Shown piece by piece: positions 1 to 64,000 of a stretch of DNA of 64,000 nt. Under the pieces are notes generated by a model. That model made no database searches. It was not told the origin of the DNA and worked only from the letters and a program-made list of their open reading frames with translations. The DNA is from Bacteroidota bacterium (GTDB lineage Bacteria > Bacteroidota > Ignavibacteria > Ignavibacteriales > Ignavibacteriaceae). Position 1 is the first letter of the stretch; each line of letters starts with the position of its first letter. A program made the position numbers and the translations under genes. The DNA is taken from NCBI GenBank assembly GCA_021824145.1, contig JAKALM010000002.1, positions 186,001 to 250,000 of the forward strand, in the 5' to 3' direction.

Positions 1-286
1 TTGGCAATGCTGGTGGAACTTGATGACCTAAATATTTTGGCATGTGTAAATGAATGGAATTGTCAATCACTTTAGAAAAATATTCATTTATTTTTAGATT
101 AGGCGAATCTGAATAATCTTTTTCCCAAAAATTATATGTCTCATCTGGTTGTTTATATGGAAGCACTTTCATTATCGAATTATTATTAATCGATTCAATT
201 AGATAATCAGATAAATCATCGACTAATTTGTGCGCAATATTTCTAAAAGAATTTATATCAAAAGCATTTTCAATTAAATTTTTCAT
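1..286 (-). CDS. Pyridoxal-dependent decarboxylase, N-terminal fragment (cut by window edge)
   Basis: This reading frame starts at an ATG (284-286) and stays open to the window edge, so only the first 95 residues are visible. The fragment has an amphipathic helical start, then VLPYKQPDETYNFWE, and ends in HMPKYLGHQVPPALP. That arrangement is typical of the N-terminal segment of group II PLP-dependent decarboxylases (aromatic amino acid, glutamate or diaminobutyrate type), where a His-rich 'H-P-x-x-x-x-x-x-PP' stretch lines the substrate pocket. The PLP lysine would lie outside the window, so substrate and even activity cannot be judged. It is divergently oriented from the DUF362 gene, with about 200 bases between. 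Confidence 0.55.
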   Translation of the reverse strand, partial: MKNLIENAFDINSFRNIAHKLVDDLSDYLIESINNNSIMKVLPYKQPDETYNFWEKDYSDSPNLKINEYFSKVIDNSIHLHMPKYLGHQVPPALP

Positions 287-491
287 ACTTCAATCCGTTA
301 ATTTTTCTATAAAGCTAAACTATTTAAAATCATTATCATAAATTTCTAATAATATTAATAAATTTGATGACACTGTAATTTACTTCTTTTAGTAATTAAA
401 ATTTTTGCCTCTCAAAAAACAAAATTGTAATTTTAATACGAGCTTTATTAAGTGATAAATATTATCTAAATAATTTGAAATGGGGTGCTAC

Positions 492-1412
492 ATGAAAAGA
501 AGAGAATTTATAAAATCAAGTTCTACTGCAGCAATAGCTTTTGGATCTTCTGTTTACATAGGAAATTTTTCAAAACTCTTTCCAAAAAATTTAAACTTTG
601 CCGAAAATTATGATTTAGTTGCTGTTAAAGGCAGCGAACCAGATTTAATGTTTGATAAAGCTATGGAATCATTTGGCGGGTTAAAAACTTTTGTTAAAAA
701 AGGTCAAACTGTTGTAATTAAACCCAATATTGGCTGGGATACTTCTCCTGAAAGAGCCGCAAATACAAATCCAAAATTAGTAAAAAGAATTATCGAACAT
801 TGTTTCAACGCTGGTGCGAAAGAAATTTTTGTATTTGATCATACTTGCGATAATTGGACACGTTGCTATGCCAACAGTGGCATTGAAAAATATGCAAAAG
901 AAGCTGGTGCAAAAGTTGTTTCGGGTGCTAGCGAAAATTATTATCATGAAGTTCAGATTAAATCTGGTAAGAATTTAAAATCCGCAAAAGTTCATGAATT
1001 AATTTTAAGTTCGGATGTTTTTATAAATGTACCTGTTTTAAAAAACCATGGCAGCGGAAGAATAACTTCTGGAATGAAAAATTTAATGGGAATTGTTTGG
1101 GACAGAGGCTATTGGCATCAAAACAATCTTCATCAATGTATTGCCGATTTTGTTACATTCAGAAAACCAGATTTGACAATAGTAGATGCCTATAATGTTA
1201 TGATGCGAAATGGACCTCGTGGTTCTTCAGTAAATGATTTGGCATTAATGAAATCATTAATTGTTTCTAGAGATATTTTAGCTGCTGATGCAGCTTCAGC
1301 TAAATTATTTGGAATAAATCCGGAAGATGTTCCTTATATAAATTATGCAGATGAATTAAAAATTGGAATTAAGGATTTATCAAAATTAAAAATCAATAGA
1401 ATTAAGATGTAA
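492..1412 (+). CDS. DUF362 domain protein with Tat signal peptide
   Basis: 306 residues. The N-terminus MKRREFIKSSSTAAIAFGSS carries a twin-arginine motif (RREFIK) followed by a short hydrophobic stretch, so export in folded form through the Tat system is expected. The rest matches the DUF362 family, whose members are often associated with iron-sulfur proteins, with motifs such as VVIKPNIGWDTSPERAANTN, GAKEIFVFDHTCDNW and VPVLKNHGSGRITSGMKNLMG. I chose the ATG at 492 because GGGG sits 7 bases upstream. An in-frame ATG at 480 would add four residues ahead of the twin Arg. It is followed after 31 bases by a membrane polyferredoxin, so the two probably form one electron-transfer unit. The exact reaction is unknown. 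Confidence 0.85.
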   Translation: MKRREFIKSSSTAAIAFGSSVYIGNFSKLFPKNLNFAENYDLVAVKGSEPDLMFDKAMESFGGLKTFVKKGQTVVIKPNIGWDTSPERAANTNPKLVKRIIEHCFNAGAKEIFVFDHTCDNWTRCYANSGIEKYAKEAGAKVVSGASENYYHEVQIKSGKNLKSAKVHELILSSDVFINVPVLKNHGSGRITSGMKNLMGIVWDRGYWHQNNLHQCIADFVTFRKPDLTIVDAYNVMMRNGPRGSSVNDLALMKSLIVSRDILAADAASAKLFGINPEDVPYINYADELKIGIKDLSKLKINRIKM

Positions 1413-1443
1413 GATTTAATTTTCTTGAGGGGAAAACTCTTAT

Positions 1444-3006
1444 ATGAAATTATCTCGCCTTAAAATATTACGAATTATAATTTCACTAATATTTTTTATC
1501 TTATTATCAGCTTTGTTTTTAGATTTTAAGAATTTTTTTTCACCAAAGTTCACAAACTATTTTACATATCTTCAATTTTTTCCATCTTTATTAAAATTCT
1601 TAAACCACCAAGGAATTGCAGCTGCCGGCTTCATCTTTATTTTAATAATAACAATAATATTTGGCAGAATATATTGTTCAAGTCTTTGTCCTCTTGGAAC
1701 TTTACAAGATATTTTTTCAAGAATATCAAAAATTATTTTTAAGAAAAAACACTTTCATCATAGAAAGCCGCAAAGTTTATTGAGATATTCATTACTAAGT
1801 TTTTCTATTCTGTCGTGGATTTTGGGCAGTTTAATTGTAATTATTTTACTTGACCCATATAGCAATTTTGGTAGAATCTTTACTCAAATTTTTAAGCAAA
1901 TTTTATTATTATTAAATAATCTGCTAGCTGAATTACTTACAAAGTTCGATATTTATTTACTATACACAATTGAATTTAATAAAATAAATCCAAGTTTGAT
2001 TATATATCCCGTCTTATTTCTTATTTCAGTTTTTTTATTTTCATTTTTATCCGGAAGATTATTTTGCAACACAATTTGCCCAGTAGGTACTCTTCTTGGA
2101 CTAATTTCAAAATTTTCTTTATTCAAAATAAAAATAGATTCAAAGAATTGTATTAGTTGTAATTTATGTGAGCGTGTTTGTAAATCCGAATGTATAGATA
2201 AAATTAATAAAGAAGTTGACTTTAGCCGCTGTGTAAGCTGTTATAACTGTTTATCGGTTTGCCCAACCAATGGTGTAAAAATCTCGTCAAATTTTAAAAA
2301 AGAACCAAATAGCGGTCCAGAATTTATAGATTATCAAAAAAGAAAATTTTTAGCCTCTGTTTTTACTTTATTGATTGGAACACTTAAACCAACACTTTCG
2401 CAAAGTAAAATAGTTGCAAAAAAATTAAGTAAAATCGCTATCATTAAAAAAAATCCTATAACTCCGCCAGGTTCATTCAGTTTAGATAATTTTAACTTTT
2501 TATGTACAGCATGTCATTTATGCATCAGCGCCTGCCCTACGCAAGTTCTTCAACCATCTTTTTTAGATTATGGAATCCAAGGGTTACTTCAACCAAAGAT
2601 GGATTATAATATCAACTTTTGCAATTTTGAGTGTGTTATTTGTAGTCAAGTTTGTCCAACTGGAGCAATAACTCCAATTCAACTTGAAAAGAAAAAAATT
2701 ACACAGCTTGGTAAAGTAAATTTCATAAAAGATAACTGTATAGTTTACACTGAAAAAACAGATTGTGGTGCTTGCGCCGAACATTGCCCTTCAAAAGCAA
2801 TTACAATGATTCCATATGAAAAAATTAAAGCACCAGAAATTACTGACGAGTATTGTATTGGCTGTGGGGCATGCGAATATATTTGTCCGGTAAAACCATA
2901 TAAAGCAATTTATGTTGAAGGAAATCAGGTACATCAAATTGCAAAAAAGAAAGTAGACAAAAAGATTGAAGAAAAAATAAATTATAACGATGACTTTCCA
3001 TTTTAA
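1444..3006 (+). CDS. Membrane-bound polyferredoxin, NapH/NosR-like 4Fe-4S protein
   Basis: 520 residues. The N-terminal half is membrane-embedded, with hydrophobic segments near residues 10-27, 58-75, 115-140 and 185-205. Two NapH/NosR-type motifs lie on the membrane face, CSSLCPLGT (78-86) and CNTICPVGT (about 208-216). The C-terminal half holds successive ferredoxin-like clusters: CISCNLCERVC, CVSCYNCLSVCP, CTACHLCISACP, CNFECVICSQVCP, a CGACAEHCP cluster and CIGCGACEYICP. Spacing in the fourth and fifth is irregular. A GAGGGG ribosome site precedes the ATG. The known role of such proteins is passing electrons between the quinone pool or a cytoplasmic donor and a periplasmic oxidoreductase. 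The partner here is probably the DUF362 protein just upstream (inference). Confidence 0.85.
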   Translation: MKLSRLKILRIIISLIFFILLSALFLDFKNFFSPKFTNYFTYLQFFPSLLKFLNHQGIAAAGFIFILIITIIFGRIYCSSLCPLGTLQDIFSRISKIIFKKKHFHHRKPQSLLRYSLLSFSILSWILGSLIVIILLDPYSNFGRIFTQIFKQILLLLNNLLAELLTKFDIYLLYTIEFNKINPSLIIYPVLFLISVFLFSFLSGRLFCNTICPVGTLLGLISKFSLFKIKIDSKNCISCNLCERVCKSECIDKINKEVDFSRCVSCYNCLSVCPTNGVKISSNFKKEPNSGPEFIDYQKRKFLASVFTLLIGTLKPTLSQSKIVAKKLSKIAIIKKNPITPPGSFSLDNFNFLCTACHLCISACPTQVLQPSFLDYGIQGLLQPKMDYNINFCNFECVICSQVCPTGAITPIQLEKKKITQLGKVNFIKDNCIVYTEKTDCGACAEHCPSKAITMIPYEKIKAPEITDEYCIGCGACEYICPVKPYKAIYVEGNQVHQIAKKKVDKKIEEKINYNDDFPF

Positions 3007-3029
3007 TTTATTTTTTTGATTGATTTAAT

Positions 3030-4082
3030 TTAATTAGAAAAATCCATCACTCTTTTTTTGTAATTGCTTTCAATTGCTAATTCAATAATTCTGATAGTGG
3101 TTAAAGCTTCATTAGGCTTAACAGCTAATTCTTTTCCTTCGGAAATTACATCATAAATATTATTGAAGAATTTCTGATAAGCTCCCGGAATTGTTTCGAT
3201 TTTTTCATTTATGTTTTTCCCATTAACATTCGTATCAATAATTCCCCAATTTTCTTCCGGTTCCTTTCCCCAATCCTTTGAATTAAGATAACCAGTTTTC
3301 TTCAATGTATCTTCTTGTGGATCTAATCCATATTTAATAAATGAACCTTCAGTTCCATGAAGTGTAAATCTTGGAAGTGGAATCTTAGAAAGAAAATTGC
3401 TTTTCAGAGTTACTTTTAATTTTCCATAAGATAAAATGATTTCAAAACTATCAATAATTTTTCCATTTGGTCTTTGAATTCTTAAGTCGGCAAAAATCGT
3501 TTCCGGTTTTCCAAACAAACAAATAACTTGATCAATCAAATGTGGCCCAATATCATATAACAATCCGGTTCCTGGTAATTTTTCTTCTTTCCAAGAATTA
3601 GGTTTTATAAAATTTCTGAATCTGTCGAAATGAGATTCGAATTCTACCAAAACTCCTAATAAATTTTCTTCAATTATTTTTTTAACTGTTAAATAATCTC
3701 CATCCCACCTTCGATTTTGGAAAACTGTTAGCATCAATTTATTTTCATCAGCAATTTCAATTAATTCTTTTGCCTCAGATGAAGTAACAGTAAACGGTTT
3801 CTCAACTATTACATGCTTACCCGCTAATATTGCATCTTTTGCCATTTTAAAATGAAGATAATTTGGAGTGTTAATAATAACTAAATCAATTTCTTCATCA
3901 TTTAATATTTCGGAAAAATCTCTTACTATTTCAACTTGTGGATATAGTTGTTTTGATCTTTCACTATGCCGTTCAACTATTTTTCTTAAATTGAAATTAG
4001 GATTTGCATTTAAAAATGGTGCGTGAAAATATTCACCTGACATTCCAAAACCAACTAAGGCAGTATTTATTTTTTTGTGCAT
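3030..4082 (-). CDS. Gfo/Idh/MocA family NAD(P)-dependent oxidoreductase
   Basis: 350 residues, the usual length for the family. The Rossmann start INTALVGFGMSGEYFHAPFL has the GxGxxG-type nucleotide loop, VIVEKPFTV carries the conserved EKP lysine, and LYDIGPHLIDQ holds the catalytic His. The C-terminal alpha/beta domain binds substrate. Closest in style to the E. coli YdgJ/YhhX group, but the sugar or cyclitol substrate cannot be told from sequence. It converges on the polyferredoxin gene (24 bases between ends) and diverges from the RNase Z-like gene, with about 87 AT-rich bases as a shared promoter region. Confidence 0.9.
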   Translation of the reverse strand: MHKKINTALVGFGMSGEYFHAPFLNANPNFNLRKIVERHSERSKQLYPQVEIVRDFSEILNDEEIDLVIINTPNYLHFKMAKDAILAGKHVIVEKPFTVTSSEAKELIEIADENKLMLTVFQNRRWDGDYLTVKKIIEENLLGVLVEFESHFDRFRNFIKPNSWKEEKLPGTGLLYDIGPHLIDQVICLFGKPETIFADLRIQRPNGKIIDSFEIILSYGKLKVTLKSNFLSKIPLPRFTLHGTEGSFIKYGLDPQEDTLKKTGYLNSKDWGKEPEENWGIIDTNVNGKNINEKIETIPGAYQKFFNNIYDVISEGKELAVKPNEALTTIRIIELAIESNYKKRVMDFSN

Positions 4083-4169
4083 TATTTTTATTGTTTTACT
4101 TTAGTTATTAAAAATTACAAATTTTATGTTTATAATTTAATTAAATGAATTTATAAATTTAATATTACG

Positions 4170-5174
4170 ATGAGTATACAATATCAAATTTTAGGAAAGC
4201 CAGGAAAAGACAATGCATTGATGGTTTGGATGAATGCAGGTACCAAAATGTACAGATTATTATTCGATTGTGGTGAAAATATTTTTGCGGATTTAAAACC
4301 ATCGGAAATAACTTCAATTGATTATATTTTTTTCTCTCATTTTCACTTAGATCATGCTTCAGGTTTTGATTATTTCTTCCGAAGGAATTATGACCGGGTA
4401 AGTAAACCAATTTATATCTTTGGTCCTGAAGGGACAACTAAATTCATTCAGCACCACATGCTTGGTTTTAAATGGAATTTAATTAATAATATTCCAGGTG
4501 AATGGATTATTAGTGATATTTCAGATAATCAACTTGTAACTTCAAAATTTTACACTTCAGAAGGATTTTCTAAAAGACATAAAATTAACAAGAAAAAATT
4601 TGATGGGATTTTAATTAATAATAATCACTTCAAAGTAAAAGTTTCATTGCTGAATCATATTATACCATCAGCAGCATTTATAGTTACTGAAAAAGATTGG
4701 TCTAATATTGATAAAGAGGAATTAACAAGTTTTGGTTTAACTGCTGGCCCATGGCTTGAAAAATTAAAAAATCCTTCAACCGATGAGACGAAAATAATAC
4801 AAATAGATGGAAAGTCATTCAACTTGAAAAAGTTAAAAAAACTTCTTTTAAAAAAGCACGAAGGAGATAGTATAGCATATCTTACAGATTTTTTATATGA
4901 TCAATTTTCCAAGACAAGAGTAAAAAAATTGATTAAGAACTGTAAAACGCTTGTATGCGAAAGTCAATATTCCAGCAGCGATGCAGCGTTGGCAAAAAAA
5001 AATTATCATCTCACTTCTTTGCAAAGTGCACGAATTGCTAAAAGTTCTAATGCGTCAAAATTAATTTTATTCCATATTTCAGAAAGATATAATTTCGATA
5101 AACGATATCATCGTCTGCTTGAAGAGGCAAGAACAATTTTCCCCAACACATTTTTACCATTAAATTGGCCATAA
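4170..5174 (+). CDS. RNase Z-like metallo-beta-lactamase fold hydrolase
   Basis: 334 residues. The zinc motif FSHFHLDHASGFDYF (HxHxDH) appears near residue 58. Further metal or active-site elements follow: LLNHIIPSAAFIV, YLTDFLYD, CESQYSS, and HLTSLQSARIA followed by LILFHIS. The last matches the C-terminal 'HLTARQAG...THFSPRY' of RNase Z and its relatives. A long exosite-like insertion is not obvious. True RNase Z matures tRNA 3' ends; many Bacteroidota relatives have unknown substrates, so I stay at family level. The stop codon lies four bases from the convergent end of uvrA. Confidence 0.8.
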   Translation: MSIQYQILGKPGKDNALMVWMNAGTKMYRLLFDCGENIFADLKPSEITSIDYIFFSHFHLDHASGFDYFFRRNYDRVSKPIYIFGPEGTTKFIQHHMLGFKWNLINNIPGEWIISDISDNQLVTSKFYTSEGFSKRHKINKKKFDGILINNNHFKVKVSLLNHIIPSAAFIVTEKDWSNIDKEELTSFGLTAGPWLEKLKNPSTDETKIIQIDGKSFNLKKLKKLLLKKHEGDSIAYLTDFLYDQFSKTRVKKLIKNCKTLVCESQYSSSDAALAKKNYHLTSLQSARIAKSSNASKLILFHISERYNFDKRYHRLLEEARTIFPNTFLPLNWP

Positions 5175-5178
5175 ATTT

Positions 5179-8010
5179 TTAATTTTTGGATTTCAACTCT
5201 TTTAATAAAAATTCGCCGGTCAAACTTTTTTTATTTTTTATAATTGATTCCGGAGTTCCTTCTGCAATAATTTTCCCCCCATCTTCACCACCACCGGGGC
5301 CTAAATCAATAATCCAATCAGCTGTTTTTATTACATCTAAATTATGTTCAACTACAACAACAGTATTACCCTTATCTACAAGCTTACTTAAAACTCCAAG
5401 TAGAATATTTACATCTTCAAAATGAAGACCCGTGGTTGGTTCATCTAAAATGTAAAGAGTTTTTCCGGTACTAACTTTACTTAATTCAGTCGCTAATTTT
5501 ACCCGTTGAGCTTCACCTCCGGAAAGCGTTGTTGCCTGCTGCCCTAATTTTATGTAGCCGAGTCCTACATCATTAATTGCTTTTATTTTTCTTTTAATTC
5601 TAGGAAGGTCTTCAAAAAAATCTAATGCTTCGCTTACTCTCATTTCTAGCACATCTGCAATTGATTTTGTTTTGTACAATACTTCAAGAGTTTCTCTGTT
5701 ATATCTTTTTCCATGGCAAGATTCACATTCAACATAAACATCCGGCAAAAAACTCATTTCAATTTTTTTTAGTCCATCTCCGCCGCATTCTTCACATCTG
5801 CCGCCCGCAACATTAAAACTAAACCTGCCGGTACTGTAGCCGCGCATTTTAGATTCAGGAAGCTGTGAGTAAAGGTCTCTAATAAAAGTAAAAAGTCCAG
5901 TATAAGTTGCTGGATTTGATCTTGGAGTTCTTCCAATCGGAGATTGATCAATTTCAATTATCTTGTCAATGTTTTCCAATCCCTCTATTGAATCATATGG
6001 CAAAGGAACTGTTTTAGAATTATAAATTTTGTTTATCAAAATTTTGACAAGTGTTTCATTCATCAAGGAAGATTTACCTGAGCCGCTTACTCCAGTAATT
6101 AAAGTAAATGTACCAAGAGGAATTTTTAATGTTACATTCTGAAGGTTATGGCCTTTTGCACCTTTAAGAATTATAAAATTCCCATTTCCTTTTCTTCTTG
6201 CTTGCGGAATAGAAATTTCTTTTTTGTTAGTTAGATAAGATAATGTCAAAGAATTAATTCCATTTTGCGACTCGACCAATTTAGTCGTTTCACCGGCAAG
6301 ACAGACTTCACCACCATGTTCACCAGCGCCAGGGCCAAGATCAATCATATAGTCCGAACTTTCAATCGTCTCTCTATCATGTTCAACAACAATAACAGTG
6401 TTCCCTAAGTCTCTTAAATTTTTGAGCGAATTAATTAATTTGATATTATCGCTTTGATGAAGGCCAATGCTTGGTTCATCCAAGACATAAAGAACGCCAG
6501 CTAATTGAGAACCAATTTGCGTTGCCAATCTTATTCTTTGCGATTCACCACCAGACAAAGTTCTTGCCGATCGATTCAAGGTCAAATAATCTAATCCAAC
6601 ATTAAGTAAAAATCTTAACCTTTCAGTAATTTCTTTTAAAATTGGTTTAGCAATTATTGAATTTCTTCCGGAGATGTTTATGCCTTTAAAAAACTCTTCA
6701 CATTTTTTAATTGAGAATTTTGTTACTTCGCTTATATTTAAACCTTGAAATTTGACCGCCAATGATTCTTGCTTTAATCTTCCTCCATTACAAGTTTGAC
6801 ATGGGAAAGTATTCATGTATGATTCAACCCACTCTCTAATATTATTCGAAGAAGTTGTGTTATAGTAATTCTTCAAATAATTTATCAATCCTGAAAATCT
6901 ATGAAAGTATGTTACAGGCTTTCCGCTGCCATAAGAATAAGAAAATGCTATTTTATCTTTACTTCCATAAAGAAAAATTTCTTTTTGTTCTTCAGTCAAA
7001 TCCTTTAACGGAGTATCGAAATTGAATCCATATTTTTCACACACTGAGCTTAGTTGATTAAAGAACCAAATTGATCGCGGTTTACCAAGTGGCGATAAAG
7101 CTTCTTCATTAATAGATTTATTCCAATCGGGAATTATCAGATTAATATCTAGTTCTTTTTTCTCGCCCAATCCCTCACAATCTGGACAAGAGCCATAAGG
7201 TGAATTAAATGAAAAAGAATTTGGTGCTAATTCTCTGTAACTAATTCCGCACTCTAAGCAAGCTAAATGTCTACTGTAAATATGATCGTGAGAATTATCA
7301 TTAATAATTACAATTCCATTGCCATAATTCAAAGCAACTTCAATAGACTCAGTTAATCGGTTTCTAGAATTTTCATTTACTGTAAGTTTATCAACTACGA
7401 TTTCAATGTTATGGATTTTATATCTATCAACTTGAAAATTTTTTGTTATCTCATAAAATTCATTATCTACTCTAACTTTTAAAAATCCATCTGAAAGAAT
7501 TTCTTCGAACAATTCACGATAGTGGCCTTTTCTTCCACGAATAACTGGTGATAGTACAAAAACTTTTTTATTATTCGATGCTGATATCACCGAATCAATT
7601 ATCTGCGAGGATGATTGTTTTGTTACTGGTTTGCCGCAGTTATAACAATGTGGAGTGCCAAGTCTTGCATATAAAAGTCTTAAGTAATCATAAATTTCTG
7701 TTACTGTGCCAACAGTGGACCTTGGATTTCCTGAAGTTGATTTTTGTTCAATTGAAATAGCTGGGCTCAAACCTTCAATAAGGTCTACGTCTGGTTTTTC
7801 AAGCATATCCAGAAATTGCCTTGCATAAGCCGAAAGAGACTCGATATATCGCCTTTGTCCTTCTGCATAAATTGTATCAAATGCTAAGGAAGATTTACCT
7901 GAACCGGACAACCCAGTAATTACTATAAAGGAATCTCGCGGAATTTCTAAATCAATATTCTTAAGATTATGCTCTCGAGCGCCTTTAATTATTATATTTT
8001 CTTTTAACAC
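5179..8010 (-). CDS. uvrA: UvrABC excinuclease subunit A
   Basis: 943 residues, full length for UvrA, the damage-sensing ATPase of nucleotide excision repair. Two ABC ATPase modules are evident: Walker [15 protein letters not shown] near residue 33 and [14 protein letters not shown] near 640. Signature motifs are [17 protein letters not shown] and [16 protein letters not shown], with Walker B segments ending in [10 protein letters not shown] and [10 protein letters not shown]. Zinc-finger cysteines are in CLECG...[13 protein letters not shown] and CEECGGDG...CESCHG. Translation starts at a GTG (8008-8010), which puts the protein at [20 protein letters not shown] as in other UvrA proteins. No ATG is available nearby. 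Transcription appears monocistronic. Confidence 0.97.
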
Positions 8011-8122
8011 ATTCAGCCAAATTTTGAAAATTTAAAATATTATATTAGTTATCATGCATTAGAAAATCAATTTAATTTGAGATGTATCATAAGGCTTTTT
8101 TCTAATATTTTATTTTGTAAAG

Positions 8123-8746
8123 ATGCAAGTAGTTAAGGAAATTAAAACAATAAAGAAATCAACTGAAGTAAAACTTAAAGAAAAAAATTCAGTTTTTATT
8201 GGCAACGCATACTTTATTTCCTCTGATAATGAAGTTCAATCAATTTTAGGCATGGTAAAGAAAAAATTTTTTGATGCTAACCATCATTGCTATGCTTATA
8301 AATTAAGTAACGATAATTTTAAGTTTTCTGATGATGGCGAACCAAATGGTACTGCTGGAAAAAGAATTCTAAATGCTATTGAGCATTTTAATTTGAGAAA
8401 TTGTTTAGTAGTTGTCACTCGATATTTTGGTGGAACAAAACTAGGTGTTGGACCTTTAGGAAAAACTTATTATTCAACAGCTCTTCAGACTCTAAATTCA
8501 TCTGAATTAATTATTCATAAGCCTTATTATATAGTAAAAATTAATTGCGATTTTGTATTTCTAAATCTTCTTCATCGATTCATAGCAAAATATGATTGCA
8601 ACGTTATTGAAACAAAGTATGAAGAAAATGTTAAATTTACTTTCTACATCAATGCCAATGATAAAGATTTATTTTTTTCTGAAATAATCGAAGCATCTAA
8701 TGGAAAAATTGAAATTTCTGCTAAAGATGACGTAATTTTCTTGTAA
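8123..8746 (+). CDS. YigZ/IMPACT family protein
   Basis: 207 residues, the normal size for bacterial YigZ. The N-terminal UPF0029/IMPACT domain shows HHCYAYKL, FSDDGEPNGTAGKRIL and VVVTRYFGGTKLGVGPLGKTY, the family hallmark. The smaller C-terminal domain (about 135-207) has the ferredoxin-like UPF0029 fold seen in YigZ. The eukaryotic relative IMPACT regulates GCN2. The bacterial role is not settled, though nucleic-acid binding has been proposed. It stands alone between uvrA (divergent) and a marR-like gene 87 bases downstream. Confidence 0.9.
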   Translation: MQVVKEIKTIKKSTEVKLKEKNSVFIGNAYFISSDNEVQSILGMVKKKFFDANHHCYAYKLSNDNFKFSDDGEPNGTAGKRILNAIEHFNLRNCLVVVTRYFGGTKLGVGPLGKTYYSTALQTLNSSELIIHKPYYIVKINCDFVFLNLLHRFIAKYDCNVIETKYEENVKFTFYINANDKDLFFSEIIEASNGKIEISAKDDVIFL

Positions 8747-8833
8747 AATTTTGTATAAAAATATTTATTATTTACCTTGATAAAAATACAAACATTAACG
8801 AAATTTAACGTGAGCAATAATTTTTGATGTAAA

Positions 8834-9292
8834 ATGTCAACAAAAGAAGAAATAAACCAAATTGCGGGAAAGCTCGCTGACCTTACTTTCAGTCTGCTTG
8901 CAGGTTGCCAGGAAAAAGAAAGCAGGCTTGCCGAACAACATGGACTCACACAAGCTGAGTTCAGATGTTTACGATTATTTGGAACTGACGAAAGCGTCAA
9001 TAATAAAAAAATTGCTGAGAGGATGAATCTTAGCCCAAGTAGACTTACAAGAATTATTGATGGTTTGGTAGCTAAGGATTATATCATCAGAGAAATTGAT
9101 AACACGGATAGAAGAAATATGCGTGTTTCTCTTTCTGCTAAAGGCGCTCAAATTGTACAACTGTTAAACTCTGCTTATGTTGATATTCATAAAGAGATTT
9201 TAACTGATATTGATGAAACTCAGCACAAGCCTTTAATTTCGGCAATGACAAGTTTGCTTTCAGCAGTTCAGAGATGGAATGCAAAGCCATAA
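8834..9292 (+). CDS. MarR family transcriptional regulator
   Basis: 152 residues, all-helical with a winged helix-turn-helix at about 52-110: the recognition region is KKIAERMNLSPSRLTRIIDG, and the wing is DNTDRRNMRVSLSAKG with the family's conserved D-x-R-D/N motif. The N- and C-terminal helices would form the dimer interface. Codons are slightly less AT-biased than in neighbours. No obvious partner gene is divergent from it, so the target and ligand are unknown. The coding region is followed by a convergent hypothetical gene 49 bases away. Confidence 0.9.
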   Translation: MSTKEEINQIAGKLADLTFSLLAGCQEKESRLAEQHGLTQAEFRCLRLFGTDESVNNKKIAERMNLSPSRLTRIIDGLVAKDYIIREIDNTDRRNMRVSLSAKGAQIVQLLNSAYVDIHKEILTDIDETQHKPLISAMTSLLSAVQRWNAKP

Positions 9293-9341
9293 TTTTTAGG
9301 CGAGTTGAACTAATTACAACAATTTAGCGAATCTTTCAGTC

Positions 9342-9776
9342 TTAAATTTGTTTTCTTTTAATTTCATTAGAAAACATTTTTATCCATTCTAGATCTGAAA
9401 TAAGTTCGCTTAGATTTAAAAATCCTTGTTGTGATAATTCAAAATAAACTTCATCAAAGTGGGATTTAAACTGCTCATCAGTGTGAGAAATTATTTTTTT
9501 AATTTGATTGATCACTTTATTAATATTTTCCGAAAAATCTTTTTTAATTTCGTCAAGATTTGATATTTCAGATGCAGAATAATTTTTTTGTACTATTCGC
9601 AGTAGGCCATTAACATATTTTGCAGTAAAGATTAAATCATCAAAATCTTTTTCATTATTGTTTTTCAAAACCTCTTCGTAAATCCGGAGAAGCTCAGCTT
9701 TCCTTTTCAATTTAGATTTAGAAAACTTTTCAACTTGTGCAATATATTCCGAAGCTTGCGTTACAAATTCATCCAT
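9342..9776 (-). CDS. Hypothetical helical protein
   Basis: 144 residues, strongly charged, no signal peptide and no membrane span. The sequence is almost entirely heptad-like helix with many Lys, Glu, Asp, Ile and Leu (for example KLKRKAELLRIYEEVLKNN and INKVINQIKKIIS). I do not recognise a family. It starts with ATG at 9774-9776, 11 bases downstream of the O-methyltransferase stop, so the two are probably co-transcribed. A cytoplasmic helical-bundle protein is the most that can be said. Confidence 0.65.
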   Translation of the reverse strand: MDEFVTQASEYIAQVEKFSKSKLKRKAELLRIYEEVLKNNNEKDFDDLIFTAKYVNGLLRIVQKNYSASEISNLDEIKKDFSENINKVINQIKKIISHTDEQFKSHFDEVYFELSQQGFLNLSELISDLEWIKMFSNEIKRKQI

Positions 9777-9787
9777 TTTAAATTCTT

Positions 9788-10429
9788 TTATATTTTAATT
9801 CCCAATCCAATTCCGTCTCCAATTGGAAGTATCGTTGTTTTTAAATTTTGTTGAGAAGTAAACATCTCATTAAATTCTCTGATAATTTTAGTTGAAGTTT
9901 TTTGTTGTTTAGGTACATTTGAAGAAGCTGCAAATCCATGCCACAAAAGATTATCCACAAAAATTACTCCTCTCTTTCTAAGCAAAGGCAATGATAAATC
10001 AAATAATTTTTTGTAGTCAAGCTTATCTGCGTCAAGAAAAATTAAATCAAATTTTTGATCAAGCTTTGGCATTACTTCAACTGCATTTCCGAAAATTAAT
10101 TTTATTTTATTCTCTAATTTGGATTTTTTTATATTTTCTTTTGCCAAAGCAATGTTATCTTTACTCTTTTCAATTGTATAGACCAAAGATTTCTTACCTA
10201 AATTTCGCGCAATTCTGATTGATGAATATGCTATTGCAGTACCGAGTTCAAGAACAAATTTTGGTTTCTGAATTAAAGTTATTACTTCGAGAAACTTAGC
10301 AGAATCTTTTTTTAAAATCGGAATTTTATTTTTATTTGCGAATATTTCCATTTCGGTAATAAGCGGATCATCATTCCGAAGAAATTTTTCTAAATATTTT
10401 TTTTGAGATGTGTATAGAATGTTATCCAT
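9788..10429 (-). CDS. O-methyltransferase, class I SAM-dependent (YrrM/COMT-like)
   Basis: 213 residues. The SAM-binding motif I is VLELGTAIAYSSIRIA (about 75-90), the acidic loop VYTIEKSKDNIALAKENI follows, and LIFLDADKLDYKKLFD with VIFVDNLLWHG gives the metal-binding Asp/Asn pattern of the cation-dependent O-methyltransferase_3 family. Relatives methylate catechols, or tRNA wobble 5-hydroxyuridine in the case of TrmR (YrrM). Which of these applies is not decidable from sequence alone, but the length and the GDGIGLGIKI ending suit the TrmR-like group. It lies upstream of a small helical protein gene on the same strand. Confidence 0.88.
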   Translation of the reverse strand: MDNILYTSQKKYLEKFLRNDDPLITEMEIFANKNKIPILKKDSAKFLEVITLIQKPKFVLELGTAIAYSSIRIARNLGKKSLVYTIEKSKDNIALAKENIKKSKLENKIKLIFGNAVEVMPKLDQKFDLIFLDADKLDYKKLFDLSLPLLRKRGVIFVDNLLWHGFAASSNVPKQQKTSTKIIREFNEMFTSQQNLKTTILPIGDGIGLGIKI

Positions 10430-10492
10430 ATATTATCCTAACTTTTAATTTCCATTATTATTAAAGAAAAAATTTCCTTGAAATTAAAAATA

Positions 10493-12472
10493 TTATTTAA
10501 CAAGCACCATCTTGTTTCCATAATTTTTTCCACCAAGTGTTAAGATGTAATAATAAACTCCGCTGGCACATTTAATTCCTCTATCCGACTTCCCATCCCA
10601 AGTTAATGTATTTATTCCTGCTTCTGAAACTCCATTAAATAAGATTTTCACGGTTTGTCCAATAGCGTTTAATATAACTAGTTTGGCAATTTCATTACCT
10701 TTAGAAATAAATGAAATATTTGTGGTTGATGAAAATGGATTTGGATAATTATTACTTAGCACATTATTAAATTCAATACTGTTTTTAAGTGTACCCGAAG
10801 CAATATTTAGCTGCCCATATTTAAAATTGTAATAGCCAGACGATGGTTCACGCAAATTATTTCCAATAGTATCAGAATAAGTAAAATAAAAATTAATTAT
10901 TTGACCATTAATCAATTGAGGCATTGTATAATAATACTTCAAAGAGCCATCATATGAAAGATTGGAAGTAACAAAATTTGTATCGTTAGTTGAATAATGT
11001 ATCTCAGCAGAATTACTTTGAATTCCATTTTGCGAGAAAAATATTTTGTTAATATTAAAATTATTAGAGGAATCCGATATATTAGGAAATTCAATAGCTT
11101 TTTCAGCTGAGATTAATCCATACCCGCGGTCATTATTTGGAGTTGCATAATTATCAGCTGTTTCTAATAAAATATTTCTAGCTTGTACATTAGTTAAATA
11201 TGGGAATGCAGAAAGTAAAAGAGCACCGCATCCGCTTGCTATAGGAGTTGCTGCAGAGGTACCGTCATTATAATCATAAGCATTATATCCAATTGCAACT
11301 GCTGCACCATAAACATTAACTCCTTGGGCTACTACATCTGGTTTTATTCTTCCGTCGTAAGTTGGGCCATGAGAACTAAAATAAGCAACTTTATTATTTG
11401 CATCGACAGCACCAACAGCAATTATATGAAGACCATCAGCCGGAGTGTCAATATAATACCACGCTTGGTTTCCTTCATTCCCAGCTGCTGTAAATGTTAG
11501 TACGCCTCTCTGAAATGCAAGTTCAACAGCTTTCGCACATATGGTAGTTTTTCCGTCCATATCTTTATAAGTGTAAGAATATGTTGTATCGTCAAAAATA
11601 TTGTAGCCTAAAGAACTAGTTGTAATATCGACACCTAATCCTTCCATCCACTCAAGCGCTGCAGCATAATTATCTTCTTCGATATGCGATTCACTTCTGT
11701 CATCTTCGGTTTTTGCAAGAATAAAACTAGCATTATAGGCGGCACCAATTAATGAACTATCTTTATATCCGCCTAAGATTGAAAATACATAAGTACCGTG
11801 TAAACCAGATTCTGGAGAATCTCCAGGTTGCGGTGCAGTTGATGAATCATGAAAAACAAAATTATATTCTCCAATAATTTTTTTATTTACTAATGATTCA
11901 TGATCTCTCCAATGAAATCCATTATCCAAAATTCCAATTATCACTCCTTTGCCATTTATGCCTTTTGAATGAACAATTGGAATATCTGATAATTTTAATT
12001 GACCATAAGCTGGGCCATAATCTATTTGTGAAAAATTATTCCCGATTTTTTTAAGCTGATGCATAACTTCCATTTTTTCAGGATTAAATTTTAATATTCT
12101 AACTAGATCAATTTCTTTAACAAATGAGAATTCTTCGATTTTATTTTTTTGATCTTCAGTTAAATACGCAGAAACAGCATTAAACCAATTCAATTTATTT
12201 TCAATCTTGATTCCTAAATTTTCCAATTGTGCTATATAATCTTTTCTAATTGGTAGATCTTCATATGTTATAATTTTATCAGCGGGCATTACTTTTTCTC
12301 TTCTTTCAATTGCTCTTTCTGATAATTGACTTAGCGCTTCTTGATAAATAGCGCTCGATTTATTTAACGAATTTATCTTACTTATTGTTTTATCTTTAAA
12401 ATAAATTAAATACTTGCTTTGTGAGTATACAATTGACGGAAATAGAATTAAAAGCAGAAGAATATTTTTCAT
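10493..12472 (-). CDS. Secreted S8 (subtilisin) serine peptidase with T9SS sorting domain
   Basis: 659 residues. A signal peptide (MKNILLLLILFPSIVYSQS) is followed by a propeptide-like region (20-140) and a subtilisin domain. The catalytic triad is readable as Asp183 (GILDNG), His225 (GLHGTYV) and Ser406 (DGTSAATP), with oxyanion Asn near 332 (AAGNEG). The C-terminal 80 residues, beginning NYPNPFSSTTNISF and ending in KMVLVK, form a type A T9SS C-terminal domain, so export to the outer surface is expected. Bacteroidota relatives of this family often have the same prodomain-S8-CTD layout. Transcribed alone; no substrate can be inferred. Confidence 0.93.
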   Translation of the reverse strand: MKNILLLLILFPSIVYSQSKYLIYFKDKTISKINSLNKSSAIYQEALSQLSERAIERREKVMPADKIITYEDLPIRKDYIAQLENLGIKIENKLNWFNAVSAYLTEDQKNKIEEFSFVKEIDLVRILKFNPEKMEVMHQLKKIGNNFSQIDYGPAYGQLKLSDIPIVHSKGINGKGVIIGILDNGFHWRDHESLVNKKIIGEYNFVFHDSSTAPQPGDSPESGLHGTYVFSILGGYKDSSLIGAAYNASFILAKTEDDRSESHIEEDNYAAALEWMEGLGVDITTSSLGYNIFDDTTYSYTYKDMDGKTTICAKAVELAFQRGVLTFTAAGNEGNQAWYYIDTPADGLHIIAVGAVDANNKVAYFSSHGPTYDGRIKPDVVAQGVNVYGAAVAIGYNAYDYNDGTSAATPIASGCGALLLSAFPYLTNVQARNILLETADNYATPNNDRGYGLISAEKAIEFPNISDSSNNFNINKIFFSQNGIQSNSAEIHYSTNDTNFVTSNLSYDGSLKYYYTMPQLINGQIINFYFTYSDTIGNNLREPSSGYYNFKYGQLNIASGTLKNSIEFNNVLSNNYPNPFSSTTNISFISKGNEIAKLVILNAIGQTVKILFNGVSEAGINTLTWDGKSDRGIKCASGVYYYILTLGGKNYGNKMVLVK

Positions 12473-12576
12473 AGGAGAACTTGAATAATTTAACTTTTAT
12501 AATTGTAAAAAATTTATTGAGGTTTAATATATTATTTTCAAGCTGAAACTAAAAAGTAAAACGATAGGAATGTGTT

Positions 12577-13500
12577 TTAATGTATAATTTTAAAAATTCT
12601 ATTCCATCTAACAGCTCTAAAAAAATTCTTTGCAGATGAGTTATTTCTTCGCCAAGACCAATATATTAATTCTGCTTTTCCAATAATATTATTTTCTGGT
12701 AAGAATCCCCAATAACGACTGTCCATACTTTCATCGCGATAATCTCCCATTACAAAAAAATAATTTTTCTTGAAAGTATAATTTCTTGTAGGCTTTCCAT
12801 TAATAGTAATTACAGTACCTTCAACATTTACTGCAGTATTTCCCATTTCCCTATCTATCAGCGTTTCCCACATACTTATATTTTTGGGATTAATTTCTAC
12901 TGCCATACCTTTCTTTGGAACTACTAAAGGGCCATAATTATCACTATTCCAATTGAATCCTTGAGGAAAAATTCTCGGATCTCTCGATCCACTTTTTTGA
13001 AAAGATATATTAGAAATTATTGCTGTTGGCGAAGCAGGATTTACTTTACCATTTATATACACAACTTTATTCATTATCAGAAGCGTATCTCCAGGACAAC
13101 CGATAATTCTTTTGATAAAATCAAGATTTTCTTTGGGTTCAATTTCGTTCAAGTAACCAGGGAAGCGAAATACAATTATATCATTTCTTTGTGGTTTACT
13201 AATATTAAAAATTCTTTTTGATGGAATTTCTATTGTTGTAAATGGAAGAAATCTTGGAGTCGAAAATGAATATGCAATTTTGTTAACGATTATAAAGTCT
13301 CCAGCCAATAAAGTATTCTCCATCGACTCTGTCGGAATAGTGTCAGCTTCAATAAGAAAAGTTTTTATAATAATTGCAGCTAAAAGAGCAATTAAAATAT
13401 ATCTTATGAAATGTCTTTTTTTTAACTGATAAATAATTGAAGAGTTCTCAGCTTGGATACTAACTTTTGATTTATTTCCATCGCCATCAAAATCTGTCAA
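12577..13500 (-). CDS. lepB: Signal peptidase I
   Basis: 307 residues. One N-terminal membrane helix (about 32-50) precedes the periplasmic catalytic domain. The Ser/Lys dyad is Ser59 in PTESMENTL and Lys130 in DFIKRIIGCPGD. The later box VMGDYRDESMDSRYWG is the conserved GDNxxNSxDSRxxG region. Insertions between the boxes make it longer than Gram-positive SipS, as usual in the Bacteroidota group. The start is a TTG at 13498-13500 with GGGAAGAG just upstream; there is no in-frame ATG before the catalytic Ser. It begins 14 bases after lepA ends, so the two form a lepA-lepB unit. Confidence 0.95.
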   Translation of the reverse strand: MTDFDGDGNKSKVSIQAENSSIIYQLKKRHFIRYILIALLAAIIIKTFLIEADTIPTESMENTLLAGDFIIVNKIAYSFSTPRFLPFTTIEIPSKRIFNISKPQRNDIIVFRFPGYLNEIEPKENLDFIKRIIGCPGDTLLIMNKVVYINGKVNPASPTAIISNISFQKSGSRDPRIFPQGFNWNSDNYGPLVVPKKGMAVEINPKNISMWETLIDREMGNTAVNVEGTVITINGKPTRNYTFKKNYFFVMGDYRDESMDSRYWGFLPENNIIGKAELIYWSWRRNNSSAKNFFRAVRWNRIFKIIH

Positions 13501-13514
13501 GATTCTCTTCCCAA

Positions 13515-15308
13515 TTAATCTTCAATTTGAAGCACAGCTAAAAATGCTTCTTGTGGTATTTCTACATTCCCAACTTGTTTCATTCTTTTCTTTCCTTCTT
13601 TTTGTTTTTCAAGAAGTTTTCTTTTTCTAGAAATATCACCGCCGTAACATTTAGCTAAGACATTTTTGCGTAGTGCTTTAACTACAGATTTAGAAATTAC
13701 TTTTGACCCGATCGCTGCTTGGATGTCTATTTCAAACATCTGTCTCGGAATTAAATCTTTTAACTTTGCACAAACTTTTCTACCCCAGTCATACGATTTA
13801 GATTTATGTACAATCATCGAAAGTGCATCCACTGGCTCACCATTAAGCAGAATATCAAGTTTAACTAAATCTGATTCCTTATAACCAATATATTCATAAT
13901 CGAAAGATGCATAACCGCGAGACATAGATTTTAATTTATCATAAAAGTCGAAAATAATTTCTGAAAGTGGGAACTCATATTGAAGGTCAGCTCTTGTAGG
14001 ATCGATATAAGTTGTATTTTTATAAACTCCTCTTTTATCCATCGCAAGTTTCATTATGTTGCCAACATACTCACTAGGACAAACAATCTGTGCTTTCACA
14101 TAAGGTTCTTCAACTCTTTCTATATCTCCTATCGGAGGCATCTCTGCCGGATTATCAACCACTAGTTTTTCATTTTTTCGGTTATAAACGTAATACTCAA
14201 CATTCGGCAAAGTTGTAATGATAGATTGATTATATTCCCGTAAAAGTCTTTCTTGAACTATTTCCATATGAAGTAATCCAAGGAATCCGCATCTAAATCC
14301 AAAGCCCAATGCAGCAGAAGTTTCCGGTTGATAAATTAACGCAGAATCATTCAAACGAAATTTTTCGAGTGCGTCACGCAAGTCTTCAAACTCATCAGCA
14401 TCAGTAGGATAAAGGCCGCTATAAACCATTGGCTTAACATCTTTGTATCCAGGAAGAGGTTGCTCTGCGCCAAATTTTGCATGAGTTACAGTATCACCAA
14501 CCTTAATGTTGTGTACTTCTTTAATTCCAGAAATAAGATACCCAACATTTCCTGCCGACAATTCATCTGTTTTTATTTTCTTTAATCCAAGCACACCTAT
14601 TTCTTCTGCTTCAATTTCTTTTTCAACAGCAAAATATTTTATCTTGTCATTGGTTTTCAGTGTACCGTTAAAAATTCTGATATAGGCAATTGCACCTCTG
14701 TATGCGTCAAAAATGGAATCGAAGATTAGCGCTTGAAGCGGCGCATTAGGGTCCCCAGAAGGCGAAGGAATTTTTTTAACAACTGCTTCTAAAATTTCTT
14801 TAATTCCAACTTTAGATTTTGCACTTGCAAGTAAAATTTCCTCTGAACCGCAGCCTAATAAATCTATAACTTGACCTTTTACCTTGTCAACTTCTGCACT
14901 TGGTAAATCAATTTTATTTAATACAGGAATTATCTCAAGCCCTGCATCAATAGCTAAATATAGATTACTTATTGTTTGGGCTTCAACTCCTTGGGCGGCA
15001 TCAACAACAAGTAAAGCTCCTTCGCATGCAGCTAAAGACCTTGATACTTCATATGAGAAATCGACATGCCCAGGAGTATCTATTAAATTTAAAATGTACT
15101 CATTATTATCACTCGCTTTATATTTCATCTGAATTGCATGCGATTTTATAGTTATTCCACGTTCTCTTTCCAATTCAAGATCATCAAGGACTTGGGCTTT
15201 TGCTTCTCTTTCTGAAATTGTTCCGGTTAATTCCAGCAAGCAATCAGCTATTGTTGATTTACCATGATCAATATGTGCAATGATGCAAAAATTTCTAATA
15301 TTATTCAT
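13515..15308 (-). CDS. lepA: Elongation factor 4 (LepA) GTPase
   Basis: 597 residues with the start at ATG 15306-15308 ([20 protein letters not shown]), which matches the canonical LepA N-terminus and has GGA at good spacing. GTPase motifs: G1 AHIDHGKS, G2 region [10 protein letters not shown]3 DTPGHVDF, G4 NKIDLP. Domains II, III and V-like follow, then the LepA-specific C-terminal domain ending in [22 protein letters not shown]4 acts on stalled or mistranslocated ribosomes. Co-transcription with lepB downstream is the classical arrangement. An 8-residue upstream extension from a TTG is possible but not conserved. Confidence 0.97.
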
Positions 15309-15455
15309 AAATTCCAAAAGATTGAATGCCAAATATAATTAGGTGAAAAGAATATTGAAAGGAATTCAAATATACTTAGTGCTTTATATTATTTTGCTTT
15401 AAAAAATCAAAATTAGTTTTAATAATTAGTTGAAGGAATTTATAGTTGATTTTTT

Positions 15456-16403
15456 CTAATTATTAATCATTTCTAATATTACACCTTCACGCAAAGCATA
15501 TTCTGAAATAGTAATTTTTTCTATCTTAAATAATTCAAAGATTTTGTTTAGAATAATTAATCCTGCAGGTAGAATATCAGCACGTTTTTTATCGATGAAT
15601 TTAATTTTTTGTCTTTCTTGCAATTTCTTTGCATGAATAATTTTATAAGTAATATCTTTCAACTGTGCTTGGTTAAATGAATATCCATTTAAAGATTTAT
15701 ATTCTACATCTGATATTCTATTACGAATCATTGAAGCTGCAGATTGAATAGTACCCGATGTTCCCACAGCAATATCAAAATTATTATTAAATAAAATTTT
15801 TTTATTAGATATAATTTGTTCTTCAACATACTTCTTGCATAATTTATTTGCTGCGTCGGAAAGTATATAGTTCGGGAAAAATTTTTTAGTCAATCTTACA
15901 GCACCAACCTTGATACTTTCAGCAAATATTATTTTGCCATTTTCACCTAATATAATTTCTGTACTTCCACCGCCGATATCGATACAAAGAACTTTTTTAT
16001 CGAAAAGATTTAAAGCTTTCTTTGCTCCTTGAAAAATCAGATTAGCTTCATGTTTGCCTTTTATAATTTCTACAACAATTCCGGTTTTTTTAAGAACTGT
16101 TTGGATAAATTCATTATTATTTTTTGCTTCCCTAACAGCACTTGTTGCAACTGCTTTTATTTGTGCATTATATTTTGATGCAAGTTTTTTAAACCTTAAT
16201 AAAATTTCTAAAGCATGTTTTTCTTCTTCCAAAGAAATCATTTTGAAGTCATCTTTTGAATTAGAACCTAACCTTATAACTTCTCTTTCACGATCTATAA
16301 TTTTAAAAGATCCGTCAGCTTTAATTTTGACAATTATAAGGTGAAATGAATTTGTACCCATGTCAATTGCCGCAAAATAATCTTTATGCATTGAAATTGA
16401 CAT
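15456..16403 (-). CDS. Ppx/GppA family phosphatase (exopolyphosphatase-like)
   Basis: 315 residues. The actin/HSP70-like fold is shown by the phosphate-1 loop FAAIDMGTNSFHLIIV (about 9-24) and the phosphate-2 loop LCIDIGGGSTEIILG (about 140-155). The short length, with no C-terminal HD domain, is that of the one-domain Ppx/GppA proteins, which act on polyphosphate or on pppGpp. It ends IEKITISEYALREGVILEMI, a typical C-terminus. ATG 16401-16403 is used; an internal ATG four residues in is equally possible. It lies 13 bases after the glycosyltransferase stop and probably ends the fol-dNK-GT9 transcription unit. Confidence 0.9.
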   Translation of the reverse strand: MSISMHKDYFAAIDMGTNSFHLIIVKIKADGSFKIIDREREVIRLGSNSKDDFKMISLEEEKHALEILLRFKKLASKYNAQIKAVATSAVREAKNNNEFIQTVLKKTGIVVEIIKGKHEANLIFQGAKKALNLFDKKVLCIDIGGGSTEIILGENGKIIFAESIKVGAVRLTKKFFPNYILSDAANKLCKKYVEEQIISNKKILFNNNFDIAVGTSGTIQSAASMIRNRISDVEYKSLNGYSFNQAQLKDITYKIIHAKKLQERQKIKFIDKKRADILPAGLIILNKIFELFKIEKITISEYALREGVILEMINN

Positions 16404-16416
16404 AACATTCTTTAAA

Positions 16417-17514
16417 TTATTTTTGAATAATTTTTTTGTTTAAAATTTGCTCACATAAACTATAAACATCTTCAACATTAACATCATCTATTAAATCCGA
16501 TTTTCTTAAAAAGAATTTATTATGTCCAATTGGTGCCCAATTAAAAGGATTTGTCGGGCCAAAAATTGATATTTGTGGTGTTTCAGTAGTTCCTGCTACA
16601 TGCATAATTCCAGTGTCGTTGGAAATAAATAAATCTGACTTCGAAACCAATGCGGCTACTTCAGAAATTTTTTTATTTAGAAATAATGCAGTTTCAAAAT
16701 TCGAATTCTTTTGGATATAATTGATTTCGTTTAAGTCAGAATTACTCCCCGTCAAATAAAAATTAACTGAATAATTTTCTTTTAGTTTTTCCATTAAAGC
16801 TAAATATTTTTTAAGCGACCATCGATTAGGAATTTTACCAGCACCAACATGAAATCCAATTAGTAAACCTTTCTTATCTTGATTAATTGATGAAATAAAT
16901 TTTTCTGCTGTTGCAATATCATCATTATCAAAATAAATATCCGATTTGAAATTGTCTGTGTTAATACCGAAAGGCCGAACAATATCTAAACTTCTTTCAC
17001 TTACGTTTGAATCCGGATGCTTTCGCCAATCGATGTCAACTAATCTATCGAATAGGAATGCACTTTTGTTTTTTTTCCCATCCAAAGATTTTGGTCCTAT
17101 TCTGATTTTAGAATTTGAAAATCTAGAAATTAGATTGCTTGTGAACGAAATTGAAACAGTGACAGGGACAATGCAAACGTCGTACTGATTTCGCAATACT
17201 TTGAAAAAGCGAGAAAGGTAGAATGGATTAAAAATCTTTTTCTTATCGAATACAAAAAGCTGATTAATGAATTTATTTTTTATTAAACCGCTATAATTTG
17301 ATGGGCTTACAATTAGCACAATATTACAATCTGGATAAGTTTCCTTCACTGCTCTAAAAAGCGAAACACCAGCCAACACATCACCTAGTTGATTATGCTG
17401 ACGAACGATTAAAATATTTTTTGGATATCCTATATCTACACTTGTATTTTCAGCAACTGAAAAAAATTTCTTGAAGAATCCATATACAAAATTGGATAAA
17501 ATATTTTCAGCCAT
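16417..17514 (-). CDS. Glycosyltransferase family 9 (heptosyltransferase-like)
   Basis: 365 residues with the two-Rossmann GT-B layout of family 9. The N-terminal donor/acceptor loop is ILIVRQHNQLGDVLAGVSLF. The C-terminal nucleotide-sugar region is ISNDTGIMHVAGTTETPQIS followed by FGPTNPFNWAPIG, the GT9 hallmark. Family members add heptose or related sugars to the lipopolysaccharide core at the inner face of the cytoplasmic membrane; the sugar used here is unknown. It lies 5 bases downstream of a small membrane-protein gene and upstream of the Ppx/GppA gene on the same strand. Confidence 0.9.
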   Translation of the reverse strand: MAENILSNFVYGFFKKFFSVAENTSVDIGYPKNILIVRQHNQLGDVLAGVSLFRAVKETYPDCNIVLIVSPSNYSGLIKNKFINQLFVFDKKKIFNPFYLSRFFKVLRNQYDVCIVPVTVSISFTSNLISRFSNSKIRIGPKSLDGKKNKSAFLFDRLVDIDWRKHPDSNVSERSLDIVRPFGINTDNFKSDIYFDNDDIATAEKFISSINQDKKGLLIGFHVGAGKIPNRWSLKKYLALMEKLKENYSVNFYLTGSNSDLNEINYIQKNSNFETALFLNKKISEVAALVSKSDLFISNDTGIMHVAGTTETPQISIFGPTNPFNWAPIGHNKFFLRKSDLIDDVNVEDVYSLCEQILNKKIIQK

Positions 17515-17519
17515 CCGCT

Positions 17520-17723
17520 TTATGAATTTTCTTTTTCTGACTTTTTATCATTCTTTATTTCTATAAAGTCAACTTCTTCAGCATCTTTATATTTAGACTC
17601 GGTTTTGTTTTGTCTTGTCGTTTGGTTACCGCTTCTTGCGGCTGGAATAAAATATCTGAGAAATAATCCTACACCTTTAAACAAAATATAAATTGCAAAT
17701 ATCCAAAAAATTAACTCGATCAT
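17520..17723 (-). CDS. Small single-span membrane protein (DUF4834-like)
   Basis: 67 residues. One N-terminal hydrophobic helix (about 2-25, IELIFWIFAIYILFKGVGLF) is followed by a basic then acidic polar tail of about 40 residues. The layout resembles the small Bacteroidota DUF4834 proteins, whose function is unknown; I make that link by appearance only. Its ATG overlaps the stop of the upstream kinase gene by one base (TAATG), which implies translational coupling, and the GT9 gene follows after 5 bases. Confidence 0.7.
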   Translation of the reverse strand: MIELIFWIFAIYILFKGVGLFLRYFIPAARSGNQTTRQNKTESKYKDAEEVDFIEIKNDKKSEKENS

Positions 17724-18385
17724 TACCCTTCAATCCTTCTCGATTCAGGTTTAAAATATTCCGTATATCCTCTATCTTCTCTAAAAATTTGTTTAAATAG
17801 TTCTTCAAAATCATCTTCGCTATTAACAAAATCTATTTCAGAAGAATTAACTATTAACAATGGAGTTTCATTATATCTAAAGAAAAAATGATTGTATGCT
17901 TCACTTAATTCTTCTATGTAACTCAACGATAAATTTCTTTCAATTTTTCTATTACGCCGTTTTATGTTAAACATTAATCTATCAACGCTTGATTGCAGAT
18001 AAACAACAAGGTCAGGTTTGCGCAAATTTCTAGATAAAAGCGGAAACAATGTTTCATAAAGTTTAAGTTCTTCACCAGATAAATTCAAATACGCAAAAAC
18101 TTTATCTTTTTCAAAAAGATAATCGCACACAATGTATTCTGTAAATAAATTTTCTTGATTTAGCTCCTGCTGCTGTTTGAATCTATTTATAAGAAAAAAC
18201 ATTTGAGTTTGAAATGCATATCTCCTTCTATCACCATAAAATTTTTCCAAAAATGGATTTACTTCAAATTGTTCAAGGATTAATTCTGCGTTTAATTTTT
18301 CTTTTAACTTGCGTGCAAGTGAAGTTTTACCCGCACCAATCACGCCTTCAACAGCGATATATTTTACTTCAAAATTTTCGTTCAA
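17723..18385 (-). CDS. Deoxynucleoside kinase family protein
   Basis: 220 residues. The P-loop is IAVEGVIGAGKTSLA near the N-terminus. The substrate region reads EQFEVNPFLEKFYGDRRRYAFQTQMFFL, the DRS-like motif is seen near VVYLQSSVDRLMFNIKRRNRKIE, and the lid region follows. This is the dNK family (deoxyadenosine/deoxyguanosine kinases of bacteria), which salvages deoxynucleosides to their monophosphates. The start appears to be TTG at 18383-18385 with GAAAGA upstream; no ATG fits. It follows folK by 16 bases and overlaps the next gene by one base. Confidence 0.88.
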   Translation of the reverse strand: MNENFEVKYIAVEGVIGAGKTSLARKLKEKLNAELILEQFEVNPFLEKFYGDRRRYAFQTQMFFLINRFKQQQELNQENLFTEYIVCDYLFEKDKVFAYLNLSGEELKLYETLFPLLSRNLRKPDLVVYLQSSVDRLMFNIKRRNRKIERNLSLSYIEELSEAYNHFFFRYNETPLLIVNSSEIDFVNSEDDFEELFKQIFREDRGYTEYFKPESRRIEG

Positions 18386-18401
18386 TTGTGTTCTTTCGAT
18401 A

Positions 18402-18902
18402 TTAAAAAATTTTATCCGGTAATTTTTGAATAATATATTTTTCTGAAATCTCTAAACAAATATCAGAAATTTTTTTATTTAATGTTGGGTGAATTAAATT
18501 ACTAGCAATTTCTGAAAGTGGAATAAGTACAAAATCGCGATAAATTATTTCTTTATGCGGAATAGTAATTTTTTCGTTTGAAAATTCCATATCATTGAAA
18601 AATAAAATATCTAAATCAATTTCTCTCGGTCCCCATTTGTTTCTTTTAATTCTGCCTATATCATTTTCAACAAATTTTAGAAAATCCAATAGTTCAATTA
18701 AGTTTAATTCTGTTTCAATTTTAATAACGGCATTAAAAAAATTTTCCTGATCTTTATATCCATATGGTGAAGTTTCATAAATTGAAGAAGTAGTAATAAC
18801 ATTGCATTGTTGATTTTCATTAATTTTTATAACTGAATTACGCAAATAATTTAGTTTATCTCCTTTATTAGAACCTAAACCTATGTACGAAAAATTTTTG
18901 AT
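18402..18902 (-). CDS. folK: 6-hydroxymethyl-7,8-dihydropterin pyrophosphokinase, apparent non-AUG start
   Basis: HPPK transfers pyrophosphate from ATP to hydroxymethyl-dihydropterin in folate synthesis. Family motifs include SSIYETSPYGYKDQENFFNA, IKRNKWGPREIDLDIL and IPHKEIIYRDFVLIPLSEI. The first usual start codon in frame is TTG at 18845, but that removes the conserved N-terminal strand and loop. Reading upstream in the same frame gives SYIGLGSNKGDKLNYLRNSV, an excellent HPPK N-terminus. An in-frame TAA lies just before it, leaving no ATG, GTG or TTG between. ATC at 18900-18902, seven bases after AAGG, would give 166 residues, a normal length. I use that start. A single base error could also explain it. 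It follows folB by 45 bases. Confidence 0.85.
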   Translation of the reverse strand: MKNFSYIGLGSNKGDKLNYLRNSVIKINENQQCNVITTSSIYETSPYGYKDQENFFNAVIKIETELNLIELLDFLKFVENDIGRIKRNKWGPREIDLDILFFNDMEFSNEKITIPHKEIIYRDFVLIPLSEIASNLIHPTLNKKISDICLEISEKYIIQKLPDKIF

Positions 18903-18947
18903 TACTTTGCCTTAGTTAAATAATAATAAATAATAAAGTTTTTAAGA

Positions 18948-19319
18948 TTAAAGTTCTTCTCTAGATTTTACTACTTCAACTTCTACATAATCAACAAGAC
19001 CTCCAAGAGGCGGGTTATTCTTTCGGATTCTTACTGCAACTTTTTCTATTTGAATAAATTTAGTTAAAAGTCCATCTGCAATTTTTGTAGCAAGCGCTTC
19101 AATTAAATAATATTTCTGATCTAGCGCAAGCTGATACATGAACTTATACGCTTTATCGTAATCAATTGTTTGCTTAAGGCTGTCTTTGTGTGCAGCGTCT
19201 TGAAAGTTTGTATAAATATCAACGTCTGCTTCAAACTTGCCGCCTACACTTTGCTCTTCCGACATTACACCATGATAAGCATAAAAAACTGCTTTTTTAA
19301 TTCGAATTATATTCTGCAT
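18948..19319 (-). CDS. folB: Dihydroneopterin aldolase
   Basis: 123 residues, standard length. The start IIRIKKAVFYAYHGVMSEEQ includes the conserved 'fyGyHG' active-site region. YYLIEALATKIADGLL holds the catalytic Glu of the FolB family, and VAVRIRKNNPPLGGLVDYVEVEV has the substrate-binding 'KP' region with a usual K-to-N variation. It cleaves dihydroneopterin to 6-hydroxymethyl-dihydropterin, the substrate of the folK product encoded next. ATG at 19317-19319. pgeF lies upstream on the same strand with a 90-base AT-rich gap that could hold a promoter. Confidence 0.94.
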   Translation of the reverse strand: MQNIIRIKKAVFYAYHGVMSEEQSVGGKFEADVDIYTNFQDAAHKDSLKQTIDYDKAYKFMYQLALDQKYYLIEALATKIADGLLTKFIQIEKVAVRIRKNNPPLGGLVDYVEVEVVKSREEL

Positions 19320-19409
19320 AACTTTAATAAATATTTATAATCTTACCTTGTAATTTAACACATTCCAAATGAAAACGTTTGTATTAAGATCATATAATTT
19401 ATTTTGATA

Positions 19410-20144
19410 TTATTTTTTCATTGCTATTATGCCAAAAGACCTTCCAGATTGCTGTCCATCTCTGCGGTATGAATGAAAAAGCTCTTCCATCTTAAACGAA
19501 CAAAGCGATGAAGCTTGTATGTTAGATTTTATCAAACCGAAATTTAAAAGAATATCATAATTTGCACCTGCTACATCTAGAAGATATTTTTCACCTAATT
19601 GGATTAAGTACTTTTTATCAAAACGATTTGCAACTTCTTCACCAACTTCATATTTTTTTTGGCTTATTGAAGGAGCAATATAAGCAGAAATATTTTCCGC
19701 GTTTGACCCAAAAGCATTTGAAAGGGTTTGTAGAGTTTTTTGAAGTATTTTTTTTTGTGTTCCCCTCCATCCGGAATGTACCGCAGCAATAATTTTTCTT
19801 TTTTTATCATATAAGAAAATTGCGGCACAATCAGCTGTACTAATTGCTAAACCCAAATTTTTTTTGTCAGTAATCATTGCATCGCTTTCACCGCAAACTC
19901 CACCTTTAGTAACATAAATAATCTTATCATCATGATTTTGTTTCTGAATAGCTACATTGTTTATTTCTAATCCAAGTGAACTAAAAAATAATAACCTATT
20001 TTCATCAACAATTTCTTTTTCATCACCAACACTATTTGAAACATTAAAATAGAATGGAGCTTTTCTATTAGCGCCGATTTTTGTACTGAAACCAAAAATA
20101 ATTTCAGGAAATTTTTTGAAGACTTGCGATTTGAGAATCAACAT
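19410..20144 (-). CDS. pgeF: Multicopper-like polyphenol oxidase / purine nucleoside phosphorylase (PgeF/YfiH family)
   Basis: 244 residues. The family core is GESDAMITDKKNLGLAISTA followed by DCAAIFLYD, then IIAAVHSGWRGTQKKIL with the metal-site His. The C-terminal Cys/His pair lies near SLCSFKMEELFHSYRRDG. Members, once annotated as laccases, have been shown to act as zinc-dependent purine nucleoside phosphorylases/adenosine deaminases, and in E. coli YfiH (PgeF) corrects misincorporated residues in peptidoglycan. The start is ATG at 20142-20144. It is transcribed divergently from surE. Confidence 0.9.
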   Translation of the reverse strand: MLILKSQVFKKFPEIIFGFSTKIGANRKAPFYFNVSNSVGDEKEIVDENRLLFFSSLGLEINNVAIQKQNHDDKIIYVTKGGVCGESDAMITDKKNLGLAISTADCAAIFLYDKKRKIIAAVHSGWRGTQKKILQKTLQTLSNAFGSNAENISAYIAPSISQKKYEVGEEVANRFDKKYLIQLGEKYLLDVAGANYDILLNFGLIKSNIQASSLCSFKMEELFHSYRRDGQQSGRSFGIIAMKK

Positions 20145-20306
20145 CTATAATCTATAATTTTTAGTGAAATTACCTATATAATTTAGTGAAATTTTTTAAA
20201 GGAAATAAAATTAAATTTCTTAATCATCTACTGATTCTTTCAATTGAGAGTATAAATGCTAAATGTTATATTGGCGCATCAAAATGAAATTAAAAAGGTA
20301 ATTGAT

Positions 20307-21086
20307 TTGAATATTTTAGTAACAAATGATGATGGTATTTATTCTCCAGGAATTTTCGCTTTAGCAAAATCCTTAAGTGAGATTGGTAATGTAACTGTAG
20401 TTGCTCCAATGCAAGAACAAAGCGCTGTAGGCCATGCAATCACAATGCAAAATCCGTTGCGTGTTACTGAAGCATGGAAGAATGGAGATTTTTTTGGATA
20501 TGCAGTAAGCGGTACGCCAGCTGATTGTGTAAAAATTGGAATAAGAAATATTATGAATACCGCTCCAGATTTAGTTGTTTCCGGAATTAATCATGGTTCA
20601 AACACAGCTATAAATATTATTTATTCTGGAACAGTTTCGGCAGCAAGAGAAGCGGCTATCATGGATGTTCCATCTATGGCAGTGTCAATTACAAATCATG
20701 CTGCCAAGAATTTTGAATTTGCAGCAAGAGTATCAAAACTTTTAGCAACAGAAATTGCTGGTAAAGATATCCCTTTAGGTACTCTATTAAATGTAAATGT
20801 TCCCGATGTACCAGAAGAAAAAATTGCTGGTATCATTTTAACTAAACAGGGCAAATCAAAATGGGATGATGTTTATGAGCAGCGAATTGATCCTTACGGA
20901 AAAAATTATTATTGGCTTACAGGTAATTTAGTAGAAAGCGATACAGAATTAGATATTGATCAAGTAGCGATCAAAAAAAATTATGTCTCAGTTTCGCCAA
21001 TACATTTTGACCTTACAGATTATGATACTTTTAATAAAATGAAAAACTGGAATATTGAAAGATTATTAAATGGGAAAACAAATTAA
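20307..21086 (+). CDS. surE: 5'/3'-nucleotidase SurE
   Basis: 259 residues from TTG 20307. The metal-binding N-terminus is NILVTNDDGIYSPGI (catalytic Asp pair), followed by VVAPMQEQSAVGHAIT, SGTPADCVKIG, VVSGINHGSNTAINIIYSGT and SAAREAAIMDVPSMAVS, all SurE hallmarks. It dephosphorylates nucleoside 5' and 3' monophosphates and is linked to stationary survival. I prefer the TTG, because AAGG lies 8 bases upstream and the next residues match other SurE N-termini. The ATG at 20256 (GAGAG upstream) would add 17 residues. The stop overlaps the PhzF gene start by 17 bases. Confidence 0.94.
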   Translation: MNILVTNDDGIYSPGIFALAKSLSEIGNVTVVAPMQEQSAVGHAITMQNPLRVTEAWKNGDFFGYAVSGTPADCVKIGIRNIMNTAPDLVVSGINHGSNTAINIIYSGTVSAAREAAIMDVPSMAVSITNHAAKNFEFAARVSKLLATEIAGKDIPLGTLLNVNVPDVPEEKIAGIILTKQGKSKWDDVYEQRIDPYGKNYYWLTGNLVESDTELDIDQVAIKKNYVSVSPIHFDLTDYDTFNKMKNWNIERLLNGKTN

Positions 21087-21936
21087 GATTCATCAAATAG
21101 ATGCCTTTGCTGAAAAACCATTTCAAGGAAATCCTGCTGGAGTAACATTTGGCGATGAATTAACAAAAGAAGAAATGCAGCTTATTGCAAGAGAAATGAA
21201 TCTTGCTGAAACTGCATTCTTATCAAAGTCATCAGTTGCAGATTACAATTTAAGATGGTTTACCCCTACGACAGAAGTTGATCTTTGCGGACATGCAACC
21301 ATCGCATCACTTCATTTTTTATATTCAATTGGATTGCTAAAAACTAAATCCGAAATAAAATTTGATACACTTTCAGGCATTTTAAAATGTAAAGTAAAAG
21401 ATGACAGATATTTTATACAGATTCCCGTTTTTAAGACAGAAGTTTTCGACGGTAATAAAAAAGAATTTTTAAATGCTTTAGGACTTTTAGAAAGTGAAAT
21501 CGATAACTCAGTTCCATTTATAATTTTAGAAAATGGATATTTATATATTTATGTAAAAAACCTTCAAACAATCAAAAATTTAAAACCGAATTACAAGGAA
21601 CTGTTAAAGCTTCAAAATTTTTATAATGCAGGAGGAACAATAGTCTTTACAAGAGAAACATTTGATAAAGAAAATTTCGCCCATCTCCGATTCTTCGGTC
21701 CTTATTATGGCATTGATGAAGACCCGGTTACTGGCTCTGCTAATGGACCTCTGTTGTTGGTATTAAACAAATTGGGCTTCATAAATATTAAAAATAATAA
21801 TATAGATCTTTCTTTTGAGCAAGGCGACATAATTGGAAGACGCGGAAGAATTGGGGTCCATTTTTCACCACAGAACAATGAGCTTTTTATCTCAGGAAAG
21901 GCAGTTACTGTTTTGAAGGGAGAAATGTTTTTCTAA
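21070..21936 (+). CDS. PhzF family isomerase/epimerase
   Basis: 288 residues, the full family length. The two diaminopimelate-epimerase-like halves are visible: IHQIDAFAEKPFQGNPAGV with the catalytic-Glu region MNLAETAFLSK in the first, and FFGPYYGIDEDPVTGSANGP in the second. CGHATIASLHFL is the GHAT motif. PhzF proteins of primary metabolism have mostly unknown substrates; the name does not imply phenazine synthesis here. ATG 21070 overlaps the end of surE and its stop abuts the next ATG directly, so surE, this gene and the following VWA gene are translationally linked. Confidence 0.9.
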   Translation: MGKQIKIHQIDAFAEKPFQGNPAGVTFGDELTKEEMQLIAREMNLAETAFLSKSSVADYNLRWFTPTTEVDLCGHATIASLHFLYSIGLLKTKSEIKFDTLSGILKCKVKDDRYFIQIPVFKTEVFDGNKKEFLNALGLLESEIDNSVPFIILENGYLYIYVKNLQTIKNLKPNYKELLKLQNFYNAGGTIVFTRETFDKENFAHLRFFGPYYGIDEDPVTGSANGPLLLVLNKLGFINIKNNNIDLSFEQGDIIGRRGRIGVHFSPQNNELFISGKAVTVLKGEMFF

Positions 21937-24087
21937 ATGTTTAATTACGAAAAAATTAATCTCAATTTCTTTTTTCCGCCGTTTTATTTTTTTCTGTTTT
22001 TAATTTTACTTACAGCTTACAGCTTTTATGTTTATAGATATACCATCCCCCAAATTAGTTCTTCAAAAAAAATATTTCTGACTGGATTAAGATCTCTAGC
22101 TTTAATCTTACTTCTTTTTGTTTTCTTCGAACCAATTTTGACACTTGCCAAGAAAAAAGTACTCGAACCTATCAGCCTTATTTTTCTTGATAATTCAAGA
22201 TCAATGCAGATAAACGATGGAACAAATAGAGAGCAGACTATTAAAAGTTTTGTAAATGGAATTCAGAAAAATAATTTATCAAATAATTCAATTATTTTTT
22301 CGTTTGGGACAAAAATTTCTAAATTAAATATTGACAGCTTGAATAAATTAAATTTCTCAGAAGGAAGTACAAATTTTGCAAATATATCTTCTACAATAAA
22401 AAAAATAGACCAAAATATTTCATCAATAGTTATTGCAAGCGATGGTGTAATAACAGAAGGCGCTGATCCAATTCATTCTTTAGAAAAATTAAATATCCCA
22501 ATTTTTACTATTGGCATTGGAGATTCGACATCTCGAAATGATATTGCTGTAAAAAATGTTTTATTCAATGACATGATTTATGCACAAACCCCAACAGCAA
22601 TAGTAGCAGCAATATCTAATATTGGATTTGGAAATAAAAATGTAACAGTTTCATTTTTTGAAAATGATGTTTTAATAGATCATAATAATATAACGCTGAG
22701 TCCGGATGGAATTCAAAATGTTGATTTTACATATACGCCTAAAAGTGGAGGAGAAAAAAAACTATCAGTTGAAGTTTCCAATATTCCGGGTGAATTTACA
22801 ACTGCCAATAATAGAAAAATATTTTACTTGAAAGTATTAAGCAACAAAGTAAAGATATTACTTTTAGCCGGCAGCCCATCATCTGATGTTTCTTTTGTAA
22901 AAAACACTTTAAAATCTGATAATAATTTTACTATCAACTCTATAACTCAAGTAGCTGCAAATAAATTTATTGAAAAAAATGATCAGCAAAAATTAATAGA
23001 TAGTGCAAATATATTTTTTCTTATTGGTTTTCCTTCTAAAGAAACACCGATGAATTTGTGGCAAAGTGTGATAAAAAATATTTCTGAAAAAGACATCCCA
23101 TATTTTATAACGCTTTCAAGCGGAATTGATTTTTCAAAATTAAAACTTCTTCAAAGCGAACTACCATTTACAATTGGAAATATTAATAATGATTATATTG
23201 AAATCCAGCCTGATATATCAGCATATCAGCAAGACAATCCACTTCTTCAGAATAATTCTTCAAACCCAATTGGATCATGGAATAATTTACCGCCTGTATA
23301 CCAACCAAATGTGGATTTGAGATCGAAACCTGAAAGCAATATTATTTCAAAAGTAAAAATAAATAATGTCCCGATGAATAGGCCTTTGATTTTAACAAAA
23401 ATGCTCGGGAACAAAAAATCAATTGCAGTTTTAGCAAAAGATATTTGGAGATGGAAATTAGAAACAGCGCCAAAAAATCTTGATCTTTTTGACAGATTTA
23501 TTTTAAGTAGTGTAAAGTGGCTAAACAAAAAAGAAAATCAAAAACTGGTTACAATAAAAACGTCAAAAAAGTTATATTCACTTGGTGAGCAAATAGAATT
23601 TAATGCACAGGTATACGATCAAACTTATAATCCAGTTTCTGATGCAAATGTTAATGTAAAAATAAAAACTGGAAATGAAACAAATGAAATAAATTTAAAT
23701 TCATTAGGGAATGGACTATATGAAGGGACATTTCAATCAGATAAAGCTGGTGATTATTCTTATTCAGGTGATGCATCGATAGGTCAAAATAAATTAGGAA
23801 GTGATAACGGAAGTTTCAATATTGGTGAAGTTGATATTGAGATGATGAATCCGAGAATGAATTATGAATACCTTAACCTTTTAGCAAATCAAACCAATGG
23901 GAAATTTTTCTATAATTCAAATTTTCAACAACTTTTCAGTATTTTAAAACAGATAAATAAAAAATCTGAAAAAGATAAAATTGAAGTTAGCGATATTAAT
24001 CTTTGGTCAAATGAATGGCTGCTGATAATTGCAATAATTTTATTTGGGATGGAATGGTTTTTCAGAAAAAGATGGGGTATGATTTAG
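21937..24087 (+). CDS. Membrane protein with von Willebrand A-like domain (BatA-like)
   Basis: 716 residues. Two N-terminal membrane helices (about 13-32 and 45-65) precede a VWA-like domain with the MIDAS-type sequence FLDNSRSMQIN (DxSxS, near 85). Then come a CARDB-like beta domain (about 205-285), a Rossmann-like glutamine-amidotransferase-type middle region (from ILLLAGSPSSDVSFV), a late beta domain, and one C-terminal helix (about 690-708) with a basic end. The plan matches Bacteroidota BatA-like or DUF4159-associated surface proteins, which sit in the inner membrane with the body in the periplasm. Function unknown. Its ATG follows the PhzF stop with no gap. Confidence 0.78.
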   Translation: MFNYEKINLNFFFPPFYFFLFLILLTAYSFYVYRYTIPQISSSKKIFLTGLRSLALILLLFVFFEPILTLAKKKVLEPISLIFLDNSRSMQINDGTNREQTIKSFVNGIQKNNLSNNSIIFSFGTKISKLNIDSLNKLNFSEGSTNFANISSTIKKIDQNISSIVIASDGVITEGADPIHSLEKLNIPIFTIGIGDSTSRNDIAVKNVLFNDMIYAQTPTAIVAAISNIGFGNKNVTVSFFENDVLIDHNNITLSPDGIQNVDFTYTPKSGGEKKLSVEVSNIPGEFTTANNRKIFYLKVLSNKVKILLLAGSPSSDVSFVKNTLKSDNNFTINSITQVAANKFIEKNDQQKLIDSANIFFLIGFPSKETPMNLWQSVIKNISEKDIPYFITLSSGIDFSKLKLLQSELPFTIGNINNDYIEIQPDISAYQQDNPLLQNNSSNPIGSWNNLPPVYQPNVDLRSKPESNIISKVKINNVPMNRPLILTKMLGNKKSIAVLAKDIWRWKLETAPKNLDLFDRFILSSVKWLNKKENQKLVTIKTSKKLYSLGEQIEFNAQVYDQTYNPVSDANVNVKIKTGNETNEINLNSLGNGLYEGTFQSDKAGDYSYSGDASIGQNKLGSDNGSFNIGEVDIEMMNPRMNYEYLNLLANQTNGKFFYNSNFQQLFSILKQINKKSEKDKIEVSDINLWSNEWLLIIAIILFGMEWFFRKRWGMI

Positions 24088-24137
24088 TAATTAAAAAAAT
24101 TTATAAATATATACTTTAAAAATTAAGTGGGGATCGA

Positions 24138-24821
24138 ATGAAACTATTTAAAGAAATTTTTGATTTTTTTCTTCCAAGATTTTGTCCTTCATGCGGCAAA
24201 AAGCTTATTGTTGATGAGGAAGTCATTTGTTCGAAATGTTTAAGTAATATCCAAAGGGCAAGTGAAAGCAGGCTCCATTATGAATTTCAGAAAAAATTTT
24301 CTCATAAAGATATTATTTCAGGGTTTGCTTCGCTTTATATTTTTGAAAAGGACAAAGAGTTACAATCTATCATTCATTCGATAAAATATAATCAAAGATT
24401 TTTAACCGGAAAATTTCTAGGAGAGTTAGTTGGTAAAGAGTTTAATAAATTATTTCACATCTGGAAAATTGATTATATAATTCCAATACCTCTTCATCAT
24501 TTGAAGAAAGCAGAGCGCGGATATAATCAGTCATTCTATATTGCCAAAGGAATTAGCAAACAGGCCAAGATTTTAATTAATTCCAAAGTAATAAACAGAA
24601 ATCGCTTTACTCAAACTCAAACTGCTCTGAATTTACAAGAGAGAGAAAAAAATATGTGCGGTGCGTTTTCAATTAAAAATTCAAATTATATATTAGGTAA
24701 AAATATATTATTGGTAGATGATGTTATCACGACTGGCGCAACAATAAGTGAATGCGGAAAAGTTTTAAAAGATAACGGCGCAAAAAATATTTTTGCTGTT
24801 TCATTAGCCATTGCAGATTGA
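24138..24821 (+). CDS. ComF family phosphoribosyltransferase-like protein
   Basis: 227 residues. A zinc-ribbon N-terminus (CPSCGKKL...CSKC, residues 17-38) precedes a type I phosphoribosyltransferase fold with the PRPP loop ILLVDDVITTGATISECG. IIPIPLHHLKKAERGYNQSF and the following FTQTQTALNLQERE are ComF/GntX family signatures. In competent bacteria ComFC acts in uptake of single-stranded DNA; no other competence gene is in this window, so its role here is open. GGGG lies upstream of the ATG. It converges with argS (10 bases between stops). Confidence 0.9.
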   Translation: MKLFKEIFDFFLPRFCPSCGKKLIVDEEVICSKCLSNIQRASESRLHYEFQKKFSHKDIISGFASLYIFEKDKELQSIIHSIKYNQRFLTGKFLGELVGKEFNKLFHIWKIDYIIPIPLHHLKKAERGYNQSFYIAKGISKQAKILINSKVINRNRFTQTQTALNLQEREKNMCGAFSIKNSNYILGKNILLVDDVITTGATISECGKVLKDNGAKNIFAVSLAIAD

Positions 24822-24831
24822 AAAGACGAAG

Positions 24832-26460
24832 TTACATTCTTTCTGGAGCATTTACTCCAAGAATAGACAAGCCATTTTTAATTACAATTTTAGTTGCTAA
24901 AGCAAGCGCCACTCTTGCTTCTGCTAACTTTCTTTCCGATCCTAAAATTCTGCAAAAAGTATAAAATTTATGAAATAATGCAGCAAGCTCTTCAAGGTAA
25001 GTACAAATACGATGAGTTTCAAAAAGCTCTGCGCTGATTAAAATTTCTTCTTTAAATTGATGAAGTTTTTTAAGCAGCTGTTGTTCTTCATTAGTTGATA
25101 GCAAATCTAAATTTTCGGTTGAAGCTTTTAAATTTTCTTTTTCTATCATCTTAAGAATGGAACAGATTCTTGCGTGTGCATATTGCAAATAAAAAACAGG
25201 ATTCTCATCAGACTGTTTTTTTGCAAGTGATAAATCAAAATTCATATGAGTTGTAATATTCCTCATATTGAAAAAATATCTTACAACATCTGCGCCAACT
25301 TCGTCAACTAGCTGATCAAGAGTAATATAATTAGCTTTACGAGTTGACATTTTCACAACTTCACCACCATCCATAATTGTAACAAATTGATGTATAAGAA
25401 CTTTTACTTTATCAGAATCGTACCCCAAAGCTTTTAAACCGGCAAGAACGTCTGGGTAAGTTGCATTATGGTCAGAACCAAAAATATCAATCATCAAATC
25501 ATATCCGCGATTGAATTTTACTATGTGATATGCTATATCTGGAAGCCTATATGTGGGTTCGCCAGAAGACTTAACTATCACTTTATCCTGCTCATTTCCT
25601 AGTTCAATTAATTTTAGCCATGTGGCTCCATCTTTTTCATAGATCAATTTTTTTTCTTTGAATGATTCTATTGTTCCCCTTATTTTGCCTTCTTCATAGA
25701 GTGAATTTTCGTTGAAAAAGATTTTATGAATAATTTTTAATTTTTCTAAAGATTTTTTAATATCCTTAAAAATTTCTGTTTCAGCTTTTTCTTTAAATTT
25801 CCCTTCAGCAGATTCGTTTAATAATTTATCTCCAAATTCATCTAATAAACTTTTGGCAATTTCTTTGATGTATTCGCCTTGATAATAATCTTCTGGGAAA
25901 TCTACTTTAATACCCAGCAGTTCCAAATATCTTAGTCTAACGGAATCGCCGAGAACTCGCATCTGTCGTCCAGCATTATTAAAATAATACTCACGGTCAA
26001 CAGAGTAGCCAACACTTTCTAATAGATTAGCAATTGTATCGCCAAAAACTGCGTTCCTACCGTGGCCAACAGTCAATGGTCCAGTAGGATTTGCAGAAAC
26101 AAATTCTACATTTGCTTTTTTACCAGCATACTTTTTAGAGTGACCAAAATAATTTTCCTCTGTTAAAATCTCTTTTGCAATTTTTGCGATAAATGACGGC
26201 GTGAAGAAAAAATTAATAAAACCAGGGCCAGCAATTTCTACTTTTTTAATATTTTCAGAATCATAATTCAATGAAGAAATTATTTCTTCTGCAACCTCGC
26301 GTGGCTTTCGTTTCAATTTTTTTGCAAGCAGCATTGCTGCATTTGAAGAAAGATCGCCATGCGATTCAGTCTTTGGAATATCAAATACTAGATTTAGTCC
26401 ATTTAAATATTCTAATTTTTCAGCAGCTTCGTTGAAAATTAATTGTAAATATTCTTTCAA
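24832..26460 (-). CDS. argS: Arginyl-tRNA synthetase
   Basis: 542 residues. Class I synthetase: HIGH-type motif within SANPTGPLTVGHGRNAVFGD near residue 120 and KMSKS-type VVKMSTRKANYITLDQLVDE near 375. An Arg-specific N-terminal additional domain and the C-terminal anticodon-binding helical domain (from about 425, ending LSILGVNAPERM) are both present. Translation starts at TTG 26458-26460, five bases after AAGGA. Downstream lie no co-directional genes; rsfS lies upstream on the same strand. A tRNA-Arg(CCG), a substrate, is encoded at 51.5 kb. Confidence 0.96.
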   Translation of the reverse strand: MKEYLQLIFNEAAEKLEYLNGLNLVFDIPKTESHGDLSSNAAMLLAKKLKRKPREVAEEIISSLNYDSENIKKVEIAGPGFINFFFTPSFIAKIAKEILTEENYFGHSKKYAGKKANVEFVSANPTGPLTVGHGRNAVFGDTIANLLESVGYSVDREYYFNNAGRQMRVLGDSVRLRYLELLGIKVDFPEDYYQGEYIKEIAKSLLDEFGDKLLNESAEGKFKEKAETEIFKDIKKSLEKLKIIHKIFFNENSLYEEGKIRGTIESFKEKKLIYEKDGATWLKLIELGNEQDKVIVKSSGEPTYRLPDIAYHIVKFNRGYDLMIDIFGSDHNATYPDVLAGLKALGYDSDKVKVLIHQFVTIMDGGEVVKMSTRKANYITLDQLVDEVGADVVRYFFNMRNITTHMNFDLSLAKKQSDENPVFYLQYAHARICSILKMIEKENLKASTENLDLLSTNEEQQLLKKLHQFKEEILISAELFETHRICTYLEELAALFHKFYTFCRILGSERKLAEARVALALATKIVIKNGLSILGVNAPERM

Positions 26461-26498
26461 AGTGTTCCTTAAATTCTTTTAACTATTATTAAGACAAT

Positions 26499-26918
26499 TT
26501 ATTGTTTCGGTTGAAGTTTCTTAGGCCTTCCAACTTTCTTTTTAATAACCTGGTCTGGCTTTGGATTTAAAGCTGGATCAGAAACTTCCGTTATTACTGC
26601 ATCGCCCCATAATTTTTCCAAATTATAAAATTCTCTATATTCTTTTTTAAATATATGCACAACAACATCAATATAATCTAACAAAACCCAATTAAGTGCA
26701 TTATAACCTTCTTTGTGCCAAGAACGAATTCCTTCTTCGCGCAAGCTTTTATCAATTTCATCAGAAATCGCTTTAACTTGCGTATCAGAATCTGCGCTGC
26801 AGATAACAAAAAAATCGGCCATTGTTGTTAACTGTTGAAGGTCTAAAATTTTCACATTATAACCTTTTTTATTAAAAATAAGGTCGGCTATTCTTTCAGC
26901 CAATTGTTTTGAGTTCAA
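26499..26918 (-). CDS. rsfS: Ribosomal silencing factor RsfS
   Basis: 139 residues. The core (about 1-112) matches the RsfS/Iojap family: LTTMADFFVICSADSDTQVK, LREEGIRSWHKEGYNALNWV, LLDYIDVVVHIF and FYNLEKLWGDA. RsfS binds uL14 on the 50S subunit and blocks subunit joining when nutrients are scarce. The last 25 residues are extra, basic and proline-rich (VGRPKK), resembling an AT-hook core. The start is TTG 26916-26918 preceded by AGAGGA. It lies between a LytR_C protein gene (upstream) and argS (downstream), all minus strand. Confidence 0.94.
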   Translation of the reverse strand: MNSKQLAERIADLIFNKKGYNVKILDLQQLTTMADFFVICSADSDTQVKAISDEIDKSLREEGIRSWHKEGYNALNWVLLDYIDVVVHIFKKEYREFYNLEKLWGDAVITEVSDPALNPKPDQVIKKKVGRPKKLQPKQ

Positions 26919-26929
26919 TATATTTCCTC

Positions 26930-27415
26930 TTATTTAAATGGTTTTAAATTATTAAAATCTTTTCCAATAATTAATGAAACATCTAAAAAGTAATTACTAT
27001 TCATTTGCTGAATTACATTTTTATGATCAATTCCTAAAGTATCCGCAACTTTATAGGCGTTAACCATATTTCCTGTTCTATCAATTACAATTGATTTTTC
27101 AACATCATATGAAATATAATTTCCTATTTGGACAACATCAAAATTATGATTTCGCAAATAGTCAGTTAAAGTATCCGCAACACCTGCAACTCCGCAACCA
27201 TTTAAAACTTCTATTTGAATTGTTGAAGAATTTACTCTTTTTTTTACAACCAAATTAGTTGGAGTTTTTAATGATAAATTTGAATAAAGAGAATAAGATA
27301 AAAAAAAGATAATACCGACAAGCAAAAAAATTATTGAATTTAAGATGAAATTGGAAGTGAACTTATTTCTTGAATTTTTAGAATGCGTTTCTTTTGAACT
27401 TGCTTTTCCCTTCAC
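26930..27415 (-). CDS. Membrane protein with LytR C-terminal (LytR_C) domain
   Basis: 161 residues. A basic 24-residue cytoplasmic tail precedes one membrane helix (about 26-46); the rest is extracytoplasmic. The domain at about 66-155 starts IQIEVLNGCGVAGVADTLTD and continues with VVQIGN, which is the LytR_C (PF13399) pattern found after LytR-CpsA-Psr enzymes and on its own in Bacteroidota. The domain's role is unclear. The start is probably GTG 27413-27415; no ATG is available before the membrane helix. It lies 11 bases upstream of rsfS. Confidence 0.8.
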   Translation of the reverse strand: MKGKASSKETHSKNSRNKFTSNFILNSIIFLLVGIIFFLSYSLYSNLSLKTPTNLVVKKRVNSSTIQIEVLNGCGVAGVADTLTDYLRNHNFDVVQIGNYISYDVEKSIVIDRTGNMVNAYKVADTLGIDHKNVIQQMNSNYFLDVSLIIGKDFNNLKPFK

Positions 27416-27446
27416 TTATATATTAACTCTGTCTAAGATTGTAATT

Positions 27447-27950
27447 TTATCTATTAAAAAAAGAATCATTATTAAAACCATTATAGAATCCATAATTATA
27501 ACCACCGAAGTAAGAATATGGTGAATAATAATTATATGGAAGATTACTATACTGTACAGAAATTGAAAAATCTTTCCAAGGCCTATAATTAACTGCCGCT
27601 TTGCTTATATAAATTCCATTAATACTATTATTGAATTGTTTACCAAATGTACTGTAAGGTGTATGTATAACGCTTGCATCTAGCTGTACATTTAGGTTGT
27701 TGTTGAACTTATACATCATACTGTTTGTATAAACACCTAATGCCAGTCCTTGATTGCCAAAAGTAGAATACGATAAACTATAAGATTGTTTCATCTTAAA
27801 ATTATCCGGATTAATAAATCCAAATAAATTAGTTGAAGGCTGAGCCAATATTCCATCTTTAACTTCGGTTGTAGGAAATCCAGAATCTTTAAATTGAGCA
27901 AACCCGGAAATTGAGAATAAAACAAATAATATGATAAATAACTTTTTCAT
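27447..27950 (-). CDS. Secreted hypothetical protein, Tyr/Asn/Phe-rich C-terminus
   Basis: 167 residues. A clear signal peptide (MKKLFIILFVLFSISGFAQ) is followed by a beta-rich body (about 35-140) with alternating hydrophobic residues, and ends in a segment unusually rich in Tyr, Gly, Asn and Phe (YYSPYSYFGGYNYGFYNGF). I do not recognise a family. The body could be a small outer-membrane or surface beta-structure. The ATG at 27948-27950 follows AGGTG closely; a GTG directly before it is in the same frame. It lies upstream of the LytR_C gene on the same strand. Confidence 0.68.
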   Translation of the reverse strand: MKKLFIILFVLFSISGFAQFKDSGFPTTEVKDGILAQPSTNLFGFINPDNFKMKQSYSLSYSTFGNQGLALGVYTNSMMYKFNNNLNVQLDASVIHTPYSTFGKQFNNSINGIYISKAAVNYRPWKDFSISVQYSNLPYNYYSPYSYFGGYNYGFYNGFNNDSFFNR

Positions 27951-28042
27951 CACAACACCTTAGAATTTCGTGTTAATATTAAATAAATCAATTAACAAAA
28001 TCAATGAATTAACTATTCAAAATATTTCAAATGTTAATTGAA

Positions 28043-28399
28043 TTACAGAATTTTTGATATTTTATTACTCTTATCAACCAAAACAATTCTTGGTTTATAA
28101 TTTTTTGCTTCTTCTTCATTCATTTGAGAATATGCAATAATTATAACTTCATCGCCAACAGCGCCTAATCGAGCTGCCGGACCATTTAAACAAATCATAC
28201 CGCTGTTAGACGGTCCTTCAATAGTATAAGTTTCAAGCCTGCTTCCATTATTTACGTTTACAACTTGAACTTTTTCAAAAGGTAAAATATTTGCTTTATC
28301 CAACAATTCTTTGTCTATTGTAATACTTCCTTCATAATAAAGCTCCGACATAGTTACAGTTGCCCGATGAATTTTAGAACGGAACATTTCTCTTGTCAT
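28043..28399 (-). CDS. panD: Aspartate 1-decarboxylase precursor
   Basis: 118 residues from ATG 28397-28399, which has GGAG five bases upstream. This start places the self-cleavage site YEGS exactly at Gly24-Ser25, the canonical position. Cleavage there generates the pyruvoyl group that decarboxylates aspartate to beta-alanine for pantothenate. Other family residues: [40 protein letters not shown]. Upstream in-frame codons could add 14 residues but are not conserved. It is divergent from the trp operon, with a 164-base shared upstream region. No other pan gene is nearby. Confidence 0.95.
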
Positions 28400-28525
28400 T
28401 AATTCTCCACAAATTTTGCGGCGAAATATAATTAGAACCATTTTAAACTTTCAAGGTTTAATATTTTCAGATTATATTTTTTTGTAACCTCTTTTACAAA
28501 TCAGCATTATTTTTCATATTGCCTC

Positions 28526-28555
28526 TTGACATTTCAAAATTCTGATTTATATTTG
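28526..28555 (+). promoter_or_regulatory. Promoter of the trp operon
   Basis: A perfect TTGACA (28526-28531) is followed after 16 bases by TATATTTG (28548-28555). The latter reads both as a sigma70-like TATATT and as the Bacteroidota -7 box TAnnTTTG. Transcription would start near 28560, only a few bases before the leader-peptide ATG at 28564. This assignment is by consensus only. Confidence 0.65.
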
Positions 28556-28563
28556 CATCCAAT

Positions 28564-28662
28564 ATGAAAAATATTTCTGGGACATATTATAACACTAATA
28601 AAAACTTGAACCAAAATTCTTGGTGGTGGTGGTATAGTATGTATTATAGTATGACCCAGTGA
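28564..28662 (+). CDS. trpL: trp operon leader peptide (four consecutive Trp codons)
   Basis: A 32-codon frame, ATG 28564 to TGA 28660-28662. Codons 20-23 (28621-28632) are TGG TGG TGG TGG, followed by Tyr, and five Tyr codons occur in the whole peptide (two before the Trp run, three after); there are no Phe codons. Such a Trp cluster directly upstream of trpE and of a terminator is the signature of ribosome-mediated attenuation. There is no Shine-Dalgarno sequence before the ATG, and the predicted RNA start is about 4 bases upstream, so the peptide may be translated as a leaderless message. Confidence 0.9.
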   Translation: MKNISGTYYNTNKNLNQNSWWWWYSMYYSMTQ

Positions 28663-28723
28663 TTTTGAGATAAATAATTTTTACTAACCAACCCTTCTCA
28701 GTCAAACTGGGAAGGGTTTTTTT
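28655..28723 (+). promoter_or_regulatory. trp transcription attenuator (antiterminator/terminator switch)
   Basis: Terminator: AACCCTTCTCAG (28690-28701) pairs with CTGGGAAGGGTT (28707-28718) across a TCAAA loop, 12 pairs with one T-G wobble, followed by T's to 28723. Antiterminator: 28655-28670 (CCCAGTGATTTTGAGA) can pair with 28696-28711 (TCTCAGTCAAACTGGG): 6 pairs, a 4x4 internal loop, then 6 pairs including one wobble. This disrupts both terminator arms. The 28655 strand overlaps the leader stop codon. A ribosome stalled at the Trp codons leaves it free; a ribosome reaching the stop covers it and lets the terminator form. Confidence 0.88.
28690..28723 (+). terminator. Rho-independent terminator of the trp attenuator
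   Basis: A 12-pair hairpin (28690-28701 with 28707-28718) with a five-base loop, directly followed by a run of T's (28717-28723). It lies 16 bases before the trpE ATG, so it can only serve as a conditional terminator for the operon. Confidence 0.9.
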
Positions 28724-28739
28724 GTTTTATGGCGGTAAT

Positions 28740-30215
28740 ATGAATTTCAATTTATTTAAAGAACTTGCAAATGAATATAATTTGATACCAGTTTTTGAAA
28801 TTATAACTGCAGATTTACTAACTCCTGTTTTGGCTTACTTAAAAATTCGAGAAAATGGAAAACAAAATTTTTTGCTTGAGTCTGTAGAAGGAACTTCAAG
28901 TATGGCTCGTTATTCGTTCATAGGAAAGAATCCTATCAAAATTATTCAAAATAAAAGATTTGAAATTTCAGAAAAATCTAATAACAATTATAAGTCATTT
29001 AATGAATCAATTTTTGAACATATACGAAATGAGTTGAAACAATTTAAGCAGCCCAAAATAGATGGGCTGCCGGATTTTACGGGAGGCATTGTAGGATATT
29101 TAGGTTATGAAAATATTTCACTTGTTGAAAAAGTAATTGAGTTTAATTCAGAAAGTTTCAACAATCCAGATTCAATCTTTGGGATTTATAATACTATTCT
29201 CGCCTTCGATCATTATAAACACCAGATAATTCTTATTACAAATGTTAAAGTAGATAATAAAACCAACCTTGAACTAGCTTATAATTCTGCAAAAAATATT
29301 TTAGCGTCGTTAAGAGCAGAATTAAAAAAACCAATTGAATATAATTCCGATTTTGATCTTGATGGAGAGATTAACGAATATTTTGAAACTGAAAATTTGT
29401 ATAATCAAATTGAGTCAGGAAAACAAAACATAATTGAAGGGGATATTTTTCAAATTGTTCTTTCAAAAAGATTTTCTTCCAAATACAAAGGCGATTTACT
29501 AAATGTCTATCGCGCATTACGAATCATAAATCCTTCTCCATACATGTACTTTTTAGAATTTGAAAACGATTTTTCAATTATCGGAACTTCACCGGAAGAT
29601 TTATTAAAAGTAAAAAATAGAAAAACGCAATTGCTTCCAATTGCCGGGACACGAAGACGAGGAAATTCTTTAGAAGAAGATAAAGATTTAGAGCAAGATT
29701 TGATCAAAGATCCAAAAGAAAAGGCTGAACATACAATGCTTGTTGATCTCGGAAGAAACGATCTTGGAAGAGTTTGTAAATATGGCTCTGTAAAAGTTAC
29801 CGAAAACATGAAAATTCAAAAATATTCTCATGTAATGCATATGGTTTCTAAAATTGAGGGTGAACTTGCTGATGATAAAGACTCAATCGATGCTTTGATG
29901 TCATGCTTCCCTGCTGGTACAGTAACTGGCGCGCCAAAGATTCGCGCAATTCAACTAATTGATAAATATGAAAAACAAGAACGAAATATTTACGCTGGTG
30001 CTGTTGGCTATTTTGATTTTTCAGGAAATCTTGATATGTGCATTGCGATAAGAACTCTGTTTGCAAAAAAAGATATTGTTTATTGGCAAGCAGGCGCAGG
30101 AATTGTTGCTGACAGCATACCTGAATTAGAAGCAAAAGAGATTAGAAATAAATCTGCAGCAATGGTTAACGCTTTAAAATTTGCGGAGGTAATTGATGAA
30201 AATATTGGTAATTGA
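28740..30215 (+). CDS. trpE: Anthranilate synthase component I
   Basis: 491 residues from ATG 28740 (MNFNLFKELANEYN). The feedback-site motif LLESVEGTSSMARYSFIG shows the LLES element that binds tryptophan in regulated enzymes. Catalytic chorismate-binding domain: LPIAGTRRRG, HTMLVDLGRNDLGRV, PAGTVTGAPKIRAIQLI and YAGAVGYFDFSG. With TrpG it converts chorismate and glutamine to anthranilate. Longer readings begin at a TTG at 28722 inside the terminator's T-run and are unlikely. The end overlaps trpG by 20 bases. Confidence 0.97.
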   Translation: MNFNLFKELANEYNLIPVFEIITADLLTPVLAYLKIRENGKQNFLLESVEGTSSMARYSFIGKNPIKIIQNKRFEISEKSNNNYKSFNESIFEHIRNELKQFKQPKIDGLPDFTGGIVGYLGYENISLVEKVIEFNSESFNNPDSIFGIYNTILAFDHYKHQIILITNVKVDNKTNLELAYNSAKNILASLRAELKKPIEYNSDFDLDGEINEYFETENLYNQIESGKQNIIEGDIFQIVLSKRFSSKYKGDLLNVYRALRIINPSPYMYFLEFENDFSIIGTSPEDLLKVKNRKTQLLPIAGTRRRGNSLEEDKDLEQDLIKDPKEKAEHTMLVDLGRNDLGRVCKYGSVKVTENMKIQKYSHVMHMVSKIEGELADDKDSIDALMSCFPAGTVTGAPKIRAIQLIDKYEKQERNIYAGAVGYFDFSGNLDMCIAIRTLFAKKDIVYWQAGAGIVADSIPELEAKEIRNKSAAMVNALKFAEVIDENIGN

Positions 30216-30762
30216 TAATTATGATTCATTCACTTACAACTTAGTACAACTCTTAGGTAAGTTGGATTGTAAACTTGTGGTAAAGAGAAATGATGAAGTA
30301 AATGAAAATAAAATTAATGAAATAAATCCTAATAAAATTTTAATATCTCCAGGTCCTGGACGGCCTGAAGCTTCAAATGCTTCAATAACTGCTTTTGCAA
30401 AATTTAGTAAAAAAATTCCAATTCTTGGAGTTTGTCTTGGTCATCAAACGATGGGTTATGTATTTGGAGGAACAATAATTAAAGCGCCAATTTTAATGCA
30501 TGGTAAAACTTCTCTTATAAAACATGACGGAAAAACAATCTTCAAAAATATTCAACAAAGTTTTACAGCAACAAGATATCATTCATTAATAATTGAAAAG
30601 AGCTCTCTTCCATCTTCACTTGAAATATCGGCAGAGTCAGAAGATGGTTGTATCATGGGAATTCGCCATAAAGAATTTCCGGTTGAAGGAATTCAATTTC
30701 ATCCAGAATCTTATTTGACTAGTGAAGGAATAAACATAATAAAAAATTGGTTAGCATCATGA
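30196..30762 (+). CDS. trpG: Anthranilate synthase component II (glutamine amidotransferase)
   Basis: 188 residues. ATG 30196 has GGAGGT five bases upstream. Class I amidotransferase: oxyanion ISPGPGRPEAS, nucleophile Cys in ILGVCLGHQTMGYVFGG, catalytic His-Glu in IQFHPESYLTSEG. It supplies ammonia from glutamine to TrpE. As in many bacteria it may also serve para-aminobenzoate synthesis (as PabA), since no separate pabA is visible here; that is inference. It overlaps trpE by 20 bases and trpD by ATGA. Confidence 0.96.
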   Translation: MKILVIDNYDSFTYNLVQLLGKLDCKLVVKRNDEVNENKINEINPNKILISPGPGRPEASNASITAFAKFSKKIPILGVCLGHQTMGYVFGGTIIKAPILMHGKTSLIKHDGKTIFKNIQQSFTATRYHSLIIEKSSLPSSLEISAESEDGCIMGIRHKEFPVEGIQFHPESYLTSEGINIIKNWLAS

Positions 30763-31793
30763 TAAAAGAATATTTAGAAAAAATTATCAATAAAGAAGAC
30801 TTATCATTTAGTGAATCTTTCTCTGCAATGAATGAAATAATGAATGGTGAAGTTAACAACTCTCAGCTTGCAGGGTTTTTAATTGCACTCAAATCAAAAG
30901 GAGAAAAACCGGCTGAAGTTGCTGGCTTTGCAAAATCGATGCAAGAAAAAAGTATTAAAATCAATTGTGAAGATGAAAATGCAATAGATGTTTGCGGAAC
31001 CGGCGGTGATAATTCTGGAAGTTTTAATATTTCCACGGCTGCCGCATTTGTAGTTGCTGGCGCAGGAGTAAAAGTTGCTAAACATGGGAATAGGTCTATT
31101 TCAAGCAAAAGTGGCAGTGCAGATGTTCTGCAATCGCTTGGGGTAAATATTAATCTTTCTCAAAAACAATCTGAAGAAGCACTTAACAAAATTGGAATTA
31201 CATTTCTATTTGCACCGCTTTATCATCCTGCAATGAAATACGCTTCCACAGTTAGAAAAGAACTTGGAATGAAAACAGTTTTCAATATGCTAGGGCCTTT
31301 AACAAACCCTGCTAGAGTTAAGAAACAATTAATAGGCACTTTTAATTTGAAAGCAGCAAAAACCATGTCCGAAGCTGCAAAATATCTTGAACTCAAAAAA
31401 GTATGCTTTATCTGTGGAAACGATAAATATGATGAAATTTTTCTTGGCGATTTGACAGAAGTAAATGAGTATAATCAAGGAAAAGAAATTACATCATATA
31501 CATTATCGAATAAATCATTTAATTATCCGCTAATTCATCAAAATGATATTAAAGGTGACACACCTGAAGTAAATGCTCAAATTATTCTTGAAATATTTAA
31601 TAATAAAAAGAGAAATGGTGCATTTCATACTGTTGCAGCAAATGCAGCCTTGGCTCTTTATGCTGCGGATTATTCAAATGACTTAAATGAGTGCATTAAG
31701 GCAGCTGAAGATTCTATTAAAAGTGGTGCAGCTTTAAATAAATTATTTAAGCTGAAAGAATTTAGTTCTTCGTTTGTTAATTATATTTTATAA
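30759..31793 (+). CDS. trpD: Anthranilate phosphoribosyltransferase
   Basis: 344 residues from ATG 30759, which overlaps the trpG stop as ATGA. Motifs: DVCGTGGDNSGSFNISTAAA (PRPP/Mg loop GTGGD), KHGNRSISSKSGSADVLQSL (HGNR, KSGSAD), and FNMLGPLTNPARVKKQLIG, all characteristic. It joins anthranilate to PRPP. A separate TrpD, not fused to TrpG, is the ordinary Bacteroidota arrangement. It is a cytoplasmic dimer in known homologues. Confidence 0.97.
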   Translation: MIKEYLEKIINKEDLSFSESFSAMNEIMNGEVNNSQLAGFLIALKSKGEKPAEVAGFAKSMQEKSIKINCEDENAIDVCGTGGDNSGSFNISTAAAFVVAGAGVKVAKHGNRSISSKSGSADVLQSLGVNINLSQKQSEEALNKIGITFLFAPLYHPAMKYASTVRKELGMKTVFNMLGPLTNPARVKKQLIGTFNLKAAKTMSEAAKYLELKKVCFICGNDKYDEIFLGDLTEVNEYNQGKEITSYTLSNKSFNYPLIHQNDIKGDTPEVNAQIILEIFNNKKRNGAFHTVAANAALALYAADYSNDLNECIKAAEDSIKSGAALNKLFKLKEFSSSFVNYIL

Positions 31794-31812
31794 AATTAAA
31801 CTTTGGATACAT

Positions 31813-32607
31813 TTGAATTTCTTAAATAAAATAATAGATAAAAAAAGAATTGAAGTATTACTTTTGAAGAAAAAATATTCATTTGCTTCTTTTGAAGCCA
31901 TGCCTTTTTTCTCAGAAAAATGTTTAAGCTTTAGTTATGAAGTGAAATCAAATGAAAGCATATCAATTATTGCCGAGATAAAAAAAGCCAGCCCTTCAAA
32001 GGGATTGATAAGAGAAAATTTTGATCACATTAGTTTGGCAAAAATTTATTTTCAGCAAATAGTTAATGCCGTTTCAATTCTTACCGATAAAGATTTTTTT
32101 CAAGGTGATATTAAATTCTTAAATGATATTGCACAAATTAAAGAAGTTCCATTGCTTAGAAAAGATTTTATCATTGATGAAATACAAATTTATGAAGCAA
32201 AAGCATATGGCGCAGATATGATATTGCTGATCTGTGAAGCACTTTCAAAAAATCAGATAAAAGAATTCACTATTCTTGCGAACCATCTTGGGATGGAAGT
32301 ACTTTTAGAACTTCATTCAATTGAGCAGCTTGATAAAATTAATTTTTCAATAAATAAATTTATAGGTATAAATAATCGAAATTTAATTGATTTCTCTGTC
32401 AACCTATTAACAACACAAATTATTTCAAAATACTTACCTGACGATATTGTTCTAGTTTCGGAAAGTGGGATAAATAAAAAAGAAGATATTGCTTTTTTAA
32501 AAAAATCCAGCGTCAATGCAATTTTAGTTGGCGAACATTTAATGCGTTCCGATGATATAGAATTAAAATTATCAGAACTCAAAAGCTGGTGCATGAATGA
32601 AAATTAA
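31813..32607 (+). CDS. trpC: Indole-3-glycerol-phosphate synthase
   Basis: 264 residues from TTG 31813 (MNFLNKIIDKKRIEV), which matches the usual TrpC N-terminus and has GGA five bases before it. An in-frame start at 31774 would overlap trpD but adds a 13-residue leader that is not conserved. Beta-alpha barrel residues: IAEIKKASPSKGLI (catalytic Glu and Lys), VPLLRKDFIID (Lys), IGINNRNLIDF, LVSESGINKKEDI and AILVGEHLM. It closes the indole ring. The last codons overlap trpF by 11 bases. Confidence 0.95.
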   Translation: MNFLNKIIDKKRIEVLLLKKKYSFASFEAMPFFSEKCLSFSYEVKSNESISIIAEIKKASPSKGLIRENFDHISLAKIYFQQIVNAVSILTDKDFFQGDIKFLNDIAQIKEVPLLRKDFIIDEIQIYEAKAYGADMILLICEALSKNQIKEFTILANHLGMEVLLELHSIEQLDKINFSINKFIGINNRNLIDFSVNLLTTQIISKYLPDDIVLVSESGINKKEDIAFLKKSSVNAILVGEHLMRSDDIELKLSELKSWCMNEN

Positions 32608-33217
32608 AGTTTGCGGAATTACTAATCTTAATGATGCTTTGATGTGCGAAAAGTTTGAGGCTGATGCACTTGGCTTTGTTTTTTATAAAAAAAGCAAAAG
32701 ATATATTGAACCAGACAAAGCAAAAGAAATTATAAACAGTCTTTCTCCTTTTACATTGAAAGTAGGCGTATTTGTTAATGAGACAGCAGAGTTTGTGAAT
32801 AAAATTTCTGAAAAACTAAAAATTAATTTAGCACAACTGCATGGAAATGAAGCTCCAGAAATTTCTAATAAAATAATTATTCCGGTTATTAAAAGTTTTA
32901 GAGTAGAAAACAATTTTAATTTTTCATCTTTATCTGAATATGAAAATGTTTATTGTTTATTGGATTCGTTTTCAAGAAATGAATTTGGCGGAACTGGGAA
33001 AAAATTCAATTGGCAAATAATTCCAGATAGCCTAAAAAATAAAATTATTTTAGCTGGCGGGATATCAGAAAATAATATTGAAGAAATATATAGAAATATT
33101 AATCCTATTGCGGTCGATATATCATCCTCACTTGAAAGTAAACCTGGTAAAAAAGATGAAGAAAAAACAAAAAATTTTTTTATAAAGTTTAATTCATTGA
33201 AAGAAAAATTATGTTAA
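32597..33217 (+). CDS. trpF: Phosphoribosylanthranilate isomerase
   Basis: 206 residues. The barrel starts KIKVCGITNLNDALM with the catalytic Cys, the acid-base Asp lies in YCLLDSFSRNEFGGTGKKFN, and phosphate is held by IILAGGISENNI and AVDISSSLESKPGKKD. It performs the Amadori rearrangement between the TrpD and TrpC steps. ATG 32597 overlaps trpC by 11 bases; the stop overlaps the aroF ATG by seven bases. It is a separate protein, not fused to TrpC. Confidence 0.96.
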   Translation: MKIKVCGITNLNDALMCEKFEADALGFVFYKKSKRYIEPDKAKEIINSLSPFTLKVGVFVNETAEFVNKISEKLKINLAQLHGNEAPEISNKIIIPVIKSFRVENNFNFSSLSEYENVYCLLDSFSRNEFGGTGKKFNWQIIPDSLKNKIILAGGISENNIEEIYRNINPIAVDISSSLESKPGKKDEEKTKNFFIKFNSLKEKLC

Positions 33218-34245
33218 TAATAATGAAGCTCGATACACCGAGAGATTCCATTGAAAAAGTAAAAAATAAAATATCCGAAAGGAACTGTATCCCTCATGAA
33301 ATTCCTGGTGCAAGTAAACTTGGAATTGGAATAACCGGCCCAACCAATCTCTTAATAGAAGAAGAATTTCAAACTATGGATTGTGTAGAGGAAGTTATTC
33401 GAGTAACAAAACCTTATAAACTTGTAAGCCGCGAGATGAAAAATGAAGACACAATAATTGAGATAAACAATTTAAAAATTGGCGGGAAACAATTGTCAAT
33501 AATCGCCGGTCCGTGTTCCGTTGAAAGTAGACAGCAATTATTTGATATTGCAGGTGAGTTGAAAGAGTTGGGAATTAAATTTCTGAGAGCAGGCGCTTAT
33601 AAACCTCGATCAAGCCCTTATTCTTTTCAAGGACTAAAAGAAAAAGGGATTGAATTTCTTTTGGATGTAAAAAAAGAATTTAATATGATGATTGTAACTG
33701 AAGCAAAAGACACTAAGTCGCTTCCATTAATATCTGAAGTTGCGGACATTATTCAAATTGGTGCACGTAATATGCAAAATTTTTCTCTGCTAGAAGAAGT
33801 TGGACAATTAAAAAATATAGTTTTATTAAAACGAGGATTAGCAGCAACAATTGAAGAATTATTAATGAGTGCTGAGTATATATTATCCCAAGGAAATTTT
33901 AATGTAATACTTTGTGAAAGAGGGATCAGAACATTTGAAACTATGACTAGAAATACATTAGACTTAAACGCCATTCCCATAATTAAAAAGCAATCTCATT
34001 TGCCCATTATAGTCGATCCATCTCATGGAATTGGAATTTGGGATAAAGTACATCCAATGGCAATGGCAGCAATTGCATGTGGTGCAGATGGTTTGATGAT
34101 TGAAGTCCATAATCATCCTGACAAAGCTTTGTCAGATGGTTACCAATCATTAACACCGAAGAATTTTAAAATACTTTTAGAAAAAATTGAACAATTGGCA
34201 CCAATTGTCGATAGAAAGATTGCGAGTTATGCAAGTGTTGGATAA
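33211..34245 (+). CDS. aroF: 3-deoxy-7-phosphoheptulonate (DAHP) synthase, with N-terminal ferredoxin-like regulatory domain
   Basis: 344 residues. The first about 75 residues ([20 protein letters not shown] onward) form the small ferredoxin-like domain of the type I-beta, Thermotoga-style enzymes, where it mediates feedback inhibition by Tyr or Phe. The barrel shows [58 protein letters not shown] and [11 protein letters not shown]. It condenses PEP with erythrose 4-phosphate, the first step of the shikimate pathway. Its place between trpF and trpB, overlapping both, puts pathway entry under trp control. Confidence 0.95.
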
Positions 34246-35428
34246 ATATAATTTACCTGATTTAAAAGGTCATTTTGGTAAATACGGCGGCAAATATGTT
34301 CCCGAAACTTTAATTACTCCATTAAAAGAATTAGAAGAAATATATTTCCAATTATCTAAAGAAAAAAATTTCTTAGATGAATTGGAAAATCTTAATAAGG
34401 AATATACAGGCCGCCCTACTCCTCTTACCTTTGCTGAAGGTTTAACTAAATATTTTGGTGGTGCAAAAATCTATTTGAAGCGCGAAGATCTTTGCCATAC
34501 CGGTGCACATAAAATTAATAATGCATTAGGACAAATTCTTCTTGCAAAAAAACTTGGTAAAACTCGCATTATAGCTGAAACCGGAGCTGGGCAACATGGC
34601 GTTGCAACTGCAACAGTTTGTGCAAAATTCGGATTAAAGTGTTTTATTTATATGGGTGAAGTAGATATAGAAAGACAAAGTTTAAATGTATTTAGAATGA
34701 AACTTCTTGGCGCTGAGGTAATTCCAGTTTCATCAGGCAGTAAAACTTTAAAGGATGCTACTAACGAGGCAATTAGAGATTGGGTAACAAATGTAAAAGA
34801 TACTCATTACATAATTGGCTCTGTTGTTGGGCCGCATCCCTATCCAATGATCGTACGAGAATTTCAATCTATTATTGGTAAAGAAACCAAAGTCCAAATT
34901 CAAAATGCTGAAGGAAGATTACCTAATTATATTGTTGCATGCGTTGGTGGCGGAAGCAATGCTATTGGAATTTTTTATCCATTTATTAATTCCAATGTAA
35001 AACTTATCGGCGTAGAAGCTGCTGGTTATGGAATTAACACAAATAAGCATTGTGCAACTTTAACTCTTGGACGAGAAGGAATTTTTCAAGGAATGAAGTC
35101 TTATCTTCTTCAAACTGATGAAGGACAAGTTTCCGAAGTTCATTCAATTTCTGCCGGATTAGATTATCCCGGTGTTGGACCAGAGCACAGTTATTTTAAA
35201 GATGAAGTTATTGCAGATTATTTTTCTGTCACTGACGATGAAGCTATATCCGCCACTGAATTATTATCTAAAACTGAAGGAATAATTCCCGCACTTGAAT
35301 CTGCACACGCTATTGCCTTTTTAGATTATCTTATGCCTAAAACTAAAAATGGTGAAATAGTAATTGTAAATATTAGCGGAAGAGGCGACAAAGATTTGAA
35401 TACAATAAAAGATAAATTGGGTTATTGA
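34229..35428 (+). CDS. trpB: Tryptophan synthase beta chain
   Basis: 399 residues from ATG 34229, which overlaps the aroF end by 17 bases. PLP-dependent fold: the PLP lysine lies in [20 protein letters not shown], the phosphate loop is [11 protein letters not shown], and the catalytic Glu is in [16 protein letters not shown]. The N-terminal [19 protein letters not shown] is canonical TrpB1. It combines indole with serine and pairs with TrpA through the indole tunnel. Earlier in-frame codons would extend it 14 residues without conservation. Confidence 0.97.
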
Positions 35429-36214
35429 ATGATTAATATCGCAAATTATATTTCAAACAAAAATAGTAAAGGTGAAAAAGTTCTTTCTGTTTTTTTAACT
35501 TCAGGATTTCCAGATAAAAACAATTTTGTAGAACTTGCATTAAAAATTTTAGATGCTGGTGCTGATATGCTTGAAATTGGATTCCCTTTCAGCGACCCTT
35601 TAGCCGATGGGCCAATTATTCAACATTCATCCCAAATTGCTCTTGAAAATGGAATAAACATTCAGAAAACTTTTAATTTCATTGAGGATATAAGAAAACA
35701 CACAGATAAACCATTGATTATGATGGGATACGCGAACCCTGTTTTATCTTTCGGAACAAAAAGGTTCGCTGAAACGGCAAAAAATACTGGCGTAAATGGT
35801 GTAATCATTCCAGATATTCCAATAGAAGAATATGAAAATTTCTTTAATGAAGAATTTAGTAATTTAGATACTATCCTACTTGTTACGCCTACAACTTCCA
35901 ATGATAGAATAAAATTGATTGATGAAAAAAGCAGTGGTTTTGTTTATTGTGTATCAGTAAGCGGAACAACAGGACTAAAACATCAAAACAAATTTACAAG
36001 TGTTGAATTTATAAAACGGACCTATTCAGTAATAAAAAAAAATAAAACTCTTGTAGGATTTGGGATTTCAAATGAAGAAGATGCAAAAACATTTGCGCCA
36101 TTTTGTGATGGAATAATCGTCGGAAGTGCTGTAATTAGTTCTTTGATGAATGATGATAAAGGTAATTCAAAAACTTTGAAGTTAATTAAGAAATTGAAGG
36201 GAACAATAATTTGA
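35429..36214 (+). CDS. trpA: Tryptophan synthase alpha chain
   Basis: 261 residues. Barrel residues: MLEIGFPFSDPLADGPIIQH holds the catalytic Glu and Asp regions, then VNGVIIPDIPIEEYENFF, LLVTPTTSNDRI, YCVSVSGTTGLK and VGFGISNEEDAKTF. It cleaves indole-3-glycerol phosphate to indole. Its ATG follows the trpB stop with no gap. It is the last gene of the operon; I see no strong terminator hairpin in the 262 bases before the next gene. Confidence 0.97.
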   Translation: MINIANYISNKNSKGEKVLSVFLTSGFPDKNNFVELALKILDAGADMLEIGFPFSDPLADGPIIQHSSQIALENGINIQKTFNFIEDIRKHTDKPLIMMGYANPVLSFGTKRFAETAKNTGVNGVIIPDIPIEEYENFFNEEFSNLDTILLVTPTTSNDRIKLIDEKSSGFVYCVSVSGTTGLKHQNKFTSVEFIKRTYSVIKKNKTLVGFGISNEEDAKTFAPFCDGIIVGSAVISSLMNDDKGNSKTLKLIKKLKGTII

Positions 36215-36290
36215 CTTAGTATTCATTTAAAACAGCTTATCTATGTTTGAATAGGGAAAATTTAATTTATTAAAAAATTCAATTTTTACA

Positions 36291-36321
36291 TTGTATAATG
36301 ATTTTAGAAATTGTACATTTG
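36291..36321 (+). promoter_or_regulatory. Possible promoter of the RNA-binding protein gene
   Basis: TACATTTG (36314-36321) matches the Bacteroidota -7 box TAnnTTTG exactly, with a TTG (36291-36293) 20 bases upstream. A separate TATAAT (36294-36299) also occurs. Either would leave a 5' untranslated region of about 150-180 bases before the RRM gene. Consensus match only. Confidence 0.3.
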
Positions 36322-36476
36322 ATAAGCCAAAAAGAATTATAATACAAGATTAAAAAATATTAAACATCCCTTCTGTTTATCTTTATTGTTCAGTAAGCTT
36401 TGTTTCTCCTTTTTAATTCCTGCTAAGTAATTCTTTTACAAACACAATTTTACAAAATAATTTAAGGAATTATAAA

Positions 36477-36803
36477 ATGAACATATTTGTTGGCAACTTG
36501 TCTCGGGATGTTACCGATGATGATTTAAGAGAACTGTTTTCTAATTATGGACAAGTAAAAAGCGTAAAAATAATTAAAGATATGTTTAGCCAGGAATCGA
36601 AAGGGTTTGGCTTTATAGAAATGCCAGGACTTTCTGAAGCTCAAAAAGCCATAGGTGAATTGAACACCAAAGAATTAAAAGGCAAAAAGATTTCAGTAAA
36701 TGAAGCTAGGCCTCGAAATAATGACAGAAGAGGCGGCGGAACCGGCGGCAATAGAAGAGGCGGCGGCGGCGGAAATAGAGGCGGCGGCGGTAAACGCTGG
36801 TAG
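36477..36803 (+). CDS. RNA-binding protein: single RRM with RGG-type glycine tail
   Basis: 108 residues. One RNA recognition motif (about 1-80): RNP2 is IFVGNL, RNP1 is SKGFGFIEM, and KKISVNEARP closes the fold. A tail of about 28 residues rich in Gly and Arg (RRGGG, NRRGGGGG, NRGGGGKRW) resembles RGG boxes. Such small RRM proteins in Bacteroidota and cyanobacteria are often cold-induced and may act as RNA chaperones. AAGGA precedes the ATG. The long upstream AT-rich leader might be regulatory. Transcribed alone. Confidence 0.92.
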   Translation: MNIFVGNLSRDVTDDDLRELFSNYGQVKSVKIIKDMFSQESKGFGFIEMPGLSEAQKAIGELNTKELKGKKISVNEARPRNNDRRGGGTGGNRRGGGGGNRGGGGKRW

Positions 36804-36813
36804 TTAAATTTAA

Positions 36814-36861
36814 TACTTAATGCATCACTGCTAATATAATTTTACTGTGATGCATTAAGTA
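36814..36861. repeat. Inverted repeat between convergent genes (possible bidirectional terminator)
   Basis: TACTTAATGCATCAC (36814-36828) pairs perfectly with its complement at 36847-36861, 15 pairs with an 18-base loop. It sits between the RRM gene and the convergent ridA-like gene. There is no long T-run on either side, so termination is plausible but weak. Confidence 0.55.
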
Positions 36862-36898
36862 ATTTCAAAATCAATTTAGATTGAAATCCCAAATCATA

Positions 36899-37354
36899 TT
36901 ATTTTATTTTTACAATCATTTCAATTTCTAAAGGTGCATTTAAGGGAAGTTCATTAACTCCAACTGCACTACGAACATGTTTTCCTTTTTCGCCAAAAAT
37001 TTTTGCAATCAATTCAGAGGCACCGTTAGCTACCTTTGGTTGATTTGTAAAATAATCAGCACTATTTACAAAAACTGTTAGTTTAACAACCTGTTCAATT
37101 TGATCTAGATTGCCAATAACACTTTTGATTACACTCAAACAATTTAATGCAGAAATTTCAGCAGCTTTTTGTGCATCAGCTTCACTTAAATCAGCTCCAA
37201 TTTTACCAGTATATTTTAATTCACCTTTTACTGTTGGTAGCTGTCCGGCAGTAAAAATTAAATTATCTACTTTTAGCGCTGGAATATATGCAGCTAATGG
37301 TTTTGGAGCTTCAGGAAGTTCATAACCAAGCTCTATTATTTTTTCTTCTATCAT
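36899..37354 (-). CDS. RidA/YjgF family protein (YjgF-like, long type)
   Basis: 151 residues from ATG 37352-37354, with GGAG five bases upstream. The start PKPLAAYIPALKVDNLIFTA and GQLP belong to the YjgF/TdcF superfamily; the C-terminal region KHVRSAVGVNELPLNAPLEI holds the conserved Arg that binds carboxylates, followed by the family's Glu (EIEMIVKI). RidA hydrolyses reactive enamines made by PLP enzymes. This 150-residue form with an N-terminal extension is the YjgF-like subgroup, for which the activity is less certain. Confidence 0.9.
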   Translation of the reverse strand: MIEEKIIELGYELPEAPKPLAAYIPALKVDNLIFTAGQLPTVKGELKYTGKIGADLSEADAQKAAEISALNCLSVIKSVIGNLDQIEQVVKLTVFVNSADYFTNQPKVANGASELIAKIFGEKGKHVRSAVGVNELPLNAPLEIEMIVKIK

Positions 37355-37444
37355 ATTTTCTCCATTTTTAATCAATAGTTGTTTTTTAGTATTTTTCTTT
37401 ATTAAATGATATAAAAATTAATTTTAATTTAAAGGATTTTATTT

Positions 37445-38206
37445 ATGACCGAAAGTAAATTTAACGAATTTGTTGAGATTGTAAAAAGACTAAGATTAGA
37501 ATGTCCTTGGGACCGAGAGCAAACTAATGATTCAATTAAAGCAGCAACAATTGAAGAAGCATACGAAGTTGTTGATGCTATTGATAATAATGATTTTGTA
37601 GAATTAAAAAAAGAGCTTGGAGATTTGCTATTACATGTTGTATTTCATTCAGTTATAGCTGAAGGTGAAAATAAATTTACTTTAGATGAGGTTATTGAAT
37701 CGATAAAAGAAAAATTAATAAGAAGACATCCGCATGTTTTTGGCGAAGTTGTTGTTGAAAACGCAAATGATGTGAAAAAAAATTGGGAAGCAATAAAATT
37801 AAACGAAGGAAGAAATTCTGTTTTAGATGGAGTGCCTCAAATGATGCCTTCCTTATATAGAGCATATCGGCTACAAGAAAAAGCAAGCAAAGTTGGTTTT
37901 GATTGGGAAAAAAAAGAAGACGTATGGAAAAAAGTAATTGAAGAAATTGAAGAAATGCATTATTCTGAAAAAGAAGAAACAAAAAAAGAATTGGAATCGG
38001 AAATTGGCGATGTATTTTTTGCATTAACAAATTATGCTAGATTTTTAGGCATCAATCCAGAAAATGCATTAAGATTAACAAACGAAAAGTTTATAAAAAG
38101 ATTCCAATATGTAGAAAAAAAGATAAATGAATCAGGCAGGCAGATTAATCAATCAAATTTAGCTGAAATGGATATGTATTGGAATGAAAGTAAAACAAAA
38201 TTATAG
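37445..38206 (+). CDS. mazG: Nucleoside triphosphate pyrophosphohydrolase MazG
   Basis: 253 residues, the two-domain MazG. First domain: LRLECPWDREQTNDSIKAAT with EEAYEVVDAID and ELGDLLLHVVFHS give the Glu/Asp-rich metal site (EExxE...ExxD). Second domain: EIEEMHYSEKEETKKELESE then IGDVFFALTNYARFLGINPE. It hydrolyses NTPs, including abnormal ones and in some bacteria ppGpp-related pools. GGATTTT lies before the ATG. It converges with phoH. Confidence 0.95.
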   Translation: MTESKFNEFVEIVKRLRLECPWDREQTNDSIKAATIEEAYEVVDAIDNNDFVELKKELGDLLLHVVFHSVIAEGENKFTLDEVIESIKEKLIRRHPHVFGEVVVENANDVKKNWEAIKLNEGRNSVLDGVPQMMPSLYRAYRLQEKASKVGFDWEKKEDVWKKVIEEIEEMHYSEKEETKKELESEIGDVFFALTNYARFLGINPENALRLTNEKFIKRFQYVEKKINESGRQINQSNLAEMDMYWNESKTKL

Positions 38207-38250
38207 ATAAAATATTAAAAATTTTACTTTTGATTTACAGTGTTTCCAAA

Positions 38251-39228
38251 CTAAAATTTTCCATTTGATGAACTTTCAGTTCCATTAAATTTTTCATAAG
38301 CATTTATTATATCTTTAACAAGCTTATGTCGAACAACATCAGATTTTTCAAAATAAACGAAACCAACTCCATCTATATTTTTCAAAATATCTTTAGCTTG
38401 AATTAAACCACTAATAGTTTTAGAAGGTAAATCAATTTGAGTAATATCTCCAGTAATAATCGCTTTTGAGTTTACGCCTAATCGAGTTAGAAACATTTTC
38501 ATTTGAACATCGGTGGCATTTTGAGCTTCATCTAAAATTACAAAAGCATTATTAAGAGTTCTGCCGCGCATATATGCAAGTGGAACAATCTCAACAATTT
38601 TTTTTTCAATATAATTTTTCAATTTGTCAGAAGGCATCATATCATCCAATGCATCGTATAGCGGGCGCAGATAAGGATCTATTTTTTCTCTAAAATCTCC
38701 TGGCAAAAAGCCTAAGCTTTCTCCAGCTTCAACAGCTGGGCGTGCTAAAATGATTTTGTTTACAATACCTTTTTTTAATGCTGAAACAGCAAAGGCAACA
38801 GCTAAATAAGTTTTTCCAGTACCAGCAGGACCAATAGCAAAGCAAATGTCATTCTTAATTGCAGTTTGTAAGTAATTTATTTGTCCTTGCGTTTTAGCTT
38901 TTATTACATCACTTTTAGTATAAAGAATAATTGAATCAAATTCTTTTTCGGTAATTATTTCTTTTCCTTGAGTTGTAAGATCAAGTATTGTTTCAATATC
39001 AGAATTTTTGATTGTTCCATTAGTATTAATAACATAAATCATTTCTTTAATTATTTTTTCAATAGCATTAACTTCTTCTAAAACTCCTTTTATTAATACA
39101 TTTTCTCCCCTTACAATAATTGATGCATTAAATTTATCTTCAATTAATTTAAGGTTTGAATCATTCATTCCTAAAAATGTCATTAAATCTACATTTTCTA
39201 GTGTCATTCGTTTTTCAATAACTGTCAT
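38251..39228 (-). CDS. PhoH family ATPase
   Basis: 325 residues. A short N-terminal KH-like region (about 15-75) precedes the PhoH ATPase: Walker A AIGPAGTGKTYLAVAFAVSA (about 135-150), GFLPGDFREKIDPYLRPLYD, Walker B NAFVILDEAQNATDVQMKMF, and LTRLGVNSKAIITGD. Members are putative RNA-acting ATPases; often next to ybeY, which is not seen here. ATG 39226-39228. A terminator for the upstream LysM gene sits just before it, so it probably has its own promoter. Confidence 0.93.
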   Translation of the reverse strand: MTVIEKRMTLENVDLMTFLGMNDSNLKLIEDKFNASIIVRGENVLIKGVLEEVNAIEKIIKEMIYVINTNGTIKNSDIETILDLTTQGKEIITEKEFDSIILYTKSDVIKAKTQGQINYLQTAIKNDICFAIGPAGTGKTYLAVAFAVSALKKGIVNKIILARPAVEAGESLGFLPGDFREKIDPYLRPLYDALDDMMPSDKLKNYIEKKIVEIVPLAYMRGRTLNNAFVILDEAQNATDVQMKMFLTRLGVNSKAIITGDITQIDLPSKTISGLIQAKDILKNIDGVGFVYFEKSDVVRHKLVKDIINAYEKFNGTESSSNGKF

Positions 39229-39244
39229 TTTATTTCCATAGAAT

Positions 39245-39279
39245 AAAAAAAGCCCTTCTCATTAAAAATGATAAGGGCT
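39245..39279 (-). terminator. Rho-independent terminator of the lipoprotein-LysM unit
   Basis: Read on the minus strand, AGCCCTTATCATT pairs with AATGAGAAGGGCT with one mismatch and a three-base loop, then T's follow. It lies 35 bases after the LysM gene stop and before the phoH start, so it separates the two units. Confidence 0.88.
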
Positions 39280-39313
39280 AGAATATTTAATACACCGAAC
39301 GCAAAAATCTAAT

Positions 39314-39991
39314 TTATTTTGCCGGTGCAGGTTTATAATTCTTTTTAATTTTTTCGTACTTAGCTTTTTCCTCTTCTGTCAAATTCGGAATCTTAAAGAT
39401 TTGTTTTGGATAAATTAAGTTTGGATTCTTTATTTGATCGCGGTTTGCTTTATAAATTACCGGCCATGCAAAACCATTTCCGTAAAAAGTTGGTTTCTTA
39501 GCGATGTTCCATAAGCAATCGCCTTTAACAACCGTATAATTTATTTCTTTAGGAGCTTCAACCCAAGCATCTAAAGCAGATTGCATTTGATTATGAACTT
39601 TATCAAAGAATTCTGGTAAAGCACTAATTTTATTTGCTTTTAATGCATCAAGGTCTTTTTGCCTATCAGCTTTTGGCCCTTCTTTTCTTTGTATCTTTCC
39701 ATCCAACTCATTTACTGCATTTCTAAAATTATCGACATCAGCTTGAGTTGCACCAACAAGCGCATAAAGCTCTTTCATACAATCGTCATAGCTTTCTACA
39801 CTTTTTGATTTTAAATTATTTACATCTGTTTGTAAAGAGCTAACTTCCTGAGTTAAACTTTGTTTCTCAGTATTTAGTCTATTCATCTCAGCTTGCCATT
39901 CATCTTTTGTCATTTTCTCCTGTGCAAAAACTGCTACGGAAAAGAAAACCAAAAGAGATAAAACAGTTAATATATTTCTACTTAATTTCAT
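39314..39991 (-). CDS. Secreted coiled-coil protein with C-terminal LysM domain
   Basis: 225 residues. I take ATG 39989-39991 because GGAGG precedes it and it begins a signal peptide (MKLSRNILTVLSLLVFFSVA, cleaved near VFAQ). A coiled coil at about 30-65 (RLNTEKQSLTQEVSSLQTDV) and further helix to 140 follow. The LysM domain (about 148-200) starts INYTVVKGDCLWNIAKKPTF, which should bind peptidoglycan, with a Lys/Glu-rich end. It probably stays in the periplasm tethered to the wall. It is downstream of the coiled-coil lipoprotein gene by 47 bases and likely co-transcribed. Confidence 0.85.
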   Translation of the reverse strand: MKLSRNILTVLSLLVFFSVAVFAQEKMTKDEWQAEMNRLNTEKQSLTQEVSSLQTDVNNLKSKSVESYDDCMKELYALVGATQADVDNFRNAVNELDGKIQRKEGPKADRQKDLDALKANKISALPEFFDKVHNQMQSALDAWVEAPKEINYTVVKGDCLWNIAKKPTFYGNGFAWPVIYKANRDQIKNPNLIYPKQIFKIPNLTEEEKAKYEKIKKNYKPAPAK

Positions 39992-40038
39992 TTTAATTCC
40001 TCCAAATCCATTTTTAATTTTAATTTCATAAAAGAACA

Positions 40039-40317
40039 TTACTTAGAAGACATTTTTTCTAAATTAGCTTTGGTCTCTTCTTTCTGTTTATTGCATTCGG
40101 CAAGTTTTTCTTGTTTTGCTGCAATTTCTTTTTCGAGACTTGCTCTTTCATCTTTCAATGAATTTGCTTGAGATTGGAGAGAATTAACTTCACTTCTCAG
40201 ATTATTTAATTGAGCCATTTCTGCTTCGCTAACACCGCCGCAGCCGCTTAAAAATGCTGTTGTTACAGCAAAAGCAGTTACTATAACAGTGTTCCTAACA
40301 ATTTTAGTAACTTTCAT
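40039..40317 (-). CDS. Small coiled-coil lipoprotein
   Basis: 92 residues. The signal peptide ends with the lipobox LSGC, so Cys26 would be lipidated. The mature part is one long heptad coiled coil (MAQLNNLRSEVNSLQSQANS onward), ending in a Lys-rich stretch and a final Lys, as in Braun-type (Lpp) lipoproteins and similar short outer-membrane lipoproteins; homology to Lpp is not implied. A strong GGAGG ribosome site precedes the ATG. Together with the adjacent LysM protein it could link outer membrane and wall (inference). Confidence 0.8.
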   Translation of the reverse strand: MKVTKIVRNTVIVTAFAVTTAFLSGCGGVSEAEMAQLNNLRSEVNSLQSQANSLKDERASLEKEIAAKQEKLAECNKQKEETKANLEKMSSK

Positions 40318-40530
40318 ATTAGAACCTCCAAAAATTAAATTTATTAGAATGTTGATTAAAATTTTTCCGTAATAGTTCTCAATAGATTACATTAGAACAA
40401 AGAACACAAAATAATAACTAATTCATTACAAATTAAGTTTTTATAACTTATACTATATAATAAAATAGGGTAAAAAATTCAAGCGAAACGTAAAAATCAA
40501 TACCTTTAATTGTTGAATAATACAATATTT

Positions 40531-41211
40531 TTAGATTAATCTTTTTTCCACAAAGCTTGTATAGCTATTATCTGCAATAATTAAATGATCAAAAACTGGT
40601 ATTCCCAAAATTTTTCCAGATTCTACAATTTTTTTTGTTATTTCTATATCTTCAGAACTTGGTTCCGGATTTCCACTTGGATGATTATGAACTAAAATTA
40701 TACTAGCAGAACTATTTTCAATTGCCGCTTTAAAAACCTCCCTTGCATGAACTACACTAGAATTTAAGCTTCCAACCGATATTGTTTCCATTTTTATAAT
40801 TTTATTCGCTGTATTTAAACAAACTACAATAAATTTTTCTTTAACTTCATCTTTTAATAAGGGAATAAAAAATTCTGCAACGTCTTTGGGTGAAGTTATT
40901 TGCTTTTCTGAAAACCATTTTGATTTAGATAAAATCCTTCTGCTTATTTCAAATGCTGCTAAAAGTGTTGCAGCTTTATCTTTTCCTATACCCGAACTTT
41001 TTGTTAAGGTTGACAGAGGTTTAGACGCAAGAACAGCAAGGTTTCCCTGCAAAGTTAGCAGCTCTTGCGCTAAATCAATTACAGATTTACCTTTTGTTCC
41101 AGTTCTTAATAGAATTGCAATTAATTCTGCATCAGTAAGATTATGTGCCCCATGCATCATTAATTTTTCACGAGGCCTATCATCGCTTGGAAGTTCTTTA
41201 ATTTTTAACAT
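40531..41211 (-). CDS. radC: RadC family JAB-domain protein
   Basis: 226 residues. The N-terminal helix-hairpin-helix-like part (LPSDDRPREKLMMHGAHNLT, then LTKSSGIGKDKAATLLAAFE) is followed by the MPN/JAB domain with metal motif HNHPSGNPEPSSEDI and the upstream Glu near KEKFIVVCLNT. The name derives from an E. coli locus; the role in recombination or repair is unproven, and metalloprotease or nuclease activity has been suggested. AGGGGG lies five bases before the ATG. It lies 18 bases downstream of the TPR/binding-protein gene. Confidence 0.93.
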   Translation of the reverse strand: MLKIKELPSDDRPREKLMMHGAHNLTDAELIAILLRTGTKGKSVIDLAQELLTLQGNLAVLASKPLSTLTKSSGIGKDKAATLLAAFEISRRILSKSKWFSEKQITSPKDVAEFFIPLLKDEVKEKFIVVCLNTANKIIKMETISVGSLNSSVVHAREVFKAAIENSSASIILVHNHPSGNPEPSSEDIEITKKIVESGKILGIPVFDHLIIADNSYTSFVEKRLI

Positions 41212-41229
41212 GTACCCCCTTTCAAATTT

Positions 41230-42972
41230 TTATTTACTAGATTTAAATTTATCTACTAGTTCAAATTTTCCGTCTTTATATCTAACAATATTTAAAAATT
41301 TATTAATTCTATCTTTATCAAAATAAATGTTATTATGAAATCCAAAAAAAATAATTTTTGATTCAATTTCATTAACAAGCGTTTCTCTCTCGGCATTAAA
41401 ATCTTTAACTGCTGAAAATAAATAATTTGTTATATCATATCCATATAAAACATATCTATCTACATCTATACCAGTTTGATCGGAAAATTCTTTATTGAAT
41501 TGTTGAAAGGTAGAATCGGTATAATCAATAAAATAATCCGAATCGAAAGTTAGTTTGTTACTTAATTCTGGATAAGTCTCAAAACCTTTTGCTAAAAACC
41601 AATCTTGATTGCCATAAATTGGAAGGTTGAAATTGTATAATACAAATTGCGAAAGTATTGCTGGTACATCTCGATTATCAGATAAAGGTAAATATATACC
41701 ATCTAATTTAGATGAATCTGCTGCGATTTGAGAAATTTGCCTTTCAAAAGATGTACTATCACTATTATACTTTTGAGTGATAATTATTTTTCCGCCCAAT
41801 TGTTTAAATTCTTTTGTAAATGAGTCGGCAAAAATTTTGGAATAACCTTCCTCAGCGTATAAAACAGCCATTCTTTTTTTATTTTCAACAAAGTAAATAT
41901 ACTCAGCCATAATTTTTCCCCTTAACTGAAAAGATGGATTTGCTTGAAAAAAGTAAGAATAAATATTTGTTAAACCGTCATCGGTTGCAGTTGGAGAAAT
42001 AATCGGAATATCAGTTCCTTTAAATGCATTTAGAGTTTCTTTTACTTCATCACTATAAATGGGGCCAATAACAGCTTTTAAAGAATGTATTTTCATTAAT
42101 TCATTTTTAATCTTTTGTATTTCTTTCTCATCTCGGTTAGTATTTCTAATAATTAATCCAACTTTTTGATCGTGATTTTTATTATATGCAGAAATTGCAA
42201 ATTTTATTCCTTCAAGAATTTCTGAAACAGCTCTTTTATCAATATTTGCAGAATTGCTGCTTAAAGGCAATAAAGCCGCTATAACTGGAGTTGAAAATAC
42301 TTCTTGTTTACTTCTTATTTCTTTGTTCAGTTTTGCTGCTTCAATGCTTTCACTTGAAGCTGGAAATTCTTTAATCAAATTATTAAATGTATTACATGCA
42401 TTTAATGAATCATCATTTTGGAAGTATGATTTACCAAGCACCAAAAGTAAAAACGGTTTGGAATTTATTTTTTTAGTACTATCCAAAACCGCTTTTATTT
42501 GTGAAGGAGACAAAAAACTTAAAGCAATCTTTTCAGCACTAACTTTTGAATAATTATTATAAAATTCTGAAGAAGAATTATCTATCATTTCAGTTAATTG
42601 ATTTAAGGCAGAAGTATAATCTTTAATTTCAACATAAATTTGCGCTAAAGTTAATTTTGCTTCATCAGCGTAATTACTAGAGGGATATTTTCTTAAAAAT
42701 TGATTTAATACATCTTTTGCTTCGTAAAATAATTTTAATTGAAGTAAGGATTTACCATCAAAAATATATGCAATTGTTGTTTTGGGATTGAAGCTGTAAT
42801 CTTTAATAATTTGATTAAAAACTTTATTCGATTCGTTAAATTGTTTTGAATTATAAAAAGAAAGCCCTTGATTAAATAAAGAATCAACTTTTGTCCAATC
42901 AGAAATTTCCTGTGGATATAAACAAATAGGGATTAAAATTAAAAGTATAAAAGCAATTAAATTTCTAGCCAT
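41230..42972 (-). CDS. TPR plus periplasmic-binding (LpoA/LivJ-like) protein
   Basis: 580 residues. The signal peptide (MARNLIAFILLILIPICLYP) is followed by TPR-like helical repeats (about 25-215; for example YNSKQFNESNKVFNQIIKDY and PSSNYADEAKLTLAQIYVEI). The second half (about 225-570) has the type I periplasmic-binding fold, starting IAALLPLSSN and continuing with VIGPIYSDEVKETL and SPTATDDGLTNIYSYFFQAN. This TPR-binding domain order is that of LpoA, the penicillin-binding protein activator. A solute-binding role is the other option, but no ABC transporter is next to it. It overlaps the following TPR gene by eight to ten bases. Confidence 0.82.
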   Translation of the reverse strand: MARNLIAFILLILIPICLYPQEISDWTKVDSLFNQGLSFYNSKQFNESNKVFNQIIKDYSFNPKTTIAYIFDGKSLLQLKLFYEAKDVLNQFLRKYPSSNYADEAKLTLAQIYVEIKDYTSALNQLTEMIDNSSSEFYNNYSKVSAEKIALSFLSPSQIKAVLDSTKKINSKPFLLLVLGKSYFQNDDSLNACNTFNNLIKEFPASSESIEAAKLNKEIRSKQEVFSTPVIAALLPLSSNSANIDKRAVSEILEGIKFAISAYNKNHDQKVGLIIRNTNRDEKEIQKIKNELMKIHSLKAVIGPIYSDEVKETLNAFKGTDIPIISPTATDDGLTNIYSYFFQANPSFQLRGKIMAEYIYFVENKKRMAVLYAEEGYSKIFADSFTKEFKQLGGKIIITQKYNSDSTSFERQISQIAADSSKLDGIYLPLSDNRDVPAILSQFVLYNFNLPIYGNQDWFLAKGFETYPELSNKLTFDSDYFIDYTDSTFQQFNKEFSDQTGIDVDRYVLYGYDITNYLFSAVKDFNAERETLVNEIESKIIFFGFHNNIYFDKDRINKFLNIVRYKDGKFELVDKFKSSK

Positions 42973-43876
42973 CAGAAACCACAGAATTATTTAAAAGTGA
43001 ATATGCTTGGTTTTTCCCATTTAAGGCTGATTGATTTTCGGGGTCTAGTTTAAGTGCAATATCAAAATATGCAATGGCGTCTTTAGTCTTTTGCGATTTC
43101 AAACAAGCTTCAGCAAGTTTTGTATAAATATCTGATGAAACATCTTCAATCTTTTCAATATATTTTAGAAAATTTTTTTCTGCTTTTCCAAACTCGCTTA
43201 ACTTTAAATAAATTTTTCCGGCTAATTCATAAACTGAAGGCTCCTCGGGATTAAGCTTAATTGCTTTTTCTATTGGCATAACCGCATGAGCAAACATTCC
43301 CATGCTGTAATATGTTTCAGCATAAATTTTATTTAATTCCCAAAAATTTGAATACATTATCTCAGCTTTTTTAGCATATGCTAAAGTGTTTTCAAAATTC
43401 TTTAACTTCAATTCTATTTTTGCCAAATAAATATATGCTTCTTGAACAAGTTCAGACTGTTTTTCAAAAGAAATGAAATTTAGAAAACTATTTTTTGCCA
43501 ATTCATATTCATTAAGCATGAAATGAGAATAACCCACAAAGAAGGATACGGTTGGTTCTTCTTGTGGCATAATAAAACTTAAAATATCAATAGCTTCTTC
43601 CCACTTGGAATTTCTTAAAAAAAATTGTCCGTAATATAACCTTATATCTTTGTTTTCAGGATCTTTATCAAAAATTTGTTTTAAAAGATTTGAAGCTGAA
43701 TTTAAATTTCCTAATTGTTCGTAAAGATTTGAAAGTCTGAAATATAATTCTACAATGTCGGGATTTTCTTCTATAAGCGAATTATATATTTGAACAGAAT
43801 GAAGAAGTTTCCCCTGAGATTCAAAATCTTGAGCTTGTTTTATTTTATGATCTAACTGATATTTCTTTTCAGACAT
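42965..43876 (-). CDS. Tetratricopeptide repeat protein
   Basis: 303 residues from ATG 43874-43876 (MSEKKYQLDHKIKQA), with GGGAA upstream in the guaA stop region. No signal peptide, so probably cytoplasmic. About seven TPR units fill the protein, such as ELYFRLSNLYEQLGNLNSAS and SVYELAGKIYLKLSEFGKAE. A TPR solenoid binds partner proteins; the partner is unknown. It starts one base after guaA ends, and its own end overlaps the next secreted TPR protein gene, so guaA, this gene and the next probably form one operon. Confidence 0.82.
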   Translation of the reverse strand: MSEKKYQLDHKIKQAQDFESQGKLLHSVQIYNSLIEENPDIVELYFRLSNLYEQLGNLNSASNLLKQIFDKDPENKDIRLYYGQFFLRNSKWEEAIDILSFIMPQEEPTVSFFVGYSHFMLNEYELAKNSFLNFISFEKQSELVQEAYIYLAKIELKLKNFENTLAYAKKAEIMYSNFWELNKIYAETYYSMGMFAHAVMPIEKAIKLNPEEPSVYELAGKIYLKLSEFGKAEKNFLKYIEKIEDVSSDIYTKLAEACLKSQKTKDAIAYFDIALKLDPENQSALNGKNQAYSLLNNSVVSDG

Positions 43877-43877
43877 T

Positions 43878-45425
43878 TTATTCCCATTCAATTGTAGATG
43901 GCGGTTTGGAACTTATATCATAAACAACTCTATTTACGCCTTTAACTTTGTTTATAATTTTGCTTGAAAGATCTGCAAGAAAATCATTATCAAATTTAAA
44001 CCAATCCGCAGTCATTCCATCAACAGAAGTAACTGCACGAAGCGCTAAAACATTATCGTATGTTCTAAAATCTCCCATAACACCAACAGTCTGAATTGGT
44101 AATAAAACCGCAAAGGCCTGCCATATTTTATTATACAAATTTCTATTCTTTATTTCACTAATAAAAATATCGTCAGCTTCTCTTAAAATATCAAGTTTTT
44201 CTTTAGTTATTTCCCCCAAAATTCTAACTGCCAACCCTGGCCCAGGGAATGGATGACGTTCAATAAATTCTTCAGGGATATTTAATTCTCTTCCAACATT
44301 TCTAACTTCATCTTTAAACAATTCTCTGAAAGGTTCAATTAATTTCAAATTCATTTTTTCAGGTAAGCCGCCAACATTGTGGTGAGTTTTGATAGTGACA
44401 GAAGCGCCTTTGAACGATGTTGATTCAATTACATCAGGATAAAGAGTTCCCTGGACTAAAAATTTTACATCACCGTGTTTTTTTGCTTCTTCTTCAAAAA
44501 CTTCTATAAAAGTATTTCCAATAATTTTTCTTTTCTTTTCCGGATCAGAAACGCCTTCTAGTCTTGTTAAAAATTTTTCGGAAGCATCAATGTGAATATG
44601 ATTAAGATTTAATTTTTGATCGAAGAGCTCGCCAATTTTTTTGCTTTCATCTTTTCTCATTAAACCAGTATCTATATGAATGCAAATTAAATTATCGCCA
44701 ATTGCTTTTTTAACTAGGACAGCAGCAACAGTTGAATCAACGCCGCCAGACAAAGCACAAATAACTTTGGAATTACCAACAGTATTTTTTATATCAGTAA
44801 GATTCTTGTCAATAAAATTATGAGGCGTCCAATCTCCTTTACATTTACAAATATCAAACAGAAAATTATGTATGATTTTTGTGCCTTCTTGTGTATGAAG
44901 AACTTCTGGATGAAATTGAACTCCGCAAATATTTTTTTCTTCATCGGAAATAGCACAGATTGGTGAATAGTCTGATTTGGCAATTATCTTAAATCCATTT
45001 GGCAATTTTGTAACATAATCGCCATGGCTCATCCATACAATTGAATTATCAGAAACATTGTTAAACAATTTAGATTTTTCTGATATTTGGATCACTGCTT
45101 TTCCATATTCCCGATTTTTTGCCGGTTCAACTTCACCATCAAAAGCTTTACAGATTAACTGAAGTCCATAACAAATTCCAAGAACAGGAATTCCTAACTT
45201 TAGAATTTCATAATTGATATTCGGGGAGTCTTCATCATAAATACTCATTGGCCCACCGGATAGAATTATTCCTATAGGATTAATTCTTTTAACTTCTTCT
45301 AAAGTAATTTTGTTATGAGGATAAATTTCAGAATAAACATTAGCTTCTCGAACTCGCCTTGCAATTAACTGAATATATTGGGCCCCGAAATCAACAATTA
45401 AAATTGTTTCTCGTTCTTTTATCAT
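43878..45425 (-). CDS. guaA: GMP synthase (glutamine-hydrolysing)
   Basis: 515 residues. Amidotransferase half: [15 protein letters not shown], the nucleophile Cys85 in [10 protein letters not shown], and [18 protein letters not shown] pyrophosphatase half: [20 protein letters not shown] (SGGVDS P-loop), then [10 protein letters not shown] and [20 protein letters not shown]. The C-terminal dimerisation domain ends PPSTIEWE, the standard GuaA end. ATG 45423-45425. It converts XMP to GMP. Confidence 0.98.
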
Positions 45426-45576
45426 AGAATCTGTTCGTAAAAAAATAGTTAAATCTGAAATTAATTATGTTGGTAATCTTCAGTTCAGAAGGAAAAATTA
45501 TACTAACAATAAAATTTGCCAACCAGTATAATCTTCAAAAAAAATCTCTAATAAATTTATCGAAGAAAATAAACTG

Positions 45577-45957
45577 TTAAGCTCCTATCAATTGCTTATA
45601 AGCTTCACTATCAAGAAGGTTATTCAATTCATTTTTATCTGTAATTTCAATCTTAATCATCCAACCATTTCCATAAGGATCTGTGTTAACAGTTTCAGGT
45701 ACATCAATCAGCGATTTATTAATTTCTAATACTTTGCCGCTGCAAGGACCGTACAAATCGCTTACAGTTTTTACGGCTTCAATTGTTCCAAATGATTGAC
45801 CAATTTTAATTTCCTTTAAATTTGGATCAATATCAACAAATACTACATCGCCTAATTCTCCCTGTGCATAATCAGTAACACCTATCGTCCCAATATTTCC
45901 TTCAACAGAAATCCATTCATGATCTTTTGTGTATTTTAAATTTTCCGGAATGTTCAT
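45577..45957 (-). CDS. gcvH: Glycine cleavage system H protein
   Basis: 126 residues. The lipoyl lysine is Lys63 in FGTIEAVKTVSDLYGPCSGK. DHEWISVEGNIGTIGVTDYA is the canonical early region and NPYGNGWM-type DPYGNGWMIKIEI the later one. It shuttles aminomethyl groups between P, T and L proteins of the glycine cleavage complex; the other subunits are not in this window. CGAGG lies eight bases before the ATG. It follows accC on the minus strand after about 90 bases. Confidence 0.96.
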   Translation of the reverse strand: MNIPENLKYTKDHEWISVEGNIGTIGVTDYAQGELGDVVFVDIDPNLKEIKIGQSFGTIEAVKTVSDLYGPCSGKVLEINKSLIDVPETVNTDPYGNGWMIKIEITDKNELNNLLDSEAYKQLIGA

Positions 45958-46015
45958 TTTAACCTCGAAATAATTTTATTACTAAATTTCCCATTTAAAT
46001 TAATATACCTGGGAT

Positions 46016-46039
46016 TTTATCGATTTACAAATCGATAAA
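46016..46039. repeat. Short inverted repeat between accC and gcvH
   Basis: TTTATCGATT (46016-46025) and AATCGATAAA (46030-46039) form a perfect 10-pair hairpin with a TACA loop, eight bases beyond the accC stop. No T-run follows on the minus strand, so it may be an mRNA-stabilising or processing hairpin, or a protein-binding site. Confidence 0.45.
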
Positions 46040-46047
46040 TTAAACTT

Positions 46048-47385
46048 TTATTTATATACAAAGTGATCTAAAAATCCAGTATCAAAATTGCCGCTCAGGA
46101 ATCTACCATCTTCTAAAACTTTTAGATGGAAAGGAATCGTCGTTTTAATTCCTTCAATTACAAATTCTTCCAAAGCTCTTCTTCCTCGTTCAATTGCATG
46201 TTCTCTATTCTGCCCCCAAACAATTAATTTTGCAATTAGAGAATCGTAATACGGTGGAATTGAATATGAAGTATAAATATGAGTATCAACTCGAACTCCA
46301 AATCCGCCAGGGCAATGTAGAGATTGAATTTTTCCAGGTGAAGGCCGAAATCCAAATTCCGGATCTTCTGCATTAATTCTAAATTCCATTGCATGTCCAT
46401 TAGGTTTACGTGGAAGAGTTTCTATTTTCTGGCCAGCAGCTACTAAAATTTGTTGTCTTACAAGATCAACCCCATAAACCCATTCAGTTACAGGATGCTC
46501 AACTTGAATTCTTGTATTCATTTCCATGAAATAATAATTTTTATGTTTATCAACCAAGAATTCAATTGTTCCGGCGCCTTCATAATTTACTGCATGAGCG
46601 CCAAGAATTGCCGATTCGCCCATTTTCTCTCTAAGACTTTGATCGAGTACCGGCGATGGCGATTCTTCAATTAACTTTTGATGCCTCCTTTGAACTGAAC
46701 AATCTCTTTCGCCGTAATGATAAACATTTCCATGCATATCACCTAAAACTTGAATTTCAACATGGCGCGGATTCTCTATAAACTTTTCTATATAAACATC
46801 TGCATTTCCAAATGCAGATTCAGCTTCTGTACGCGCCATTTGGAAAGCATTATCAAAATCTTTTTTCTCCCAAACTATTCTCATTCCTTTTCCGCCGCCG
46901 CCAGCCGAAGCTTTTATAATAACCGGGTAACCAATTTCTTCAGAAATCTTTTTACCTTCTTCTGGATCATTTATAACGCCATCACTGCCAGGAATAACCG
47001 GTACGCCATTCTTTCTCATTGTATCTTTTGCAAAAGCTTTGTCGCCCATTGCATTAATCATTTGAGGAGTTGGCCCAATAAATTTTATATCAGACTCAGA
47101 ACAAATTTCTGAGAAACTTGCATTTTCTGCTAAGAATCCATAGCCTGGATGAATAGCATCTGCACCAGTTATTTGGGCTGCGGAAATTATTAAAGGTATT
47201 TTTAAATAGCTTTCTTTGCTGGAAGCAGGACCAATACATACAGCTTCGTCTGCAAAAGTAACATGGAGAGAATCTTTATCAGCTTCAGAATATACAGCAA
47301 CAGTTTTTATCCCTAATTCTTTACAAGTTCTAATAATTCGTAAAGCTATTTCACCACGATTTGCAATCAGTATCTTATTAAACAA
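46048..47385 (-). CDS. accC: Acetyl-CoA carboxylase, biotin carboxylase subunit
   Basis: 445 residues. Biotin carboxylase N domain: [23 protein letters not shown]-grasp: [15 protein letters not shown] glycine loop, [40 protein letters not shown], and the bicarbonate-site [16 protein letters not shown]. The C domain is present ([11 protein letters not shown]). It carboxylates biotin on AccB. The start is TTG 47383-47385 with GAGGG five bases upstream, giving [11 protein letters not shown]. It follows accB by 26 bases. Confidence 0.97.
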
Positions 47386-47411
47386 AATTCCCTCAAAATA
47401 TTAGATGAGTA

Positions 47412-47879
47412 TCAGCTTTTTTGAATTAAAAAGAGTGGCTGATTATATTCAACCGGTTTTCCATTATCAACTAAAATCTTTACAATTTTTCCACTAATAT
47501 CGGACTCAATTTCATTCATTAATTTCATTGCTTCAACTATGCAAAGTACAGCTCCTGCACTAACAGTATCACCAACTTGAACATATGGATCGGCGTCTGG
47601 AGCTGGAGATCTATAAAATGTACCAACAATTGGAGATTTTACTTCATGAAGATTTGATGGGCTTTCAACAGCTGCCGGAACTTGCTCAATTGATGTTGGT
47701 TTTGGCTGAGAAACTTCAATAGGTGAAGTTTGGCTAACAACAACTTGCGGCAAATTATTAGTTCCAGATTTTAATTTCTTCGCAACTCTAATTCGTAATC
47801 CATTTTCTTCAACTTCAAGGTCTGTAATTTCGCTTGTATCAACAATCTTTACAAGTTTTTTAATTAGATTTAAATCCAT
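47412..47879 (-). CDS. accB: Acetyl-CoA carboxylase, biotin carboxyl carrier protein
   Basis: 155 residues. The biotinyl lysine is Lys119 in the canonical [13 protein letters not shown]. An N-terminal helical region that docks AccC (1-40) and a Pro/Ser/Gln-rich linker (45-78) precede the biotinyl barrel, which starts [20 protein letters not shown] with the 'thumb'-like insertion. It carries carboxybiotin between AccC and the carboxyltransferase (accA/D, not here). ATG 47877-47879; 17 bases after efp. Confidence 0.97.
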
Positions 47880-47896
47880 TTAGTTTACCTATTAAA

Positions 47897-48460
47897 TTAA
47901 GATTTTACTCTTTCTACATATCCCCCAACTCTTGTATCAACTCGCAAAACATCATCAACATTGATGAATAATGGAACGTTAATACTAGCACCGGTTTCAA
48001 GTTTAGCTGGTTTTGTAGCTCCAGTTGCTGTGTCGCCTCTAAAGCCAGGCTCTGTTTCAATAACTTTTAAATTAACAAATATTGGAATTTCGACGTTAAT
48101 AATTTCATTACCGTTAAAAAGTATTTCTACTTCTTCACTTTCTTTTAAATAATCAACGCCAGTTCCAAAGAACTCAGCCGGAACATTTATTTGCTCAAAG
48201 GTATCATTATCCATGCAAACTAAAAAATCTCCATCTCTGTAAAGATATTGATATTTTCTTCGTTCAACACGTACAACTTCAACACTTTCACCAGCGCGGA
48301 ATGTATTATCTAAAACTTTACCATTTCTTAAATTTTTTAATGTACTGCGAACAAAAGCGCCGCCTTTTCCCGGTTTTACATGCTGAAATTCAACAATTGT
48401 ATATAAATCATTCTTAAACTTGATGATTAAACCATTCCTGAAATCTGAAGTATCTGCCAT
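47897..48460 (-). CDS. efp: Translation elongation factor P
   Basis: 187 residues. Domain I carries the tip loop KPGKGGAFVRSTLKNLRNGK, with a lysine at the usual modification site. Domains II and III follow: YLYRDGDFLVCMDNDTFEQI and GDTATGATKPAKLETGASIN, then PLFINVDDVLRVDTRVGGYV. It relieves ribosome stalling at polyproline. The modifying genes (epmA/B) are not in the window. ATG 48458-48460. It heads an efp-accB-accC-(gcvH) unit. Confidence 0.97.
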   Translation of the reverse strand: MADTSDFRNGLIIKFKNDLYTIVEFQHVKPGKGGAFVRSTLKNLRNGKVLDNTFRAGESVEVVRVERRKYQYLYRDGDFLVCMDNDTFEQINVPAEFFGTGVDYLKESEEVEILFNGNEIINVEIPIFVNLKVIETEPGFRGDTATGATKPAKLETGASINVPLFINVDDVLRVDTRVGGYVERVKS

Positions 48461-48570
48461 AATTCCTTAAAATAATTTTGAATAAATTGAGCGAAAAAAA
48501 TAGCCATATAAGGCTTGAAAGTCAAGAAAGATTAAGAAATAAAAGTTTGAGGTTTTTGAAAGAAATTAGC

Positions 48571-48610
48571 CAATTTTTATCAAAAAACAGCAATTTTTAT
48601 CAAAAAACAG
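48571..48610 (+). repeat. Two tandem copies of a 20-base repeat
   Basis: CAATTTTTATCAAAAAACAG occurs at 48571-48590 and again, identically, at 48591-48610, followed by a third partial start (CAAAAAAC). It lies upstream of efp. Function unknown; it may reflect slippage in AT-rich DNA. Confidence 0.85.
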
Positions 48611-48699
48611 CAAAAAACTTAAAATTTAAATTTAATATTTTAAAGAGGGAAGTTATCTAAAAAAAGTTATTCGAACATTTCACTATGAATAATAAAAAT

Positions 48700-48727
48700 G
48701 TAGAGACGCACGTTTGTACGCCTCTAC
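48700..48727 (-). terminator. GTAGAGACGC-type palindrome acting as probable terminator
   Basis: GTAGAGACGCAC (48700-48711) can pair with GTACGCCTCTAC (48716-48727) with two mismatches across a GTTT loop. On the minus strand it is followed by TTTTTATT, and it lies 12 bases after the T9SS FG-GAP gene. It belongs to the same sequence family as the palindrome at 60048-60073. Confidence 0.6.
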
Positions 48728-48738
48728 AAATATTGACT

Positions 48739-50574
48739 TTACTTCAGTAATGTCATTTTAATTGATTTTGTAAAATTACCAAATTTATATTGGCAAATAT
48801 AATTTCCGCTTGCAACTTTTTGTCCAAAGTTATTTGTACCATCCCAATTTATTTCATATTGGCCTCTGGCATAACTTTGATTATTAATTAAAGTAGCAAT
48901 TTCATTACCAAGAATATCATAAATTTTCATGGTTATTTTATCTGTTACCGGCAAACTAAATCTAATTTTAGTAGAAGGATTAAAAGGATTCGGATAATTT
49001 TGATCTAGTGTATAATTATCAGGCGTAATTATCTTAACATCTTTTACACTTATTCCGGTAGTCGCATTTCCTTCAAGAACTCTAAGTGACCATCTTTTAG
49101 GATTAAGGATATTTGATTTTACAGTATCATAAGAACTTGTTGAAGTATTCCAAGTAAGTTTGGTAACAGCAATACTATCGTTAATTGCTTGATAAGGAAG
49201 GATCATATCTTCATGGTTCTTGCTAAATAAATGCGTAAAATTATCATACATTTTAGAAACAAAAGCATTCTGAATTGTTTTTACAGTATCAACAACACCA
49301 GCAGAATCAATTATTTTCAGCGCAGAATAAATTGTTGAATCACCAGGATAAAGATTTGTAATCTTCCAATTATTCATATCTTTTTTATTACCGCCCTCAA
49401 ACTCTGCAGAAATAACATTGTATGGATAAGAACTCGAGAAATATAAATTTGTTTTTCCATTTCCGTCAATATCTCCTTGTCCATAACCAAAGATCGCATA
49501 ACCTTTAGGAATCGGTAATTGGCTTGCTAAATCAAGCACAAAAACATCTGAAGAATCTATTTGATTTATGCTTTTTTCGGTATCAAAAGAAATCATATGA
49601 ACCCAACCAGTATGCGGTACATTCCCACTATTGTCTGCAGCCGGATATGTAGGAAGATAAACTTCTTGCCTGCCGTCCTTATCAACATCTGCAGCCATAC
49701 CGCCAAATAATGCAACTTCATCAAATGTACCACCAAGCTGCATATTTTGTTTTCCAGTAGTAGAATCTAAAAGTGAATAAGAATCTGCTCCATTTACATT
49801 TAGAACTGTAATGTTATCAAGATTCCAGTTATTTATTAAAATTTCTTTTTTGCCATTTCCAAGAAAGTCTGCGGCAATCATTGCATATGGTGATCCACCG
49901 TCTAATTTCCAAGCTGCTAAATTAGTACGGACACCGGTATATTCAACATTAAACCCTGAAAAACCAGGATCGTTGGTACTCCAATCTCCAGAAGCGCTAA
50001 TTACATAATAAGCATCAGTAGCATTTGTGGAAGCGTTGTAAGCAACAGTTAATTCATTTTGACCATCACCGTCAACATCACTGCATTCCATATATTCGCA
50101 ATTGCCTGTTGCATTTAATAAAGTTGGTGTTGAAATTAATTGTGAAGGCTGTGTTCCAAAATTATATGAACCAGCTACACCATCCCACTCAAAGATATAA
50201 ATACCGTTTGCATTGCTTTGATATATTACCTCAACTTTTCCATCATTATCAAGATCGCCAAAAAGTACATAACGTGGAGTAGAACCACCGCCGCCGCTAG
50301 TCAATACTGGTGAAGTCCATACCATTTTAAGTGAATCATTACCAATTGGAATGAAAACACTTACGGTTCCATTTTTATAATAATTAGTTGCTGCAATTGC
50401 TGGTGTTCCATCACCAAATGGATCAGCAGCATAAGCAACACCACGAATACTAAGCAGACCTGTATATATACTGTCATTTGGAGGAAAGCTGTATGCAGAA
50501 ACGATCTTAGCTTGTGAATATAATAGTGAAACATTTAAAAGAAGAAAGGAAATGAATAGTAAAAGTTTTTTCAT
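48739..50574 (-). CDS. Secreted FG-GAP/VCBS beta-propeller protein with T9SS sorting domain
   Basis: 611 residues. A signal peptide (MKKLLLFISFLLLNVSLLYS) precedes FG-GAP/VCBS-like repeats with Asp-rich calcium loops: GDLDNDGKVEVIY, SDVDGDGQNELTV, AADVDKDGRQEVYL and GDIDGNGKTNLYF. The C-terminal about 80 residues, starting DQNYPNPFNPSTKIRFSLPV and ending KMTLLK, form a type A T9SS domain. Such proteins are exported to the cell surface; binding of polysaccharide or protein is plausible but unproven. Transcribed alone with a hairpin terminator. Confidence 0.9.
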   Translation of the reverse strand: MKKLLLFISFLLLNVSLLYSQAKIVSAYSFPPNDSIYTGLLSIRGVAYAADPFGDGTPAIAATNYYKNGTVSVFIPIGNDSLKMVWTSPVLTSGGGGSTPRYVLFGDLDNDGKVEVIYQSNANGIYIFEWDGVAGSYNFGTQPSQLISTPTLLNATGNCEYMECSDVDGDGQNELTVAYNASTNATDAYYVISASGDWSTNDPGFSGFNVEYTGVRTNLAAWKLDGGSPYAMIAADFLGNGKKEILINNWNLDNITVLNVNGADSYSLLDSTTGKQNMQLGGTFDEVALFGGMAADVDKDGRQEVYLPTYPAADNSGNVPHTGWVHMISFDTEKSINQIDSSDVFVLDLASQLPIPKGYAIFGYGQGDIDGNGKTNLYFSSSYPYNVISAEFEGGNKKDMNNWKITNLYPGDSTIYSALKIIDSAGVVDTVKTIQNAFVSKMYDNFTHLFSKNHEDMILPYQAINDSIAVTKLTWNTSTSSYDTVKSNILNPKRWSLRVLEGNATTGISVKDVKIITPDNYTLDQNYPNPFNPSTKIRFSLPVTDKITMKIYDILGNEIATLINNQSYARGQYEINWDGTNNFGQKVASGNYICQYKFGNFTKSIKMTLLK

Positions 50575-50618
50575 TTAACTCTCCTAATTAAGTTATAAAA
50601 AAAGGCTCTAATTTTAAT

Positions 50619-51305
50619 TTATTCTACCTGAGCCATGTATTGATTAACTTCTCTATTTGCTGTGGAGGATGCATAATCTTTTTTTATCGTATCAAACATT
50701 TCTTTTGCAGATTTATTATCCCCCGAGTTTAAGTAATTAATTCCGGCATGTAAAAGATAATCAGGATTAAGAACGTCCTCTTTGGTAACATGTGCAGCTT
50801 GTTTATAAAGATCTGCGGCTTTAGCAAAATCTTTTTTATCTGCATAATATCCTGCTTGTCCTGCAAGTGCAGTTGCTTTAAAAATATTTATACTTCCACT
50901 ATAATCTTGGTAATATTTAAAAGCTTCGTCAGATTTCCCTAAAAAGTTATAACTATTTGCAAGATAAATTTTTGCAGTTTCGCCATTTTCGGTACTTCCA
51001 TAATCTTCTACAATTCTTTTTAATCCAAGTGTATTTGTACCCGCTTGGCCTTCAATAGCCTCCAAATAAGCGCCGCCATCGTAAAGACTCATAACTTTAG
51101 CAAGTTGTACGCCAGCTTCTTTGTTTTGTTGGCTTCGATGATTTAGATAAAAAGCGACTAGTGCAACAACAACTATAAATGCACCTAAATACGATAACAC
51201 TTGTTTCGAATTTTCTGTAATATATCCATAGGATTTATAATAAAATGAAACTAGTTTATCTTCTTTTATTTCTTTTTTTGAAAGTTTTTTCTTTTTAGTG
51301 AGCAT
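50619..51305 (-). CDS. Membrane-anchored TPR protein (YfgM/BamD-like)
   Basis: 228 residues. A basic N-terminus (MLTKKKKLSKKEIKEDKLVS) precedes one membrane helix (about 36-57, LSYLGAFIVVVALVAFYL). The remainder is TPR-like helical repeats (AKIYLANSYNFLGKSDEAFK and ADKKDFAKAADLYKQAAHVT), facing the periplasm. This matches the YfgM/tetratricopeptide_21 plan, whose E. coli member binds the Sec translocon and periplasmic chaperones. The exact partner here is not known. ATG 51303-51305. Confidence 0.8.
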   Translation of the reverse strand: MLTKKKKLSKKEIKEDKLVSFYYKSYGYITENSKQVLSYLGAFIVVVALVAFYLNHRSQQNKEAGVQLAKVMSLYDGGAYLEAIEGQAGTNTLGLKRIVEDYGSTENGETAKIYLANSYNFLGKSDEAFKYYQDYSGSINIFKATALAGQAGYYADKKDFAKAADLYKQAAHVTKEDVLNPDYLLHAGINYLNSGDNKSAKEMFDTIKKDYASSTANREVNQYMAQVE

Positions 51306-51466
51306 TATTTTTTCCTGCTTTTAAATTCCGAACTTAATTAATGAAATTTTTATTCTGCGAATTTAATAATAATTTTATAAAAAACATTGATAGAAATAAT
51401 TTTTTTAACAATTTAGCTTATAACTTATTTATATTAAAAAGGTTAATAATTTTAGAAAATAAATTG

Positions 51467-51540
51467 TGCGCCCAGAAGGAATCGAACCCTCAGCCTTCGG
51501 AACCGGAATCCGACGTTCTATCCAGTTGAACTATGGGCGC
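51467..51540 (-). tRNA. tRNA-Arg (anticodon CCG)
   Basis: Read on the minus strand: acceptor GCGCCCA pairs with TGGGCGC, the D arm GTTCAACTGGATAGAAC, an anticodon stem TCGGA-TCCGA around the loop TTCCGGT, so the anticodon is CCG (Arg, codon CGG), and the T arm with GGTTCGATTCC. The discriminator is A. The 3' CCA is not encoded. About 74 bases. Confidence 0.95.
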
Positions 51541-51668
51541 AGATTAAATAAGAAAGAAAAAATAAGATTTAAGAAATAGCGATATTGGATTTTCTACTTT
51601 TATATTTACAAAATAAAAATAAGAATATTTTCTTTATAAATCGTGATCAGAAAGTTAATTTTTAGAAT

Positions 51669-52331
51669 TTAATGCCGAACAAGCTTGGTTATATCAAGAT
51701 TTTCCAAAATATTTTTTGAATACCCAGATTGAGTTACTAAAATCATTGCATTTCCCAAATCTTCCAATGTACAAATATATTTTTGAAAAAATAATTTTAA
51801 TATTGGATAAATATATCCAATTGCCGTCGAAATTTTATATGCATTCTTTAGTCCATTTATTGGCTTGATATAGCCAGGCCTGAATAAATATACTGACTTA
51901 AATGGAAGTTTCATCAAATCGTTTTCTGTTTTACCTTTTACTCTTGCCCACATAATGCGTCCTTTTTCGGAACTATCGGTTCCAGTTCCGGAAACGTAAC
52001 AGAAAGTCATATCGGGATTAAGCTTTGACAGAGTAAATGCTGCCTGCTTTGTCAGGTCGTAAGTAATCCGGCTGTAATCTTTTTCTTTCATTCCAACTGA
52101 GGAAACGCCAAGGCAGAAGAAACATGCGTTGAATCCTGCTAACTGATTTTCGATTGAAGAATAATTGTAAAAATCGTTATGAATTATTTCCTTTAGCTTT
52201 TGATGTTTAATATTACAGGATTTCCTTCCAACGACTAAAACAGATTCGACTTCTGGATTTAATAGAGATTGGTAAAGGACTCCTTCGCCCACCATTCCTG
52301 TAGCACCGAAGATTATTGCTTTTATTTTCAT
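51669..52331 (-). CDS. NAD(P)H-binding epimerase-like protein (NmrA/SDR type)
   Basis: 220 residues. The N-terminal Rossmann loop is IFGATGMVGEGVLYQSLLNP (GxTGxVG). It continues with ACFFCLGVSSVGMKEKDYSR and FCYVSGTGTDSSEKGRIMWA, where Ser and Lys resemble the extended-SDR active site but the classical YxxxK is absent. Length is short, as in atypical SDR (NAD(P)-binding DUF) proteins seen in Bacteroidota. Substrate unknown. It is downstream of the S41 protease gene, separated by a terminator, so probably its own unit. Confidence 0.85.
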   Translation of the reverse strand: MKIKAIIFGATGMVGEGVLYQSLLNPEVESVLVVGRKSCNIKHQKLKEIIHNDFYNYSSIENQLAGFNACFFCLGVSSVGMKEKDYSRITYDLTKQAAFTLSKLNPDMTFCYVSGTGTDSSEKGRIMWARVKGKTENDLMKLPFKSVYLFRPGYIKPINGLKNAYKISTAIGYIYPILKLFFQKYICTLEDLGNAMILVTQSGYSKNILENLDITKLVRH

Positions 52332-52356
52332 ACTTGGAAATGATTCTATCGTTTAT

Positions 52357-52390
52357 AAAAATTGCCCACAAAAAAATTTGCGGGCAAAAG
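52357..52390 (-). terminator. Rho-independent terminator of the S41 protease gene
   Basis: Read on the minus strand, TTGCCCGC pairs with GTGGGCAA (8 pairs, one G-T wobble) around a ten-base loop, followed by TTTTT. It lies about 30 bases beyond the protease stop. Confidence 0.75.
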
Positions 52391-52415
52391 ATAAAAAATA
52401 CAAACAACGAAAAAA

Positions 52416-55400
52416 TTATTTATTATAATCCACAGCTTTATCAGGATATTTAGGCGGCGGCGGCAAAACAATGGGATGTTCTTTAATCTGCTGCTTCAAA
52501 TAATTTATAGCCGCATCAAGCTGAGCATCTTTTCCATCAAATGTTTCGTGAGGAGTATTATCGACTACTATATCAGGGTCAACGCCATGCCCTTCAATTA
52601 ACCACTTCCCTTCAGGTCCGTAAACACCGGATTCAGCGGCAGAGGCAATTCCTCTATCTCTAAGATAATTATCGAAAGAAAGCCATATTTCTCCGCCCCA
52701 AGTTCTTGTTCCAATAACTTTTCCAAGATCTAATCTTTTGAAACCTTCGGTAAAAGCTTCTCCGTCAGAAGCTGTAAATTCATTACACAAAACAACGACA
52801 TGACCTCTAAAAGCATATTGCATATTCCATGTTGGCACACCAACTCTATCTTTCCAATACATCCAAGCTTTGCGTAAAAGCTTTTCAAGAATCCAACTGT
52901 CTATATTGCCGCCGCGATTATCTCTAACATCTATAATTAAACCTTCGCGATTAAAAACCGGATAAAAATTCTTTACCCATTCAGTATAATTTCCGCCGCC
53001 CATTGCACGAAGATGAACGTAACCAATTTTTTCATTGCTTTCTTTATCAACCAATAATCTTCTTGTATATTCCCATTCATCATAGCGGAGATTTGCTTCG
53101 GCTTGTTTTGAAATCGGAACAACAATTGCATCATATTCTTTCTTGGTTTTTGAAGATAAAAGATGCACCAGCACTTGCTTTCCAATCTGATTTTCGAGCA
53201 AGAGATTTGGAGACTCAACAGAAAGTAATGAAATTCCATTTATTGATAAAATTACATCTCCTTCATTCACATTAACGCCTTGTTTAGATAAGGGAGAAAT
53301 ATCTTCAAGATAATCAGGTTCAGATTTATAAATATGTTCAATTTTATATCCGCCATCTTTTTTATCTTTAGTAATCAAAGCTCCAAGTGAACCAATTCCT
53401 ATTTGCTGTTCTTCTCGTCGAATATCTCCGCCAACAACAAAGGTATGCAATGCAGAAAGCTCGCCAACAATTTGGCTGATTAAATCATTTAATTCATCTC
53501 TGTCTCTTACTCTATCGACAAGTGGCAAATACATTTTTAACATTTTATCGTAATCAACTCCCTGTAAATTAGGGTCGTAGAAATAATCTCTTTCAAGGCG
53601 CCAAGATTCAATAAACATTTGTTTCCATTCTTCACGCGGATCAAATGAAAAAGTCCAATTACTTAAATTTACAAGATGCTTAGAAACATCAGTAAGAGGC
53701 GCTGCCGAAGCATCAATAACATAAATTCCTTCACCTTTCCGCACAAGAATTTTCTTCCCATCATTAGATAATTCATAAGATCCAATATCATCTAGAATTG
53801 ATTTTACCGAAACATCTTTATTTTTAATTTCAACGGCTTCAAGTTTTGTTTTGGCTCCAATTTCATATGGCCTATCTGTAAAGAAGAGGATTTTATCGTT
53901 CATTGATAGATTTGAATAATTACCAACCGGAACAGGAACTTCATTAACTCTATTTTGAATTCCATCGAGATCAATCTTTACATCAATTTTCTTATTAGTT
54001 TCTGTTTTGCTTTTAGATTTAGCGCTGTCCTTACTTTTTTCTTTTTCATTTTGAACTTGTAATTCATCTTCAGGCGCAAATGGGAAACGCTCATCTTTTA
54101 ATAAAGCAATAGAATAAATCTTTGTAGTTTTATCGAAGAACGGCTCAGGCTGGCGTTGGCCCCAAGGACCAGATACAACAGATTGAAAAGTTCTATCTGA
54201 AAGGAAATAAATCCACTTACCATCATGACTCCAAACCGGATTGTAACTATCAATTCGATCATCAGTTAAAAAAGTTTTTTTATCATCAATTAAATTGCAA
54301 ATAACGATACGAGAATTAGTATTTGCAGCTGATGAAACATAAGCAAGCCATTTGCTATCCGGCGACCAGCTTAAATCGCCAAAACCATTAAACAGAGATG
54401 AATCAATTAATCTAGTTTTCTTTGAAGATTCATCATAAACAAGCAAACGATTATTCTTATCGGTATAAACTATTTGTTTTCCGTCAGGTGATGGAATTCC
54501 CTCATAACGAAAACCTTTACCATCGTGAGTAAGCTGCTCTCCCTTGCCAATGCCATTTGAAGGATATTTCCAGAATTCAACTTCACCTGATTCATCAGAT
54601 TGAATAACTAAAGATTTTCCATCTGGCATAAAACGAGCATTGCGATATCTTACGCCGGATTTTCTAGTTACTTCAACAAATCTTCCTTGTGAAGACGGCG
54701 CTACAAATACTTGCCCACGCGCAGTTAGAACAACTCTATTTCCATCCGGTGAAATATGAACTGAAGTAAGATAATCCATCGGCTTTTTAACCCACGTTGT
54801 CATCTCTTGATCAAAATCTGAAGTTAAAGAAATTGGTACAATCTTATCGGAATTAGCCGCGATATCAAAAAGATGAATATCGGCGCCGCATTGATAAACA
54901 ATCTTTCCGTTATCAAGTGAAGCAGACTGTGCATCAAATCCTTTGTTGAAAGTTTCCTGCTTTAAATTTTTTCCGCTATTATCCATTGACCAAATATTCA
55001 TTGTACCATCGCGGTCACTTATAAAATAAATTTTGTTATTCCAAATCATTGGGTCTTTACTGGTGCCGGTATAATCAGCAGTTAAAGGGATTGCTTCTTT
55101 TTCTCCCTTAACATACCGCCAAATATTTTGAGCAGTTCCGCCTTTATATCTTTTAGTATGGCTGCCTTGAAAAGGTAAACGAGTAAAATAAAGAGTATCG
55201 CCGGCAGCATCAAAAGCTCCATCGCTAGCTTGTTCAAGCGGTAATAAATTATTCTCTCCGGTTTTTAAATCCAGCAGACACAATTGCATATTAGGAAGAG
55301 TAGAATAATTTGAAGTTGCATAAATAATTTGATTATTATTTGCCCAACCTATGACAACTGCATTCCAACCGTTAAAAGTTCTTCTAACAGGAACGCCGCC

Positions 55401-55682
55401 ATCAATCGGCATTGTATAAACTTCAGTTGGACCTTCATACTGACCTGAGAAAGCAACAGTTTTCCCATCGGGAGAAATTGCGGCGTTAGATTCAGTTCCT
55501 TGGCTTGTTGTTAAGCGAACTGCCGTTCCGCCATTTGTACCAACGATCCATAAGTCACCTTCAGCAGTAAAAACGATTTTATCACCATGTATTGAAGGGA
55601 ACCTGTAATAACCTTCTCTAGAATTTGCGAGAGTTATAAAGGAAAAAATTATTGTGAGAAATAGTAACGATAAACGATTCAC
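52416..55682 (-). CDS. Tricorn-like S41 peptidase with beta-propeller and PDZ domains
   Basis: 1088 residues from GTG 55680-55682, which has GGAGG five bases upstream and opens a signal peptide (MNRLSLLFLTIIFSFITLAN). The N-terminal half has TolB/WD40-like propeller blades with repeated 'SPDGK' loops (AAISPDGKTVAFSGQYEG and PSPDGKQIVYTDKNNRLLVY). A charged linker (about 565-595, KSKDSAKSKSKTETNKK) follows, then a PDZ-like region (SPLSKQGVNVNEGDVILSIN), and the S41 core with GLIIDVRDNRGGNIDSW and the nucleophile region CNEFTASDGEAFTEG. It belongs to the tricorn protease homologues and acts in the periplasm. A start 30 residues upstream has no signal logic. Confidence 0.9.
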   Translation of the reverse strand: MNRLSLLFLTIIFSFITLANSREGYYRFPSIHGDKIVFTAEGDLWIVGTNGGTAVRLTTSQGTESNAAISPDGKTVAFSGQYEGPTEVYTMPIDGGVPVRRTFNGWNAVVIGWANNNQIIYATSNYSTLPNMQLCLLDLKTGENNLLPLEQASDGAFDAAGDTLYFTRLPFQGSHTKRYKGGTAQNIWRYVKGEKEAIPLTADYTGTSKDPMIWNNKIYFISDRDGTMNIWSMDNSGKNLKQETFNKGFDAQSASLDNGKIVYQCGADIHLFDIAANSDKIVPISLTSDFDQEMTTWVKKPMDYLTSVHISPDGNRVVLTARGQVFVAPSSQGRFVEVTRKSGVRYRNARFMPDGKSLVIQSDESGEVEFWKYPSNGIGKGEQLTHDGKGFRYEGIPSPDGKQIVYTDKNNRLLVYDESSKKTRLIDSSLFNGFGDLSWSPDSKWLAYVSSAANTNSRIVICNLIDDKKTFLTDDRIDSYNPVWSHDGKWIYFLSDRTFQSVVSGPWGQRQPEPFFDKTTKIYSIALLKDERFPFAPEDELQVQNEKEKSKDSAKSKSKTETNKKIDVKIDLDGIQNRVNEVPVPVGNYSNLSMNDKILFFTDRPYEIGAKTKLEAVEIKNKDVSVKSILDDIGSYELSNDGKKILVRKGEGIYVIDASAAPLTDVSKHLVNLSNWTFSFDPREEWKQMFIESWRLERDYFYDPNLQGVDYDKMLKMYLPLVDRVRDRDELNDLISQIVGELSALHTFVVGGDIRREEQQIGIGSLGALITKDKKDGGYKIEHIYKSEPDYLEDISPLSKQGVNVNEGDVILSINGISLLSVESPNLLLENQIGKQVLVHLLSSKTKKEYDAIVVPISKQAEANLRYDEWEYTRRLLVDKESNEKIGYVHLRAMGGGNYTEWVKNFYPVFNREGLIIDVRDNRGGNIDSWILEKLLRKAWMYWKDRVGVPTWNMQYAFRGHVVVLCNEFTASDGEAFTEGFKRLDLGKVIGTRTWGGEIWLSFDNYLRDRGIASAAESGVYGPEGKWLIEGHGVDPDIVVDNTPHETFDGKDAQLDAAINYLKQQIKEHPIVLPPPPKYPDKAVDYNK

Positions 55683-55901
55683 ATTTGCCTCCGGGAGTTG
55701 ATTAAATATTATTATACCGGTTACGGATTTTTTAGCGAAAGAAAATTTAGATAGTTGAATTAAGAGAAGCAAATAAAATTACATTGCTGAAATATAATTT
55801 TTGGGTGTTTTACATTTGGTAATCATTTTATAATAATGAAGGAGAGAAAAAATAAAATTACAGCTCCAAATAATTATTTAATAATATATTCGAGATTAAC
55901 T

Positions 55902-56954
55902 TTAGAATCCCATTCTAATATGATTTGAATAAATCCAGGCATTACCATCAAGATAAACTTCCGCACGATAAGCGCCCTTTTTATTTACTATAAACTCACA
56001 CTCATTATCAACAACCGAATCGATCAATGCACCGTTATGAATTAATCTTATTTCAGCTTTGGGAACCGGAATCAGAACCTTGAGCTTAGTTTTATCCACT
56101 TTATCAATTGAACTTCCCATATTATAAATTTTATTATTTGATTCAGCAAAGAATCTAAATCCCTTGGAATCGCTATGATAATCATTCGCAAAGAAGCATT
56201 GGCCTTTTGCCAACGCATCATAAATAATTTTTTTTGAATCTTGCAATCCGGATTTTTTATCATTTCCTTTTTTCAGTTCTTCATGAACTAACACATGTGT
56301 TCTTATTGATTTAAATAAAACTTTATAAGGAAAAATTTCGACTTCAAAAAATCCAAGTACATTATATTTATGAGCATGCGCATCAACACCACCTATTCCT
56401 GAAACTGGTCTTTTAAGATTAAGTTCATCCCAAATTCTTAAAGTTTCATCTTTTGGTTTTGATATTGATTTAAGAGGATGTAAAAAATTTTGATATTTAT
56501 TTTGTTCAGTCAAATTTTCCATCCATTCAGACATGTGATTCCAGATTTCAATTCCATTAAAATCTTCGGTATCCCATTCATTCCATGGATATGCCGGATG
56601 TTCTTTCATGTGGGTACGTTTTTCATGAGGGTGAGCGATAAATCCAATACCGCCAGCGTCTTTAACTTTCTTTACATATTCCTTAGCAGAAATTCTTGTT
56701 GAGAAGGCATCTTGTATACCGAAGGCAAGGTAATGATTTTTATTTTCCTTATCATTTATTTCGCAACCAACCAGCAGAAGAGTATTGTTATACCAGCCTT
56801 CGTAACCTTCCTTTAAAGCTCTAAGAGTATTATGATCGGTAAGTAAAATAAAGTCCAGTCCAACTTCGCCGGCTAATTTCGCAATGTCCGGCACTTCCCC
56901 GGAGCCATCGGAGAAAACAGAATGTATATGTATTGCGCCAACGTATTCAAACAT
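55902..56954 (-). CDS. PHP domain metal-dependent phosphoesterase
   Basis: 350 residues. The metal-binding motifs are GAIHIHSVFSDGSGEVPDIA (HxH...D), DFILLTDHNTLRAL, a later IGFIAHPHEKRT and SGIGGVDAHAHKYN. This is the PHP fold of the YciV/trpH-like group with an extra C-terminal beta domain (about 255-350). YciV-type enzymes act on 3',5'-nucleoside bisphosphates or RNA ends, but the substrate here is not shown. ATG 56952-56954. About 550 bases of non-coding DNA separate it from the next gene. Confidence 0.88.
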   Translation of the reverse strand: MFEYVGAIHIHSVFSDGSGEVPDIAKLAGEVGLDFILLTDHNTLRALKEGYEGWYNNTLLLVGCEINDKENKNHYLAFGIQDAFSTRISAKEYVKKVKDAGGIGFIAHPHEKRTHMKEHPAYPWNEWDTEDFNGIEIWNHMSEWMENLTEQNKYQNFLHPLKSISKPKDETLRIWDELNLKRPVSGIGGVDAHAHKYNVLGFFEVEIFPYKVLFKSIRTHVLVHEELKKGNDKKSGLQDSKKIIYDALAKGQCFFANDYHSDSKGFRFFAESNNKIYNMGSSIDKVDKTKLKVLIPVPKAEIRLIHNGALIDSVVDNECEFIVNKKGAYRAEVYLDGNAWIYSNHIRMGF

Positions 56955-57505
56955 AAATTGAGATTAAGCAGTTATAATTTATAAATAAAGATAGGAATAT
57001 TTCTTTTATGAGAAAAGATATGTATTGAGGGATTGTTGTTAAGAAGTCAGAAGCCAGTAGTCAGAAGGCAGAATAAGAAGCAGGTAAATATTCCTGTAGA
57101 TAGAATAAGAGATTTGAAATTTTTTATGCTTCTAATATTGCTGATAGAGTTTTTACTTTTTAAAATTTCTAATTTTAATTCCTTACAGTCGCATGCATGT
57201 TTAATTATGAATTTTAAATTTCTTCTCCTTGCAAAGGGTTAAAAAATACTCGGCGAAGTAATTATAACGGCGGAGATCAAACGCCTCCTACCCCTCCTCC
57301 AACTAATTAAATTTTCACTATCCTTTCGGCTCGTTCGTTTCAGTCATAATCCCGCCTCTCCCAAAAGGGAGAGGCTTTATATTCTAAAAGCAAGCACTAC
57401 AAAAATATTACTATCACAATTTGTGATACCATCTTTTAATTGCCTGCCTATAAAATTTTATATCCTCTTTTCTTATATTTATTACTAAAGAATCATTTTC
57501 TATTC
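56955..57505. other. Repeat-rich intergenic region upstream of the fused R-M gene
   Basis: No convincing gene in about 550 bases. It holds imperfect direct repeats of AGTCAGAAGCCAGTAG type (57044-57073), a proline-coding scrap ending at TAA 57308-57310 (reads GGDQTPPTPPPTN), a C-rich strand (57282-57300) and the hairpin at 57354-57380. A 69-codon frame at 57033-57242 has no family likeness and overlaps the repeats, so I leave it out. The mixture suggests past insertion or deletion. Confidence 0.55.
57354..57380 (+). terminator. Perfect hairpin, terminator-like, upstream of the R-M gene
   Basis: GCCTCTCCC (57354-57362) pairs perfectly with GGGAGAGGC (57367-57375) over an AAAA loop, then TTTAT. 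It lies about 130 bases before the R-M start with no co-directional gene upstream, so it could terminate incoming transcripts or be a dispersed repeat. Confidence 0.55.
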
Positions 57506-60034
57506 ATGGAATACATCGATACCATAGAAACATTATCAAACCCGGTTTCAGAAGTAATAAGTAAAAATATTATTACAGATAGCACTACTTCACTGAAAAG
57601 ATTTTATTCGCAGTATTTCACTCCTTCTAAAATTTCTGCTTTTATAGCCTCACTATTTACAATTTCCCCAAAAACTGAAAACATAAAAATTTTAGATCCA
57701 GGTGCAGGCGCAGGCATATTAGGTTTAGTTGTTATTGACAGGCTATTGGAGTCAACAACAAAGTTAAAAAGCATTGAGGTAACGGCAATTGAAATAGATT
57801 CTGCATTATATAATCAAATTAAAAATTCTTATGAAAGCTATAAACAGAAATGCATAAGTGCAGGGATCAGTCTTTCTTACAAAATTATTACTGAGGATTT
57901 CATTAAATATGGATATTCGGAAATATTAAATTCATCTGATGATATTTCTTTGTTTTCAGAAAAAAAAGTAAGAGATCTGTATGATTTAATAATATTAAAT
58001 CCCCCTTACAAAAAAATAGATAGCACATCTGACACCAGAAAATTACTAAACAAACTAGGACTTGAAACAACCAATCTTTATACTGCTTTTCTTTTTCTAT
58101 CCTTAAAACTCCTTAAAGAAGATGGTCAGATAGCGGCTATTACTCCAAGGAGTTTTTGTAATGGAACTTATTTTAGGAAATTCAGAGAAATATTTTTCAG
58201 CAAACTATTCTTCCATAGAATTCATTTATATAATAATAGAAATAAAGCTTTCAGTAAGGACGATGTTCTGCAAGAAAACATAATATATTTAGTATCTCCA
58301 GTAAAGCCTCATAACAACGAAGTTCTTATTACAACAAATGATTCACCTGAAGATGAAATGTTTAAGACACAGACCATAGACCACGATTTCATTATTCAGC
58401 CTGATGATAAAGATAAAATTATCCATATAATTACTGATGACTACTCTTTAAAAATTATAGATAGAATTTCTTCTCTTAAACAAAAACTTAGTGACATCGG
58501 TGTCAGCGTCTCAACCGGAAAAATAGTTGACTTTAGAATGAAGGCTAACTTAGCTGATAATAATAACTATAATATAGCACCGCTTTTTTATCCCTTCCAT
58601 TTCTCGAAGGGTAAAATACAATGGCCTGTACAGTCTGATAAAAAGAAAGAAGCAGTTTTTATAAATGATAGAACTAAAAAAGATTTAATTAAATCCGGTT
58701 ATTATGTCTTTTGCAAAAGATTCAGTTCGAAAGAAGAAAAGAAAAGAATAACGGCAGCATTTTTTGATTATACTAAATTTAATTTTGAATTGATTGGTAT
58801 TGAAAATCATTTGAACTATTTTCATATCTATAACAAACCACTTCCCAAAAATTTGGCATTAGGCTTAACAATCTATTTAAATTCAACTTTAGTTGATCAA
58901 CACTTCAGGTTATTTAACGGGCATACACAAGTAAATGCAGATGATCTAAGATTTTTATATTATCCATCTATAGAACAATTAAACTCAATTGGAAAATATT
59001 TTACTGATGAAATTCCTGACCAGGAAGAAATCGATTCAATTTTAGAAAGGGAGTTATTTAATATGGCAAAAGATAACAATCCGGCTTTGATTAATACAAA
59101 AATTTCAGATGCTCTTTCAATACTAAAACAGCTTGGGCTTCCGAAGGATCAGCAGAATGAAAGATCAGCATTGACGCTGCTTGCATTACTTAATATAAAG
59201 CCAAATCAACTTTGGAATGAAAGCAAAGCACCTTTATTGGGTATTACTTCAATAATGGATTTTATGGAAGTACATTATGGTAAAAGGTATGCACCTAATA
59301 CAAGAGAATCTGTAAGAAGGCAAACAGTACATCAATTTGTGCAAGCTGGATTAATTGTTCCTAACCCAGATAAGCCGCGACCAACTAACAGTCCAAATTT
59401 TGTATATCAAATTGAAAACGGTACTTTAAATTTGGTAAAAGCATTCAAGACGAAAGCATGGGATAATTTATTGAAGAAATATCTTTCTGGAGTCAAAACT
59501 CTTTCAGCAAAATATGCGCAAGCACGCGAATTGGAAAAAATTCCTTTAAGAGTTTCTGAAAATTTTGAAATTAATCTTTCAAAAGGGTTGCACAATGTTT
59601 TAATAGATAAAATAATAAACGAATTTTGTCCTCATTACACACCCAATGCAAAATTGATTTATATCGGCGATACAAAAAAGAAGTGGGCATATTTTAATAA
59701 AGAAGAGTTAGAAAAGCTCGGAGTTACTTTTGACAACTTACATGGTAAAATGCCCGATGTAATTGTATACTATGCAAAGAAAAGATGGCTGGTATTGATT
59801 GAAGCGGTTACAAGTCATGGGCCGATTGATCCGAAAAGAAAAATTGAGCTTGAAGAACTATTTTCAAAAAGCAAAGCAGGGTTAGTTTTCATTACAGCAT
59901 TCCTCGATAAAAAATCCTGGCGAAGTTTTCGAGATGAGATAGCGTGGGAAACCGATATTTGGATTGCTGATAATCCAACACACCTTATACACATGAATGG
60001 TAAAAGATTTCTTGGACCTTATACGAAATTATAA
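57506..60034 (+). CDS. Fused N6-adenine methyltransferase / BsuBI-PstI family restriction endonuclease
   Basis: 842 residues from ATG 57506; an upstream TTG (57440) would add a hydrophobic 22-residue leader and is unlikely. Residues about 1-510 are a gamma-class adenine methyltransferase: motif X RFYSQYFTPSK (33-43), SAM loop ILDPGAGAGIL (62-72), catalytic ILNPPY (163-168). Residues about 540-842 match the BsuBI/PstI endonuclease family: a helical recognition part (MDFMEVHYGKRYAPNTRESV), then YIGDTKKKW, MPDVIVYYAKKRWLVLIEAV (PD 750-751, E766) and TSHGPIDPKR. BsuBI and PstI (CTGCAG) normally encode the two activities as separate proteins. CTGCAG specificity here is a family guess. Confidence 0.9.
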   Translation: MEYIDTIETLSNPVSEVISKNIITDSTTSLKRFYSQYFTPSKISAFIASLFTISPKTENIKILDPGAGAGILGLVVIDRLLESTTKLKSIEVTAIEIDSALYNQIKNSYESYKQKCISAGISLSYKIITEDFIKYGYSEILNSSDDISLFSEKKVRDLYDLIILNPPYKKIDSTSDTRKLLNKLGLETTNLYTAFLFLSLKLLKEDGQIAAITPRSFCNGTYFRKFREIFFSKLFFHRIHLYNNRNKAFSKDDVLQENIIYLVSPVKPHNNEVLITTNDSPEDEMFKTQTIDHDFIIQPDDKDKIIHIITDDYSLKIIDRISSLKQKLSDIGVSVSTGKIVDFRMKANLADNNNYNIAPLFYPFHFSKGKIQWPVQSDKKKEAVFINDRTKKDLIKSGYYVFCKRFSSKEEKKRITAAFFDYTKFNFELIGIENHLNYFHIYNKPLPKNLALGLTIYLNSTLVDQHFRLFNGHTQVNADDLRFLYYPSIEQLNSIGKYFTDEIPDQEEIDSILERELFNMAKDNNPALINTKISDALSILKQLGLPKDQQNERSALTLLALLNIKPNQLWNESKAPLLGITSIMDFMEVHYGKRYAPNTRESVRRQTVHQFVQAGLIVPNPDKPRPTNSPNFVYQIENGTLNLVKAFKTKAWDNLLKKYLSGVKTLSAKYAQARELEKIPLRVSENFEINLSKGLHNVLIDKIINEFCPHYTPNAKLIYIGDTKKKWAYFNKEELEKLGVTFDNLHGKMPDVIVYYAKKRWLVLIEAVTSHGPIDPKRKIELEELFSKSKAGLVFITAFLDKKSWRSFRDEIAWETDIWIADNPTHLIHMNGKRFLGPYTKL

Positions 60035-60047
60035 TTTTCATCAATAA

Positions 60048-60073
60048 TAGAGACGCATCGCAATGCGTCTCTA
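60048..60073. repeat. Perfect TAGAGACGCAT palindrome (bidirectional terminator-like repeat)
   Basis: TAGAGACGCAT (60048-60058) and its complement (60063-60073) pair perfectly over a CGCA loop. It lies between the convergent ends of the fused R-M gene (stop 60034) and the T9SS gene (end 60082). Same family as 48700-48727. T-rich sequence follows on both sides but without a long run. Confidence 0.7.
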
Positions 60074-60081
60074 CAGCATTT

Positions 60082-61623
60082 TCATTTAATCAGCACCATC
60101 TTTTTATTTATATTGAAGGTACTTCCTTTCAACTGGTAGATGTACATTCCGCTTGGTAGACTACTTCCATCAAAATTAACAGAATGCTCGCCTTCAGCTT
60201 GAATTCCATCTACAAGCCTTGCTACCTCTTTACCAAGTATGTCAAATACAATAAGTGTAACATGGTCCTTTTCTTTCATCGTATAAGAAATGCTGGTTGT
60301 TGGGTTGAATGGATTAGGATAATTCTGATTTAATTGATATTCATGCGGAACTTCTCCCAATTGGACAAAGCTCTTCAGCAGCATAGGCGATGATGCTTTG
60401 CCGCTGCTAAACACCATTACATTAGCATTAGTAACAACAAGATTTTTATAATCCACACCAGCCAATCTTACTCTTAGGGCGGCGTTAGTATTTTGCAATC
60501 CGTTTACTATTTCGTTTATTTTATTATCATAGATTGATACCGTAGCAGATGAAGTGTAATCATACTCTCCAATCTTCTTAATTACGTTTCCGCTTGAAGG
60601 CTCAACCAGTTCAAATATTAAGTTAGCATTGCCTTTCCATCCTTTACTCCTTACACCAAACTCAACCGATAATGAATCATTTTTCGCAAAGCTGAATGGG
60701 GTTGTACTCATAAAAGAAGGACGAATATTATTTACTGGCAAAGTATCTTGCGTTAAAAAAGTTACCGCATTGCCTTTAATATTTCCGAATTGAGCGACAA
60801 GCATACCGTTGACTGTCGTGTCTATTAGTTCTATACGGCGGTACAGTTTTACGCTTCTAAGGTTTGTACCTGCAGAACTATTGTTTACAGCTGCCTTAAA
60901 CGAGCCCGTGGATGTTCCGGCTGATGAGTTGTCTTTGGTTTGGCTCTTAACTTCGTAGGGTGAAGATGATCCTTTTACGGCTGTATAAGAAACAGATTGG
61001 GGTGAAGCTTTTTCAAGCGCTACAGGATAGCTTATAGGCGCGGACGGCGAAATATAAATTAATCCATTCCAGCTCGAATTATCTGTTGAATAAATATCGA
61101 ACAAAGTTTGATTGCTGCTTGAAGTATAAAATACAGATGCACCGCCGCCGCTGCGGTTATGCCCGCAAACAGAAGTATATACTATTGAAGGATCGTAAAT
61201 AACCTCATCTCTAAAAATACTGGACGTAGACCAGCTTCCGTTTAGCATGCTTCGCTCCATTGCAGCTGAGTTTTCACTGTAATAATTATCGTAAGCAATC
61301 CAGGTTACATGCGTTCTTCCTGTGCCGTCTACAGCAACCTGAGAATAAGGTGCTGCATTTGGAACTTGAGTTGAGTAATAAACATTCCCTTCATTTGTCC
61401 ATGTTGTACCGTTGTAGCTTAGCAGATCGGTTGTAAGATATCCCGACGAATAAATTGTCGAGATCATGAATTTACTGCTTTGCGGATTCCATGCAACCGA
61501 GGGAAGATTCCAAAAGATGGGTGTACTAATTGACAATGGACCGCCAACCGAAAATGTACTTCCATAGTCTGATGAGTATTTGTAATGTATTTGATATCTG
61601 CCGCTATACATTTTTTTATACAT
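60082..61623 (-). CDS. C-terminal segment of the broken T9SS gene, T9SS type A sorting domain
   Basis: 513 codons from the first ATG after the second stop codon; the frame is open up to 61737. It contains BNR/sialidase-like propeller pieces, a beta-rich region and the T9SS C-terminal domain. It lacks a signal peptide, so on its own it could not be exported. It is best read as part of the larger interrupted gene. Confidence 0.55.
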   Translation of the reverse strand: MYKKMYSGRYQIHYKYSSDYGSTFSVGGPLSISTPIFWNLPSVAWNPQSSKFMISTIYSSGYLTTDLLSYNGTTWTNEGNVYYSTQVPNAAPYSQVAVDGTGRTHVTWIAYDNYYSENSAAMERSMLNGSWSTSSIFRDEVIYDPSIVYTSVCGHNRSGGGASVFYTSSSNQTLFDIYSTDNSSWNGLIYISPSAPISYPVALEKASPQSVSYTAVKGSSSPYEVKSQTKDNSSAGTSTGSFKAAVNNSSAGTNLRSVKLYRRIELIDTTVNGMLVAQFGNIKGNAVTFLTQDTLPVNNIRPSFMSTTPFSFAKNDSLSVEFGVRSKGWKGNANLIFELVEPSSGNVIKKIGEYDYTSSATVSIYDNKINEIVNGLQNTNAALRVRLAGVDYKNLVVTNANVMVFSSGKASSPMLLKSFVQLGEVPHEYQLNQNYPNPFNPTTSISYTMKEKDHVTLIVFDILGKEVARLVDGIQAEGEHSVNFDGSSLPSGMYIYQLKGSTFNINKKMVLIK

Positions 61624-62394
61624 AACTAAAACTTTATCCTCATCAGTAGAAACTGCAATTGAAGGCTGAAGATCAATTGTTGATGCATCTGAATCAAGAC
61701 CTGTCGCCGTGGGAATATTGTTTAATGATTTTATGTATTAGTAATTTGTACTGCCAACAACTTCCTGCCAAGCAAAATAAACGTCATATCCCAAAGAGCC
61801 GTCTGATGAAGCAATGCAGGGAGTGGAAGCAGTACCGCTGCCGGAGATTTGCTGCTCTGCCGACCAAGTAGAGCCACCGTTTGTTGAATAAGTGTACCAA
61901 ATTCTATTTGCAGAAGCATATAACATGTGAAGCGTGCCGTTGTAATCTTTTGTAATTTTTCTTTGGCTGCCGTAGCTTGTGGCGGCTTGTATACTTGTAG
62001 TAAGGTGTCCTTTATAATTCGCAGTATAACTTTTAGAACTTGTAAAGGTTTCATTTGTTCTTTGTGCGTTCGTGCTGCCGTCGTTCCAATTTAAAAATTG
62101 CCAGCTTGTATTGTACTGATTCACAATTGATAAAGCAGTTATATTGTACATATCGTTTGTTGGAGATGCATATTGAAAAACATAGAAAGGATTATTTGTA
62201 CCATTGGCTTGAGTATATGTAGCATTACCCTGTTGCCAGTATACTTGAAAATTTCCACTGCCCGAAGCTCCTTCTAAATTATAATTAACAGTTAAAGAAT
62301 ATGTAGGATAAAATTTTGCATCTACTTCGCCCGTATGATCAATATTTATTGATGCTGGGTTATCATAGTATATATTAGAATTAAAATTTGTACC

Positions 62395-63105
62395 CTACAT
62401 TCTAAATTTATTATTGGTTTGTACCAAGCCAGTATAAGTAGAAAATGTATTTGAACCATAAGCCACTGGCGTGGGTTGACCGGATGTTACAGGTTGACTA
62501 TTTACGTTTAGCTGACCATAATCAGTTCCATTTACAATATTTCTAGGCGTAATTTGAAAACTGAAGCACGAATAATTTGCACCGGCATATTGAGATTGTT
62601 TTATTGTATTCCAAATAGCAAAAGTTAAATTGGTATAATTCCCATAATTTTGGGAATAGTCACTACTAGTCCATATAAATTCGTTTGTTCCATATGCAAA
62701 TTTAAAATAAACATCGGGAGTTGAGTATTTGTATATTTCCGCGGAGTCGTAATCACAATCTTGATAATCCAAAGTAAAACTTTCCGAGATACCGCCCCCC
62801 GTTATAGTTACTTTGAATTTACCATAGTATACCACAAATTGATTACCATTATCATCCATTGTGCCGTTACCGCTGTTATTGTATGCTGCATCTGCTTTAA
62901 CCGATAAGGTGCCCGAGCCGCTGAATATGAAATCTGGTGGAGTAATAATATTAAAGTTTTTATCCCAGTATGTTTCACCGGAAATTTTTTCAAATTTCAA
63001 TTGAATTGAATTTGATCCGAAATTACTGATTGAAAAAAATAACTCCCCATTGGTAGCATAAAGGAAAGAATACGAGAATAAAATTAGTAAAAATGTCTTT
63101 TTCAT
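62395..63105 (-). CDS. N-terminal segment of the broken T9SS gene (signal peptide protein)
   Basis: 236 codons, ATG 63103-63105 to TAG 62395-62397. The signal peptide MKKTFLLILFSYSFLYA is followed by a beta-rich domain I cannot name (for example GGISESFTLDYQDCDYDSAE and YGNYTNLTFAIWNTIKQSQY). It could be made as a truncated secreted protein with no T9SS signal, so it would stay in the periplasm. Confidence 0.6.
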   Translation of the reverse strand: MKKTFLLILFSYSFLYATNGELFFSISNFGSNSIQLKFEKISGETYWDKNFNIITPPDFIFSGSGTLSVKADAAYNNSGNGTMDDNGNQFVVYYGKFKVTITGGGISESFTLDYQDCDYDSAEIYKYSTPDVYFKFAYGTNEFIWTSSDYSQNYGNYTNLTFAIWNTIKQSQYAGANYSCFSFQITPRNIVNGTDYGQLNVNSQPVTSGQPTPVAYGSNTFSTYTGLVQTNNKFRM

Positions 63106-63124
63106 AATTAACTCCTACCGTTTT

Positions 63125-64000
63125 TTATTGTTTTGTTCCAATTATTATTTTTGCAGAAATATCATCTTCATTATCACCGACTACAAAAATTTTATTACCT
63201 ATTTCGAAAACTCCATGGTTAGCCCCGCCCGAAGGAGTATAAAGTTCACTGTAATAATGCCATGTTAAACCGTTAAAGTGAACGACGGTACCCCAGTCTC
63301 CCACAGCAAAAAAATCATTTATTGATTTGCCCCTTATTTTTCCAATTACATAGCCTATTGGATAAATCATATTATACCATCTGTCAAATTTTTTAATCGA
63401 TACTTCCACTCCTCCGAATATTGATTGACCATAAGTTGGGGTAAATACAGTAGTAGATACTTCTTGATAAAATGGAACAGAATTATCTTGCCTCCACAGA
63501 GAGCCGTCATAATGAAAAACAAGATTGGCAAATGCGCTTTTCTTTTGTCCTGTTGCCCATATATTATTCGTGGAAGTTCCATTTATATCACTAAAGCTAA
63601 AATCATTAGGATCATTATAATCATAAATGATGGAAGCCTTTGAACCATTCCAGTATATTACTCTTCCTTTTCCGCCGACTAAATAAAGGTTTGAACTGCT
63701 TGTTCCCCAAATAGCTTTATATGGTGTATTGTAAAATAAAATAGAATCAAGTGGGATTGCTTGGCTGTTTACTATTTTGCTATCTATCTGCTTCCAGGTG
63801 GTTCCATCAAAATGAAATACTCCTCCTCCCGCTGTCCAGATATCGTTTTTGCCAAAGCCATAAATAGCATATCCGCCGGTACTGCTAACAGGCTGCCATT
63901 CATTACCATCATAATGTAACATCCCATACGCATTTCCATTTAATCGAACAATTCCTGTAGCATAAACATTATTTTCATCAGTTCCCCAGACATCATATAA
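63125..64000 (-). CDS. Beta-propeller repeat protein, 5' end outside the window
   Basis: The frame is open to the window edge, so the start lies beyond 64000; 291 residues are visible. Repeated units have the form N-D/N-I/F-W/F-A-x-G...VxHFDGxTW: NDIWTAGGGVFHFDGTTWKQ, NNIWATGQKKSAFANLVFHY then DGSLWRQ, NDFFAVGDWGTVVHFNGLTW, and an upstream YDVWGTDENNVYATG. These are propeller blades like those of Bacteroidota surface or lipoproteins. It ends ISAKIIIGTKQ without a T9SS domain. The next gene starts 19 bases downstream, so the two may have been co-transcribed. Confidence 0.75.
   Translation of the reverse strand, partial: LYDVWGTDENNVYATGIVRLNGNAYGMLHYDGNEWQPVSSTGGYAIYGFGKNDIWTAGGGVFHFDGTTWKQIDSKIVNSQAIPLDSILFYNTPYKAIWGTSSSNLYLVGGKGRVIYWNGSKASIIYDYNDPNDFSFSDINGTSTNNIWATGQKKSAFANLVFHYDGSLWRQDNSVPFYQEVSTTVFTPTYGQSIFGGVEVSIKKFDRWYNMIYPIGYVIGKIRGKSINDFFAVGDWGTVVHFNGLTWHYYSELYTPSGGANHGVFEIGNKIFVVGDNEDDISAKIIIGTKQ

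Follow-up and report, generated by a model that had tools for sequence, protein, structure and literature searches.

A probable leader-peptide attenuator of the trp operon in Ignavibacteriales with a predicted near-leaderless start

Introduction

How is transcription of the tryptophan biosynthesis operon controlled in Ignavibacteria? The question is raised by a 64,000-nt stretch of DNA from a bacterium of the family Ignavibacteriaceae (assembly GCA_021824145.1, contig JAKALM010000002.1, positions 186,001-250,000), hereafter the window, in which a short open reading frame (ORF) with consecutive Trp codons stands in front of the trp genes. A comparative study of 2004 reportedly predicted attenuators in Bacteroidetes/Chlorobi. 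As of 2010, leader-peptide attenuation had been shown only in Proteobacteria and Actinobacteria before a Firmicutes case described by the same authors, ermC aside (PMC2965389). No description of a trp attenuator in Ignavibacteria was found in the open-access literature searched. Our analysis points, with a probability of about 0.93, to transcription attenuation by a ribosome that translates a leader peptide with Trp codons.

Results

Leader ORF and operon layout

The features of the locus are listed in Table 1. The initial annotation described a 32-codon leader with four consecutive TGG codons, and the sequence bears this out: the ORF translates as MKNISGTYYNTNKNLNQNSWWWWYSMYYSMTQ followed by a stop codon, and the presence of the leader in front of the trp operon is confirmed. 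The listed TTG start of trpE (28722) falls inside the terminator tail. The fold of the leader RNA has a z-score of -3.88, matched by none of 200 shuffles. One terminator-like site was found at the leader, compared with a mean of 0.1 in shuffles; it spans 28690-28718 and has a loop of 3 nt. Its T-run is as first described, while its stem has 13 pairs by our count instead of the 12 reported.

Table 1. Features of the trp leader region and operon (positions in the window)
Feature	Position	Strand	Remarks
Promoter (predicted)	28526..28555	+	TTGACA 28526-28531; -7 element TATATTTG 28548-28555; predicted +1 ~28560
Leader ORF (trpL-like)	28564..28662	+	32 codons; predicted 5' UTR ~4 nt
Region 1 (anti-antiterminator)	28577..28589	+	able to pair with 28647-28659
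ACATAT element	28582..28587	+	ATAT at offset 20 from A of ATG
Trp codons (putative sensor)	28621..28632	+	TGG x4 in tandem; conserved in relatives
Region 2, antiterminator left arm	28655..28670	+	includes leader stop codon 28660-28662
Region 3, terminator 5' arm	28690..28702	+	
Region 4, terminator 3' arm and T-run	28706..28723	+	3' arm 28706-28718; T-run 28717-28723
trpE	28740..30215	+	ATG at 28740; TIGR00564 539.5 bits, cut-off 517.7
trpG, trpD, trpC, trpF, DAHP synthase, trpB, trpA (order as given)	30193..36214	+	

Conservation in relatives

Of 59 genomes searched for TrpE, 44 had a match at 50% identity or more. One of them (G002), with trpE cut at the contig end, was dropped, and 43 loci, the window and 42 relatives, were compared; leader starts of three (L022, L031 and L043) were assigned by hand. 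In all 43 loci trpE is preceded by a short ORF (12-45 codons) containing two or more Trp codons; 39 of these ORFs encode WW (the exceptions being L018, L033, L037 and L041). Every locus also has a hairpin in front of a T-run, with energies between -14.8 and -24.3 kcal/mol. On the opposite strand of the same DNA such an ORF occurred in 0/43 cases, and pieces of hisG and ilvB loci yielded one in 1/43 and WW in none.

A second collection comprised 42 loci from Bacteroidetes, Ignavibacteriales or Ignavibacteria metagenome-assembled genomes (MAGs), Melioribacter, Stygiobacter electus and one Actinomycetota MAG. All except the Actinomycetota record (41/42) have a Trp-codon leader ORF; the leader start used for L055 is probably wrong. 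For 23 of these 41 the leader is not identical to any of the original 43; in this held-out set WW was found in 22 loci, a terminator below -12 kcal/mol in 22, and both in 21. All these trpE locus sets are linked by common descent.

Two explanations that would make the leader irrelevant can be weighed here. First, the ORF might be a chance one lying next to the terminator of an upstream gene, as T-runs are common in AT-rich DNA. However, the upstream ORF (28043-28441) lies on the opposite strand, both controls are nearly empty, and leader and terminator are conserved and covary (see below); we regard a chance ORF as extremely improbable. Second, Trp could be sensed by another device, the short ORF being incidental: T-box, TRAP and riboswitch devices govern trp genes in other phyla. 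Against this, the leader gave no Rfam match at or above a gathering score, and Trp-codon leaders are kept in the relatives while other leader letters differ, so that such a device is very unlikely. The Rfam Trp_leader family (RF00513) was itself rejected as a detector of the attenuator: 20 of 21 genomes have matches at E <= 1, but none of the 21 has one over the gathering cut-off, the window leader gave no match, and among the matches listed for the genome of the window none lies at the trp leader.

Terminator and antiterminator

In the 43-row alignment 94.9% of the terminator cells are paired. Covariation and Trp-codon conservation in relatives had been proposed as a check of the attenuator, and both were found, with at least two Trp codons in all rows and 9 of the 13 terminator pairs changed on both sides.

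The alternative helix (28655-28670 with 28696-28711) claimed in the initial annotation to overlap the leader stop codon is present: it has 6+6 pairs around a 4x4 internal loop and a free energy of -17.8 kcal/mol, and 0/200 shuffles gave an equally good one. The further claim that it breaks both terminator arms is right for the window; in the relatives as a group its 5'-arm part is weaker. Pairing of region 2 with the terminator loop and 3' arm involves 83.6% of cells against 44.3% in the best slid control, with 32 double-change cells, whereas pairing with the 5' arm involves 67.1% against 58.3%. The number of antiterminator pairs with a double change is not above shuffles (53/500 reach the same number), nor are further pair types with the 5' arm (443/500). 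Free duplexes computed for the 43 rows have more pairs to the loop and 3' arm than to the 5' arm in 37 rows, equal numbers in five and fewer in one; the antiterminator duplex beat 95% of its shuffles in 31 rows and failed to do so in 12. Judged from the alignment, terminator and antiterminator both covary, and the antiterminator mainly captures the terminator loop and 3' arm.

For region 1 with region 2, a helix beyond those of the initial annotation, 57.3% of cells are paired in fixed columns (38.4% in the best slid control), and two of five covariation measures lie within shuffles (105/500 and 130/500). Because a fixed-column test may understate partners that shift, free duplexes were added, and these beat 95% of shuffles in 25/43 rows. 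The putative 1:2 pairing appears to be supported within the genus.

Switch behavior in a masking model

The RNA of the 43 loci was folded with a ribosome mask extending 12 nt past the codon occupied, a length of our own choice that agrees with reported ribosome coverage of up to 12 nt past a stop codon (PMC4833913), and with nucleotides of the hairpin hidden in the polymerase. With 7 nt hidden, a ribosome at the first Trp codon gave the antiterminator in 38 loci, the terminator in four and neither in one; a ribosome at the stop codon gave the terminator in 37, the antiterminator in three and neither in three; without a ribosome the corresponding numbers were 27 terminators, 14 antiterminators and two loci with neither. 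Hiding 5 nt shifted the outcomes to 24 antiterminators and 19 terminators under stalling, the terminator in 43/43 at the stop codon, and 39 terminators and four antiterminators (the window included) without a ribosome. Under stalling with 3 nt hidden the antiterminator formed in 6/43 and the terminator in 37/43, and with none of the hairpin hidden the terminator won in 41/43 (antiterminator in 2/43). Since the exposed terminator wins despite stalling, the choice between the two structures must be made before the polymerase has released all of the 3' arm; in this model the leader acts as a switch only with the hairpin partly inside the polymerase.

Promoter and predicted near-leaderless start

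The putative promoter TTGACA-16-TATATT, not mentioned in the initial annotation, scores 11 of 12 letters and is the best of seven promoter-like matches within 28400-28800 (mean in shuffles, 2.9). The extended form of TATATT, TATATTTG, fits the Bacteroidota -7 consensus; in F. johnsoniae this element is TAHHTTTG with G at -5 (PMC6847099). We infer that the F. johnsoniae sigma-factor preference applies to Ignavibacteriales, in which case the position of TATATTTG and the G-at--5 rule place +1 at 28560 and leave a 5' UTR of 4 nt. The initial annotation described neither this near-leaderless start nor the similar leaders of other operons (see below).

The strict TAHHTTTG element was found within 30 nt upstream of the leader ATG in 25/43 loci, compared with 0/43 in each of three control windows, and in 14/23 held-out loci. 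The predicted 5' UTR is 0-8 nt in these 25 loci, the other 18 being without a prediction. TTGAC or TTGAT lies farther upstream in 39/43, and a looser -7 element sits 20-22 nt from the ATG in 2 of 34 rows. No SD-like motif was found at positions -20 to -1 of the leader ATG in any of the 43 loci. The trp transcript would start, and its translation begin, almost at the leader ATG. Leaderless mRNAs make up 5.5% in F. psychrophilum (PMC9723704), and 5' UTRs shorter than 10 nt 3.7% in B. thetaiotaomicron (PMC7366714).

Similar leaders at other operons

A search with a trp-trained model (R1, E <= 0.01) gave matches in 74/294 genomes of the class and 49/296 of the phylum. From its further matches 40 places were fetched, of which 32 read as leaders, a weak one (L171) among them; the rejected L149, L150, L156, L161, L162, L168, L170 and L173 resemble chance terminators. 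The genes at L137, L138, L142, L147, L165 and L169 were confirmed by NCBIfam above the curated cut-off, and the remaining operon gene names come from reading the translations.

Two such places lie in the genome of the window. At one (L137, G000:C4:104100-106500) a Cys-rich leader, MKTEKRNITLKLTVTCCCHSSFKLCWKDTI, and a terminator are followed by cysK. At the other (L138, G000:C30:176150-178600) a Met/Cys leader, MINENLNIAIKIELMAMCLCCMMMFSSSKKDTV, with a terminator lies upstream of a SAM-I riboswitch (RF00162, 76.1 bits), which is followed by a second terminator-like hairpin and metY (O-acetylhomoserine sulfhydrylase); leader and riboswitch may possibly form a two-input gate. Among relatives, a Trp leader and a terminator-like hairpin precede a TrpB-like gene at L145, L147, L148 and L175, each with the run WWWW, and at L176 with WRWWW. 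A pair of tandem Met-codon leaders, each followed by a terminator-like hairpin, precedes a metY-like gene at L146, L151 and L153. At L165 and L174, which belong to a different family of the class, DAHP synthase is preceded by a Phe/Tyr-rich leader (YFYF) and a terminator-like hairpin; a Trp leader stands before trpE in a different class-level group of the phylum (L169), and a relative has a His leader (L172).

Other loci were scanned by pattern. A His leader was found upstream of hisG in 12/19 loci and not in the remaining seven, one of which (L195) has its gene cut at the contig start; as the hisG pattern requires a promoter-like match near the ATG, the promoter proximity of these leaders is by construction. 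The genome of the window gave no hisG match, and none of the 24 ilvB loci scanned had a leader by pattern. SAM-riboswitch loci over the cut-off numbered 23 in 41 genomes, and 20 were examined; L221, L222 and L237, missed by the core pattern, are outside these 20, and L242 is below the cut-off. In 15 of the 20 the riboswitch is preceded by a Met/Cys leader and a terminator; in the other five the filter found no leader.

An ATAT element at a fixed offset from the leader ATG

Leaders for different amino acids share ATAT at a fixed offset from the A of ATG, a feature absent from the initial annotation. It lies at offset 19 or 20 in 36/43 trpE leaders and 19/23 held-out ones, compared with 1/54 of the mechanically listed window ORFs of at least 120 codons, and at offset 19 in 7/12 His leaders and 14/15 Met/Cys leaders (at 25 in the remaining one), both groups having been found without the trp-trained model. 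The 31 leaders taken from matches of that model, L171 excluded, are a biased sample for ATAT. E. coli trpL has no ATAT within its first 60 nt.

Polymerase pausing and conservation of the peptide were considered as causes of ATAT and rejected. In the 34 of 43 rows having both elements the standard deviation of its distance is 0.72 to the ATG and 3.2 to the promoter; hence ATAT is anchored to the ATG, which speaks against pausing. The reading frame differs, being ACA TAT in most Trp leaders and AAT ATH in most Met/Cys and His leaders, which speaks against a conserved peptide. The first Tyr codon within codons 4-10 is TAT in 37/37 leaders, preceded by ACA in 30/37.

These codons bear on a further alternative, namely an attenuator with a second role, in trans, for the terminated leader RNA and the peptide, like that of rnTrpL and peTrpL in S. 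meliloti, where an attenuator leader likewise starting at the ATG yields a trans-acting RNA and peptide (PMC7298713). The peptides considered here, 20-32 residues long, would be compatible with such a role, but they vary widely except in the Trp run and at codons 7-8, and at those two codons the preference for TAT and ACA looks like a constraint on the RNA. Additional action in trans is therefore unlikely, if clearly less so than a different sensing device.

Discussion

As far as comparison between genomes can tell, the leader, its Trp codons, the terminator and the antiterminator are established parts of the probable trp attenuator, which would respond to Trp-tRNA as follows. Because transcription is predicted to begin some 4 nt upstream of the leader ATG, the ribosome would load onto the very 5' end of the emerging RNA. 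When Trp-tRNA is scarce, it would stall at the four UGG codons and leave region 2 free to take the terminator loop and 3' arm as they exit from RNA polymerase (and, in the window, some of the 5' arm too), allowing read-through into trpE. When Trp-tRNA is plentiful, the ribosome would reach the stop codon and cover region 2, and the terminator would form. Without translation, region 1 may pair with region 2, termination being the predicted outcome in most relatives.

For Ignavibacteriales the locus offers a complete, covariation-supported anatomy of a trp attenuator. It also suggests that attenuation in this order works with a 5' UTR of hardly any length; in the phylum, few mRNAs are leaderless. 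For the lineage as a whole we propose, tentatively and with less than even confidence, one near-leaderless attenuator chassis serving several amino acids, in which an AUG-anchored AUAU (+19/+20) would help to load or hold the ribosome at the 5'-terminal AUG, and in which the metY leader and SAM-I riboswitch would act in series as a two-input gate reading Met/Cys-tRNA charging and then SAM. ATAT could be a cheap handle on how the ribosome gets placed early enough on a near-leaderless RNA, and a SAM riboswitch preceded by a Met/Cys leader would lend itself naturally to two-input control. No description of a SAM riboswitch coupled in series to a leader-peptide attenuator was found in the open-access literature searched.

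Several known systems invite comparison. In mycobacteria, polycysteine leaders are leaderless. The textbook antiterminator of the E. coli trp attenuator is the 2:3 pairing. E. coli trpL resembles the present leader in its Trp codons within a short ORF, its alternative antiterminator and terminator, and the coverage of region 2 by a ribosome at the stop codon. It differs in its length of 14 residues as opposed to 32, in the predicted near-leaderless start here, and in that the covarying antiterminator here involves the loop and 3' arm; a simple duplex computed on the E. coli sequence gives five pairs per arm, so the duplex yardstick alone cannot separate the two geometries. The S. meliloti trpL (rnTrpL) is likewise a Trp attenuator, with an RNA that begins at its leader ATG (PMC7298713), but it encodes 14 residues and belongs to Alphaproteobacteria; the likeness is one of description. 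In the C. glutamicum ilvBNC leader, according to the title of a reference in PMC11857589, the attenuator peptide is made without a ribosome binding site, as may be the case here, while that system concerns branched-chain amino acids in Actinobacteria. In Bacteroidetes, F. psychrophilum gave 'strong clues' of leader-peptide attenuation before amino-acid operons (PMC9723704), a likeness again of description. This kind of attenuator is thus already known, whereas neither the near-leaderless chassis with ATAT nor the SAM pairing was found in the open-access literature searched. Within the known kind, the trp attenuator of Ignavibacteriales is a lineage-wide variant.
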